Assembly (NCBI GenBank): GCA_002719775.1
Contig: PBEP01000001.1
Location: forward strand, 1-46,653
Direction: 5' to 3'
Source of the DNA: Chloroflexota bacterium
Lineage (GTDB): Bacteria; Chloroflexota; Dehalococcoidia; Lucifugimonadales; Australimonadaceae
DNA: 46,653 nt
In this document: positions 1 through 46,653 of the stretch, piece by piece
Numbering within the stretch: position 1 is the first letter of the stretch
Layout: each line of letters opens with the position of its first letter
The notes under the pieces: model-generated
What the model saw: only the letters and a program-made list of their open reading frames with translations
What the model was told of the DNA's origin: nothing
Databases searched by the model: none
Position numbers and translations under genes: made by a program

Positions 1-1
1 G

Positions 2-793
2 GCCTGTGGGCCTAATGAAAATGAGTTGAAGCTGTTGGTGCAAGACGAATCACAAAAACTTATTGATGCAAAATTTTCAGCGAGAGCCACGCCTACACCT
101 ACTGTATTGTCCACTTCAACCCCACCTTATAAAGGTACTCTTTTCATTCGTAACAGTTCTGAAATCATAACTGAATCAGACCCTACTCTTTTCGATACAT
201 TAACGAAAATATCTGACAATCCACGAATAATGTTTGACCGTAGGAAGGGATGGATTACCGTTACTCCATTCTTGTTTGAAGCAACTTTCACAGATGGTAA
301 AAGCATAGAAGTTCAAGTCAATCCTGAATTTGAAAGCGTGCAAATTGCCAGAGAAATAGCTCTTATATATCTAGATCCAATTGGGAAATTACCTGCCATA
401 CTTCGACAAGATGTTGAAACGATTTGGCTTCATAAGGGAAAAGAGCCTTTTGGGGGTGGGAATAATAACCTATTAATCCACCATGAGATGGGATTGGAAT
501 ATATAAAAGAAGGCATCTTAGAAGAAGCATTCCTTCACGAAGCATCCCATACATCACTAGACCCATACCACTACAACAATAAGTGGGAAGCAGCCCAAAA
601 AGCAGATGGGAATTTTATTTCCACTTACGCGAGAGATTACCCAACTAGCGAAGATGTGGCCGAGAGCTTTCCAATGTACTACGCTCTAAGATATAAACCT
701 TCTCGAATTTCCAATTCTCTCAGAAACACCATAATAGACACCATCCCTAACAGGGTTATATATTTTGATGAAAACCTTCCTAATGAAAAGTAA
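2..793 (+). CDS. Putative secreted lipoprotein with HExxH metallopeptidase-like motif (5' truncated by window edge)
   Basis: Frame is open to the window start and reads ..ACGPNENELKLLVQDES.. (lipobox-like A-C-G) before the listed TTG start at 26. Contains FLHEASHTSLD (HExxH) and a downstream EDVAESFPMYY (gluzincin-like E-x-x-A-E). Confidence 0.6.
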   Translation, partial: ACGPNENELKLLVQDESQKLIDAKFSARATPTPTVLSTSTPPYKGTLFIRNSSEIITESDPTLFDTLTKISDNPRIMFDRRKGWITVTPFLFEATFTDGKSIEVQVNPEFESVQIAREIALIYLDPIGKLPAILRQDVETIWLHKGKEPFGGGNNNLLIHHEMGLEYIKEGILEEAFLHEASHTSLDPYHYNNKWEAAQKADGNFISTYARDYPTSEDVAESFPMYYALRYKPSRISNSLRNTIIDTIPNRVIYFDENLPNEK

Positions 794-911
794 ATCCATA
801 GGGCTACTTCTCTTCTCCACGGCAATAGCGTATTCGTCTACTGAGCCCATGCTATAATCAGCCGTCTTAGAATGCGTTCTATCGCAAATAAAAACAACTG
901 AGGTTGAAGGT

Positions 912-1559
912 ATGAATACTCGTGCGCTTAACTCACTAATGCTTACGGTTTGCCCCGTATTGATGATTCTTATCTGGATGCTACTTGAACCACTCATATT
1001 GGGAGACATTGAGTCAGGGCTAGAGGGTAGGGCGCAAGTTGCGGCTTATCTGGAGCTTAATTCTGGAAAAGGAGCCCTTCCCTATCTAATAAATGTACCA
1101 GCGACCTTTTGCCTCGTTGCAACTATGTTGGGGATTGCGTATTTGGGAAGGTCTTTACAAGGGAGTGGTGCCGCTTTTGGAAGTTTGTCTGCTGCGATTT
1201 TCACAGTCCTCATAGCAATCCCGATTATTGGTATGGGATTGTCTGTTTCGGCTATGGAGATGTTTGGTGACGGGGTTCATATAGAGACGGCTATAACACT
1301 GGACATAATTGCAGAATCTGTATTCTCAGGCATGCCAGTGTTCTGGGCTCTTGGGATTGCCCTTTTGGGATTAGGGCTAGTAATGGAGAAAGGGTTTTTG
1401 CCTATCTGGATAGGTGGTCTTATGCTCGTGTCTGGGCTAGTCGGTATACCTGGGGTCCTAGCTCTCGGAGAAGCAGGATTCATTATTTGGTTAATTACTC
1501 TTGTAGCAGCGGTAGCTTCTGGTGTGGTTTTGTTCATGAGAAGAGCACAGGAGTACTAA
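912..1559 (+). CDS. Multi-pass membrane protein (DUF4386-like)
   Basis: 215 aa, about six hydrophobic segments; ATG start; followed by a strong hairpin. Confidence 0.5.
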   Translation: MNTRALNSLMLTVCPVLMILIWMLLEPLILGDIESGLEGRAQVAAYLELNSGKGALPYLINVPATFCLVATMLGIAYLGRSLQGSGAAFGSLSAAIFTVLIAIPIIGMGLSVSAMEMFGDGVHIETAITLDIIAESVFSGMPVFWALGIALLGLGLVMEKGFLPIWIGGLMLVSGLVGIPGVLALGEAGFIIWLITLVAAVASGVVLFMRRAQEY

Positions 1560-1594
1560 AGATTGTAACGTTTTTGCTGTAAAGCCATAAGGAT

Positions 1595-1628
1595 AAAATA
1601 GCCCCTGCAGCACTGCAGGGGCTATTTT
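1595..1628 (+). terminator. Intrinsic terminator hairpin (16-bp perfect stem)
   Basis: AAAATAGCCCCTGCAG-CA-CTGCAGGGGCTATTTT; A/T tracts on both sides so possibly bidirectional. Confidence 0.85.
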
Positions 1629-1816
1629 AATGTGTATGTAATGAAGAGTAATTACTAGTGATACTTTCCCTTGGTATTACTTAGTTCGTCTTGGTATCGG
1701 CTTAGTACTAAAACGTGGAGGCAACAGCACCTTTTTGCCTACCTGATCCCTGAAAATGATGGTTTTGATTTTTCTATTAAAACCATCAGAAGATATAACA
1801 ATTTAGAGTAGCAAAT

Positions 1817-2437
1817 GTGAAATTAAAAATGGCGTTGACCGCAGTACTAACTGATGCTACGGTTCAGATACATTTCAAGGATAGGTGCTCAAACTACGTG
1901 ACAACTACAACTCTTGAAATAGTGATCAGCGAATCCCAGATTCAAGAAGCTGTTGCGCGTTTAGCTCAGCTAATTCAAACAGACTATAAAGACCAGCCAC
2001 TTCTTGTGGTGGGTGTTTTGCACGGCTCGTTTGTTTTCCTATCCGACTTAATTCGCCAAATGCAATTACCAATCCAAGTCGATTTTGTTCGCTTATCCAG
2101 CTACGATGAGGCTACTGAGACTTCTGGTGTAGTCCGGCTTCACCACGGCGTTCGAACTCCTGTCGAGGGCAAGAATATTTTGGTGGTTGAGGATATTGTG
2201 GACACAGGATTAACCGCGAAATTTCTCCGAGAATACTTTGAGGATTTGGACGCAGCTACTTTCAGGATATGTGCGCTATTAGATAAGCCTGTTCGTAGAC
2301 GAACTCCCGTTACGGTTGACTATGTAGGGTTTGAAGTTCCCGATCAATTCCTTGTAGGTTATGGGTTAGACTACAACCAGCGCTACCGAGAGCTACGAGC
2401 CGTTTACTCTCTAGACCCTCAAACAGATGGCTCTTAG
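1817..2437 (+). CDS. hpt: Hypoxanthine phosphoribosyltransferase
   Basis: GVLHGSFVFLSDLIR, PRPP motif VVEDIVDTGLT, YVGFEVPDQFLVGYGLDYNQRYR. The true start may be downstream of 1817, since the N-terminal ~35 aa look non-homologous. Confidence 0.9.
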   Translation: MKLKMALTAVLTDATVQIHFKDRCSNYVTTTTLEIVISESQIQEAVARLAQLIQTDYKDQPLLVVGVLHGSFVFLSDLIRQMQLPIQVDFVRLSSYDEATETSGVVRLHHGVRTPVEGKNILVVEDIVDTGLTAKFLREYFEDLDAATFRICALLDKPVRRRTPVTVDYVGFEVPDQFLVGYGLDYNQRYRELRAVYSLDPQTDGS

Positions 2438-2584
2438 CCAACCCAGCATTAATTAGCTAGACATATTCTTTTGCAGAGTTAGAGAATTAGTAATGATTAC
2501 GGCTATTCTTTCCTCTTGGCGCTCTTAATTTTATTGTGGTATGTTCCCGCTATTCACCCAGCTGGGTAAATCAAGGAGTTAATC

Positions 2585-3883
2585 ATGTTAGAGACTCTTT
2601 TTAAGCTGAAAGCGGCAGGCACATCTGTTAGGACTGAATTGCTTGCTGGATTGGCAACATTTCTTACCATGGCGTACATCACTGTCGTTAACCCTGCTAC
2701 GTTGAGTACTGAAGGCACCGGAATGGAATTTGGTGCTGTCTTCACAGCAACGATAGTTGCAGCAGTGATCGGCACATTAATTATGGGCCTATGGGCTAAT
2801 TGGCCAGTCGCATTGGCTCCAGGAATGGGCCTTAATGCCTATTTCACTTACACTGTTATTCTTGGTGATAACTACAGCTATCAACAAGCTCTAACCGCTG
2901 TACTAGTTGCTGGAATTGTTTTCCTTGTACTGTCAGTTACTCCTGCTCGTAAATACATAATTAACTCCATACCAAAGAGTATGAAGCTGGGTGTAGGTGC
3001 AGGTATCGGTCTATTTCTGGCAATCATCGGTTTTCAGAATGCCGGTGTGATTGTCGATAACCCTGCAACACTGGTAGGACTAGGTGATGTTGCCTCAGCG
3101 CCTGTTCTCTTGGCCGGCCTAGGATTCCTAATCATGGCTGTCTTAGATAAACGTGGTATACCAGGATCGATCATCATCGGAATTTTGGTCGTCGCAATTA
3201 TTGCATGGATATTCGGTGCAGGTGGAGCTTCGTTGAGCGGAGTGGTAGACACTGTTCCAAATCCATCACATGCATTTCAGTTAGACTTCTCGGTCCTTGC
3301 TACCGGCGGGTTTATTGGAATTGCGTTTGCATTCTTGTTCGTAGACTTTCTTGATACGGCAGGGACGCTAACCTCAGTCGCTAACCTGACCGGCAGAGTC
3401 AAAGACGATGGTGAGGTTGAGGATATTGACCGTGCCTTGCTTGCTGATTCAGCGGCAACAGTTGTAGGTGCACTAGCGGGTACATCCAACACTACTTCAT
3501 ACATAGAAAGTGGTGCCGGAGTCAAAGAAGGTGGCCGCACAGGCCTAACAGCGGTCACAGTTGCAGTGCTATTTGCCGCCTGTATTTTCTTTGCACCATT
3601 GGCACAGTCCGTACCAGCTTTTGCAACTGCTCCTGCACTGATTTTTATTGCTACTTACTTCCTCCGCAATATTAAAGATATAGACTGGGATGACGTATCA
3701 GAATACGCACCCGCAGTTCTTGCTGCGATAGTCATGCCATTGACTTATAACATTGCTTATGGAATTGCTATTGGCTTTATCGCCTATGTCCTTACTAAGG
3801 CATTAAGCGGCAAGCTTGACTCTCTCAACATTGCGTCAGTAGGTATTGCAGTCGTTTCAGTACTGTTCTTCTACCTTCGCTAA
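2585..3883 (+). CDS. NCS2-family purine permease (AzgA/PbuG-like)
   Basis: RTELLAGLATFLTMAYITVVNPA, APGMGLNAYFTYTV, GTSNTTSYIESGAGVKEGGRTGLTAV motifs; SD AAGGAG upstream. Confidence 0.93.
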   Translation: MLETLFKLKAAGTSVRTELLAGLATFLTMAYITVVNPATLSTEGTGMEFGAVFTATIVAAVIGTLIMGLWANWPVALAPGMGLNAYFTYTVILGDNYSYQQALTAVLVAGIVFLVLSVTPARKYIINSIPKSMKLGVGAGIGLFLAIIGFQNAGVIVDNPATLVGLGDVASAPVLLAGLGFLIMAVLDKRGIPGSIIIGILVVAIIAWIFGAGGASLSGVVDTVPNPSHAFQLDFSVLATGGFIGIAFAFLFVDFLDTAGTLTSVANLTGRVKDDGEVEDIDRALLADSAATVVGALAGTSNTTSYIESGAGVKEGGRTGLTAVTVAVLFAACIFFAPLAQSVPAFATAPALIFIATYFLRNIKDIDWDDVSEYAPAVLAAIVMPLTYNIAYGIAIGFIAYVLTKALSGKLDSLNIASVGIAVVSVLFFYLR

Positions 3884-3890
3884 TAGAATC

Positions 3891-3923
3891 AAGGGCCAGG
3901 CTGAGTAACTCAGCCTGGCCCTT
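3891..3923. terminator. Bidirectional terminator hairpin between convergent genes
   Basis: AAGGGCCAGGCTGAGT-A-ACTCAGCCTGGCCCTT, 16-bp inverted repeat between the NCS2 permease (+) and the DUF1524 lipoprotein (-). Confidence 0.75.
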
Positions 3924-3972
3924 CTAATTTAAAACCTCTTAATAAGTAAAAATTAATATTGGCTACCGTTTA

Positions 3973-5118
3973 TCATGGTGCTCCGGGTAGGCTTTGGCAC
4001 GCTATGCCATCTGCGTTTCCGTCCAGCCGATGAGGATCGCTCGTAGGTCCTCCAGCTGCTTCGAAGAAAGCTTGAGCGTCTGCCCAGAGCGGAAAGTCCC
4101 CGCAATTACGATCAGCGCCAAAGGGATCATAGAGCAAGGAACTACTAGGTGTTGGTGTCGGAGTAGGGATTGGCGAATCATAGATTACTGTAGTTGTGTA
4201 ATATACGGCCCCTTGGCAAGTACTTGTCATCTGTTGCAAAGCTATCAACTCAGCATTGGTAACAGAGAGTTGCCATCGTGCCTTTATTGCGGCCCAGTCC
4301 TTTGCATATTGACACCAGTAACTTACATTTGTTGGCTTCCAAGCTTCAGGACCTCTGTCACCTTTCGACCGGTTTGCACTAGCTGAAACTGCAATTAGAT
4401 GATCAGTTTCTGAAATGTCATTGGCAAAGTTCTTTTTGGTTTGAGAGTCCCACTGCCAACCTCCCGATCTATGAGCGTTTGACAGTGGGACCATATGATC
4501 TATATCTACCTTGCTTGCATCGGTGAGAGTCTGCCCATTAAAAAATCCATTCCATTCCCCACTTACTACACGACATCCATCAAAAGAAACCGGAACCGCA
4601 GACTCATTAATCAAAACCTCTGCTCGGGTATCTTGGCAATCTCCATCTGCGTCAACCCAGTGATTCCAATCACCTCGGTCGTAAACAGGTAACGAGGTAG
4701 GAATTGCCCGAACGGTCAAGGCATAAGTTACGGATGTAAACATAGGAGTGGGGGTAGGTGCGGACCATGGAGTAGGAGTGGGGGTAGGTGTGGGCCATGG
4801 AGTAGGAGTTCGGATAGATGATGGTACGGGAGTAGCTATCGCTTGGGTTGTTGGCGTTGCAGTGGGGTTTGTGTGAAATGGCGTTGGTGTTGGAGTTACA
4901 TTTGGTGAAGTAAGCGCAGGCACAGGAATAGATGTCGGCGTGGGTGAGGGTGTTGGAGTGAAGGTCGGAGTTGGACTAGGTGTAGCAGTGGGATTTGCAG
5001 GTGTGGTTCTAACTTGCTCTGTTACTGTATTGGTAGGGACAGGTTCCTGGTGCGTTTCAGAACATCCAGAAACTACGAACAGAAAAGCAGCGATGATGCA
5101 AAGGTGTAATTTATTCAT
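3973..5118 (-). CDS. Secreted lipoprotein nuclease: lipobox + Thr/Pro linker + HNH (DUF1524) + Excalibur Ca-binding domain
   Basis: MNKLHLCIIAAFLFVVSGC signal; long (TP)n linker; DIDHMVPLSNAHRSGGWQW (HNH/DUF1524); C-terminal DRNCGDFPLWADAQAFFEAAGGPTSDPHRLDGNADGIACQSL (Excalibur). Start set to Met12 of the listed ORF. Confidence 0.85.
   Translation of the reverse strand: MNKLHLCIIAAFLFVVSGCSETHQEPVPTNTVTEQVRTTPANPTATPSPTPTFTPTPSPTPTSIPVPALTSPNVTPTPTPFHTNPTATPTTQAIATPVPSSIRTPTPWPTPTPTPTPWSAPTPTPMFTSVTYALTVRAIPTSLPVYDRGDWNHWVDADGDCQDTRAEVLINESAVPVSFDGCRVVSGEWNGFFNGQTLTDASKVDIDHMVPLSNAHRSGGWQWDSQTKKNFANDISETDHLIAVSASANRSKGDRGPEAWKPTNVSYWCQYAKDWAAIKARWQLSVTNAELIALQQMTSTCQGAVYYTTTVIYDSPIPTPTPTPSSSLLYDPFGADRNCGDFPLWADAQAFFEAAGGPTSDPHRLDGNADGIACQSLPGAP
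4743..4802. repeat. 30-bp tandem repeat (2 copies) within Thr/Pro linker coding sequence
   Basis: taggagtgggggtaggtgcggaccatggag / taggagtgggggtaggtgtgggccatggag; in frame, encodes TPTPW(P/S)(T/A)P-type units. Confidence 0.8.
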
Positions 5119-5273
5119 ACTGAAAATATTCGCGATTATTTTCTGAAACATACCATTAATAAATAAAAAAACTACGAAAAGCGTTTAATGATCTTAAAAT
5201 ATGTAGCTTTATGAAAATTATATGTATCATGTGCTATTAAATAGATATTTTGAAATAAAGGCACGTGAGGTAC

Positions 5274-5798
5274 ATGTTGAAGCTAGTATTTATGACTTCA
5301 TTGGTTCTTCTGGTACTTGCTACAGTAGCTTGTTCCACCAAAGCAACTCCTTCTATTTCTCTTATCGAAGCGATAGCGAACGAAGATATAGGAACAGTTC
5401 AAGATCATATTGAATCAGGCACAGATCCTAATGACCGATTTATAGAACTTGGCTATGAGTGGGCAGGTGCGTATGCAGTGCATATTGCTGTTTTGGTTCA
5501 AAACCCTGAAATAATTACTACGTTAGTAGAGGCAGGAGCAAGTCTGCAGATTCCAGCCAAGGATGCATCAGGAGGCACTCCATTACAGTGGGCAGCATAC
5601 TGGGGAGTTGATCCCTCAATAGCGGAATTGTTGATTAACTTAGGTGCTGATGTGAATGCGAAAGATAAAAATGGCTGTTCAGTCCTTTGTGCTGCATTGG
5701 TTGAAAATATTTTTGTGACTGATGAGGACATAGAGGAATTCAAAGAGAAACGAGAAAAAATTGCTGCCATCCTTATAGCAAAAGGTGCGAGTCTTTAA
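5274..5798 (+). CDS. Ankyrin-repeat lipoprotein
   Basis: MLKLVFMTSLVLLVLATVAC lipobox; GGTPLQWAAYWG.., AELLINLGADVNAKDKNGCSVLCAAL ankyrin repeats. Confidence 0.8.
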   Translation: MLKLVFMTSLVLLVLATVACSTKATPSISLIEAIANEDIGTVQDHIESGTDPNDRFIELGYEWAGAYAVHIAVLVQNPEIITTLVEAGASLQIPAKDASGGTPLQWAAYWGVDPSIAELLINLGADVNAKDKNGCSVLCAALVENIFVTDEDIEEFKEKREKIAAILIAKGASL

Positions 5799-5814
5799 AG
5801 TATAGGGCTGAATA

Positions 5815-6771
5815 TTGTTAGAAAAAATAAACTTAGACGAAATTAAATCTGCATCTGAACGATTAGTGGGCGTCGCTACTCGAACGCCGTTGGTACGGCT
5901 GAATTACCCTGAAAGTGATTCAGAAATTTATCTCAAGCTTGAGAATCTGCAACCAATTGGCTCGTTTAAGTTGCGCGGGGCTTACAACGCAATCGCAATG
6001 ATTGGTGCTGATGAATTAGCAAAAGGTGTTTCGACCTCAAGTGCTGGAAACATGGCTCAGGGTGTTGCTTGGTCAGCTCATAAATTTGGAGTTTCTTCTG
6101 AAATATTTGTACCTGATCACGCGCCAGAGACAAAAGTGGATGCGATTACCAGACTTGGTGGCAAAGTTATCAAAGCTCCATTCGCTACTTGGTGGCAGTC
6201 CATTATTGATCATGGATATCCAGAGATGAATGGGACATTTATTCATCCATTCCTTAATTCACAAGTAGTTACTGGAAACGCGACAGTTGGTTTAGAAATC
6301 TTAGAAGACCTACCTGATGTAGATTCGATTATTGTCCCGTTTGGCGGAGGCGGTCTTAGCTTAGCTATAGCCACTGCTGTAGGGCAACTTGGAAGTAAAG
6401 CTACAGTTTATGCTTCTGAAGTCGAAACAGCAGCGCCATTCTCAGCAGCTCTAAACGCAAATCAGCCTACTACAGTCGAATACACTCCAAGCTTTGTAGA
6501 CGGTATTGGCAGCACTCGTGTTATCGATGAAATTTGGCAGCAAGCCAGTAAATTGCTCTCAGGATCATTAGTTGTTTCCCTTCAAGAAATTAAAGAATCG
6601 ATTGCTATATTGGCTAATCGTAATAGGGTTGTTGCGGAGGGGGCAGGGGCATCTTCAGTAGCAGCTGCTGTGAAAGCAAAAAACCCTGGGAAGACCGTGT
6701 GTGTAGTATCGGGTGGCAATATCAATACTGATACCTTTATCCAGATTATGGCTGAAATAAATAAGGGTTAA
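5815..6771 (+). CDS. Threonine/serine dehydratase-family PLP enzyme
   Basis: ATRTPLVRL, LKLENLQPIGSFKLRGAYNAI (PLP Lys), SSAGNMAQGVAW, PFGGGGLSLAIA. Confidence 0.88.
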   Translation: MLEKINLDEIKSASERLVGVATRTPLVRLNYPESDSEIYLKLENLQPIGSFKLRGAYNAIAMIGADELAKGVSTSSAGNMAQGVAWSAHKFGVSSEIFVPDHAPETKVDAITRLGGKVIKAPFATWWQSIIDHGYPEMNGTFIHPFLNSQVVTGNATVGLEILEDLPDVDSIIVPFGGGGLSLAIATAVGQLGSKATVYASEVETAAPFSAALNANQPTTVEYTPSFVDGIGSTRVIDEIWQQASKLLSGSLVVSLQEIKESIAILANRNRVVAEGAGASSVAAAVKAKNPGKTVCVVSGGNINTDTFIQIMAEINKG

Positions 6772-6784
6772 TTCGGAGCAAGTT

Positions 6785-7267
6785 ATGGCAATCATTGAAG
6801 AGAAGCTAGAAAAATTAGGATTGGTTTTACCTGAGAAACTCAAAGCACCATCAGGAATGCCACTTCCATTCTCGCCTGTAAGAATCATTGGCAACCGCGC
6901 TATTATTTCCGGCCATGGTCCACAAAATCCGGATGGGACCGTGCAACAGGGTCAAGGTAAAGTAGGGAATGAGATTAGCGTCGGGATAGCACAAAGCGCT
7001 GCTAGGGATACGGCACTTTCTATTTTAGCGAGTTTGAAGAGAGAACTCGGAGATTTGGACCGTATTACAGCATGGGTAAAAGTGTTTGGAATGGTGAATG
7101 CCGACCCAACTTTCCCTGCACACCCAGTAGTGATTAATGGATTTTCAGATCTTATCCTAGAGCTCTGGGGGATTGAGGCAGGTGGGCATTCCCGATCGGC
7201 AATTGGTGTTGCCTCGTTACCCTTTGGCATGTACGTTGAAATAGAAGGAGAAGTTTTGATCGATTAG
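6785..7267 (+). CDS. RidA/YjgF-family protein
   Basis: AIISGHGPQNPDG, AARDTALSILASLKRELGDLDRI, SRSAIGVASLPFGMYVEIEGEVLI; SD GGAG upstream. Confidence 0.88.
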   Translation: MAIIEEKLEKLGLVLPEKLKAPSGMPLPFSPVRIIGNRAIISGHGPQNPDGTVQQGQGKVGNEISVGIAQSAARDTALSILASLKRELGDLDRITAWVKVFGMVNADPTFPAHPVVINGFSDLILELWGIEAGGHSRSAIGVASLPFGMYVEIEGEVLID

Positions 7268-7270
7268 TTA

Positions 7271-7594
7271 TTAATCGAGATGAAATACCTCTTCGATTTC
7301 AAACATCATTTGATCTGGCGCTGATCCTTCCGGGATTTCAAAATACGGCGCCATAAATTCTCCCCATGCATGGCTGATCTCTTCTTTTTGCATGCCCTTG
7401 ATTGAGGACTGCAAAGATTCTGAAGCTTCTAGATACCCGAAAAGTAGGCCATCAGGTCTCATGAAAAGCGAGTAGTTATGCCAGCCATTTCGTGTCAAGG
7501 CCGCTTTCATTTCCGGCCAAACATTTTGATGATGCTTCTTGTAGTCTTCGATCATGTTTTCTCTGACTTTCAGTAAAAACCCTACGCGTTTCAT
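7271..7594 (-). CDS. L-rhamnose mutarotase-like protein (RhaM/RhaU family)
   Basis: VGFLLKVRENMIEDYKKHHQNVWPEMKAALTRNGWHNYSLFMRPDGLLFGYLE. Confidence 0.85.
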   Translation of the reverse strand: MKRVGFLLKVRENMIEDYKKHHQNVWPEMKAALTRNGWHNYSLFMRPDGLLFGYLEASESLQSSIKGMQKEEISHAWGEFMAPYFEIPEGSAPDQMMFEIEEVFHLD

Positions 7595-7619
7595 CTTTAT
7601 ATCCTTTCCAATTTTGAAG

Positions 7620-8432
7620 TTATTTAGAAACTATTCCGTCCGGGTATCGTTCAAAAACAAGCGGGTCATAGAGTGGTATTGGATGTTGGGCAACGCGAAG
7701 AGTGCGTTCTTGCGCAGCTAAGGCTTCATACATATTCTCAGTGATACCGATTGGATGATTTCTTTCTAAGTTTTGGTACATGAAGAACGCATCGGATACG
7801 ACTACAACACCTTCTTTCGTGTCTATTTCAACAGCAATCGAGGCTCGGTGATGACCACCTGTCCACCAAGTTCTAAGGCCTGGAGCTATTTCTTCTTCAT
7901 CTTCTAGAAGACGAACTTTGTCCCATCCATCGAAAACCAAATACTCCAAAACATCTTTAGGAATGACGAACCATCTGTCATCATGTGGATGTTGATGAGT
8001 AGTGTGGTATTGAATCCATCCGCGCTTCGAGATGCATATTTGCGCATTAGGGAATCTAGGGACATTTGAAACGGTATATAGCTGAAGGGGCGTTAAGAAA
8101 ATATGAGTAACATCTTCGGGAGCAACATTAACTCTGGACAATTGGTTTAAGATCCACCAGCTATCCTCACGCCGCATTCCAGCATCAGGACCAAGAAAGC
8201 TGATCCATTTTTCATTAAGTTGGGTAAGGTCTTCAGCAGCTCCGGTATTCACTAACGCGGTGATCCCGTTACCACGAATTAATGCCACCTGAAACGCGGC
8301 CGTATAACTTTTCCCCCAGTCTGACATCCAAAATACTTCTGGACCAGGTAAGTCTGCCTCTCCGACTTTGAGCATTTGAACACTATAATTTGACAATGGA
8401 GCCTCCGCAAAAATATCAAATAAAGATAACAT
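7620..8432 (-). CDS. Metallo-beta-lactamase-fold protein with degenerate HxHxDH motif
   Basis: Overall lactonase-like MBL pattern (VTHIFLTPLQLYTVSNVPRFPNAQICISKRGWIQY, TGGHHRASIAVEI, VVVSDAFF, AQHPIPLYDP), but the metal motif THLHLDH is replaced by TPLQLYT. Confidence 0.7.
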   Translation of the reverse strand: MLSLFDIFAEAPLSNYSVQMLKVGEADLPGPEVFWMSDWGKSYTAAFQVALIRGNGITALVNTGAAEDLTQLNEKWISFLGPDAGMRREDSWWILNQLSRVNVAPEDVTHIFLTPLQLYTVSNVPRFPNAQICISKRGWIQYHTTHQHPHDDRWFVIPKDVLEYLVFDGWDKVRLLEDEEEIAPGLRTWWTGGHHRASIAVEIDTKEGVVVVSDAFFMYQNLERNHPIGITENMYEALAAQERTLRVAQHPIPLYDPLVFERYPDGIVSK

Positions 8433-8539
8433 TAACGAGATTTAGTTCAAGTTGTAAATCTTGTGTGAAATTCTAAGAAACAATTAATTAATGGCTATGT
8501 ATATTTTTTAACTTTTGATTCTGAAAAGGAAAAAATGAA

Positions 8540-9718
8540 GTGGATAATTTTAAAATTGTAAGCGTGCGAGCTTACACCAGTAGTACAAGAGGGGCTGATT
8601 ATCATTCTCATTCAGGCTATCACTGGATAGACGACCATGTAGCGACTCCTATGGCTAAGTACCCTGAATATAGAGAATCAAGATCTTCTTGGGGCCTTAA
8701 TGCTTTAGGTTCCGTGATTGTCGAAGTTGAGTCTGAATCTGGTCATACTGGATTAGGAGTCAGTACTGGTGGAGTGCCTGCAGCATGGATTATTGAAAAT
8801 CACCTATCCAGATTCATTGAAGGGCAACGAGCAGACCAGGTAGAACAAATCTGGGATCAGATGTTTTTGTCGACAATTTATTACGGAAGAAAAGGCATCA
8901 CGCTTAATGCGATCTCTGCGGTCGATCTTGCTATTTGGGATCTTCTAGGGAAAATTCGAGAGGAGCCCGTTTACCATCTATTAGGTGGGAAAGTACGCCC
9001 GGAAATTGAGTTTTATGCTACGACCGCTAGGCCTGATATTGCCAAGGAATTGGGATTTTTAGGCGGTAAAATGCCACTACTTCACGGCCCAGCAGAGGGC
9101 GAAGAAGGTATGGAGAAAAATATAGAGCGTATGCAAAGTATGCGCGACGCAGTAGGGAATGATTTTTGGTTAATGTACGATTGCTGGATGTGCTTAGATT
9201 TAAATTATGCTCAAAGGTTGGTTGAGAAACTTAGCACCACAGGGATGAAATGGTTAGAGGAAGCATTCTTGCCGGATGATTATTGGAGTTTGAAACAGCT
9301 GCGCGCTACTGCCCCAAAGGGAATGTGGGTAACAGGTGGGGAACACGAGGCAACCTTACAAGGATTTCGAATGATGCTGGAAATGGAATGTGTAGATATT
9401 TTGCAACCTGATGTTGGGTGGTGCGGAGGATTGACCGAGTTAGTTAAAATTGGCGCGTTAGCCGATGAGCATAAGGTTCTAGTTGTTCCGCACGGGTCAA
9501 GCGTTTATTCTTACCACTACGTGATTACCCAACATAATAGTCCCTTCGCAGAATTCTTAGTCATGTCGCCCCAAGCCGATCACGTAATACCAATGTTCGA
9601 GCCGCTATTGTTAGGAGAGCCTGTTCCCGAGAATGGACGCCTGAAAGTTTCTGATAGGCCTGGCTTTGGAGTCGAATTAAATAGAGATGTTGAATTAGAA
9701 CGACCCTTTGTTCATTGA
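8540..9718 (+). CDS. rhmD: L-rhamnonate dehydratase-like enolase-superfamily enzyme
   Basis: Near-continuous match to the remembered RhmD pattern: RSSWGLNALGSVIVEVE, STIYYGRKGITLNAISAVDLAIWDLLGKIREEPVYHLLGG, FYATTARPDIAKELGFLGGKMPLLHGPA, YDCWMCLD, EEAFLPDDYW, GGEHEATLQGF, QPDVGWCGGLTEL, VPHGSSVYSYH. GTG start. Confidence 0.87.
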   Translation: MDNFKIVSVRAYTSSTRGADYHSHSGYHWIDDHVATPMAKYPEYRESRSSWGLNALGSVIVEVESESGHTGLGVSTGGVPAAWIIENHLSRFIEGQRADQVEQIWDQMFLSTIYYGRKGITLNAISAVDLAIWDLLGKIREEPVYHLLGGKVRPEIEFYATTARPDIAKELGFLGGKMPLLHGPAEGEEGMEKNIERMQSMRDAVGNDFWLMYDCWMCLDLNYAQRLVEKLSTTGMKWLEEAFLPDDYWSLKQLRATAPKGMWVTGGEHEATLQGFRMMLEMECVDILQPDVGWCGGLTELVKIGALADEHKVLVVPHGSSVYSYHYVITQHNSPFAEFLVMSPQADHVIPMFEPLLLGEPVPENGRLKVSDRPGFGVELNRDVELERPFVH

Positions 9719-9732
9719 AAGTGAGGTGAATT

Positions 9733-10242
9733 GTGCGTACTTGGTATGACGTTTTCTCAACAAAATGGGGCTGGATTGGAGCGATTGCTTCTGATGAAGG
9801 ATTGCGGCATATGTCTCTCCCTGAGCAATCTACCGATCTTGCAATCCGGCATTTAGCGAAACCTCTTGAGCGTGAAAATCCCCAAGAGTCCAAAAAAGCG
9901 TTTGATGAACTCCAATTACAACTGGATGCATATTTTAGTGGACAGGCAGAAATGCCTCAGCCACGATTGGACTTAGAAGGAGCTACAAAATTCTTTCGTA
10001 ATGTTTGGGATGCTTGTAGATCCATCCCGGCAGGTGAAACACAAACTTACTTATGGTTGGCTGAGAAAGCTGGTAGCCCAAAAGCAGTTAGAGCAGCTGG
10101 TCAAGCAATGGCGAGAAATAGAGTACCGCTCATCATTCCATGCCATCGTGTAATTGGGAGAGATGGCGGGCTGCACGGTTTTGCAGGGCCTGGAATAGGA
10201 ATGAAGGCAAGGTTACTTGAATTAGAAGGTGTAGAACGGTAG
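9733..10242 (+). CDS. ogt: Methylated-DNA--protein-cysteine methyltransferase
   Basis: IPAGETQTYLWLAEKAGSPKAVRAAGQAMARNRVPLIIPCHRVIGRDGGLHGFAGPGIGMKARLLELEG. Confidence 0.95.
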   Translation: MRTWYDVFSTKWGWIGAIASDEGLRHMSLPEQSTDLAIRHLAKPLERENPQESKKAFDELQLQLDAYFSGQAEMPQPRLDLEGATKFFRNVWDACRSIPAGETQTYLWLAEKAGSPKAVRAAGQAMARNRVPLIIPCHRVIGRDGGLHGFAGPGIGMKARLLELEGVER

Positions 10243-10259
10243 CGCTATCTAAAAATAGA

Positions 10260-13200
10260 TTATCGTTTTTGGATGGTGAGTGCTCTTGGGTTGTCTAGGA
10301 GAGTCGCTAGTCGATCAGCTAGTTCTTCAGAGTATGAAGTTTTAATTATCCTCATTTCCACTCTCCACCTTTTGCCGCCACTTGCGATCACGAGGTCAAC
10401 ATCATCTGCACCTGGGTACTCTAAGATAATCTGGAGTACTGATTTTAATAAATATTGATCATCTTCTGGTTTATCTGTTTCAGTTAAATTAACTAGCAAA
10501 AGACTGTTCTTCGCTTCAGTTGAGACCTTGATATTCTGGTTCTCAGGAGTTTTTGGGGCTCTTACTGCAGGTTCTGGAATGATCCCATTGTGATGACCAT
10601 TTTGGTCATTAAGTATTGGTTGGTTATTGCTAGTTGGGGTTTTCACCTGATTTACAGCTAATGAGTGAGTTTCATTGTCAGCTTCAACTGCTTCGATCCT
10701 TTCCTGTTCAGCCGGAGGATTAGCACTTGAAGGAGCAAGCGGTGAGGGGTATTCAGGAATGATGTCATTGCCAGTCCATTCCACAATTTTTGGTTCAGGC
10801 AAGACTTCGGCCAGTGCCTCTGGCCTATCTGAGGGGATCTCATAAACAGAAGCGCCGTCACAGTGCATTGTTAATTCATCATTCCTGGTCCGAATAGTAC
10901 CATTCAGATGTACTAGATTCCCTTGAACCCAGACATCACTAGTCGTTTGGTATGTACGGCTCCAGACTGCAACATCTAAAGGTCCGTCCATTAACTCTAG
11001 AGTTACGAATGCGATACGGTCACCGTTTTTGTCCGATTGAAGGCGTGTATTGCTGACTTGCCCAACAAGGGCGACTTTCATGCCTACTTCCAGTTGCGAT
11101 TTTGATATGACTGCTCCTTCTGGGACGTTTGGCGCTATTGATTCTAGAATTTGTGAACTTAAAGATACCCCCATCAACTCACGTTCCCAAAGGGCTTGTT
11201 CGATAGTTGAAGGCTCTTCTGAATCTGATAGCGTTACTCCTACCATAGGTGGTGGGACTGATTCGCCGAACAAATTAAACATGTTAGTCTGCCCAGACTC
11301 TTTCAGCTGATATTCACGCTGTACAAGGCTCACTAGGCTATCTAGGCTTGCGAGCAATTGACCCCTTCGTCCAAATTGATCTAAAGCTCCTACCTTGATT
11401 AAACTTTCTAAAACCCTTCTATTCCCAGCAGCACCTCCAGATCTTCTGGCAAAATCCTCCAAATTTTTGAAATAACCTTCAAACTTTCTACTTTCCACTA
11501 AATCTGAAACCGCTGATGCCCCTACATTCTTAACAGCAGCAAGTCCGTATGCAATCTCTTCTTTTGCAATATCACTATCTTTGATTTCAGGGGAACTAGT
11601 GACAGAGAAACCTACGTCACTACCATTTATATCAGGTGGAAGAACTTTAATTCCTAAGCGAGCGCACTCGGCCACCATCATTGCAATGCGCTCAGCATTT
11701 CCAGAATACGCATTCATAGCGCAAGCCATAAATTCAACTGGATAATTAGCTTTAAAAAACGCAGTCCAGTAAGCTACTACTGCGTAGCTGACACTATGCG
11801 CCTTGTTAAAAGCATAACCCGCAAATGGTTCAATCAGGTCAAAAATTTCTTTCGCTATTTGCTCTGTATATCCTAGATTTTTCGCACCTGTTACAAACTT
11901 TTCTCTTTCTTCTTCCATCAGGCTTCTGATCTTTTTCCCCATAGCTTTTCTTACTATGTCAGCTTCACCTAAAGAGTATCCTGCGAAAGTTCTCAAGATA
12001 TGAAGCACTTGATCTTGATATACGATAATCCCGAATGTCTCTTCTAATATTTCTTTAAGAGCATCATGGGGGTACTCAATTGGCGCCCTCCCAAATTTGG
12101 AATCAATAAATCTAGGAATGTGTTCCATGGGGCCAGGGCGGTAAAGTGCAACCATAGCTGCAAGTTCGCCCAGTGTTTCAGGTTTTAATTCCTTGATGTA
12201 CCTCCTCATTCCTGGAGACTCCAATTGGAAAATTGCTGTGGTTTCCCCTGAAGCCAAAAGCTCAAAAGTCTTGTCGTCATCAAATTTAATGGTATTTAGA
12301 GAGATAGATACTCCATGCCTTTTTTCTACTGACTCTATGGTTTCAGCGAGAATCGTGTAATTGATAAGTCCGAGGAAATCCATTTTTAGCAATCCAAGTT
12401 TTGCTAGTGGTTCCATGGCATATTGAGTCATTGCAATGGCATTTTCTGTGCCTTTGGTTGGCCTTTGGAGAGGGATATTATTCGTTAATGGGTCCGAAGA
12501 AATAACAATGCCTGCGGCGTGGGTGCTTGAATTCCTTACCGTACCTTCAAGCTTTTGTGCAGCATCAAGCAGCGCTTTGTATGAATGATCGTTTTGGTAT
12601 ATGTCCCTTAGTTCAGCAGATTCACTAAAAGCTGTTTCAAGGGTCATACCCACACGGGCTGGTACGAGACGAGCTATTCGATCTACGTCCGCATATTGCA
12701 TTCCAAGTGCACGACCTACATCCCGAATTACGGCCTTGGCACCTAGTGTGCCAAATGTAATTATTTGTGCAACATGATCTTCACCGTATTTGGTCACAAG
12801 GTAACGTATCGCTTCATCTCGACGATCATCTTGGAAATCCAGATCAATATCAGGCATTTCTTTACGCTCAATATTTAAAAAGCGTTCAAATACCAATTGA
12901 TATTCGAGAGGGTCAATGTCCGTAACGCCAAGGCAATAGAGTACCAAGGAGGATGCAGCGCTACCTCTAACGCCAAAGATAATATGGTTATTTCTGGCAA
13001 ATTCCGCGATATCCCAGACTACTAAAAAGTAATTGGGGTATTGCGTTTTTGTAATTACGTCTAATTCGTAAGATAGTCGTTGATTTTGAATTTCATTACC
13101 AGATCCAAACTTTTGTTCAAAACCTTGCCAACTTAATCGGCGCAAATATGAATCTGCATCTTCTGCGCTTTCAATAGGGTATTCGGGTAAATGTAGTTTT

Positions 13201-14027
13201 GTGAAATCAAGCTCAAAATCCACAGAATCCGCAACAGCCATTGTATTGGATAGCGCTTCTGGAAGGTCAGAAAACAAATACTCCATTTCCTCAGGGCTTT
13301 TTAAATAATAAGAATCATCTGATATTTTCATTCGTGATTGATCATTAATTGTTGTGTTTGTTTGAATGCAGACCATTACATCTTGCATATCAGCATCCTC
13401 TTTATAGACGTAATGTAAGTCATTGGTAGCAATTAGAGGTATATCAAGCTTCTCAGCAATATGGATCAATCCTGAATTCAGCCGATCTAAAAATTCAAGA
13501 TTCTCATGGCGTTGTAATTCAAGGTAGAACTGAGAAAAAGAATCCTTATAAAAGCGCGCCAATTCTTCGGCTCGTGAAGTATCACCGTCTATTAGGAAGC
13601 GAGATATTTCTGATGAAGGACAACCTGATAAAACAATGAGCCCATCAGCCCTCGATGAAAGCAAATTTTTATCAACTCTAGGTTTGTAGTAGAAACCTTC
13701 AGTATTTGCTTTAGAAACTAGATAGAGCAAGTTCGTGTAGCCTAAGGTATTTTGGGCCAGTACTGTCAAATGTGAAGGGGTTTTTTCGGCGGAATTCCTG
13801 TCTTCAAGAGAACCACTGGCAACATAGAGCTCACAACCAATTATTGGCTTTATTCCTTCAGCAGTACATGCTTCGTAAAAGTCTATAGCACCGTGCATTA
13901 CACCATGGTCGGTGAGTCCCAATGCAGACATGCCTTGATTCTTTGCGTGCTTAACTAATGCTTGAATATGGCTGAGGCCATCAAGCATGCTGAACTCCGA
14001 ATGAACATGAAGATGTGTAAAGGACAT
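10260..14027 (-). CDS. dnaE: DNA polymerase III subunit alpha with N-terminal PHP domain
   Basis: THLHVHSEFSMLDGLSHI, LTDHGVMHG, FGVRGSAASSLVLYCLG, EMPDIDLDFQDDRRDEAI, YQDQVLHIL, PFAGYAFNKAHSVSYAVVAYWTAFFKANYPVEFMA, OB-fold region. Confidence 0.97.
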   Translation of the reverse strand: MSFTHLHVHSEFSMLDGLSHIQALVKHAKNQGMSALGLTDHGVMHGAIDFYEACTAEGIKPIIGCELYVASGSLEDRNSAEKTPSHLTVLAQNTLGYTNLLYLVSKANTEGFYYKPRVDKNLLSSRADGLIVLSGCPSSEISRFLIDGDTSRAEELARFYKDSFSQFYLELQRHENLEFLDRLNSGLIHIAEKLDIPLIATNDLHYVYKEDADMQDVMVCIQTNTTINDQSRMKISDDSYYLKSPEEMEYLFSDLPEALSNTMAVADSVDFELDFTKLHLPEYPIESAEDADSYLRRLSWQGFEQKFGSGNEIQNQRLSYELDVITKTQYPNYFLVVWDIAEFARNNHIIFGVRGSAASSLVLYCLGVTDIDPLEYQLVFERFLNIERKEMPDIDLDFQDDRRDEAIRYLVTKYGEDHVAQIITFGTLGAKAVIRDVGRALGMQYADVDRIARLVPARVGMTLETAFSESAELRDIYQNDHSYKALLDAAQKLEGTVRNSSTHAAGIVISSDPLTNNIPLQRPTKGTENAIAMTQYAMEPLAKLGLLKMDFLGLINYTILAETIESVEKRHGVSISLNTIKFDDDKTFELLASGETTAIFQLESPGMRRYIKELKPETLGELAAMVALYRPGPMEHIPRFIDSKFGRAPIEYPHDALKEILEETFGIIVYQDQVLHILRTFAGYSLGEADIVRKAMGKKIRSLMEEEREKFVTGAKNLGYTEQIAKEIFDLIEPFAGYAFNKAHSVSYAVVAYWTAFFKANYPVEFMACAMNAYSGNAERIAMMVAECARLGIKVLPPDINGSDVGFSVTSSPEIKDSDIAKEEIAYGLAAVKNVGASAVSDLVESRKFEGYFKNLEDFARRSGGAAGNRRVLESLIKVGALDQFGRRGQLLASLDSLVSLVQREYQLKESGQTNMFNLFGESVPPPMVGVTLSDSEEPSTIEQALWERELMGVSLSSQILESIAPNVPEGAVISKSQLEVGMKVALVGQVSNTRLQSDKNGDRIAFVTLELMDGPLDVAVWSRTYQTTSDVWVQGNLVHLNGTIRTRNDELTMHCDGASVYEIPSDRPEALAEVLPEPKIVEWTGNDIIPEYPSPLAPSSANPPAEQERIEAVEADNETHSLAVNQVKTPTSNNQPILNDQNGHHNGIIPEPAVRAPKTPENQNIKVSTEAKNSLLLVNLTETDKPEDDQYLLKSVLQIILEYPGADDVDLVIASGGKRWRVEMRIIKTSYSEELADRLATLLDNPRALTIQKR

Positions 14028-14214
14028 AGTTTATTAATATTTCAACAGGCGACTATTATACGAATTCAATGAATTCGTCCCAAGAGTAATAACTCAATAT
14101 TTGGCGATTTTTGAACCATTTGCACATTATGATGTGTAATCTCTGGCATTTACCATTACTCACAAATTTAAATATAATCTACTTGAATGTAATAAAATAA
14201 ATTTATTCACAGAA

Positions 14215-15612
14215 TTGCTTATTCAGATGTCAGAGAAACTAGAAATGGAAGTTGAAAATCAAAGTAAATATGAAGTAACACTCAATCGCCTTCTTACTCT
14301 TGCTGACTTTGAAAGAAACAATCTGGGCCAGCGTAAGAAATCATTCATAGGACTCAGCAGAATGATTGAGCTTGTTCAGCGTTTAGGCAACCCTCAAAAT
14401 TGCGCACCAGTTGTCCATGTTGCAGGAACTAAAGGAAAAGGTTCTGTGGCGAGCATGGTATCAAGTATTTTGCAAAAAGAAGGATTAAAAGTAGGGCTCT
14501 TCACCTCTCCGCATTTACTTACTTTTCGCGAGCGCATTCGTATAAACGGTACTCCATTAAATGAAGAAACTTTTGTAGAGGCACTTGAGTCAATCTGGCC
14601 AGAAGTGATTGGGATGGGAATTCCAGGTTCAGATGAATGTCCTTCTACGTTTGAATGCCTCACAGCTATGGCTTTCCACGCATTCAAAAAAGAAAAAGTT
14701 GATGTTCAAGTAATTGAGGTTGGGCTGGGAGGCCGACTTGACTCTACAAATGTTGCAGAAGGCAATGTCTCAGTGATCACATCATTGAGCTTAGACCATG
14801 TAAATGTACTAGGAGGAACAATAGAGGCGATAGCTCAAGAGAAATCAGGGATAATCAAGCAGAATTCTATTGTGGTATCCGCTCCTCAGATTATGGAAGC
14901 ATATGGTGTAATTGAAGAGACTTGTTTTCGCCAAAATGCTCAGCTGATTTCACTTGGCAAAGACATTTATTGGGAAAGTGAACACTCTGATTTAAAGAGT
15001 CAATCATTTAATGTTAAATTCGAAAACAAGAAATTCCATGTTGAATTACCTTTACTAGGGGCACATCAACAAGAAAATGCAGCTGCTGCTATAGCTGCTG
15101 TGCTTTCATTAGTTCCGACTATATCTAGTAAAAGTATTGAATTCGGATTAGCTGAGGCGAACTGGGAAGGTCGATTCCAAGTAATTTCAGAAAAACCATA
15201 TGTTGTGTTAGACGGCGCTCATAACGAATATTCGATGGCATGTTTGTATCAGGCCATCGTTAATTACTTCCCTGGTAAAAAAACTAAGCTTGTTTTCGGT
15301 TGTTCAACTGATAAAGATCTAATCGCGATGGCCAAGGCAATTGCACCTGTCACAAGTGAAGTAATTAGTTGTTCATCGAGACATCCCAAATCTGCCAACC
15401 AGCAAATTATTTGCGAAATTTTTAACTCCTTGGGGATACCCTCAAAATCATCAGGGTCTGTTCAGCAAGCATTGAAACAGGTATTGGCTGAGGCTTCGTC
15501 AGATGAATTGATTGTAGTAACAGGCTCGCTATTCGTAGTTGGTGAATCTATTGAGTTTTGGCGTAATATATCTCCTGAGCTTTATCCTTTATTGAGAACG
15601 GGGCTGCATTAG
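14215..15612 (+). CDS. folC: Bifunctional folylpolyglutamate synthase/dihydrofolate synthase
   Basis: VVHVAGTKGKGSVASMVSSILQKEGLKVGLFTSPHL, EVGLGGRLDSTNV, GAHQQENAAAAIAAV, LDGAHNEYSM. Confidence 0.93.
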   Translation: MLIQMSEKLEMEVENQSKYEVTLNRLLTLADFERNNLGQRKKSFIGLSRMIELVQRLGNPQNCAPVVHVAGTKGKGSVASMVSSILQKEGLKVGLFTSPHLLTFRERIRINGTPLNEETFVEALESIWPEVIGMGIPGSDECPSTFECLTAMAFHAFKKEKVDVQVIEVGLGGRLDSTNVAEGNVSVITSLSLDHVNVLGGTIEAIAQEKSGIIKQNSIVVSAPQIMEAYGVIEETCFRQNAQLISLGKDIYWESEHSDLKSQSFNVKFENKKFHVELPLLGAHQQENAAAAIAAVLSLVPTISSKSIEFGLAEANWEGRFQVISEKPYVVLDGAHNEYSMACLYQAIVNYFPGKKTKLVFGCSTDKDLIAMAKAIAPVTSEVISCSSRHPKSANQQIICEIFNSLGIPSKSSGSVQQALKQVLAEASSDELIVVTGSLFVVGESIEFWRNISPELYPLLRTGLH

Positions 15613-16862
15613 TGCGAAATTTGAATAAAAGAGTAGTAGTAACAGGTCTAGGGGCAATAACTCCTCTTGGAGAATCGGTTTCAGAATTCTGGAATGGTTT
15701 AGTTTCAGGTACTTCAGGAGTTGGCCCTATGACTTTGGCAGATCCCAGTGCTTACTCCTGTAAAATTTCAGGTGAGGTCAGTAACTTTGACCCAGAAAAG
15801 CACATTGATAAAAGAGAAGCAAGAAGGATGTCTCGCTTTTCTCAATTAGCAATTTCTGCATCCTCAGAGGCGCTTAATGCCGCCGGGATTTCTTATGAAA
15901 AAATAGACCGTACCAGAATGGGCGTTATTTTGGGTAATGGGAACGGAGGATATCCCGATATAGAGGCTGCAGTTAGGCAGATTGCTCGTGGTGAAGGTAC
16001 CCGACTTTCTCCTTTTTACTTCCCTATGACTTTGCCAAATATGGCTGCAGCAAATGTTAGCAGGTTGTTTGGTGCAGAGGGAGTTTGCTCTACTGTTACT
16101 ACTGCTTGTGCAGCATCGACACATGCTATTGGCGATGCAATGACCGCAATTAGGAATGGCATTGCTGATGTTGTCATAACAGGAGGAGCTGAAGCAGGCA
16201 TTAGTGAATTAGGGCTTGCTGGGTTTTGTGCAATGAGAGCATTAACTTCAAGGAACGACCAACCAGAGAGTGCAAGTAGGCCATTCGACCTTGAGAGGGA
16301 CGGATTTATTCCTTCTGAAGGTGCAGGAATTTTGATTTTAGAGGAAATGGAACATGCAATATCTAGGGGTGCGGATATAATTGTAGAGCTAATTGGCAGC
16401 GGGTCCTCATCTGATGCATTTCACCAATTTCAGCCAGATTCAACTGGAGCTGGTGCCGCACGAGCAATAAGCCTCGCTATAAACGATGCAGGAATCCAGC
16501 CTGACGAGATTGATTATATAAACGCACACGGAACATCAACTCCTCTGAATGATGCTATTGAGACTAATGCAATAAAGAGTGCTTTAGGAGGATCTGCCAA
16601 TTCTGTTCCTATAAGTTCAACAAAATCAATGATAGGCCATGCTTTGGGTGCTAGTGGGGGAATGGAGGCAGTAGCCTGTGTTAAAACTATAGAGACGGGA
16701 ATTATTCACCCGACGATTAATTACTCGAACCCTGATCCGGATTGTGGTCTTGATTACGTACCGAACATTGCCAGGGATTTGCCAGTGAGTACCGTACTTT
16801 CCAACTCATTTGGTTTTGGGGGGCAAAACTCTTGTGTCATTTTTAGAGCATTTGAGCAATAA
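15612..16862 (+). CDS. fabF: Beta-ketoacyl-ACP synthase II
   Basis: RVVVTGLGAITPLGESVSEFWNGLVSGTSGVGPMT, TTACAASTHAIGDA (Cys), NAHGTSTPLND, KSMIGHALGASGG, NSFGFGGQNSCVIF; overlaps the folC stop (TAGTG). Confidence 0.96.
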   Translation: MRNLNKRVVVTGLGAITPLGESVSEFWNGLVSGTSGVGPMTLADPSAYSCKISGEVSNFDPEKHIDKREARRMSRFSQLAISASSEALNAAGISYEKIDRTRMGVILGNGNGGYPDIEAAVRQIARGEGTRLSPFYFPMTLPNMAAANVSRLFGAEGVCSTVTTACAASTHAIGDAMTAIRNGIADVVITGGAEAGISELGLAGFCAMRALTSRNDQPESASRPFDLERDGFIPSEGAGILILEEMEHAISRGADIIVELIGSGSSSDAFHQFQPDSTGAGAARAISLAINDAGIQPDEIDYINAHGTSTPLNDAIETNAIKSALGGSANSVPISSTKSMIGHALGASGGMEAVACVKTIETGIIHPTINYSNPDPDCGLDYVPNIARDLPVSTVLSNSFGFGGQNSCVIFRAFEQ

Positions 16863-16901
16863 AGGCTAGCAGTAAACATAATTACACTTTATGATAGGTG
16901 T

Positions 16902-17126
16902 ATGACAAGCGCAGATAAACTTATTGTGTACACAAGGCCTGATTGTTCTTATTCTGATGCACTGAAATGGGATTTAGATTCTGATGGTGTGGATTACACG
17001 GAAATTGACTTGTCAATTCATCCTGAGCATGTTCCAGAAGTTGAGCGCATAACTGGCGGCGAAAGGATCACCCCTGTTATGGTTGAAGGCGACTTCGTTG
17101 CTGTAGGTTACAAAGGCGTAGGCTGA
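16902..17126 (+). CDS. Glutaredoxin-like protein (CSYS motif)
   Basis: LIVYTRPDCSYSDALKWDLDSDGVDYTEIDLSIHPEHVPEVERITGGERITPVMVEGDFVAVGY. Confidence 0.8.
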   Translation: MTSADKLIVYTRPDCSYSDALKWDLDSDGVDYTEIDLSIHPEHVPEVERITGGERITPVMVEGDFVAVGYKGVG

Positions 17127-17163
17127 GCGTTTTAACTTTAGGCCGTGAGCCTTTCAAATACCG

Positions 17164-17242
17164 GGCCCGGTGGTGTAGTCTGGTTTAACACACCTCCCTG
17201 TCAAGGAGGAGATCACGGGTTCAAATCCCGTCCGGGTCGCCA
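17164..17242 (+). tRNA. tRNA-Asp (GTC)
   Basis: GGCCCGG...CCTCC-CTGTCAA-GGAGG...CGGGTTCAAATCCCG..CCGGGTC-G-CCA cloverleaf with encoded CCA. Confidence 0.95.
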
Positions 17243-17288
17243 GATATTTTCTTTTTGCTGGAATTTTTAGAAAAGCTAAAATTAACGT

Positions 17289-17687
17289 TTATTTATTAGT
17301 TATTCTTTTGATTTGCTCAGCGAACGCTACAGGGTCTCGTGGTTTAATGAATATCCTTGAACCCGAATTAAGCACTAAGAAAACACTAGTACCTACGAGA
17401 GCGACATTCACAGTTTCGACTATATTGATTTCCGATACTGGAACTAATCTTGTACGGACCATACGATATTTAATCACTAAGGTGTCATTGAAAAGAAGGT
17501 ACCTGGCATGAGTGAAAAACAAGACATAGCCAATTGCTACAATTCCAAATAAAAGAGATAAAGAATTGCCGCTCAGGCCACTAAATAGCATAAATCCTCC
17601 CAGAGCAATAGTGATGATATCAACTATCGCTAGGGGTCTGATATCAGAATGGAGTGGTGATTGCTTATTGCTATCTGGAGTCGACAT
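17289..17687 (-). CDS. Small membrane protein, bacterial PH-domain-like
   Basis: Two hydrophobic segments, then a beta-rich tail (LLFNDTLVIKYRMVRTRLVPVSEINIVETVNV..LVLNSGSRIFIKPRDPVAFAEQIKRI). Confidence 0.5.
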   Translation of the reverse strand: MSTPDSNKQSPLHSDIRPLAIVDIITIALGGFMLFSGLSGNSLSLLFGIVAIGYVLFFTHARYLLFNDTLVIKYRMVRTRLVPVSEINIVETVNVALVGTSVFLVLNSGSRIFIKPRDPVAFAEQIKRITNK

Positions 17688-17728
17688 TGCAACATCATAT
17701 ATCAATTTCTAAAGGATGTCTTAATTAA

Positions 17729-17759
17729 AACAACACCCCGGTTTGACCGAGGTGTTGTT
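17729..17759 (-). terminator. Intrinsic terminator for the 55-aa ORF
   Basis: Minus strand AACAACACC-TCGGTCAAACCGG-GGTGTTGTT followed by TTAATTAAG. Confidence 0.85.
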
Positions 17760-17767
17760 GGGAGGAG

Positions 17768-17935
17768 TTATGCTGCGGCTGTAGTGGTATCGTCGCTATT
17801 TTTTCGTTTGGAAAAAAAAGCGATATTGGATGAATGAGTTCTAACAATCCGTGCAGCATTTGGCACTTCTGCGTTAACTTGAGCGGTTGTATGTCCCAAG
17901 AACGCCTTCCCAATCAATTCAATCATGCTAAACAT
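17768..17935 (-). CDS. Uncharacterised 55-aa small protein
   Basis: ATG preceded at 6 nt by AGGAGG; MFSMIELIGKAFLGHTTAQVNAEVPNAARIVRTHSSNIAFFSKRKNSDDTTTAAA; own promoter and terminator. Confidence 0.6.
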   Translation of the reverse strand: MFSMIELIGKAFLGHTTAQVNAEVPNAARIVRTHSSNIAFFSKRKNSDDTTTAAA

Positions 17936-18046
17936 GGCAAACCTCCTTTTATACGGCATACCTAGATTTTCCAATCGTTCTACGAGTAGGCTCTTTTCAG
18001 TAACCTCTACTCATCCTTCGAATAACAATCCGGGCTGACCAAAGAC

Positions 18047-18075
18047 ATTATACGATATTACGAATTTCGTTGCAA
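18047..18075 (-). promoter_or_regulatory. Predicted sigma70-type promoter for the 55-aa ORF
   Basis: Minus strand TTGCAA-17 nt-TATAAT. Confidence 0.65.
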
Positions 18076-18195
18076 CTATGAAAATAAACCTAATGACAAT
18101 TATAAGAAAATCATAATAAGTTATTAACATTTGAAATAAACATTGAGTTTAGCTGTAAAATATCAAGAATCAAATTTCGTAACTAAATGAACGAA

Positions 18196-18393
18196 TCAGG
18201 AATTTTTATTTTTTCCTGTAATAACCTTCACTCTTTTCTCTATTCTCGATCTTGGAATTACTAAATAGTGATTACAGAGCAAGCATCTTATGCCTATATC
18301 CGCACCAATTCGCTCAACTCGCCAAGAATTTCCACCACATGGATGCGACTTGCGAAGAGTTAAAATATCACCTAAGTGGAACTGCTTTACCAA
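18196..18393 (-). CDS. DUF951-family protein
   Basis: LGDILTLRKSHPCGGNSWRVERIGADIGIRCLLCNHYLVIPRSRIEKRVKVI; start overlaps pyrF end. Confidence 0.85.
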   Translation of the reverse strand: MVKQFHLGDILTLRKSHPCGGNSWRVERIGADIGIRCLLCNHYLVIPRSRIEKRVKVITGKNKNS

Positions 18394-19205
18394 TTGTGGC
18401 CCATAGAAGCACGTACACCATTGATCATTGTTTTCATATTAATTGCAGACTGGCGAACCTCATTAATGTAATCCCCGCCACTCCCCGCATAAATGATAGA
18501 TCTAGACGCATTGAATATCCCGCCAAAACCTTGAGGGTTCAAAGAGGCTCTAACGGTACTTTCTAGATCACCTCCTTGGGCACCAAGTCCAGGTATGAGG
18601 ATTGGCATTTCAGGGCAAATAGCTCTAACTTCCGTGATTTCTTGAGGATGTGTAGCACCAACTACCAACCCTACATTGCCTTGGGCATTCCATTCTTTTG
18701 ATTTGAGAGCTACATGTTGGTAAACAGCTAGTCCATCCTTGGATATTAAGGACTGGAAGTCATTTGAACCTATATTCGAAGTTTTACACAATACGAAGAT
18801 GCCTTTTTCACCATAGCTAAGGAAAGGTTCTATTGAATCACTACCTTGGTATGGGTTTACAGTAACGGCATCAGCCTGAAAATATTCAAAGATAGCTTTT
18901 CCATATGCTCTTGAACTATTTCCGATATCGGAACGTTTTGCATCTAATATTACTGGCACATTGCGTACTTTTGCAGCATGTATAACATTTTCTAAAGCTT
19001 CTAACCCAATCTTTCCTTCTGCTTCAAAAAACGCAATGTTTGGTTTGAAAGCACAAACTAAATCAGATGTAGCTTCCACAATCGAGACTACAAAAGATGA
19101 CAGGTCTTGAATCGGTAAATTTGGACGCCAAGGATCAATCCCAATACAAAGCAGGGAATTATTGCGTTGTGCTGTGTCATCTATGTTATGAACAAATCGC
19201 GACAT
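18387..19205 (-). CDS. pyrF: Orotidine 5'-phosphate decarboxylase (type 2)
   Basis: LCIGIDPWRPNLP, FKPNIAFFEAEG, VPVILDAKRSDIGNSSRAYGKAIF, ADAVTVNPYQGSDSIEPFL. Confidence 0.93.
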   Translation of the reverse strand: MSRFVHNIDDTAQRNNSLLCIGIDPWRPNLPIQDLSSFVVSIVEATSDLVCAFKPNIAFFEAEGKIGLEALENVIHAAKVRNVPVILDAKRSDIGNSSRAYGKAIFEYFQADAVTVNPYQGSDSIEPFLSYGEKGIFVLCKTSNIGSNDFQSLISKDGLAVYQHVALKSKEWNAQGNVGLVVGATHPQEITEVRAICPEMPILIPGLGAQGGDLESTVRASLNPQGFGGIFNASRSIIYAGSGGDYINEVRQSAINMKTMINGVRASMGHNW

Positions 19206-19289
19206 AATATGAGTGTATCATTTTAAGAAACTAAAAGAAAAAAAATTACCTCTTTTAAGCTTAATGAAAGAAAGCATCTGTGGAATAAA

Positions 19290-19964
19290 ATGACATCCAA
19301 AAGGGCCTTGTTAAATGAAACTTTTCATAGACTGTTTCGCTTCTATGGTCCTCAAGGGTGGTGGCCAGCAGAGAACCAATTTGAAATGATGCTTGGCGCA
19401 GTACTTACCCAAAATACGACTTGGCAAAACGCAGAGAAAGCATTATCAAAGTTGCGTTCCACAGGACATTTGACGCTGCAGTCAGTTTTGGAACTGGAAG
19501 AATCCGACTTAGGTTCAATGATTCGATCAAGTGGGTTTTATAATAATAAAACAAAAACTCTCAAAGCCTTAGCACTATATTTCAAGAATATAGGTGGTAA
19601 TTTCAAAGATTTTAAAATAGAAGAAATGGGCGATTTGCGTCGTGATCTCTTATCTATTATTGGCATTGGAGAGGAGACTGCAGACGATATTATTTTGTAT
19701 GCTGCAAAATTACCTTCATTTGTAATAGATGCATACACAATCAGAATTCTCGAACGCTTGGGTATCACACCAAAATCGAAAAGATACCATGAATACAAAA
19801 AGTTAATGGAGGAGAATTTAGACACAGATGTAAAACTATGGAGTGAATACCATGCGCTATTAGATGTTCACGCTAAAGGCATTTGTACTAAAAATAATCC
19901 TCGGTGCGAAGCTTGTTGCCTTTTTGATATTTGCGAATTCTATAAACAACCACGATCTACTTAA
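19290..19964 (+). CDS. HhH-GPD DNA glycosylase, endonuclease III/MagIII-like, with [4Fe-4S] loop
   Basis: GPQGWWPAENQFEMMLGAVLTQNTTWQNAEKAL; IIGIGEETADDIILYAAKLPSFVIDAYTIRILERLG; C-x6-C-x2-C-x5-C (CTKNNPRCEACCLFDIC). The Nth catalytic Lys position (GVGRKTA) appears to be Glu (GIGEETA). Confidence 0.82.
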   Translation: MTSKRALLNETFHRLFRFYGPQGWWPAENQFEMMLGAVLTQNTTWQNAEKALSKLRSTGHLTLQSVLELEESDLGSMIRSSGFYNNKTKTLKALALYFKNIGGNFKDFKIEEMGDLRRDLLSIIGIGEETADDIILYAAKLPSFVIDAYTIRILERLGITPKSKRYHEYKKLMEENLDTDVKLWSEYHALLDVHAKGICTKNNPRCEACCLFDICEFYKQPRST

Positions 19965-21113
19965 TTATCTTTGAGGGATTGCTTTTGGTTCGACTACATT
20001 CATTGAATAAACATTTGGCAAATTGCGGTATACCTCATTATAGTCAAGACCATAGCCCACTATGAATTCGTCAGGTACCTCGAAACCAATGTAGCTTAGA
20101 TTTACATCTGAGACTCTGCGTGCGCGTTTATCAAACATTACACATACAGAAATACTAGAAGGATGCTTATCCTGAATATGCTGCATTATTGGGCGTAAAG
20201 TTAGCCCAGTATCCATAATACCTTCCACTAATATCACATTTCTTCCTTCAATATTTACTTCTATATCTCGGGTGATCTCTACTGATAACTTTTCTTCATT
20301 GCCGTACCTTGAAACACTCATAAAAGCTACTTCAATTTGCAGATCAATAGCGCGTACAAGATCTGATAGAAAAACAAATGATCCTCGCAGTACACCGATA
20401 AGCACTGGCGGCTCGCCAGAATAATCTTCGGTAATCTTTAGGGCGATTTCCGATACTCTCTTGCGAATTTGCAGTTCAGAAAATAATACAGACCCCAGTC
20501 CTTCCACCTCAGCATCAACCATAGGACCATAGCCATATTTGCCTAAAAGGCGAATATAATCTCTCCTATACAGCAACTGGATGTTGATTTCAGGGTAGAG
20601 CTCTTTTAATTGCCTGAGTTTTCTATTCTTTTGAGTTACTAAGCTTTGCTTCATTGTTGTTAATTCAAAATATTGATCTTGGTCAGGCAAATAAAAATCA
20701 GGAGAGTGCATCTCTACAACTCTATTGCCCTCCCATCTCAATGGAAAAGACCTGGGTTCATATAAGTACGGTATTTCGTAATAGTCCAATAATTTAGCAA
20801 ATTCTCTTTCACTAGGATGCATAAAAGAGACATCAGCAGTGTCTGAGGGGACTGCACCTTTTGTATTGATCATTCCTTCCAAATTTATAGGAATGCCTTT
20901 ACGCCTACCTCTTCTAAGGGGGCGGTAGGTTTTATTAAATCTACTGTTATGCTCATTGTCTTTCGGTTCCGACTTTGGGCTTGAGGGTTCGGAAGTATCT
21001 ATTGCTTCTTTGGGTGAAGAGGAATCTGAAGAGAAGTCAATTCGCCTCTCATTTGAAACTTCAGAATTCGTATCAAATTCTCCATCGCCATTTTTAATTA
21101 ATTTGGGCACCAT
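19965..21113 (-). CDS. Fusion protein: disordered/basic N-term + PD-(D/E)XK-like domain + hypoxanthine phosphoribosyltransferase-like domain
   Basis: N-terminal HPSEREFAKLLDYYEIPYLYEPRSFPLRW..HSPDFYLPDQDQYFELTTMKQSLVTQKNRKLRQLKELYPEINIQLLYRRDY; C-terminal GVLRGSFVFLSDLVRAI..ILVEGIMDTGLT..YIGFEVPDEFIVGYGLDYNEVYR. Confidence 0.8.
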   Translation of the reverse strand: MVPKLIKNGDGEFDTNSEVSNERRIDFSSDSSSPKEAIDTSEPSSPKSEPKDNEHNSRFNKTYRPLRRGRRKGIPINLEGMINTKGAVPSDTADVSFMHPSEREFAKLLDYYEIPYLYEPRSFPLRWEGNRVVEMHSPDFYLPDQDQYFELTTMKQSLVTQKNRKLRQLKELYPEINIQLLYRRDYIRLLGKYGYGPMVDAEVEGLGSVLFSELQIRKRVSEIALKITEDYSGEPPVLIGVLRGSFVFLSDLVRAIDLQIEVAFMSVSRYGNEEKLSVEITRDIEVNIEGRNVILVEGIMDTGLTLRPIMQHIQDKHPSSISVCVMFDKRARRVSDVNLSYIGFEVPDEFIVGYGLDYNEVYRNLPNVYSMNVVEPKAIPQR

Positions 21114-21145
21114 AACCTCACAATTCGACCTAGGAACTCATCATT

Positions 21146-24100
21146 TTAAAGACCGGTTACATATTCATTAACAGTTGCCACTTTTACATCATTACTCGAG
21201 GTGCTAACCGCTTCAATGGCTGCTTTAGCTGTATCCATTGAAGTGTAACAAGGAATTCTCCTCTCTGTAGCTGCTCTTCTAATAGCGAACCCGTCTTTAA
21301 GGGCTTCTGTAACTTCTTCGATAGTATTCACTACTCCAGATACAAGCCCTTCCTCTACAATGCTTACGGCATTAGGTGTAGGTTCACCTGCTTTGTTAAC
21401 TTTTTTGACTGGGATTCCCAACTGGGTAATCAATTTTGACGTACCTTCAGTTGCAAACAAAGTGTAACCAGCATTGGCCAGATCCTTAATCAAATACTTA
21501 GCATCATTTTTGTCTTTGTTGGCAATGGTTAGAAGCAAAGATCCTTTAGGTGGGAGCATGAAATCAGATGCTGCTAGAGCTTTAGACAAAGCACCAGTAA
21601 CTGTGACATCAATCCCCATTACTTCTCCTGTGGACTTCATCTCAGGTCCAAGGTAAGTGTCTACACCCACTAATTTAGACATAGAAAATACAGGAGCTTT
21701 GATTCCCACTAATGGTTTTTGATCCTGCAGGCCATTCTTGTAACCGAGTGCGTTTATTGAAGCACCCAACATTACCTGCGTAGCAAGCTTAACCATGGGC
21801 ACTGTGGTAATTTTAGAAATGAAAGGAATTGTTCTGCTAGCACGCGGATTTACTTCTATTACATAAATCTCACTTGAATCAGACCCTTGATCCATTATTA
21901 CATACTGAATATTCATTAGCCCGTTGATTTGCATAACCCTGCCTATACGCTCTGTATAATCTATGAGTTGCAATACTTCATCATTTGTTAAATTTATGGG
22001 TGGATATACAGCCATGGAATCGCCTGAATGGACTCCAGCTCGTTCAACATGCTCCATAATTCCAGGTATAAGGATGGAGGTACCGTCGGACACAGCATCT
22101 ACTTCTACTTCAATGCCTTTGAAATATTTATCTATAAGGATTGGATGATTAGGCGATGCAAGTAGTGCTGCAGACAAATATTCTGAAAGCTGATTTGCGC
22201 CATCAACTATTTCCATAGCCCTCCCTCCTAATACATAGGAAGGACGGACAAGGATTGGGTAGCCCAGAGTATCGGCTACATTCAATCCTTCTTCGACTGA
22301 AATTACCGTCGCACCGGGGGGTTGTGGGACACCTGCGCTTTCCATTAGTTCCCCGAACTTTTGACGGTCAGAAGCGGCATCTATGGTATCAGCAGAAGAT
22401 CCCAATAAAGGCAAACCTACACGATCAATAACCTGACTAAGGTTTATAGCGGTTTGACCACCAAACTGGACCATTGATATGGGACAATCCCCCGTGTCAT
22501 TGGCCGTCTCATTTAGCAGTACATCTCTAATGCTTTCTTCATCCAATGGTTCGAAATAAAGCCTGTCAGAAGTATCGAAATCAGTAGATACAGTTTCAGG
22601 ATTTGAGTTGATCATAATTGAACGATACCCTGATTCTTGAAGTGCCCATGCTGCATGGACAGAACAGTAATCAAACTCTATTCCTTGGCCTATTCGAATT
22701 GGGCCTGATCCAATCACCAGTGCTCTTTTACCTGTCAATGGAATAGCTTCATTTTCAACGTCGTAACAAGAATAAAAGTAAGGAGTTAGAGCTTCAAATT
22801 CTGCGGCACATGTATCAACCATTTTATAAGAAGGTTTTATGCCCAATTCCAACCGGAGATTTCTTACTTGATCTGCTATTTTGTCGCTGAGAGTAGCTAT
22901 GACTTCATCAGAAAAACCCAACTTCTTAGCTTCGAGTAGCAAATCCGGGGAGAGTTCTTTGGCCAACAAGGATTGCTCCATTCGGATGATCGCAGCAATT
23001 TTATCTAAAAACCAAGGATCGAAGAAACATAATTTAGCTAGAGCATTCGTGGGAACGCCTCTACGAACCGCGGTAACAATTGACCATATTCTTTCATCAC
23101 TTGCATGAAATGGTAATTCTTCTCCTTTGAGACCTTGCCATTCAGGGTTTTCCCATAACAAAGATTTCCCATTAATTTCAAGCGACCTTATAGCTTTTTG
23201 TAGTGCAGACTCAAAGTTTCGGTCTATAGCCATTACCTCGCCAGTCGCTTTCATTTGAGTTCCTAATTGTCGATGACCAAATGGAAACTTATCGAAAGGC
23301 CATCGAGGAATTTTCACTACGCAATAGTCTAAAGTAGGCTCAAAGGCAGCCTTCGTACGCTGAGTGACTGCGTTTGTGATTTGATCAAGGCGTTTACCAA
23401 TCGCAATTTTAGCTGCCACTCTTGCAATTGGATAACCAGTTGCTTTTGAAGCTAATGCTGAAGATCTACTCACCCTAGGATTTACCTCAATAACATAATA
23501 AGAAAGAGGTTCCGGATTTTGTCCAGGTAAAGCTTCCCCTATTAGGGGATGCGGCGAAAGTGCAAATTGAACGTTGCAGCCGCCTCTGATGTCTAGAGCT
23601 CGGATAATTCTCAAGCTTGCAGACCGAAGGGTTTGGTATTCTGGGTCTGATAAGGTCTGACTAGGCGCGACTACTATACTATCGCCAGTATGAACACCCA
23701 TGGGATCAAGGTTTTCCATATTGCAAATCGTAATGCAAGTATCTGCTGCATCACGCATCACTTCATACTCTATTTCCTTCCATCCCAATAATGATCTTTC
23801 TATCAGAATTTGGCCTATGGGGCTTGCAGAAATGCCTGATTGAGCAATTTCTTTCAGCTCGGTTTCATTATTAGCAAACCCTCCACCCGTACCCCCAAGT
23901 GTGTAAGCTGGCCTTATAGCTACAGGTAATCCAATCTGCCTTGCCGCTTCAATGGCACCCTCAAGAGTAGTTACAATTTGGCTGGGCGGTGTTGGCTCAC
24001 CAATAGAATCAAGTAATTCCCTAAATTTCGCTCTATCCTCAGCTTGGCGTATAGTTTCAATAGAAGTACCTAGTAGGGCAACTTCATAGCGTTCTAAAAT

Positions 24101-24415
24101 ACCCGCGTCAGAAAGCGCAACCGCCAAATTTAAACCGGTTTGGCCACCAAGAGTTGGCAACAGACCATCAGGGCGCTCAAGATCAATAATGCGCTCCAAA
24201 ACCTTAACCGTTAGCGGTTCAATATAAACACGGTCAGCTACATCAGAATCCGTCATTATGGTAGCCGGATTTGAGTTAACCAATACTGTGGTTATTCCCT
24301 CTTCTCTCAATGATTTACAAGCTTGAGTGCCGGCGTAATCAAATTCTGCTGCCTGACCTATAATTATTGGACCTGACCCTATTACAAGTACTTTTTGGGG
24401 GACTTTATTTTTCAA
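21146..24415 (-). CDS. carB: Carbamoyl-phosphate synthase large subunit
   Basis: KVLVIGSGPIIIGQAAEFDYAGTQACKSLREEGI; duplicated ATP-grasp halves; RALVIGSGPIRIGQGIEFDYCSVHAAWAL. Confidence 0.98.
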   Translation of the reverse strand: MKNKVPQKVLVIGSGPIIIGQAAEFDYAGTQACKSLREEGITTVLVNSNPATIMTDSDVADRVYIEPLTVKVLERIIDLERPDGLLPTLGGQTGLNLAVALSDAGILERYEVALLGTSIETIRQAEDRAKFRELLDSIGEPTPPSQIVTTLEGAIEAARQIGLPVAIRPAYTLGGTGGGFANNETELKEIAQSGISASPIGQILIERSLLGWKEIEYEVMRDAADTCITICNMENLDPMGVHTGDSIVVAPSQTLSDPEYQTLRSASLRIIRALDIRGGCNVQFALSPHPLIGEALPGQNPEPLSYYVIEVNPRVSRSSALASKATGYPIARVAAKIAIGKRLDQITNAVTQRTKAAFEPTLDYCVVKIPRWPFDKFPFGHRQLGTQMKATGEVMAIDRNFESALQKAIRSLEINGKSLLWENPEWQGLKGEELPFHASDERIWSIVTAVRRGVPTNALAKLCFFDPWFLDKIAAIIRMEQSLLAKELSPDLLLEAKKLGFSDEVIATLSDKIADQVRNLRLELGIKPSYKMVDTCAAEFEALTPYFYSCYDVENEAIPLTGKRALVIGSGPIRIGQGIEFDYCSVHAAWALQESGYRSIMINSNPETVSTDFDTSDRLYFEPLDEESIRDVLLNETANDTGDCPISMVQFGGQTAINLSQVIDRVGLPLLGSSADTIDAASDRQKFGELMESAGVPQPPGATVISVEEGLNVADTLGYPILVRPSYVLGGRAMEIVDGANQLSEYLSAALLASPNHPILIDKYFKGIEVEVDAVSDGTSILIPGIMEHVERAGVHSGDSMAVYPPINLTNDEVLQLIDYTERIGRVMQINGLMNIQYVIMDQGSDSSEIYVIEVNPRASRTIPFISKITTVPMVKLATQVMLGASINALGYKNGLQDQKPLVGIKAPVFSMSKLVGVDTYLGPEMKSTGEVMGIDVTVTGALSKALAASDFMLPPKGSLLLTIANKDKNDAKYLIKDLANAGYTLFATEGTSKLITQLGIPVKKVNKAGEPTPNAVSIVEEGLVSGVVNTIEEVTEALKDGFAIRRAATERRIPCYTSMDTAKAAIEAVSTSSNDVKVATVNEYVTGL

Positions 24416-24419
24416 TTTC

Positions 24420-25508
24420 CTAGTCTCTTTTTTTGATTACCATCTGAATAAATTCGTCAAAGATATAGCTATTGTCCAATGGCCCTGGTGACGCTTCAGA
24501 ATGATACTGAATAGTCAAAATAGGCTCACTTCTGTGCTTCAGACCCTCAATCGTGCCGTCGTTAAGATTCCTGTGAGATACATAAACCTCAGGAGGAAGG
24601 CCAGAATCAGCAACAGCGTATCCATGATTTTGCGCAGTGATATACACTTTTTTTGTTTCTAAGTCCTGTACCGGATGATTGCCTCCTCTATGGCCGAACT
24701 TAAGTTTGTAGGTTTCTGCGCCCAAGGCCCTAGCCACAATTTGATGTCCGAGGCAAATACCCAGAATAGGGAGTTTCCCTATGAGGTTTTTAGCTGTACT
24801 CACTGTTGATTCACAGTGAATGGGATCGCCAGGACCAGGAGAAAAAAGCACTCCATCAGGATTTGATTTCAATATATCGGAGGATGTAGATGTGAACGGA
24901 TAAACGTTGACACTACATCCTCTTTTGGCTAACTCATTTAGAATATTGAATTTTACGCCGCAGTCGATTACTGCAATTGATAATTCACCATCAGACCACT
25001 TGTAGGGTTGTTGTGTAGATACTTGCTCCACTAAATTTATAGAGCCGTATGATGGGAGTTTCTTTAAGCGAGAAACTGCCAACTTAGGATCTTCAGAAGT
25101 CACCATTCCCATCATTACCCCTTCAGAACGGATCCGCTTAGTAATGGCTCTGGTGTCTAAGCCAGCAATACCAGGTATTCCTTGGCTCACAAGATAATCG
25201 TTCAGCGTTAATTCAGAATCGTAGTGGCTTGGAAATTCTGAGTGCTCTTTAATTGCAAAAGCAGATACTTGGACTTTGGCCGATTCCACCGATTCTTTAT
25301 TAGTTCCATAATTGCCTTGTAGCGGGTACGTTGGAAGCAATATTTGGCCAGCGTAGGAAGGATCAGTTAACATTTCTTGATAACCAGTCATTGAAGTATT
25401 GAAAACTACCTCACCAAAAGCTTCAGATTGAGAACCAAATCCTTCACCTGAGAAAACCGTACCATCCGACAAGATTAAGTGTGCTTTATGCAAAAGAATT
25501 CCTAACAT
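24420..25508 (-). CDS. carA: Carbamoyl-phosphate synthase small subunit
   Basis: LILSDGTVFSGEGFG, VFNTSMTGYQEMLTDPSYAGQI, PILGICLGHQIVARALGA, FGHRGGNHPV, QYHSEASPGP. Confidence 0.97.
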   Translation of the reverse strand: MLGILLHKAHLILSDGTVFSGEGFGSQSEAFGEVVFNTSMTGYQEMLTDPSYAGQILLPTYPLQGNYGTNKESVESAKVQVSAFAIKEHSEFPSHYDSELTLNDYLVSQGIPGIAGLDTRAITKRIRSEGVMMGMVTSEDPKLAVSRLKKLPSYGSINLVEQVSTQQPYKWSDGELSIAVIDCGVKFNILNELAKRGCSVNVYPFTSTSSDILKSNPDGVLFSPGPGDPIHCESTVSTAKNLIGKLPILGICLGHQIVARALGAETYKLKFGHRGGNHPVQDLETKKVYITAQNHGYAVADSGLPPEVYVSHRNLNDGTIEGLKHRSEPILTIQYHSEASPGPLDNSYIFDEFIQMVIKKRD

Positions 25509-26886
25509 CTAGCATTTTATTTTCCGAATCAAAGACAATTCTACCTTTAGCAATTGTTAATTTAACTTTACCCTTTAGGACCTCACCGGCTAAGGGTGTG
25601 TTCTTACCTTTTGAAAGAAAATCATTTGGATTAACTTCCCACTGTAACTCTGGGTCGAATAGAACAACGTCAGCAATAGAACCGACCGATATATTGCCTA
25701 ATCCAAGGTTTGATAAACCTAAAACCTGAATTGGAGCCAGTGTTAATCGATGAATAAGTGTATGCAATTCAAGTTGACCAGAATGAACTAGGCTCATTAA
25801 GGAACCGAATGCAGTTTCAAGCACCGAAATTCCTACAGCAGCTTCATCAAATGGCTGTGCTTTATCAGAAAATGTATGAGGAGCATGGTCAGTGGCAATG
25901 CAATCAATAATACCTTCCCTAAGAGCAGAAACTAGCGCTTTTTGGTCTGCTATCGATCTCAACGGAGGACTGACTTTTGCCATCGGGTCATACGCTTTCA
26001 GGCTAAGAGGATGTGAGGGTTTGGATTCACCATGGATACCCATGACCCACTCTTCGCTCATTGTCAGATGATGCGGAGTAACCTCTGCAGTAACTTTAAT
26101 ACCCCTTAGTTTAGCTTGCCGTATTAAATCGATGGAGCCTTGTGAGCTGACATGAGCTGCGTGGAAATGACCTCCTGTTAGTTCAGCAAGAGCTATGTCT
26201 CGCGCAACAATAGCTTCTTCACCGGCAGATGGATAACCTAGTAGTCCTAACCTATCCGCTACCCAGCCCTCGTGCACACCCAATCCGTGAGTTAAGCTGT
26301 AATCCTCGCAGTGGTCGATTATAGGAAGTCCATAATTCCCCGAGAGTGAATTTAAAAGCTCCTTTGAGTAGGTAAGTGCCATTTGCATTAAATGTCCGGT
26401 TGCGACAGGAGAACCATCATCACTAAATGCAACTACTCCAGAATTAGCAAGTTCTTCCATTTCAGATAGCTCAATACCTTGTCGGCCTTTGCTTACTGCT
26501 CCAACTAATAAAGTACTTATTATTCCTGAATCCTGTGCTTTTTTATTGATAAACTCGGCGACCGGGGCATTATCGATTGCAGGTTCAGTATTTGGCATGC
26601 AAGTAATGGTAGTGAAGCCACCTTTTGCGGCAGCTTTTTGCCCGGACTCAATAGTTTCTTTGTCTTCCCTGCCTGGTTCACGAAGGTGTGTGTGAATATC
26701 AATAAATCCCGGGCAAGCTACCATTCCGTTTGCCTCAATGAGCATAGTGTCATCTGGGGGAGTGATATTCGCTTCGCAACTTAGAATTTTTCCATCAACG
26801 ATCAATATGTCTCCTTGTGAATCAAGTGAAGTTGATGGATTTATTACGCGAGCCCCTTTTATTAAAACTGGACGCAAGTTATTCAT
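25486..26886 (-). CDS. pyrC: Dihydroorotase
   Basis: CPGFIDIHTHLREPGREDKETIESGQKAAAKGGFTTITCMPNT, IIDHCEDYSL, HAAHVSS, ATDHAPHT. Confidence 0.97.
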   Translation of the reverse strand: MNNLRPVLIKGARVINPSTSLDSQGDILIVDGKILSCEANITPPDDTMLIEANGMVACPGFIDIHTHLREPGREDKETIESGQKAAAKGGFTTITCMPNTEPAIDNAPVAEFINKKAQDSGIISTLLVGAVSKGRQGIELSEMEELANSGVVAFSDDGSPVATGHLMQMALTYSKELLNSLSGNYGLPIIDHCEDYSLTHGLGVHEGWVADRLGLLGYPSAGEEAIVARDIALAELTGGHFHAAHVSSQGSIDLIRQAKLRGIKVTAEVTPHHLTMSEEWVMGIHGESKPSHPLSLKAYDPMAKVSPPLRSIADQKALVSALREGIIDCIATDHAPHTFSDKAQPFDEAAVGISVLETAFGSLMSLVHSGQLELHTLIHRLTLAPIQVLGLSNLGLGNISVGSIADVVLFDPELQWEVNPNDFLSKGKNTPLAGEVLKGKVKLTIAKGRIVFDSENKMLDVRNSFA

Positions 26887-27863
26887 ATTGCTAGCTCCTC
26901 TGTACTTTCAGAATTGAAAGTCAAAAGCTGATAAAGCAGAGCCATCCTTAAAGCTACACCATTGGTTACTTGTTCGTTTATTGCAGCAACTTCGCTATGC
27001 GCTAGGCTAGAAGAAATTTCAATCCCCTCATTAAGCGGGCCAGGGTGCATAATAATCGCAGAATTGTTTGCAGAAACCATTCGATTTTCAGTAACTTGCC
27101 ACCTTCTGGTGTACTCTCTAATACTAGGGAGCATTCCTGAGGCTTGTCGTTCAGTTTGTAGTCTCAATGCCATTACGACATCTGTGCCTTGGATTGCCAC
27201 ATCTAGATTAGGTTGATAGGTAATGGGTGAATCTTTATCGTTACTTTGTAGCCATAATGGAACTAAAGTGGGTGGGCCAGAAATTATGATTTCAGCACCA
27301 GCTGCCTGCAGCCCATGTATGTTGGAACGCGCTACACGACTGTGAAGTACGTCTCCCACAATTAAAACCTTCTTATCGTTTAGCGATCCAATTTTTTCAT
27401 AAATGGTCATCAAATCTAATAACCCCTGAGTCGGATGCGCATGGCGACCATCTCCAGCATTAACCACACTTGTATGATCCAAGTGGCGAGCAACAAAATA
27501 GGGAGCACCAGAAAGAGGATGTCTAATAATAATTAAATCTGCACGCATTGCTTGGAGTGTTAGTGCGGTATTTAGCAAACTTTCACCCTTTTCTGCACTA
27601 GAGCCTGAACCTGAAATATTTATGACATCAGCACTCAAAAGCTTTCCTGCTTCTTCAAAAGAAACTCGGGTTCTGGTAGAAGCCTCAAGGAAAAGTGTCA
27701 AAATAACCTTACCTCTAAGTGAAGGCACCTTCTTAATGTCTCTATTGAGGACTTCCTTCATAACAGTTGCGCTATGAAGCAGGTTGTCGATTTCTGATTT
27801 GGAAAAATCGTCTAAATCGAGAACATGTTTCCTGTTAGGAGTAATTTTCTGATTGGAACTCAA
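26883..27863 (-). CDS. pyrB: Aspartate carbamoyltransferase catalytic subunit
   Basis: LFLEASTRTRVSFEEAGKLLSAD, VNAGDGRHAHPTQGLLDLMTI, HPGPLNEGIEISS. Confidence 0.97.
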   Translation of the reverse strand: MSSNQKITPNRKHVLDLDDFSKSEIDNLLHSATVMKEVLNRDIKKVPSLRGKVILTLFLEASTRTRVSFEEAGKLLSADVINISGSGSSAEKGESLLNTALTLQAMRADLIIIRHPLSGAPYFVARHLDHTSVVNAGDGRHAHPTQGLLDLMTIYEKIGSLNDKKVLIVGDVLHSRVARSNIHGLQAAGAEIIISGPPTLVPLWLQSNDKDSPITYQPNLDVAIQGTDVVMALRLQTERQASGMLPSIREYTRRWQVTENRMVSANNSAIIMHPGPLNEGIEISSSLAHSEVAAINEQVTNGVALRMALLYQLLTFNSESTEELAI

Positions 27864-28414
27864 GAGTTAATTCTTCTTTCAGAAATTGGGACTACGGCAA
27901 CTTCGTCCTTGCCATCGATTTCGCTGACTCGAACCTCGACAATTTCTTGAGTAGATGTTGGTACGTTCTTCCCTACATAGTCTGCCCGAATGGGTAACTC
28001 TCTATGCCCACGATCTATTAGTACGGCAAGTTGAACTGAATTTGGTCTCCCATGGTCGACTAATGCATCTAAGGCTGATCTTATACTTCTACCTGTGAAA
28101 AGCACATCGTCAACCAAAATTATCTTTTTGGAATCAATAGATGCGGGCATAGTTGTAGGTCTTACCAAAGGCTGTGGGCGGCTGGTTAGATCATCGCGAT
28201 AAAGATTGATATCCAAGGAACCTATTAAAATTTCTGATGATTCCAAGTCAGCAATGCAAGATGCTAATCTAGCTGCTAAAGGTACACCTCGCCTATGCAG
28301 GCCTACCAGCATTAAATTTTCTGCACCCTGATAATGCTCAACAATTTCATGACTCATTCGTAATAGCGCTCGCCGCATATCACTTGAGTTCAATAACAAC
28401 CGTTCGTTAGCCAA
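27860..28414 (-). CDS. pyrR: Bifunctional pyr operon regulator / uracil phosphoribosyltransferase
   Basis: DMRRALLRMSHEIVEHYQG, LVGLHRRGVPLAARLA, KIILVDDVLFTGRSIRSALDALVDHGRP, LPIRADYVGKNVPTS. The ORF track starts at 28432, but that TTG lies in the terminator loop; TTG at 28414 is more plausible. Confidence 0.93.
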   Translation of the reverse strand: MANERLLLNSSDMRRALLRMSHEIVEHYQGAENLMLVGLHRRGVPLAARLASCIADLESSEILIGSLDINLYRDDLTSRPQPLVRPTTMPASIDSKKIILVDDVLFTGRSIRSALDALVDHGRPNSVQLAVLIDRGHRELPIRADYVGKNVPTSTQEIVEVRVSEIDGKDEVAVVPISERRINS

Positions 28415-28440
28415 AAAAAACCCCTTGCCCAAGGCAAGGG
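28413..28440 (-). terminator. Intrinsic terminator of the pyr leader (attenuator)
   Basis: Minus strand CCCTTGCC-TTG-GGCAAGGGG-TTTTTTTT immediately before pyrR. Confidence 0.92.
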
Positions 28441-28473
28441 AATAATCTGCACTTTGTCAGAGCTCAGCCACTC

Positions 28474-28495
28474 GCCTTTTCAGCCTCTCTGGACT
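28474..28495 (-). promoter_or_regulatory. PyrR-binding RNA element (anti-antiterminator loop)
   Basis: Minus strand AGTCCAGAGAGGCTGAAAAGGC matches the remembered PyrR-binding consensus (ARUCCnGnGAGGYU..AAGG) just upstream of the terminator and pyrR. Confidence 0.9.
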
Positions 28496-28522
28496 GGTTT
28501 AAAGGTGCGGTACACACGTAGT

Positions 28523-28553
28523 TTATAACGACAATATTTTTAGAACAAGTCAA
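28523..28553 (-). promoter_or_regulatory. Possible promoter of the pyr operon
   Basis: Minus strand TTGACT then ~18-19 nt then GTTATA/TTATAA, upstream of the PyrR element; spacing not ideal. Confidence 0.4.
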
Positions 28554-28631
28554 TTTGCGATTCTTTTACAGAAATCAGAGGGAACTCATATTTGCTTTGA
28601 AAGTATGAATATAGAGAAAGCTTCCTGAAAA

Positions 28632-29846
28632 TCACTCTAGAACACCATTTCTATACAGCTGTTTTATTGATTCATCATTCAGACCTAAAATTTGCTTACA
28701 AACCCATTCATTGTGTTCTCCTAATAGGGGAGCATGCCTTGTATATTCAGCTGGAGTACTAGACAACGTAAATGCATTTGTATCGGTTGCGTGTGGTCCA
28801 ATTTCTGGATGATCTATTCTCACGAAATGTTCTCTGTGTTTGAGTTGATCATCATTGAATAAATCTTGACAGGATTGAACTACCCCGCTAGGTATACCAT
28901 TTCTTTGGCATATTTCCATCAACTCGAATGGATCAAAGGTTATGGTCCAACTTTCAATTAGGTTATCAAGCTCAATTTCATTGAGTTTTCTTTTCTCGTT
29001 AGAAATAAACATGTTGTCATTGACTAAGCTTTGGTTGCCTATAATTTTGCATAAGCTCTTCCATTGTTCATTCGTTTCGCACGCTAATGCTAGCCAATTG
29101 TCTTCACCTTTACATCTGTAAACAGAATGTGGCGCAATCTGGGTATCCTTATTACCCATTCGATTTGGGATACGTTCGTTGACCTGAGTATCTAATATCA
29201 TTGGCGAAAGATACTGTAAGGAGGCCTCTAGTTGGGAGAGATCAATATGAGTACCTTTTCCAGTATGCCTTGCTTGTATTAAGGCAGCGGAAATTGCTGA
29301 AATGGCTAAATGTGGCAAAAGAAAATCAGTATAAGCACCGTAAGGACTACTGGCAGGTCGATCCGGCCATCCCGTCACTGATGACAAACCTGCTAGTGAA
29401 GTTAAAACAGGACCGTATCCCGGTTGTTGAGACTCAGGTCCTTTCCTGCCAAGCATCGATGCACTGAATGTTACTAAATTTGGATTAATTGAATGTAATT
29501 CCTCTGGGCCCATTCCCCATTTTTCCATCACTCCTGGTGTGAAATTATCTGTAACCACATCAGCCCATTTAATCAAAGGTAGCATGAATGCATGAGCATC
29601 ATCGGCATTCATGTTCACTGTAATCCCATATTTGTTAACATTGTAATTTGAAAAATATGCTGATCGATTAACTCCTGGAATTCCATCTTTAAATGGCTGA
29701 GATAGCCTTAATGTTTCAAGACGAGATTGTGATTCTACTCTAATAACTTCCGCACCAAAATCTGCAAGATATCGAGTTAGCATTGGACCAATGACTACCC
29801 AGCAGAAATCTAACACTTTGATACCGTTGAATGCTCTTTTGTTCAT
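28632..29846 (-). CDS. CaiB/BaiF (class III) CoA-transferase family protein, catalytic Asp retained
   Basis: GIKVLDFCWVVIGPMLTRYLADFGAEVIRVES, ASSPYGAYTDFLLPHLAISAISAALIQARHTGKGTHIDLS. Confidence 0.92.
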   Translation of the reverse strand: MNKRAFNGIKVLDFCWVVIGPMLTRYLADFGAEVIRVESQSRLETLRLSQPFKDGIPGVNRSAYFSNYNVNKYGITVNMNADDAHAFMLPLIKWADVVTDNFTPGVMEKWGMGPEELHSINPNLVTFSASMLGRKGPESQQPGYGPVLTSLAGLSSVTGWPDRPASSPYGAYTDFLLPHLAISAISAALIQARHTGKGTHIDLSQLEASLQYLSPMILDTQVNERIPNRMGNKDTQIAPHSVYRCKGEDNWLALACETNEQWKSLCKIIGNQSLVNDNMFISNEKRKLNEIELDNLIESWTITFDPFELMEICQRNGIPSGVVQSCQDLFNDDQLKHREHFVRIDHPEIGPHATDTNAFTLSSTPAEYTRHAPLLGEHNEWVCKQILGLNDESIKQLYRNGVLE

Positions 29847-31090
29847 ATTACATGGCTCAATCGAAGAGATTCGATTTGGGTTTCTGTGTAGCCCAATTCT
29901 CTATATAGAATTTGGTTAGTGTGTTGCCCCAGAGAAGGCGCAAGCGCTTTGGGGCCTAAATTGAAATTATCAATACTGGCAAAGCCACCGGGGTGTTGTA
30001 ATTGGGAGTGCCTGAAATTATTCGATTCAAGGGGATGATTTAGCGGAGTCCAAAAGCCCCTAGCCCTTAATTGTGCGTTATTTAATAAATCCTCAGAGCT
30101 GTTTAGCTGAAAAAGTATTACACGAAATTTGACAGCTCCCGCGGAAAGTTCAGACTTAGTTTTATTTGAAAAGAACTTAAGTAAGGCACTTTCAAGGTCA
30201 TCAAGAACTTCTTGAGAAATTGTTCCGAATTCAAATTTACTCCAATCAACATTGGTGATTGCTTTTTCATGAACACCTTCATTACTCATCCATTTTGCTA
30301 GCCCATCCATGCTTCTTGCTCCCACTTTTCCTGCGGGATAAAAAAATGAAACTTCGCCATCAGAGCATGGATAAGTGATCCTCATACTGACATTACCGAT
30401 TTTTCGGTATGCACCATTACGAGATAAGTTTTCGCCTGATAGGTCCCATATTTGTGGGGCGTGAGATAGAGTGCGTGAAACTGCTTGCTGGCAAGAAACA
30501 TCTATATATTGACCTTCCCCAGTTTGAGAATGATGGAAAGCAGCGATCATTACACCTGCAGAAGCTGCCGCCCCTCCTAAAAGCCAAAATTGTTGAGAGT
30601 GACCTATTCGTACAGGAGCACGATCTTTTTCGCCGGTGAGGTACATTGATCCTCCCAGTGCGACTCCAGTCAAATCCGTTGCTAGATAATCACTTTTAGG
30701 CCCTGTCTGCCCAAAGGGGGTAACACTGGCCATAATTATATCGGTCTTAACTTTTACCAAATCAGAGTAGCCTAAATTTAAGGAGGGCAAATAACCAGGA
30801 TCACTTGACTCGATTACAACGTCGGACCTTCTAACTAAATCTTTAAAAATTTGTCGACCCCGAGTTAATGTTAAGTCTAAAGTCATAGATCGTCGGTCGG
30901 TTGCATAGGCATGCCAATATAAGCTGCGTTCAATACCGGGAACATCATTTATAAATGGACCTTGCATGCGAGCATCTGATCCAGCTATAGGTTCGACCTG
31001 AATTACTTGTGCTCCAAGGCCCGACAAAACCTTAGAGCACATTATTCCTCGTTTATCACTTAAATCTAATACTTTAATTTCTGAAATCAT
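29843..31090 (-). CDS. CaiB/BaiF (class III) CoA-transferase family protein, apparently lacking catalytic Asp
   Basis: EIKVLDLSDKRGIMCSKVLSGLGAQVIQVEP, PVRIGHSQQFWLLGGAAASAGVMIAAFHHSQTGEGQYIDVS; overlaps the next CoA-transferase (ATGA). Confidence 0.88.
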   Translation of the reverse strand: MISEIKVLDLSDKRGIMCSKVLSGLGAQVIQVEPIAGSDARMQGPFINDVPGIERSLYWHAYATDRRSMTLDLTLTRGRQIFKDLVRRSDVVIESSDPGYLPSLNLGYSDLVKVKTDIIMASVTPFGQTGPKSDYLATDLTGVALGGSMYLTGEKDRAPVRIGHSQQFWLLGGAAASAGVMIAAFHHSQTGEGQYIDVSCQQAVSRTLSHAPQIWDLSGENLSRNGAYRKIGNVSMRITYPCSDGEVSFFYPAGKVGARSMDGLAKWMSNEGVHEKAITNVDWSKFEFGTISQEVLDDLESALLKFFSNKTKSELSAGAVKFRVILFQLNSSEDLLNNAQLRARGFWTPLNHPLESNNFRHSQLQHPGGFASIDNFNLGPKALAPSLGQHTNQILYRELGYTETQIESLRLSHVI

Positions 31091-31154
31091 TTAGAGATCA
31101 TATTAGTTTGGTTTTGTATTGTGTGTAATAAGCATAACTAATATCCTCAGGTGT

Positions 31155-31799
31155 ATGGCTGATATTGCAATTATAGGTGGTACAGGCCCCGAGGGCCGTG
31201 GTTTGGCATTAAGATGGGCAATGGCTGGGCATCATTTGATTTTAGGCTCACGTGACGAGGTGAGGGCTCGTGATGCTGCCAATTCATTAAAATTAATAAA
31301 GCCAGGAATACATGTATCTGGTCATACAAACAGAGCGGCTATTGAAAAATCGGATTGCGTCGTATTTTCTATTCCGTATGAAGGATTAGATCAAGCTGTA
31401 TCGGATTTTGAAGATTGTTTATCAGGAAAGTTGGTTATTTCAGTAATTGCACCAATGGACTTTAGGAGTGGTTATCCAAAGGCACTAACTGTTGCCGAAG
31501 GCTCAGCTGCTGAGCTGATACAAGCTCGTGTACCTGGCTGTATTGTCACAAGTGGTTTTCAAAATTTAAGTGCCCAAGATCTACTAAAGCCTGACACTGA
31601 AATAAATGGCGATATCATTATTTGCGGTGATGATTTGGAGTCAAAAAAATTTACGATGGAATTAGCTGATTGTATTGCAGGGCTACGTGGGGTAGATGGT
31701 GGATATTTGGGCAACTCGAAAACAGTTGAAGGACTCACTGCTCTGATCCTATATATCAATAAACAAACAAAGAGTAGAAGCACGATAAAACTATTATGA
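31155..31799 (+). CDS. F420-dependent NADP reductase-like protein (NpdG-like)
   Basis: MADIAIIGGTGPEGRGLALRWAMAGHHLILGSRDEVRARDAANSL; FSIPYEGLDQAV. Start reset to the internal ATG. Confidence 0.82.
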   Translation: MADIAIIGGTGPEGRGLALRWAMAGHHLILGSRDEVRARDAANSLKLIKPGIHVSGHTNRAAIEKSDCVVFSIPYEGLDQAVSDFEDCLSGKLVISVIAPMDFRSGYPKALTVAEGSAAELIQARVPGCIVTSGFQNLSAQDLLKPDTEINGDIIICGDDLESKKFTMELADCIAGLRGVDGGYLGNSKTVEGLTALILYINKQTKSRSTIKLL

Positions 31800-31878
31800 C
31801 TTTAAGTTCATCATAGCTTGTAGCTATTGACGACGTTTGATTCAATAAATTCTGGATTTTAGTAGGTTAATTTTAAAT

Positions 31879-32265
31879 ATGCCCGAAGAACAAAGATACA
31901 GAAAAGAAATAGAAGAAATTTTAGCTAAATCTAGCAAAAAACCTCTACCTAGGAAAAAAAGAAACAGAATGACTGTCTTGACTCCTATTAGGAATAGGGC
32001 GATTCAAAACCGAAACTATCGAGGAGGAACTTTACTTAAACCTACAAACCTTCTCCTGCTGGGCGTACTTCTTTTGTTTGCTTCAATTTTCGCTTTAAAT
32101 ATGTACTTGTTTTGGTCAGGTTTAGTAGTAGTGATTTTCTCGTACATATTGTTTTTCAATAAAAGAAAACCAAGGTACGAAAAAAGATGGAGAGGGCATC
32201 CTATCGATGACGACGCGAGTACTTCTCGCGACTCACGTAAATGGAATTGGCGCAACAGAAATTAG
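31879..32265 (+). CDS. Hypothetical membrane protein, basic N-terminus, two TM segments
   Basis: ATG start, basic KKPLPRKKRNR, LLLLGVLLLFASIFALNMYLFWSGLVVVIFSYILFF; between npdG-like and thrC. Confidence 0.55.
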   Translation: MPEEQRYRKEIEEILAKSSKKPLPRKKRNRMTVLTPIRNRAIQNRNYRGGTLLKPTNLLLLGVLLLFASIFALNMYLFWSGLVVVIFSYILFFNKRKPRYEKRWRGHPIDDDASTSRDSRKWNWRNRN

Positions 32266-32283
32266 TTTTTGGCGAATGCATAG

Positions 32284-33462
32284 ATGCACAGTTTAATTAC
32301 ACACCTTGAATGTACTGCATGCGGACTGGCCGTTAAAAGTGAAAAGCTCAATAAGCTTTGTACTGCATGCGGAAAGGTCCTTTTTGCAAGATACGACTTA
32401 GAAAAAGCAAAAAATATAATAGATCGTGACAAAGTTTATGGCCGCAGATCGTCAATGTGGCGCTTTAACGAATTAATGCCAATAAAAAGTCCTGAGAATA
32501 TCGTTAGTTTGGATGAAGGAAATACCCCTTTATTAAGGGCTTCAAGATTGGAATCCTTATTAGAGGCTTCTCAGATTTGGATTAAAGATGAAAGTGCAAA
32601 CCCAACTGGATCATTCAAAGCTAGAGGACTTTCAGCCGCTGTCTCTAAAGCTCATGAACTGGGCATCAAGAAATTAACGTTGCCCTCAGCGGGTAATGCA
32701 GCAGGTGCCTTAGCTGCATATTGTGCTAAAGCTGGTATTGAAGCACATGTTTTCATGCCTAATGATGCGCCTCAAGCAAATAGATTTGAGGCAGAATTGG
32801 CAGGAGCAAAAGTAACCCTGGTAGACGGTTTAATTTCTGATGCCGGAGTATTGGCACAAAAAATGGCAAAGGAATTAGAGTTGTTTGATGTTTCGACCCT
32901 TAAGGAGCCTTATAGGGTCGAGGGCAAAAAAACGATGGGTTATGAGATTGCATCCTCACTTGGGTGGCGGGTTCCTGAAGTTATTATTTACCCAACTGGC
33001 GGTGGTACTGGGATTGTAGGAATGTGGAAGGCATTTGATGAAATGCAATCACTTGGTTGGATAGGATCAGATAGGCCCAAAATGGTAGTGGTCCAGTCTG
33101 AAGGATGCGCTCCGATCGTTCGCGCATACGAACAAGGTAAAAAATTTGCTGAGCCTTGGGAGAACGCAAGCACTATCGCTGCAGGGATTCGTGTCCCCTC
33201 CGCAATTGGAGATTATTTGATATTGGATTCAGTTCGTAAAAGCGGAGGCACTGCTATTACTGTCTCAGATCAAGAAATTGTAGAAAATATGAAAATCTTC
33301 GCCTCTTTTGAAGGTTTGTGGGTGGCCCCAGAAGGGGCTGCAACTTTAGCGGCATATAAAAAACTGCTCTTGTCCGGGTTTTTAACAAAGGATAGTGAGG
33401 TTGTGCTCATGAATACTGGTGCGGGTAGTAAATATTTGGATATGGTTGAGAGTTTTGTTTGA
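32284..33462 (+). CDS. thrC: Threonine synthase
   Basis: LECTACGLAVKSEKLNKLCTACGKVLFARYDLEKAK zinc-ribbon-like N-term; LDEGNTPLLRASRLE; WIKDESANPTGSFKARGLSAAVS; PTGGGTGIVGMWKAF. Confidence 0.93.
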   Translation: MHSLITHLECTACGLAVKSEKLNKLCTACGKVLFARYDLEKAKNIIDRDKVYGRRSSMWRFNELMPIKSPENIVSLDEGNTPLLRASRLESLLEASQIWIKDESANPTGSFKARGLSAAVSKAHELGIKKLTLPSAGNAAGALAAYCAKAGIEAHVFMPNDAPQANRFEAELAGAKVTLVDGLISDAGVLAQKMAKELELFDVSTLKEPYRVEGKKTMGYEIASSLGWRVPEVIIYPTGGGTGIVGMWKAFDEMQSLGWIGSDRPKMVVVQSEGCAPIVRAYEQGKKFAEPWENASTIAAGIRVPSAIGDYLILDSVRKSGGTAITVSDQEIVENMKIFASFEGLWVAPEGAATLAAYKKLLLSGFLTKDSEVVLMNTGAGSKYLDMVESFV

Positions 33463-33464
33463 TC

Positions 33465-33540
<76 letters not shown>

Positions 33541-33658
33541 TTCAAAACGATATAATGGTAAAACTATAGGTTGGTATCAGTTTTCAGGCAACAATCCCTA
33601 TTTGTAATTAAAGATCTGTTACCAAAGACAAACGATGCTAAAATAGTCACTAAATTGT

Positions 33659-33733
33659 TCCCGCGTAGCTCAGTGGTAGAGCGGTCGGCTGTTAACCGAT
33701 TGGTCGTAGGTTCGAGTCCTACCGCGGGAGCCA
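33659..33733 (+). tRNA. tRNA-Asn (GTT)
   Basis: TCCCGCGTAGCTCAGTGGTAGAGCGGTCGGCTGTTAACCGATTGGTCGTAGGTTCGAGTCCTACCGCGGGAGCCA. Confidence 0.95.
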
Positions 33734-33767
33734 AATTACTTCTGCGATTCACACGCCTAGTAAAAGT

Positions 33768-33842
33768 GCCCCTGTAGCTCAGAGGATAGAGCATTGGTTT
33801 CCTAAACCATGTGCCTGGGTTCGAGTCCCAGCAGGGGTACCA
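33768..33842 (+). tRNA. tRNA-Arg (CCT)
   Basis: GCCCCTGTAGCTCAGAGGATAGAGCATTGGTTTCCTAAACCATGTGCCTGGGTTCGAGTCCCAGCAGGGGTACCA. Confidence 0.94.
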
Positions 33843-33849
33843 GTATATT

Positions 33850-34116
33850 TCAGCATCCACCTGAAATAGGTTTTAAAAAATGCACTTCGGAATTTATTTT
33901 TAATTTTGCTCGAGGACCTTCTACAGTCTGCTCTCCATCAATGACAGCAGCTAATCCAGGCCGGATTCGAGTGCCAGAAAAAATCTCATCCTGAATCCCT
34001 GGGAAAAGCCCATTTAATTCAGAAACTGCATCACGGAGTGTAATACCAGCGACTTCAATGCTTTTCGCCCCGTTTGTGAGTTTTCTCATTTCTATCGGGA
34101 TAAAAAGAGTAGGCAT
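33850..34116 (-). CDS. MoaD/ThiS-family ubiquitin-like sulfur carrier, C-terminus GGC
   Basis: MPTLFIPIEMRKLTNGAKSIEVAGITLRDAVSELNGLFPGIQDEI..VIDGEQTV..INSEVHFLKPISGGC. Confidence 0.82.
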   Translation of the reverse strand: MPTLFIPIEMRKLTNGAKSIEVAGITLRDAVSELNGLFPGIQDEIFSGTRIRPGLAAVIDGEQTVEGPRAKLKINSEVHFLKPISGGC

Positions 34117-34118
34117 GT

Positions 34119-34613
34119 TTAATTATTATCTTCAGCGACCTTTTGAACAGCTCTGATTATTTTGTCGTAGCCCGTGCACCGACAAAGATTACCTGCTAAC
34201 CAAAGGCGAATCCTCTGTTCATCTGGATTGGGTTCTTTTTCAAGTAATGCCTTAGCCGATACCAAAAAGCCAGGAGTACAAATTCCACATTGAAGGGCTG
34301 CTTCTTCAAGGAATGCTTGTTGTAAGGGATGCAAATTTCCTCCGTCCTTTGCAATTCCTTCTATAGTTTCAATGGACTTACCTTCAGTCTCCGCACCTAA
34401 AACTAAACAAGAATCAACGATCCTTCCATCAAGATTAACTGTACAGGCACCACAATTTCCATCATTGCAGCCCTCTTTTGTTCCAGTGAGTCCAGCTACC
34501 TCTCGCAACATTTCAAGCAAACTTTGATGCGGGGAGATTAACAATTCCATATTTTCTTGATTGATTGTAGTTTTAACTATTATTTTGCTTACTGAGTCTA
34601 TTTCTGTCATCAA
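34119..34613 (-). CDS. Molybdenum hydroxylase [2Fe-2S] small subunit (CoxS/XdhC-type)
   Basis: GTKEGCNDGNCGACTVNLDGRIVDSC; CGICTPGFLVSAKALL; LAGNLCRCTGYDKIIRAV. Confidence 0.94.
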   Translation of the reverse strand: MMTEIDSVSKIIVKTTINQENMELLISPHQSLLEMLREVAGLTGTKEGCNDGNCGACTVNLDGRIVDSCLVLGAETEGKSIETIEGIAKDGGNLHPLQQAFLEEAALQCGICTPGFLVSAKALLEKEPNPDEQRIRLWLAGNLCRCTGYDKIIRAVQKVAEDNN

Positions 34614-35482
34614 TTACTCCGAGCACGTTTTAGTGCTGTATTTAGCGTACGCCTTGTGAGAACATTTACTAGTTTTTGGCGAAACTCGATATCGCCGCGC
34701 ATATCATCTATAGGCGAAGCTGCCGATGCTGCTAACTCTGCTGCTTCGTAGAAGGATTCCTCTGAAGGTTGCTTACCTATTAAAAATTGGTTTGAAGTTT
34801 CAGCGACTATAGGAGTAGGACCCACAGCAGCAAGTGCAATCCTTGCAGCCTCTATGGTATTACCATCATCACTTAGCTGTATTGAACTTGCAACTCCGGC
34901 TACAGCTATGTCCATTTCATTCCTTGGTATAAATCGTTCGTATGCTGATCCAAAGCCAGACTTTGGGGTGGGTATATTTATGCTTACTAAAAACTCACCT
35001 TTCGCTAATATATTCTTGCCAGGACCAGTGCAAAATGCTGCAACTGGAATTGACTTTGGCCCATTAGGCCCAACAATATTTGCAGTTGAGTTATGGACAA
35101 TTAGAGGGCATATGCCGTCAGCGCTAGGGGTAGAATTGCAAAGATTGCCTCCTAAACTTGCTCGCGACTGAATCTGAATTCCACCAATTAATGAAGCAGC
35201 ATCCGTAATACCGGGATAATTTGCAACTATTTCTGGGTTTTCATAGATTTGATAACAAGGTACCGCTGCACCTAAAACAAGACTTTCCAGACCAAGAATT
35301 AATTTAGTGGTTTCGGCTATATGCTTTAAATCAATTAGCGCGTCTAAATCAAATCTGCCGGTACGGGTTTGAACTAATATGTCAGTTCCACCAGCTAAAA
35401 GCCTAGCCCTTTCTCCGTATTCCGACAATAAATTGAGAACCTGGTCAATATTTTCTGGAGCAATGTACTTAAAAGGATGCAA
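34610..35482 (-). CDS. Molybdenum hydroxylase FAD-binding medium subunit (CoxM/XdhB-type)
   Basis: MHPFKYIAPENIDQVLNLLSEYGERARLLAGGTDI; SLGGNLCNSTPSADG. Start reset to TTG preceded at 6 nt by GGAGG. Confidence 0.92.
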   Translation of the reverse strand: MHPFKYIAPENIDQVLNLLSEYGERARLLAGGTDILVQTRTGRFDLDALIDLKHIAETTKLILGLESLVLGAAVPCYQIYENPEIVANYPGITDAASLIGGIQIQSRASLGGNLCNSTPSADGICPLIVHNSTANIVGPNGPKSIPVAAFCTGPGKNILAKGEFLVSINIPTPKSGFGSAYERFIPRNEMDIAVAGVASSIQLSDDGNTIEAARIALAAVGPTPIVAETSNQFLIGKQPSEESFYEAAELAASAASPIDDMRGDIEFRQKLVNVLTRRTLNTALKRARSN

Positions 35483-35584
35483 TGGAAGCCTCCGTGGAGT
35501 TGCAGTATACCGTACTGCATTATCGACAAAGCAGACGAACCTCGCAACCAGCATTATGTTAATTTATTGGTGACTAGCTGAATT

Positions 35585-36424
35585 TCACTGCCAAACAGGT
35601 ATTCGAACAATGGTTCCGTTTCCTGCAATGGTTACGTATAAGTAGCCATTTAACCAGCACATATTTGTGACCCGTTCTCCCAATTTGTAGCTTTTGATTA
35701 ATGAGCCTACAGAGATGTCTACTACGTCGATAGTTCCATTAGTCCATCTTGCAATCCATAGGTTAGAGAATTGGTCAAAAGAAATACCATCCAACGTGTC
35801 AGTAGGAAATTGCATTACTATTTTTTTATCTGATAGCAACCCGTCTTCATCAACAGAATAACTAAGAAGCCTATTAGTCCCGGACTCTGCTAAGTATAAT
35901 TTTGAACCGTCAGGGTGGAATGCAAGGCCATTGGGGAAAGCTAATTTATTGTCAAGGCGAATGACTGTTTTTGCTAATCCATCTTTTGCAGTTTTAATTT
36001 TATAAATACTACCTATAGGATTATCTATGCTGCTTCCTGTGGGGTCTGTGAAAACTATATCGCCGTGAGGATCTAGGCAAAGGTCATTGGGCCCTAAATA
36101 GGGGCTGCCTTCATATTCGCTAGTTATAATTTCCATTTTTCTGGTCTTTAAACTAAATCGAGTAATTCGCTGACCGCCAAAATCAGCCACAACAATGAAG
36201 CCTCTGGGATCATATTTCAAACCATTGGCTTGGCCGCCAGTTTCTGCCCAAACTTCTGGAGAACCACCTGGAAAGTAACGGCCTATTGTGCCTAATCTTT
36301 TGTAATTAACGAAATAAATATACCCATCATCTGCAGCAGCTGGACCTTCGGCAAAGGCTATATCCGTTACCACGACCTCAGGTTTTATTGCAGATGGTAA
36401 TAAAAAGTTTTCTTTTTCTCTCAT
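35585..36424 (-). CDS. SMP-30/gluconolactonase/LRE-family protein
   Basis: DIAFAEGPAAADDGYIYFVNY, GQANGLKYDPRGFIVVADFG, LGPNDLCLDPHGDIVFTDPTG, KLAFPNGLAFHPDGSKLYLAESGTNR. Confidence 0.9.
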   Translation of the reverse strand: MREKENFLLPSAIKPEVVVTDIAFAEGPAAADDGYIYFVNYKRLGTIGRYFPGGSPEVWAETGGQANGLKYDPRGFIVVADFGGQRITRFSLKTRKMEIITSEYEGSPYLGPNDLCLDPHGDIVFTDPTGSSIDNPIGSIYKIKTAKDGLAKTVIRLDNKLAFPNGLAFHPDGSKLYLAESGTNRLLSYSVDEDGLLSDKKIVMQFPTDTLDGISFDQFSNLWIARWTNGTIDVVDISVGSLIKSYKLGERVTNMCWLNGYLYVTIAGNGTIVRIPVWQ

Positions 36425-36508
36425 GAGTTCATGCTACATTATTCTGTTGACACTCGTAATCTATACAAATAGCCTTAGGATAGGTGAATTTAGCTAAGGA
36501 TAATCATC

Positions 36509-36766
36509 ATGACCTATTTACGAATAATTGCTTGGGATGTCATATTCGCACTTCTAAAAAGAATTATAAATTGGTTTGTGATACTACTAATCACAGCATG
36601 GGCTGGCATGCACGTTTGGGCCTTAGTATCAAGGTTGACTGATTTTCCCACAGTTTCATATTTCGCTTGCCTGATAGCAATTATTGGACTGTGGCTAGTG
36701 GTATTTCCGCTGATCATTTTAGCCCATAAACTCTACCAGCCTCCAGAAAGAGATTTATTCTCCTAA
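36509..36766 (+). CDS. Small hypothetical membrane protein
   Basis: 85 aa, two to three hydrophobic stretches, ATG start; not homologous to anything I recognise. Confidence 0.4.
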   Translation: MTYLRIIAWDVIFALLKRIINWFVILLITAWAGMHVWALVSRLTDFPTVSYFACLIAIIGLWLVVFPLIILAHKLYQPPERDLFS

Positions 36767-36792
36767 TAACCTCGTCAGGATGCTGGTTGGTT

Positions 36793-37872
36793 CTACTTTT
36801 TCTTGAAAATGCTTAAGGGACTGGTTACTCTCACGGATACATTTGTGCCAACTGCGAATTTAGAATTGGGAGGATGAGGGACGCGCAAAAGCTCCTTACT
36901 AGATAGCTGGATTATTATGACTTCGTGGTCACCGTAGAATTCTTTTTCAATAATTTCGCCATTACTATCACCTGATGTAGAAGACATGATTGTTATTGAT
37001 TCTGGCCTTATTAATACATTAACTTTGCCGTTGACATCGCTATTTGTGAGGTGTTGGCCTATGAAAGTTTCCACCTTGCCATTTTGGGCTATACCTTCAA
37101 TTATATTTGTGTCCCCTAAGAGGGCAGCAGCATTTAGATTGACGGGATTGGAATACACATCTAACGGAGTGCCCACCTGCACTACATTTCCGTTCAGCAT
37201 AAGGCCAATTTGGTCTGCTAAAAGGAACGCCTCATCTTGATCGTGTGTGACAAATACGGTTGAGCAGCCTGCCTGCTTAAGTATCAGCTTTACATCACTG
37301 CGTAGCTTCTTTCTTAACGCAGCATCTAAATTGGAAAAAGGTTCGTCTAAGAGAAGAATGGAAGGTTCAGGCGCTAAAGCCCTTGCAAGGGCAACTCTTT
37401 GCTGTTCCCCTCCTGATAATTCGTGAGGCATTTTGTCATGAAACCTGCTGAGCCCGACCAGTGAAAGTGCTTTTTGTGTACCGTTTTTTATTGATAAGTT
37501 CTTATTTCTTTCAACTTTCCTGTTGTTGCGCTTCAGTCCAAATGCAACATTGTCAAAAACTGATAGATGGGGAAAAAGAGCATAGTCTTGAAATACCATA
37601 CCTACATGTCTTTTTTCAGGCGGAATGAAAGTATCTGAATTGGCAACAACTTCACCATTTAACTCAATATTTCCTTTTTCTGGGCTTTCGAAACCTGCTA
37701 TTAACCTAAGTGTGGTAGTTTTACCGCATCCGCTCGGACCCAAAAGGGCCATTATGGATCCTTCTTCTACGTCAAAAGATACGTTAGCGACAGCAGGAAT
37801 TTCACCAAATCTTTTTGAAAGGTTATTAACTCTAAGTGATTTTACGGTTTTGTTATTTTCTAAATCTTGCAT
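36793..37872 (-). CDS. ABC transporter ATP-binding protein (PotA/FbpC-like, with C-terminal TOBE-like region)
   Basis: MALLGPSGCGKTTTLRLIAGFE, LSGGEQQRVALARALAPEPSILLLDEPFSNLD, VFVTHDQDEAF. Confidence 0.93.
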   Translation of the reverse strand: MQDLENNKTVKSLRVNNLSKRFGEIPAVANVSFDVEEGSIMALLGPSGCGKTTTLRLIAGFESPEKGNIELNGEVVANSDTFIPPEKRHVGMVFQDYALFPHLSVFDNVAFGLKRNNRKVERNKNLSIKNGTQKALSLVGLSRFHDKMPHELSGGEQQRVALARALAPEPSILLLDEPFSNLDAALRKKLRSDVKLILKQAGCSTVFVTHDQDEAFLLADQIGLMLNGNVVQVGTPLDVYSNPVNLNAAALLGDTNIIEGIAQNGKVETFIGQHLTNSDVNGKVNVLIRPESITIMSSTSGDSNGEIIEKEFYGDHEVIIIQLSSKELLRVPHPPNSKFAVGTNVSVRVTSPLSIFKKK

Positions 37873-37948
37873 GCCGCTACCTATGTTTGTACAACATTAT
37901 AACAACGTATGTACGAACTATCTTTTTTGGATATCAAACAGCTTTATT

Positions 37949-39049
37949 TTAGCGTCCATCAGGTAGGTTTTTCCGCAATTTGGATTCATTTAATTTTTCG
38001 CGTAATAACTTGAGTTCATGTTCGTGGTGGCTGTTATTAAACCCATTCTTTCGAGTCCTATAAATTGCTAATAAGAGTACAAAAACAAATATTAAAGGAA
38101 GTGCATATTTAATATACGCACCATTTAATAAACGATTTATATGATTAATCACAGTTGGCTGAGGTAGTCCTTCTATGAATAAATCGAGGAAAAAACCACC
38201 TTCAATTCCCTCAGTTTCTAGAAGTTGGAATTCACGATTTCCAATCTCTGCTCTACCCAGATCGTTTAAATGACTTGATGTACCAATACCAGAGCTTAGC
38301 GGGACTACAAACCGAAAATACTCTGCTCCAAATCGCATATTCCTGCTGATGTCAATTTTTTGGCCTTCATATTCAATCCTATATATGAACTCCAGATAGT
38401 GAGGTTCATCGGTTGTTGGTGGTATCGGAGTATCAATCGCAAATCCGCGATCAACTTCCAATATTTGACCTCCAATTAAATTTGAACGCACATCCAGATT
38501 TTTTGCTCCAATCGGTAAAGCAAACCTTAGTAAATCAGGCATCATCTCGGAATCTTCTAGGAATTTGGGGGAAAATGTGGTGCCACTTTCGTTTTTAATT
38601 GAAACTCTCTCAAGAATCTCAATCATTCTATTCTGAGGATCAGTACCCGTAACGATCACATTGTAAGATTCGAAAGTTAAAATGTTAGAAGATTCGTTGG
38701 TTTCGTAAACCGTTATTATTATTGGGCTTTGCAGTTCGCCTAAGCTCAGAGATTCTGAATAAGTAACCCCTTTGTACTGGACGCTTATCACGTATACGCG
38801 CGCTGGTTCGAGATCAACCTGTTCAAAGCTGAAAGTCCCATCCTGCTCGATTGTCGTGAACCTTTCTTCTATTGAAACTATTCCTTCTAAAACATTTAGC
38901 TTTACAGAAGCCTGATCACCCTCTAATACAAAACCAGGCGTTCCATTTAAGACTGTGCCTGATATGTTGTGATGGGTGTCACTGAAAGCTAATCCAGTCG
39001 TTAGAAGTGTAATTAGTGATACTAATAATAGAACCGAGAGAGATTTCAA
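37949..39049 (-). CDS. Membrane-anchored secreted beta-rich protein (carboxypeptidase-regulatory-like), in cytochrome c maturation locus
   Basis: Signal peptide MKSLSVLLLVSLITLLTTGLAFS; beta-rich ectodomain; C-terminal TM YALPLIFVFVLLLAIYRTRKNG; overlaps the preceding CcmI-like ORF. Confidence 0.6.
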   Translation of the reverse strand: MKSLSVLLLVSLITLLTTGLAFSDTHHNISGTVLNGTPGFVLEGDQASVKLNVLEGIVSIEERFTTIEQDGTFSFEQVDLEPARVYVISVQYKGVTYSESLSLGELQSPIIITVYETNESSNILTFESYNVIVTGTDPQNRMIEILERVSIKNESGTTFSPKFLEDSEMMPDLLRFALPIGAKNLDVRSNLIGGQILEVDRGFAIDTPIPPTTDEPHYLEFIYRIEYEGQKIDISRNMRFGAEYFRFVVPLSSGIGTSSHLNDLGRAEIGNREFQLLETEGIEGGFFLDLFIEGLPQPTVINHINRLLNGAYIKYALPLIFVFVLLLAIYRTRKNGFNNSHHEHELKLLREKLNESKLRKNLPDGR

Positions 39050-39384
39050 CGCGACTCTCCAATTGCGGACTCTAAATCGCTTTGGAGTTCAACTATTTTA
39101 TTCCTTCCCGCAGTTTGATCCCTTAGCAACGCTGCAGCTTCAAGGCGAAGTCTATCGATTTCAGTTTTATAAGATTCTTCAGAAACGCTTTTTATAAGCC
39201 ATTCTTGTTGGAGCGTCCTGATTTCTTCATAGATCCTCTCGCGCAACTGTAAAAATTCTAATTCATGATTTTCCAGGAGTTGTTCAACACTTTCGGCTTC
39301 ACTTTTTTTACGAATCAGTGGTTCGAGTATGAGAAAAAGACAAACAAGCACAAGTAAGGTTGCGAAAATTGATGCCAAAATCAA
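39046..39384 (-). CDS. CcmI-like short membrane coiled-coil protein
   Basis: N-terminal TM then coiled coil RIYEEIRTLQQEWLIKSVSEESYKTEIDRLRLEAAALL, reminiscent of the CcmI N-terminus. Confidence 0.55.
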   Translation of the reverse strand: MILASIFATLLVLVCLFLILEPLIRKKSEAESVEQLLENHELEFLQLRERIYEEIRTLQQEWLIKSVSEESYKTEIDRLRLEAAALLRDQTAGRNKIVELQSDLESAIGESR

Positions 39385-39416
39385 ACTCCATTATTTTCAA
39401 AAATCAAGCAATAGCC

Positions 39417-41381
39417 CTAGGAAGTTTCAATTTGTATATTCTTCCGACTAATTGGCCACAGTGCTAAGAGTGTTCCTAAAATTACAAATGGACCCGCGAC
39501 CCACATCCACCATACAAGGGGATTAATTAGTAGTCGGAAAACCGCACTTTTCCCATCTGGCTGTAGCTCGCTGAACATTATATAGATATCTTCTTTGGGA
39601 GTTGAGTGAATAGCAGCTCTTGTGGATAGCATTGAAAAAGATGGATACAGGGCTTGCCAAGCATTAATCCTTGTTACAAGAGTCCCATTTTTTGAGACTT
39701 CCATGAGTGCTGTTCTTTCAGTTCTATCGTTAAAAGGCACAGTGGTTGTTCCAGAAAATTTTATTTGATAATTCCCTATTGTAGCTGTTTGACCGGGGCT
39801 TAAAATTACGTCTTTTTCAAGGTTGTAGAACTGCGAACCGATTATACCGAAAGCTAGAAGTACAATTCCTATATGAACAATATAGCCTCCGTACCTTGGC
39901 CTATTCCCTGATAACAACTTTATAAAGCTAATTAAGTAATTATGGTGCCCACCAGATTTACTTAATGAAATAGAACCGCGAACCCACTCCTGAGAAATCG
40001 AAGCTAGGACAAAAAAACTGGCGGTAAAAGAAATTAGGGCAACTGGTTTATGGATCTTATATAGCAACAAAGTCACAAAAAATACCAGAGTTATTAAAAG
40101 AGGAATAGCTAATGCATTGATTACTGACTTCCTTGTAGAACGCCTCCAAGGAAGTAATGGTCCGACTCCCATTAGTACGATTAATACTAATAGCAGCGGA
40201 CCATTTAACTTATTAAAAAACGGCTCACCTACGGTAAGAGTAGTGCCTGTCCAAAGTTCAGATATTAGAGGAAATACAACACCCCATAAGGTAATAAAAG
40301 CTACTGATAGCAAAAGCAAATTGTTAACCAAGAATGAAGATTCTCGAGACATATAAGACTCAAGGCTTGTTTTTGATTTTAAATACGCCAACCTATAGAA
40401 AAAAATACCAAAAGAACCAAGCACTGTAATCCCTAAGAAGATAAGAAAAACCCATCCAAGTGTGGATGCACCGAAGGAATGAACTGAAGGGACGGGGCCT
40501 CCACGGTTGATAAAAATCCCGAATGCTCCAAGTGAAAAGGAAATATTTATAAGGACAATATTCCATAGACGAAACATCCCTCTTCTCTTTTGAACCATTA
40601 TGGAATGAATAAAAGCAGTCATGCCTAACCATGGCATGAATGCAGCATTTTCAACAGGATCCCAAGCCCAATAGCCACCCCATCCAAGAATTGTATAGGC
40701 CCACCATGCACCGAGTAATAAACCAATTCCAAGCATTGACCAGGCAATTAAGCCCCAAAATCTTCCAGAATCAACCCATTGATCATCGATTTGGCCAGAT
40801 ATAAGAGCTCCCATAGCATTGGAGAATGGTATAGCGATAATTATTAGTCCAGTCATGATTAAGGGAGGATGAATAAACATCCCAGGGTGCGTTAGCAAGG
40901 GGTTAATCCCTTTGCCATCTACCGGAGTAGAAGGTAATTGCGAAAAAGGATTGGCAAGTACCGATAGAACCAAAACAAAAAAGCCGATAATTAGTAACAA
41001 TACTAAGTTTGTAGCAGCGAAATGATTTCCCGTAGAGATTTTTGATCTACTAATTGCAATGGCAGAAACAAATGAAAGAGAAAAAGCTACAAATAGCAAA
41101 GAACCTTCATTGCCTGCATAAAAAGCCACCCAAGTGTATATCCTTGGCATAGAAAGACTAGAATGTTGGGCAACATACTTGATGCTGAAATCGTTATTTA
41201 AGAATGCTAGCACAAGGACAAGTGTTGCTAAGCCGAGAGCAATTGGAATTGCGAGAGTAGCTCTTTTCCCACTTAAAATCCAACGGTCATTTTGGAATTT
41301 GAACCCGGCAAAGGTAATAGAAATGCCATAAACAGCAAGGATTAGCGCTACTATTACCGCCATTGTTCCGAGTTCCGCCAT
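39417..41381 (-). CDS. ccmF: Cytochrome c heme lyase CcmF
   Basis: WVAFYAGNEGSLLFVAFSL; PLLTHPGMFIHPPLIMTGL; LLGAWWAYTILGWGGYWAWDPVENAAFMPWL; GGYIVHIGIVLLAFGIIGSQFY. Confidence 0.95.
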   Translation of the reverse strand: MAELGTMAVIVALILAVYGISITFAGFKFQNDRWILSGKRATLAIPIALGLATLVLVLAFLNNDFSIKYVAQHSSLSMPRIYTWVAFYAGNEGSLLFVAFSLSFVSAIAISRSKISTGNHFAATNLVLLLIIGFFVLVLSVLANPFSQLPSTPVDGKGINPLLTHPGMFIHPPLIMTGLIIIAIPFSNAMGALISGQIDDQWVDSGRFWGLIAWSMLGIGLLLGAWWAYTILGWGGYWAWDPVENAAFMPWLGMTAFIHSIMVQKRRGMFRLWNIVLINISFSLGAFGIFINRGGPVPSVHSFGASTLGWVFLIFLGITVLGSFGIFFYRLAYLKSKTSLESYMSRESSFLVNNLLLLSVAFITLWGVVFPLISELWTGTTLTVGEPFFNKLNGPLLLVLIVLMGVGPLLPWRRSTRKSVINALAIPLLITLVFFVTLLLYKIHKPVALISFTASFFVLASISQEWVRGSISLSKSGGHHNYLISFIKLLSGNRPRYGGYIVHIGIVLLAFGIIGSQFYNLEKDVILSPGQTATIGNYQIKFSGTTTVPFNDRTERTALMEVSKNGTLVTRINAWQALYPSFSMLSTRAAIHSTPKEDIYIMFSELQPDGKSAVFRLLINPLVWWMWVAGPFVILGTLLALWPISRKNIQIETS

Positions 41382-41420
41382 ATCTCCTCTTAACAAAACA
41401 AAAATATGAATTTAATTAAA

Positions 41421-41945
41421 TCAATCCCTGCCTGATTTCAGCTCTTCATCAACCATGGCTATGAAAGGATCCAATTGTTTTTGAGTATTAATCTCTAGAC
41501 TACCAGACTGAACAATTGAATCGGGTGTTTTTTTCTTCATGGCTCTTAAGGTCAATATCAGAATAAATAAACCTGTGAATATTGCGAATGGCGGTAGTGC
41601 CCAAGCAAGAAGCCCAGCACCTTCAGACGGGGGTTCAGCAAGAATAGACTGACCGTATACTGAAACAAAATAATTTTTGATTTGGTCGGGACTTTCACCA
41701 TTAGCGAGTTTGTTTCTTATAATGCCTCTCATTTGCTTGGCAATTGTTGTTTGTGATTGACGCAATGTCTCACCAGGGCATATAGGGCACATCAGCTGAT
41801 TGTCCAAATTAATTGCCTGGTTTTCAAAAGAAGAATCAGGATTATCTAGTTGAGAAGTTTCAGCGTGGGTAGTAGGCAAGCTTAAAATGAAAAAAGGGAC
41901 AAAAATGATTAAACTTATACGAAGAACAGATTGAGTGATGTGCAT
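41421..41945 (-). CDS. ccmH: Cytochrome c maturation protein CcmH
   Basis: LDNQLMCPICPGETLRQSQTTIAKQMRGIIRNKLANGESPDQIKNYFVSVYGQSIL; C-terminal TM. Confidence 0.92.
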   Translation of the reverse strand: MHITQSVLRISLIIFVPFFILSLPTTHAETSQLDNPDSSFENQAINLDNQLMCPICPGETLRQSQTTIAKQMRGIIRNKLANGESPDQIKNYFVSVYGQSILAEPPSEGAGLLAWALPPFAIFTGLFILILTLRAMKKKTPDSIVQSGSLEINTQKQLDPFIAMVDEELKSGRD

Positions 41946-41972
41946 ATGTTCAAAGCAACTTTAAATCGACTG

Positions 41973-42581
41973 TTAGTTGCCACCTGAAGCCTGATTCTCA
42001 GGAGCTTTTAGTAATGCGGTGCGCTTTTCTGCTTCCAACTCGACCAAGCTGATTAGGCCCCATCTATCTTGATCAGTAAGTAGCTTTCCAAATGCAGGCA
42101 TATAACCATAACCCTTTGTGAGCGAATGATATGCCTCACCTGAAGTGAGATCCATAATACGTGAACTTGAAAAGGAAGGTGGCTGAGGAGCACCGTATTC
42201 TACAAATTTTAACCCAACATACCCATCACCTTCGGCAGTATCACCATGGCAAGACGCACAATTGATGTTATAAATTAGCGCTGCGCGTGATAAAACTTGA
42301 GTAGACTTTGATATTGGGTTAGACAAACTAGATGCTTCTGCACGAGATTCTGGCAAGTCGGAAAGACCGCCGCTAATTGGAATGGAATGTTCAGGAGGCA
42401 GCATTCTCGGAGGTTCTTGAGATTTGTATGTCTGGTTGTAATGCATCTCCTGGAAAATATCGATTTTGTATGCTCCTGTTGATCTACCCGGATCACCTGG
42501 TTCACACGCAATGAGTATTAATGCAGGAAGCATCAAAGCTACTAGCCAAATAAACCTCTTCAAATTCACAGCAAAACGCAT
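41973..42581 (-). CDS. Lipoprotein monoheme cytochrome c (ActE-like)
   Basis: ALILIAC lipobox; NINCASCHGDTAEGDGYVG heme site; KGYGYMPAFGKLLTDQDRWGLISLV. Confidence 0.85.
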   Translation of the reverse strand: MRFAVNLKRFIWLVALMLPALILIACEPGDPGRSTGAYKIDIFQEMHYNQTYKSQEPPRMLPPEHSIPISGGLSDLPESRAEASSLSNPISKSTQVLSRAALIYNINCASCHGDTAEGDGYVGLKFVEYGAPQPPSFSSSRIMDLTSGEAYHSLTKGYGYMPAFGKLLTDQDRWGLISLVELEAEKRTALLKAPENQASGGN

Positions 42582-42586
42582 GCTAG

Positions 42587-43099
42587 TTATTTGCCCTCCT
42601 GCTTAATATCTTCTGCACCGGACTTTTTAAGGCTAGTTTCAGCATCTTTTGCCCTTGAATCCGGACAAGCAACTACTATACCAATGTACCCTTCGGTAAT
42701 TCGAGTGTCATAAACTCCAAGACTTCTCTTAGGCAACCTTGATTCAAATAAAATCCCTAAAACTGTAAAGATAATCGCGTGAAGCATGGTTAGCTCATAC
42801 ATAATGACTGTCATTGGCGGAATGCTTAAGATAGGTTTCCCACCAGTAACTAGGGGATAGGAAATTTGAGTACCTGCAGTAAGAAGCAAACCCAGAGCAA
42901 AACCAACCATGGCTCCAACTATCGGGAATACATATAGCCGATGTGGTGCTTCATATTCCCCAAACGTACCCTCTGGAAATGGACTTCCTGAATAGACATC
43001 GATGTCTTCATGTGGAAAACCATCATCTCGCAAAGCTGTGATTGCATCTGCGGCTTGTTGTGGGTCTTCGAATAAACCCAGTAGTTTAGTATCTGCCAT
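42587..43099 (-). CDS. DUF3341 quinol:cytochrome c oxidoreductase membrane protein (ActD-like)
   Basis: KLLGLFEDPQQAADAITALRDDGFPHEDIDVYSGSPFPEG; two central TMs. Confidence 0.88.
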   Translation of the reverse strand: MADTKLLGLFEDPQQAADAITALRDDGFPHEDIDVYSGSPFPEGTFGEYEAPHRLYVFPIVGAMVGFALGLLLTAGTQISYPLVTGGKPILSIPPMTVIMYELTMLHAIIFTVLGILFESRLPKRSLGVYDTRITEGYIGIVVACPDSRAKDAETSLKKSGAEDIKQEGK

Positions 43100-43104
43100 C
43101 GCGC

Positions 43105-44475
43105 CTACTCCTTAACCAATGCTGGGACAGTAACACGTCCTACTTGCACTTCATCAATTAGTTTCTGGCCTTCTTTTTCTTCCCACAAAGGAATTAGTGG
43201 TACGAACTTACTGAACATTAATAATAAGAACCCAACTAAAAAGAAAGTAGCTCCAACTATCATGAATTCAATAGGGCTTGGACTATAGGTGCCATACTGA
43301 AAAGTAATGGGCCCTTTCCTCATCAGTGCTGGAACAATAATGATCAGCCTTTCAAAGAACATACCAACATTAACTAATAAGCTAGTCCAAAGCATCCATT
43401 GCCAGCTTCTTCTTACCCTCCTGATCATCCAAAGGGGAACAGGAAGTGCAAAAGAAAAGAAATAGAAGACAAAGAAGAACCAGCTCCAGGGTGGTTCAAA
43501 CAATCGTAATATCCAAACAGTGACTTCTTGATCTTCCATTAGCCATAAAGCGAATACAAGCTCTAACCAGAAGAGGAAATGCCATCCAACTGCAACAACC
43601 ACAAGTAGCCTTGCAAGCCCGTCAATATGTTCTTCCCAGATGTAATTATGTAATTTGAAGAGGCTTCTCATAATGATCATTAGGGTTACAACCGCAGAGA
43701 CACCAGACAGTACCGCACCGATAACAAAATATGGTGCAAATACAGTGACGTGCCATGCTGGGACTAAGCTAACACCAAAGTCCCAAGAAACTATTGAATG
43801 GACAGAAACAAAGACAGGAAGAATTAAAGCAGAAAGCAATATCCCAGCAATCCCTTGTAATTTCCATTGGCGTGGACTCCCATGCCAACCTAGTGATAGA
43901 GCGCCATATATAACTTTCCTCCAACCAGTAGACCGATCACGGATGACTGCAAAGTCGGGGATTAGAGCCGTGAAAACAAAAAGCATACTGCTGGTTAAGT
44001 AAGTAGTGATAGCAACTGGGTCCCAAACTAAAGGAGACCGAACATCTGGCCAGATTCCTCGAGCAAAGTCATAAGGTAGTACCCAGTAAATAATGCGCCA
44101 AGGACGGCCTGCGTGAATTACCGGCATTAATAGAGAACACATTAACGCAAAAACAGTCATAGTCTCGGCAGCACGAACCATCGGCCTACGCCACTCAGCT
44201 TGACTTAGCCGTAAAATAGCAGAAATCATTACACCAGCATGACTAATACCAACCCAGAAAATGAAGTTGGTAATAAAGAAACCCCACATCACAGGCCTAT
44301 TGAGCCCGGTTACTCCTAAACCTTGATTTATAAGATAGCCGGCGGCACTCAAACCAATTGCAACAAATACGCTGCATATTGCTAGAACAACAAGCCACCT
44401 GAGCCTAAGGTTGAAAACATTATCCAGAAGCTCTTCATTAATTTGTGCGTCTGTTACTACTCGCCTGTAATACAT
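43105..44475 (-). CDS. NrfD/PsrC-family membrane subunit (ActC-like)
   Basis: GVTGLNRPVMWGFFITNFIFWVGISHAGVMISAILRLSQAEWRRPMVRAAE; ~10 TMs; LGWHGSPRQWK. Confidence 0.9.
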   Translation of the reverse strand: MYYRRVVTDAQINEELLDNVFNLRLRWLVVLAICSVFVAIGLSAAGYLINQGLGVTGLNRPVMWGFFITNFIFWVGISHAGVMISAILRLSQAEWRRPMVRAAETMTVFALMCSLLMPVIHAGRPWRIIYWVLPYDFARGIWPDVRSPLVWDPVAITTYLTSSMLFVFTALIPDFAVIRDRSTGWRKVIYGALSLGWHGSPRQWKLQGIAGILLSALILPVFVSVHSIVSWDFGVSLVPAWHVTVFAPYFVIGAVLSGVSAVVTLMIIMRSLFKLHNYIWEEHIDGLARLLVVVAVGWHFLFWLELVFALWLMEDQEVTVWILRLFEPPWSWFFFVFYFFSFALPVPLWMIRRVRRSWQWMLWTSLLVNVGMFFERLIIIVPALMRKGPITFQYGTYSPSPIEFMIVGATFFLVGFLLLMFSKFVPLIPLWEEKEGQKLIDEVQVGRVTVPALVKE

Positions 44476-44500
44476 CTTTATACCTCTCGCCTAGGTTGAC

Positions 44501-45904
44501 CTAATGCGATTTGGCTATCACCCTTACCCATCGCCCATAAAAGCGACGTACTTTAACTAATCTTAAACCTTCACCAATTTCCCAGATTGAAATTACTGGG
44601 ATGACTTTGCTGGCCAACAAGAAGATCAATGCAGAAGCACTAATTGCGCCTACTGACATCATTAGATCGCCTAAGTTTGGCATTAGCATTCCAGAGGGAA
44701 CCTCATGTAAGTAATGATTCCCTAACTCAGAATCTGGAACCGAAGATGCAGAAACGTATATGCGCATCATGTTTAGCCAGGATCCAATAAGTATGAATAC
44801 GGCTACTAGAGTTGGGCCCCAAACACTTTTTCGTACAGGATTCCAAATCAAAGCCAGCATAGGCCCTAAAAAGTTCAAAAACAATGAGGCCATGAATACT
44901 TCACGATAAGGCCCTAAGAACAATAACTGAAGAACGTTAACTTCTCCGTCTGTTCTGCCGTACCAAAAAGTTAAGAAACTAGCCCACCAAAAATAAAACC
45001 ATAAAAGTGAAAAAGCCAAAAGTGGCTTCGAGAGAGACCAAAATTGATCAGTCCCGATGTAATTTGCATAACCTCCTGTTTGTCTCAAAACGAACATAAA
45101 GACAATCAGGGTCGCTACGGCCCCTTGAAGCCCTACTAAAGTAACGGTTGCTGGGAAAATAGCATCTTTTAATCCAGGAACTTGACTAGCATGAAAGTCT
45201 GACGAAAACATCGTCTGGACTAAAGGGTAACTCATGAGATAAATGGCACCAAATGTAAGAACACCTAAATATTGCATTTTCCAAGCTCTCAAATTACCAA
45301 TCCAGCCTAAGGACAAAGCAGAAACCAACCTTTGCCTCCATGATGGCTGCAGATGATCACGCGCAGCGGCAAGATCAGGAAGAGCTATAAAATGGAGAAG
45401 CGCCAGACCTGCTAAGACCATTGTCCCAACACCAACATACTGCCAAACATCTGGGGCTCCCAGTGGGAAATTAAACCAAAGATCAGGAACTCTTTTTTCT
45501 GGGTCAGTTAAGCTATCAGGTAAAGTTTGCAAAGCGGGAATCAGGATTATAAGAATTATAATTCCGGATAATGCATTCAATTCCGCAATCCTCGTAAAAG
45601 GTCTACGGAAATGAGCTTTTGTCAGTCTTAAACCCGCAGAAACTATGGGAGTAGCAGCAAACGTGGTTAATAAAAACGCCATGGTGCCAATTAGGTATCC
45701 CCAATCCTTACGATCATCCATACCCTCACTTAATCGAACCACAAAAGCTATAACACCCAAAAATGTAAGAGTGGCAAAGATAGCAACCCAAATCCAATAT
45801 CGCGAACCAATCTCTTGATATCGACTAAGGGCGTCCCTTGCAACTTCTTGGTGGCTAGGTGGCTCTGGTATGGGGTCGTGATGATGGTTACTTTGCATGC
45901 GCAT
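44501..45904 (-). CDS. Second NrfD/PsrC-like membrane subunit (ActF/ActC-like paralog)
   Basis: ~10 TMs; TPIVSAGLRLTKAHFRRPFTRIAELNAL; LGWIGNLRAWKMQYLG parallels LGWHGSPRQWKLQG of the neighbour. Confidence 0.82.
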   Translation of the reverse strand: MRMQSNHHHDPIPEPPSHQEVARDALSRYQEIGSRYWIWVAIFATLTFLGVIAFVVRLSEGMDDRKDWGYLIGTMAFLLTTFAATPIVSAGLRLTKAHFRRPFTRIAELNALSGIIILIILIPALQTLPDSLTDPEKRVPDLWFNFPLGAPDVWQYVGVGTMVLAGLALLHFIALPDLAAARDHLQPSWRQRLVSALSLGWIGNLRAWKMQYLGVLTFGAIYLMSYPLVQTMFSSDFHASQVPGLKDAIFPATVTLVGLQGAVATLIVFMFVLRQTGGYANYIGTDQFWSLSKPLLAFSLLWFYFWWASFLTFWYGRTDGEVNVLQLLFLGPYREVFMASLFLNFLGPMLALIWNPVRKSVWGPTLVAVFILIGSWLNMMRIYVSASSVPDSELGNHYLHEVPSGMLMPNLGDLMMSVGAISASALIFLLASKVIPVISIWEIGEGLRLVKVRRFYGRWVRVIAKSH

Positions 45905-46619
45905 CTACCTTCTTAAGGTAAGTTACATTTGGCTTAGTGCCGAGTTCTTTCATTACTGTGTAATTTCGATCATCGTTTAGGAGTTCAAAAACTTTACTAT
46001 TCGAGTCATTTAAATCTCCAAATACAAGTGCGTTTGTTGGACAAGCCTGTACGCAAGCAGGAGCAAATGAACCCTCAGCAGGGTTACTACCAGACCTGGT
46101 TGCTCTTCTAATTCGCTGGACGCACATTGTGCATTTTTCCATTACGCCACGACTACGTATAGTGACATCTGGGTTAAGTTGATTTCGAAGGTCTTCTGGC
46201 CAAACTGGTTCCCAAAAGTTGAAACTACGAGCATGGTAGGGGCAGTTGTTAGCGCAGTAACGAGTACCTACGCATCGATTATAGACCTGGACATTAAGAC
46301 CTTCTTGGTTGTGATAAGTAGCATAGACAGGGCAGACTGGTTCACATGGAGCATTTTCGCAATGCTGACAAAAGAGTGGAATAAACCGGGCTTTAATATC
46401 GGGAAACTCACCCTCCCAATATCTCTCCACTCTGATCCATGAGATTGCGCGACCTTGGTTAAAATGAGTCTCGTTGTTGATCGGTATATTATTTTCGGAC
46501 TCACAGGCGATAACACAGCCTTGGCACCCAGTGCAGCGATCTAAATCGACCACCATTCCCCAGCTTGTATCTGTTGGTCTCTTGGCTAAGTCTCTTTCTA
46601 AGTCTGGTGTTGATACCAT
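45888..46619 (-). CDS. 4Fe-4S ferredoxin-type iron-sulfur protein (NrfC-like / ActB Fe-S domain-like)
   Basis: MVVDLDRCTGCQGCVIACESEN; CQHCENAPCEPVCP; CVGTRYCANNCPYHARSFNF; CTMCVQRI..CVQACPTNALVFGDL. Confidence 0.9.
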   Translation of the reverse strand: MVSTPDLERDLAKRPTDTSWGMVVDLDRCTGCQGCVIACESENNIPINNETHFNQGRAISWIRVERYWEGEFPDIKARFIPLFCQHCENAPCEPVCPVYATYHNQEGLNVQVYNRCVGTRYCANNCPYHARSFNFWEPVWPEDLRNQLNPDVTIRSRGVMEKCTMCVQRIRRATRSGSNPAEGSFAPACVQACPTNALVFGDLNDSNSKVFELLNDDRNYTVMKELGTKPNVTYLKKVDAHAK

Positions 46620-46653
46620 ATCCGATGCCTCATATTTATTTTATTCATCATAT

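Follow-up and report, generated by a model that had tools for sequence, protein, structure and literature searches.

A T7-endonuclease-I-like domain joined to a separate hypoxanthine phosphoribosyltransferase subfamily in several bacterial phyla, and its possible role between nucleotide supply and nucleic acids

The window, by which we mean the whole stretch of 46,653 nucleotides that was analysed, contains a reverse-strand gene whose product combines a disordered tail, a predicted nuclease-fold domain (hereafter ENDO) and a hypoxanthine phosphoribosyltransferase (HPRT) domain. The genes, domains and motifs discussed below are as follows (residue numbers are those of the fusion protein).

19965..21113, reverse strand: ENDO-HPRT fusion gene (disordered tail, ENDO domain and HPRT), 382 aa, ATG start
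20832..21113, reverse strand: N-terminal tail, residues 1-94, rich in Ser, Glu, Lys and Arg, with the basic patch YRPLRRGRRKG; sequence unconserved
20514..20828, reverse strand: predicted T7-endonuclease-I-like PD-(D/E)XK-fold domain, residues ~96-200, from profiles, fold model and Foldseek
20808..20825, reverse strand: FMHPSE (97-102), in which the alignment places the invariant E102 at Glu20 of T7 endonuclease I; H99 nearly invariant
Residues 118-123 (located by residue only), reverse strand: YEPRSF, present in the protein
20685..20705, reverse strand: SPDFYLP (137-143), with invariant P138-D139, D139 aligned with T7 Asp55
20649..20669, reverse strand: FELTTMK (149-155), with invariant E150 aligned with T7 Glu65 and T152 at the Lys67 position
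20613..20636, reverse strand: TQKNRKLR (160-167), on the next helix, with K162 and K165 as candidates, from their conservation, for a migrated lysine
20001..20489, reverse strand: HPRT domain, residues 209-371, TIGR01203 174.4 bits
20205..20228, reverse strand: HPRT loop III, VEGIMDTG (296-303), with Gly298 at the Asp100 position and Asp301 corresponding to the retained Asp103 (numbering of B. anthracis Hpt-1)
21146..24415, reverse strand: carB, 32 nt upstream of the fusion gene
1817..2437, forward strand: ordinary second HPRT of the window's genome, beside a putative purine-permease-like gene (2585-3883, forward strand)

An earlier note, made from the letters of this DNA alone, had described a Ser/Glu/Arg-rich N-tail, a restriction-endonuclease-like module and an HPRT-like domain in one protein encoded 32 nt downstream of carB. 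The coordinates agree with this spacing, measured from the carB stop to the fusion gene start, and all the motifs quoted there were found at exact positions. The tail is of low complexity and charged (Ser, Glu, Arg, Lys, Asp and Pro predominate), and it is poorly conserved among homologues. A pyrF-like (OMP decarboxylase) gene (18387-19205, reverse strand) lies on the same strand as carA, carB and the fusion gene; between it and these three stands an endonuclease-III-like (HhH base-excision) gene (19290-19964, forward strand), which is convergent with the fusion gene and ends on the base adjacent to it.

The fusion is real and is not the oddity of a single genome. It is intact in 28 of 59 related genomes (the window's own counted), so that the break in close relatives named in the earlier note as grounds for refutation was not seen, and its occurrence in single-contig genomes and in many lineages rules out an assembly artefact. 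Pfam and NCBIfam models recognise only the HPRT domain in the window protein (PF00156, 90 bits; TIGR01203, 174 bits against a curated cut-off of 150), and no Pfam, NCBIfam or PADLOC model matches the N-domain above its cut-off. The nature of the N-domain was approached through profile and structure comparisons, which agree with the earlier suggestion that a nuclease-fold module has been joined to the HPRT.

A profile of this domain (residues ~96-205) was built from an alignment of related genomes and, when searched against PDB sequences, it retrieved only phage endonuclease I, with E=0.0027 for a profile of 19 sequences and 3.9e-5 for one of 42. The Pfam family Phage_endo_I (PF05367) matched 26 of these 42 members (best E=4.1e-5; best single-domain values 3.7e-5 to 4.1e-5); it did not match the window domain itself, and full-length homologues scored 14-17 bits against it, below the gathering cut-off of 29.1 bits. 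Used alone as a query, the window domain found the annotated endodeoxyribonuclease I of Pelagibacter phages (E=7e-4), as well as endonuclease and Holliday-resolvase families of PHROG. Because Foldseek returned only HPRTs for the full-length protein, the N-domain was folded alone with AF2. The resulting model (mean pLDDT 85) has the order alpha-beta-beta-beta-alpha-beta, which is the core topology of the PD-(D/E)XK superfamily, with elements H8-19, E31-36, E39-44, E48-50, E55-60, H64-80 and E86-90 in domain numbering. Its Foldseek matches in the PDB are modest (best E about 1e-3) and include the PD-(D/E)XK nucleases R2 endonuclease, Bax1, AbaSI, Vsr, TnsA and I-Bth0305I, together with mitoribosomal large-subunit proteins; those among viral models are phage Endonuclease I, Holliday resolvase and DUF559 proteins. 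Taken together, the profiles and the structure model support the assignment of the N-domain to a PD-(D/E)XK fold related to T7 endonuclease I, as the earlier note had proposed for the fold (so that its other ground for refutation, a model lacking this topology, did not arise either), and a chance resemblance of motifs is ruled out by the profile, tblastn and fold evidence.

ENDO and T7 endonuclease I have in common the fold, the order of motifs, a basic helix past the last strand and the residues Glu20, Asp55 and Glu65, the catalytic acids of the phage enzyme. The equivalents of these three (E102, D139 and E150) are kept without exception in all 170 distinct cellular sequences. However, the position of the catalytic Lys67 is occupied by Thr (T152) in all 170, and a lysine two residues past the (D/E), the mark of active PD-(D/E)XK enzymes, occurs in 0 of the 170 cellular members. 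Phage relatives keep a Lys there, in 74 of 77 by motif count and in 41 of 42 aligned viral sequences. ENDO has in addition a helix lysine absent from the phage pattern: K162 is present in 170/170 and K165 in 169/170 cellular sequences, whereas in phage relatives the K162 position is usually taken by Ala, Asp or Ser, a Lys often being found at the K165 position there as well. Further differences from T7 endonuclease I are a near-invariant His ahead of the first Glu (H99, 129/132), the HPRT partner, scores below the Pfam gathering value and occurrence in cells rather than phages. K155, at the end of FELTTMK, was considered as a shifted catalytic lysine and rejected, homologues having Arg, Ser, Asn, Asp or Glu in its place.

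With an invariant Thr standing where the catalytic lysine would be, the domain cannot be presumed to be an active nuclease, and the description of the domain as nuclease-like stands for its fold and its three acids but not for the complete catalytic set. The loss of the lysine can be read in three ways: its role may have passed to a lysine of the helix, the chemistry may have changed, or the domain may bind metal without cleaving. Invariance of three acids would not be expected in a dead scaffold. In the fusion proteins conservation is higher in ENDO (mean pairwise identity 75%) than in the HPRT part (59%), and this holds for 210 of 210 sequence pairs; judged from these alignments, chance falls far short of explaining the nuclease-like module.

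A genome-wide scan yielded 398 relatives of the N-domain, and 170 distinct ones were read together with their surroundings; these come from the best-scoring loci and from surveys of four phyla and are not a random sample. Loci beyond the first relatives were retrieved by the N-domain only, so that linkage to HPRT, which was counted through six-frame profile searches, was not built into the search. An HPRT is fused to the domain in 93 of the 170 and is the next gene downstream, in the same direction, in 61 (together 154/170); 9 others have one within 4 kb, and in 7 no HPRT was found in the stretch read. Additional modules occur as well: a cytidylate-kinase-like protein (PF13189) is linked in 26/170 (22 fused, 4 adjacent) in the order kinase-ENDO-HPRT, and in 34/170 ENDO is preceded by a GAF domain within one fused protein, the two being alternative extras. 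The PF13189 proteins carry the same ENDO domain, fused C-terminally to the kinase with the HPRT gene next door, whereas in the window's lineage the kinase is neither fused nor adjacent, a PF13189 match being found elsewhere in the window's genome. Weak ENDO-like matches were also seen within two very large open frames of 1705-2180 aa (G092:C19 and G321:C54).

Strong ENDO matches (about 100 bits or more, tallied from listed scores) were present in 98 of 301 Chloroflexota genomes (110 at E<=0.001), in 10 of 149 genomes of the phylum of one Acidobacteria genome, in 93 of 199 of the phylum of one 'Actinobacteria' MAG and in 19 of 200 of the phylum of one Bacillota MAG. ENDO and HPRT, fused or neighbouring, occur in at least five bacterial phyla, the linked genomes being labelled Chloroflexota, Acidobacteriota, Bacillota, Methylomirabilota, Dormibacterota and Actinobacteria. 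ENDO is mostly found in one copy per genome, among housekeeping neighbours that are stable within a lineage. By these sequence comparisons, the window protein appears to be one architecture of a conserved two-part module consisting of ENDO and a dedicated HPRT subfamily, and the fusion, which had seemed unexpected at this locus, recurs as such a module in several phyla. Its tight linkage across phyla implies a basic cellular function, as yet unnamed.

The HPRT part is a full-length member of the TIGR01203 family and is about 44% identical to solved bacterial HPRTs, but it belongs to a separate, ENDO-tied subfamily. The HPRT tree gathers nearly all ENDO-linked rows, of the fused and the adjacent kind alike, into a single clade (60 rows, 59 of them linked and 1 not; support 91/83) and leaves two linked rows outside. 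In B. anthracis Hpt-1, the side chains of Glu99 and Asp100 in loop III (EDIIDSGLT) contact ppGpp and the PRPP site, Asp103-Thr107 make contacts by their backbone, Lys131 binds the base and Arg165 the phosphates (PMC6783271). The window protein keeps Glu99, Asp103, Lys131 and Arg165 and has Gly298 in place of Asp100, and its set is thus incomplete. A clade from Thermomicrobia and Dormibacterota has Asn instead of the Asp103-position Asp, the base-contacting acid of 6-oxopurine enzymes, and mostly Asn at the second acid (IPN). The two acid-to-Asn changes, VEDI(V/I)NTG with mostly IPN(D/E), are seen in L069, L073, L080, L087, L194, L207 and other loci, and one Chloroflexota fusion (L250, G305:C17) has a strongly degraded HPRT active site (GLGSS, VADVVSTG) next to an intact ENDO motif. 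Changes in the HPRT active site occur in some lineages, changes in the ENDO acids in none; this pattern fits an HPRT that would, in a number of lineages at least, be the ligand-binding partner. Most lineages have an intact active site, so that the HPRT part could be a working enzyme and need not be a pure sensor.

A second HPRT above the curated cut-off was found in 26 of 30 ENDO-bearing genomes examined, with none in the other 4. The one in the window's genome (1817-2437) and the putative purine-permease-like gene beside it are likely to be the salvage pair of that genome. Genes annotated simply as hypoxanthine phosphoribosyltransferase may in many cases not encode the enzyme on which their cell relies for salvage.

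The gene contexts are lineage-specific, and no single conserved neighbour that would explain the function was found. In 18 loci of the window's order the fusion gene follows carB, in 22-25 Dehalococcoidia loci GAF-ENDO-HPRT comes after nrdR and a gene for a class II ribonucleotide reductase (nrdJ), and UPF0182 genes lie upstream of the fusion in 26 loci from Dormibacterota and soil Chloroflexota (e.g., L069, L081, L087 and L268). Nucleotide biosynthesis therefore accounts for two of the three main contexts, and the placement of the gene at the end of a pyr operon, as first proposed, holds in the window's order as one of several settings, others being ribonucleotide reductase and the CMP-kinase-like gene.

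We tentatively favour, with a probability of about 42%, a module acting on nucleic acid under the control of purine nucleotides or PRPP; ligand control, metal and nucleic-acid binding and catalysis are steps that we infer. The HPRT part would bind PRPP and purine nucleotides, possibly also (p)ppGpp, and in this way would control ENDO, which would act on nucleic acid and in which E102, D139 and E150 would hold a metal while a candidate lysine of the next helix (K162 or K165) would stand in for the lost strand lysine. The canonical catalytic lysine missing from every cellular member speaks against this mechanism, as do the mostly intact active site of HPRT and three genomes of the window's family (G003, G012 and G013) in which the fused HPRT is the sole one found. 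The interpretation in the earlier note, which ranged from a nucleic-acid-binding regulator to a nucleotide-sensing nuclease, is to this extent partly supported by sequence and model. A more far-reaching version is possible and is held with less assurance: a multi-phylum regulatory system, so far undescribed, in which HPRT, with CMP-kinase-like or GAF sensors, would switch a rebuilt nuclease-fold effector (strand Lys changed to Thr, Lys moved to the next helix), such that purine nucleotide and PRPP levels would set nucleic-acid processing. The module would then tie purine supply to nucleic-acid handling. The recurrence of ENDO with HPRT points to a widespread, undescribed link of this kind, and no paper describing the ENDO-HPRT module or combination was found in the open-access papers searched. 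Each part comes from a known fold family; the conserved module, seen as a system, may turn out to be categorically new when it becomes clear what it does. The parts are small and have well-studied relatives, and hence should be easy to test.

Two other explanations are serious rivals, although we consider both unlikely. According to the first, ENDO is the allosteric or assembly domain of a purine-nucleotide enzyme complex (CMP-kinase-like protein, ENDO and HPRT), its pocket binding a nucleotide and no nucleic acid being involved. The near-obligate link to HPRT, the frequent link to an NMP-kinase-like protein, the HPRT active site preserved in most lineages and the genomes having only the fused HPRT are all consistent with such a complex, but the fold and closest relatives of ENDO are those of nucleic-acid enzymes, and decay has affected active-site residues of HPRT and not those of ENDO.

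The second, which we rate as similarly doubtful, takes ENDO as an RNA- or DNA-binding domain that does not cleave, and the protein as a ligand-dependent regulator of nucleotide genes resembling PyrR, a phosphoribosyltransferase turned RNA-binding regulator. The window protein shares with PyrR a phosphoribosyltransferase domain encoded beside pyrimidine genes and, conceptually, the idea of a ligand-sensing enzyme; it differs in that its domain is an HPRT (the NCBIfam PyrR model gives 38 bits, below its cut-off of 218) and in that a separate nuclease-fold domain would be the part that binds nucleic acid. Loss of the nuclease-motif lysine in all members, the basic disordered tails in the window's lineage, adjacency to carB and nrdR-nrdJ, HPRT active-site acids gone in some lineages and the mitoribosomal Foldseek matches argue for this regulator. 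Three metal-binding acids kept in 170/170 are hard to explain without metal chemistry, though, and no single operon can be the target because the neighbours vary by lineage.

That the protein is a cellular nuclease for resolving junctions or repairing DNA, joined to a salvage enzyme by happenstance, seems very improbable. Its closest solved relative is indeed the junction resolvase T7 endonuclease I, the Phage_endo_I family being known for junction-selective cleavage and a domain-swapped dimer, and PHROG matches include Holliday junction resolvase. Yet 57 of 59 relatives, fusion carriers included, have RuvC, which makes the fusion protein an unlikely replacement for it, the recurrent neighbours belong to nucleotide synthesis rather than repair, and the catalytic Lys is absent. 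An anti-phage defence effector set off by nucleotide changes, as a nuclease fold with a nucleotide-binding partner and weak PADLOC matches of some homologues might suggest, is hardly credible given that no PADLOC model matches the window protein (E<=0.01) and that mostly single copies in lineage-stable housekeeping surroundings are unlike mobile defence islands.

Elsewhere in the window, a reverse-strand gene (3973-5151) encodes a secreted-looking protein in which long Pro/Thr repeats are followed by what appears by eye to be an HNH/excalibur-like nuclease region.
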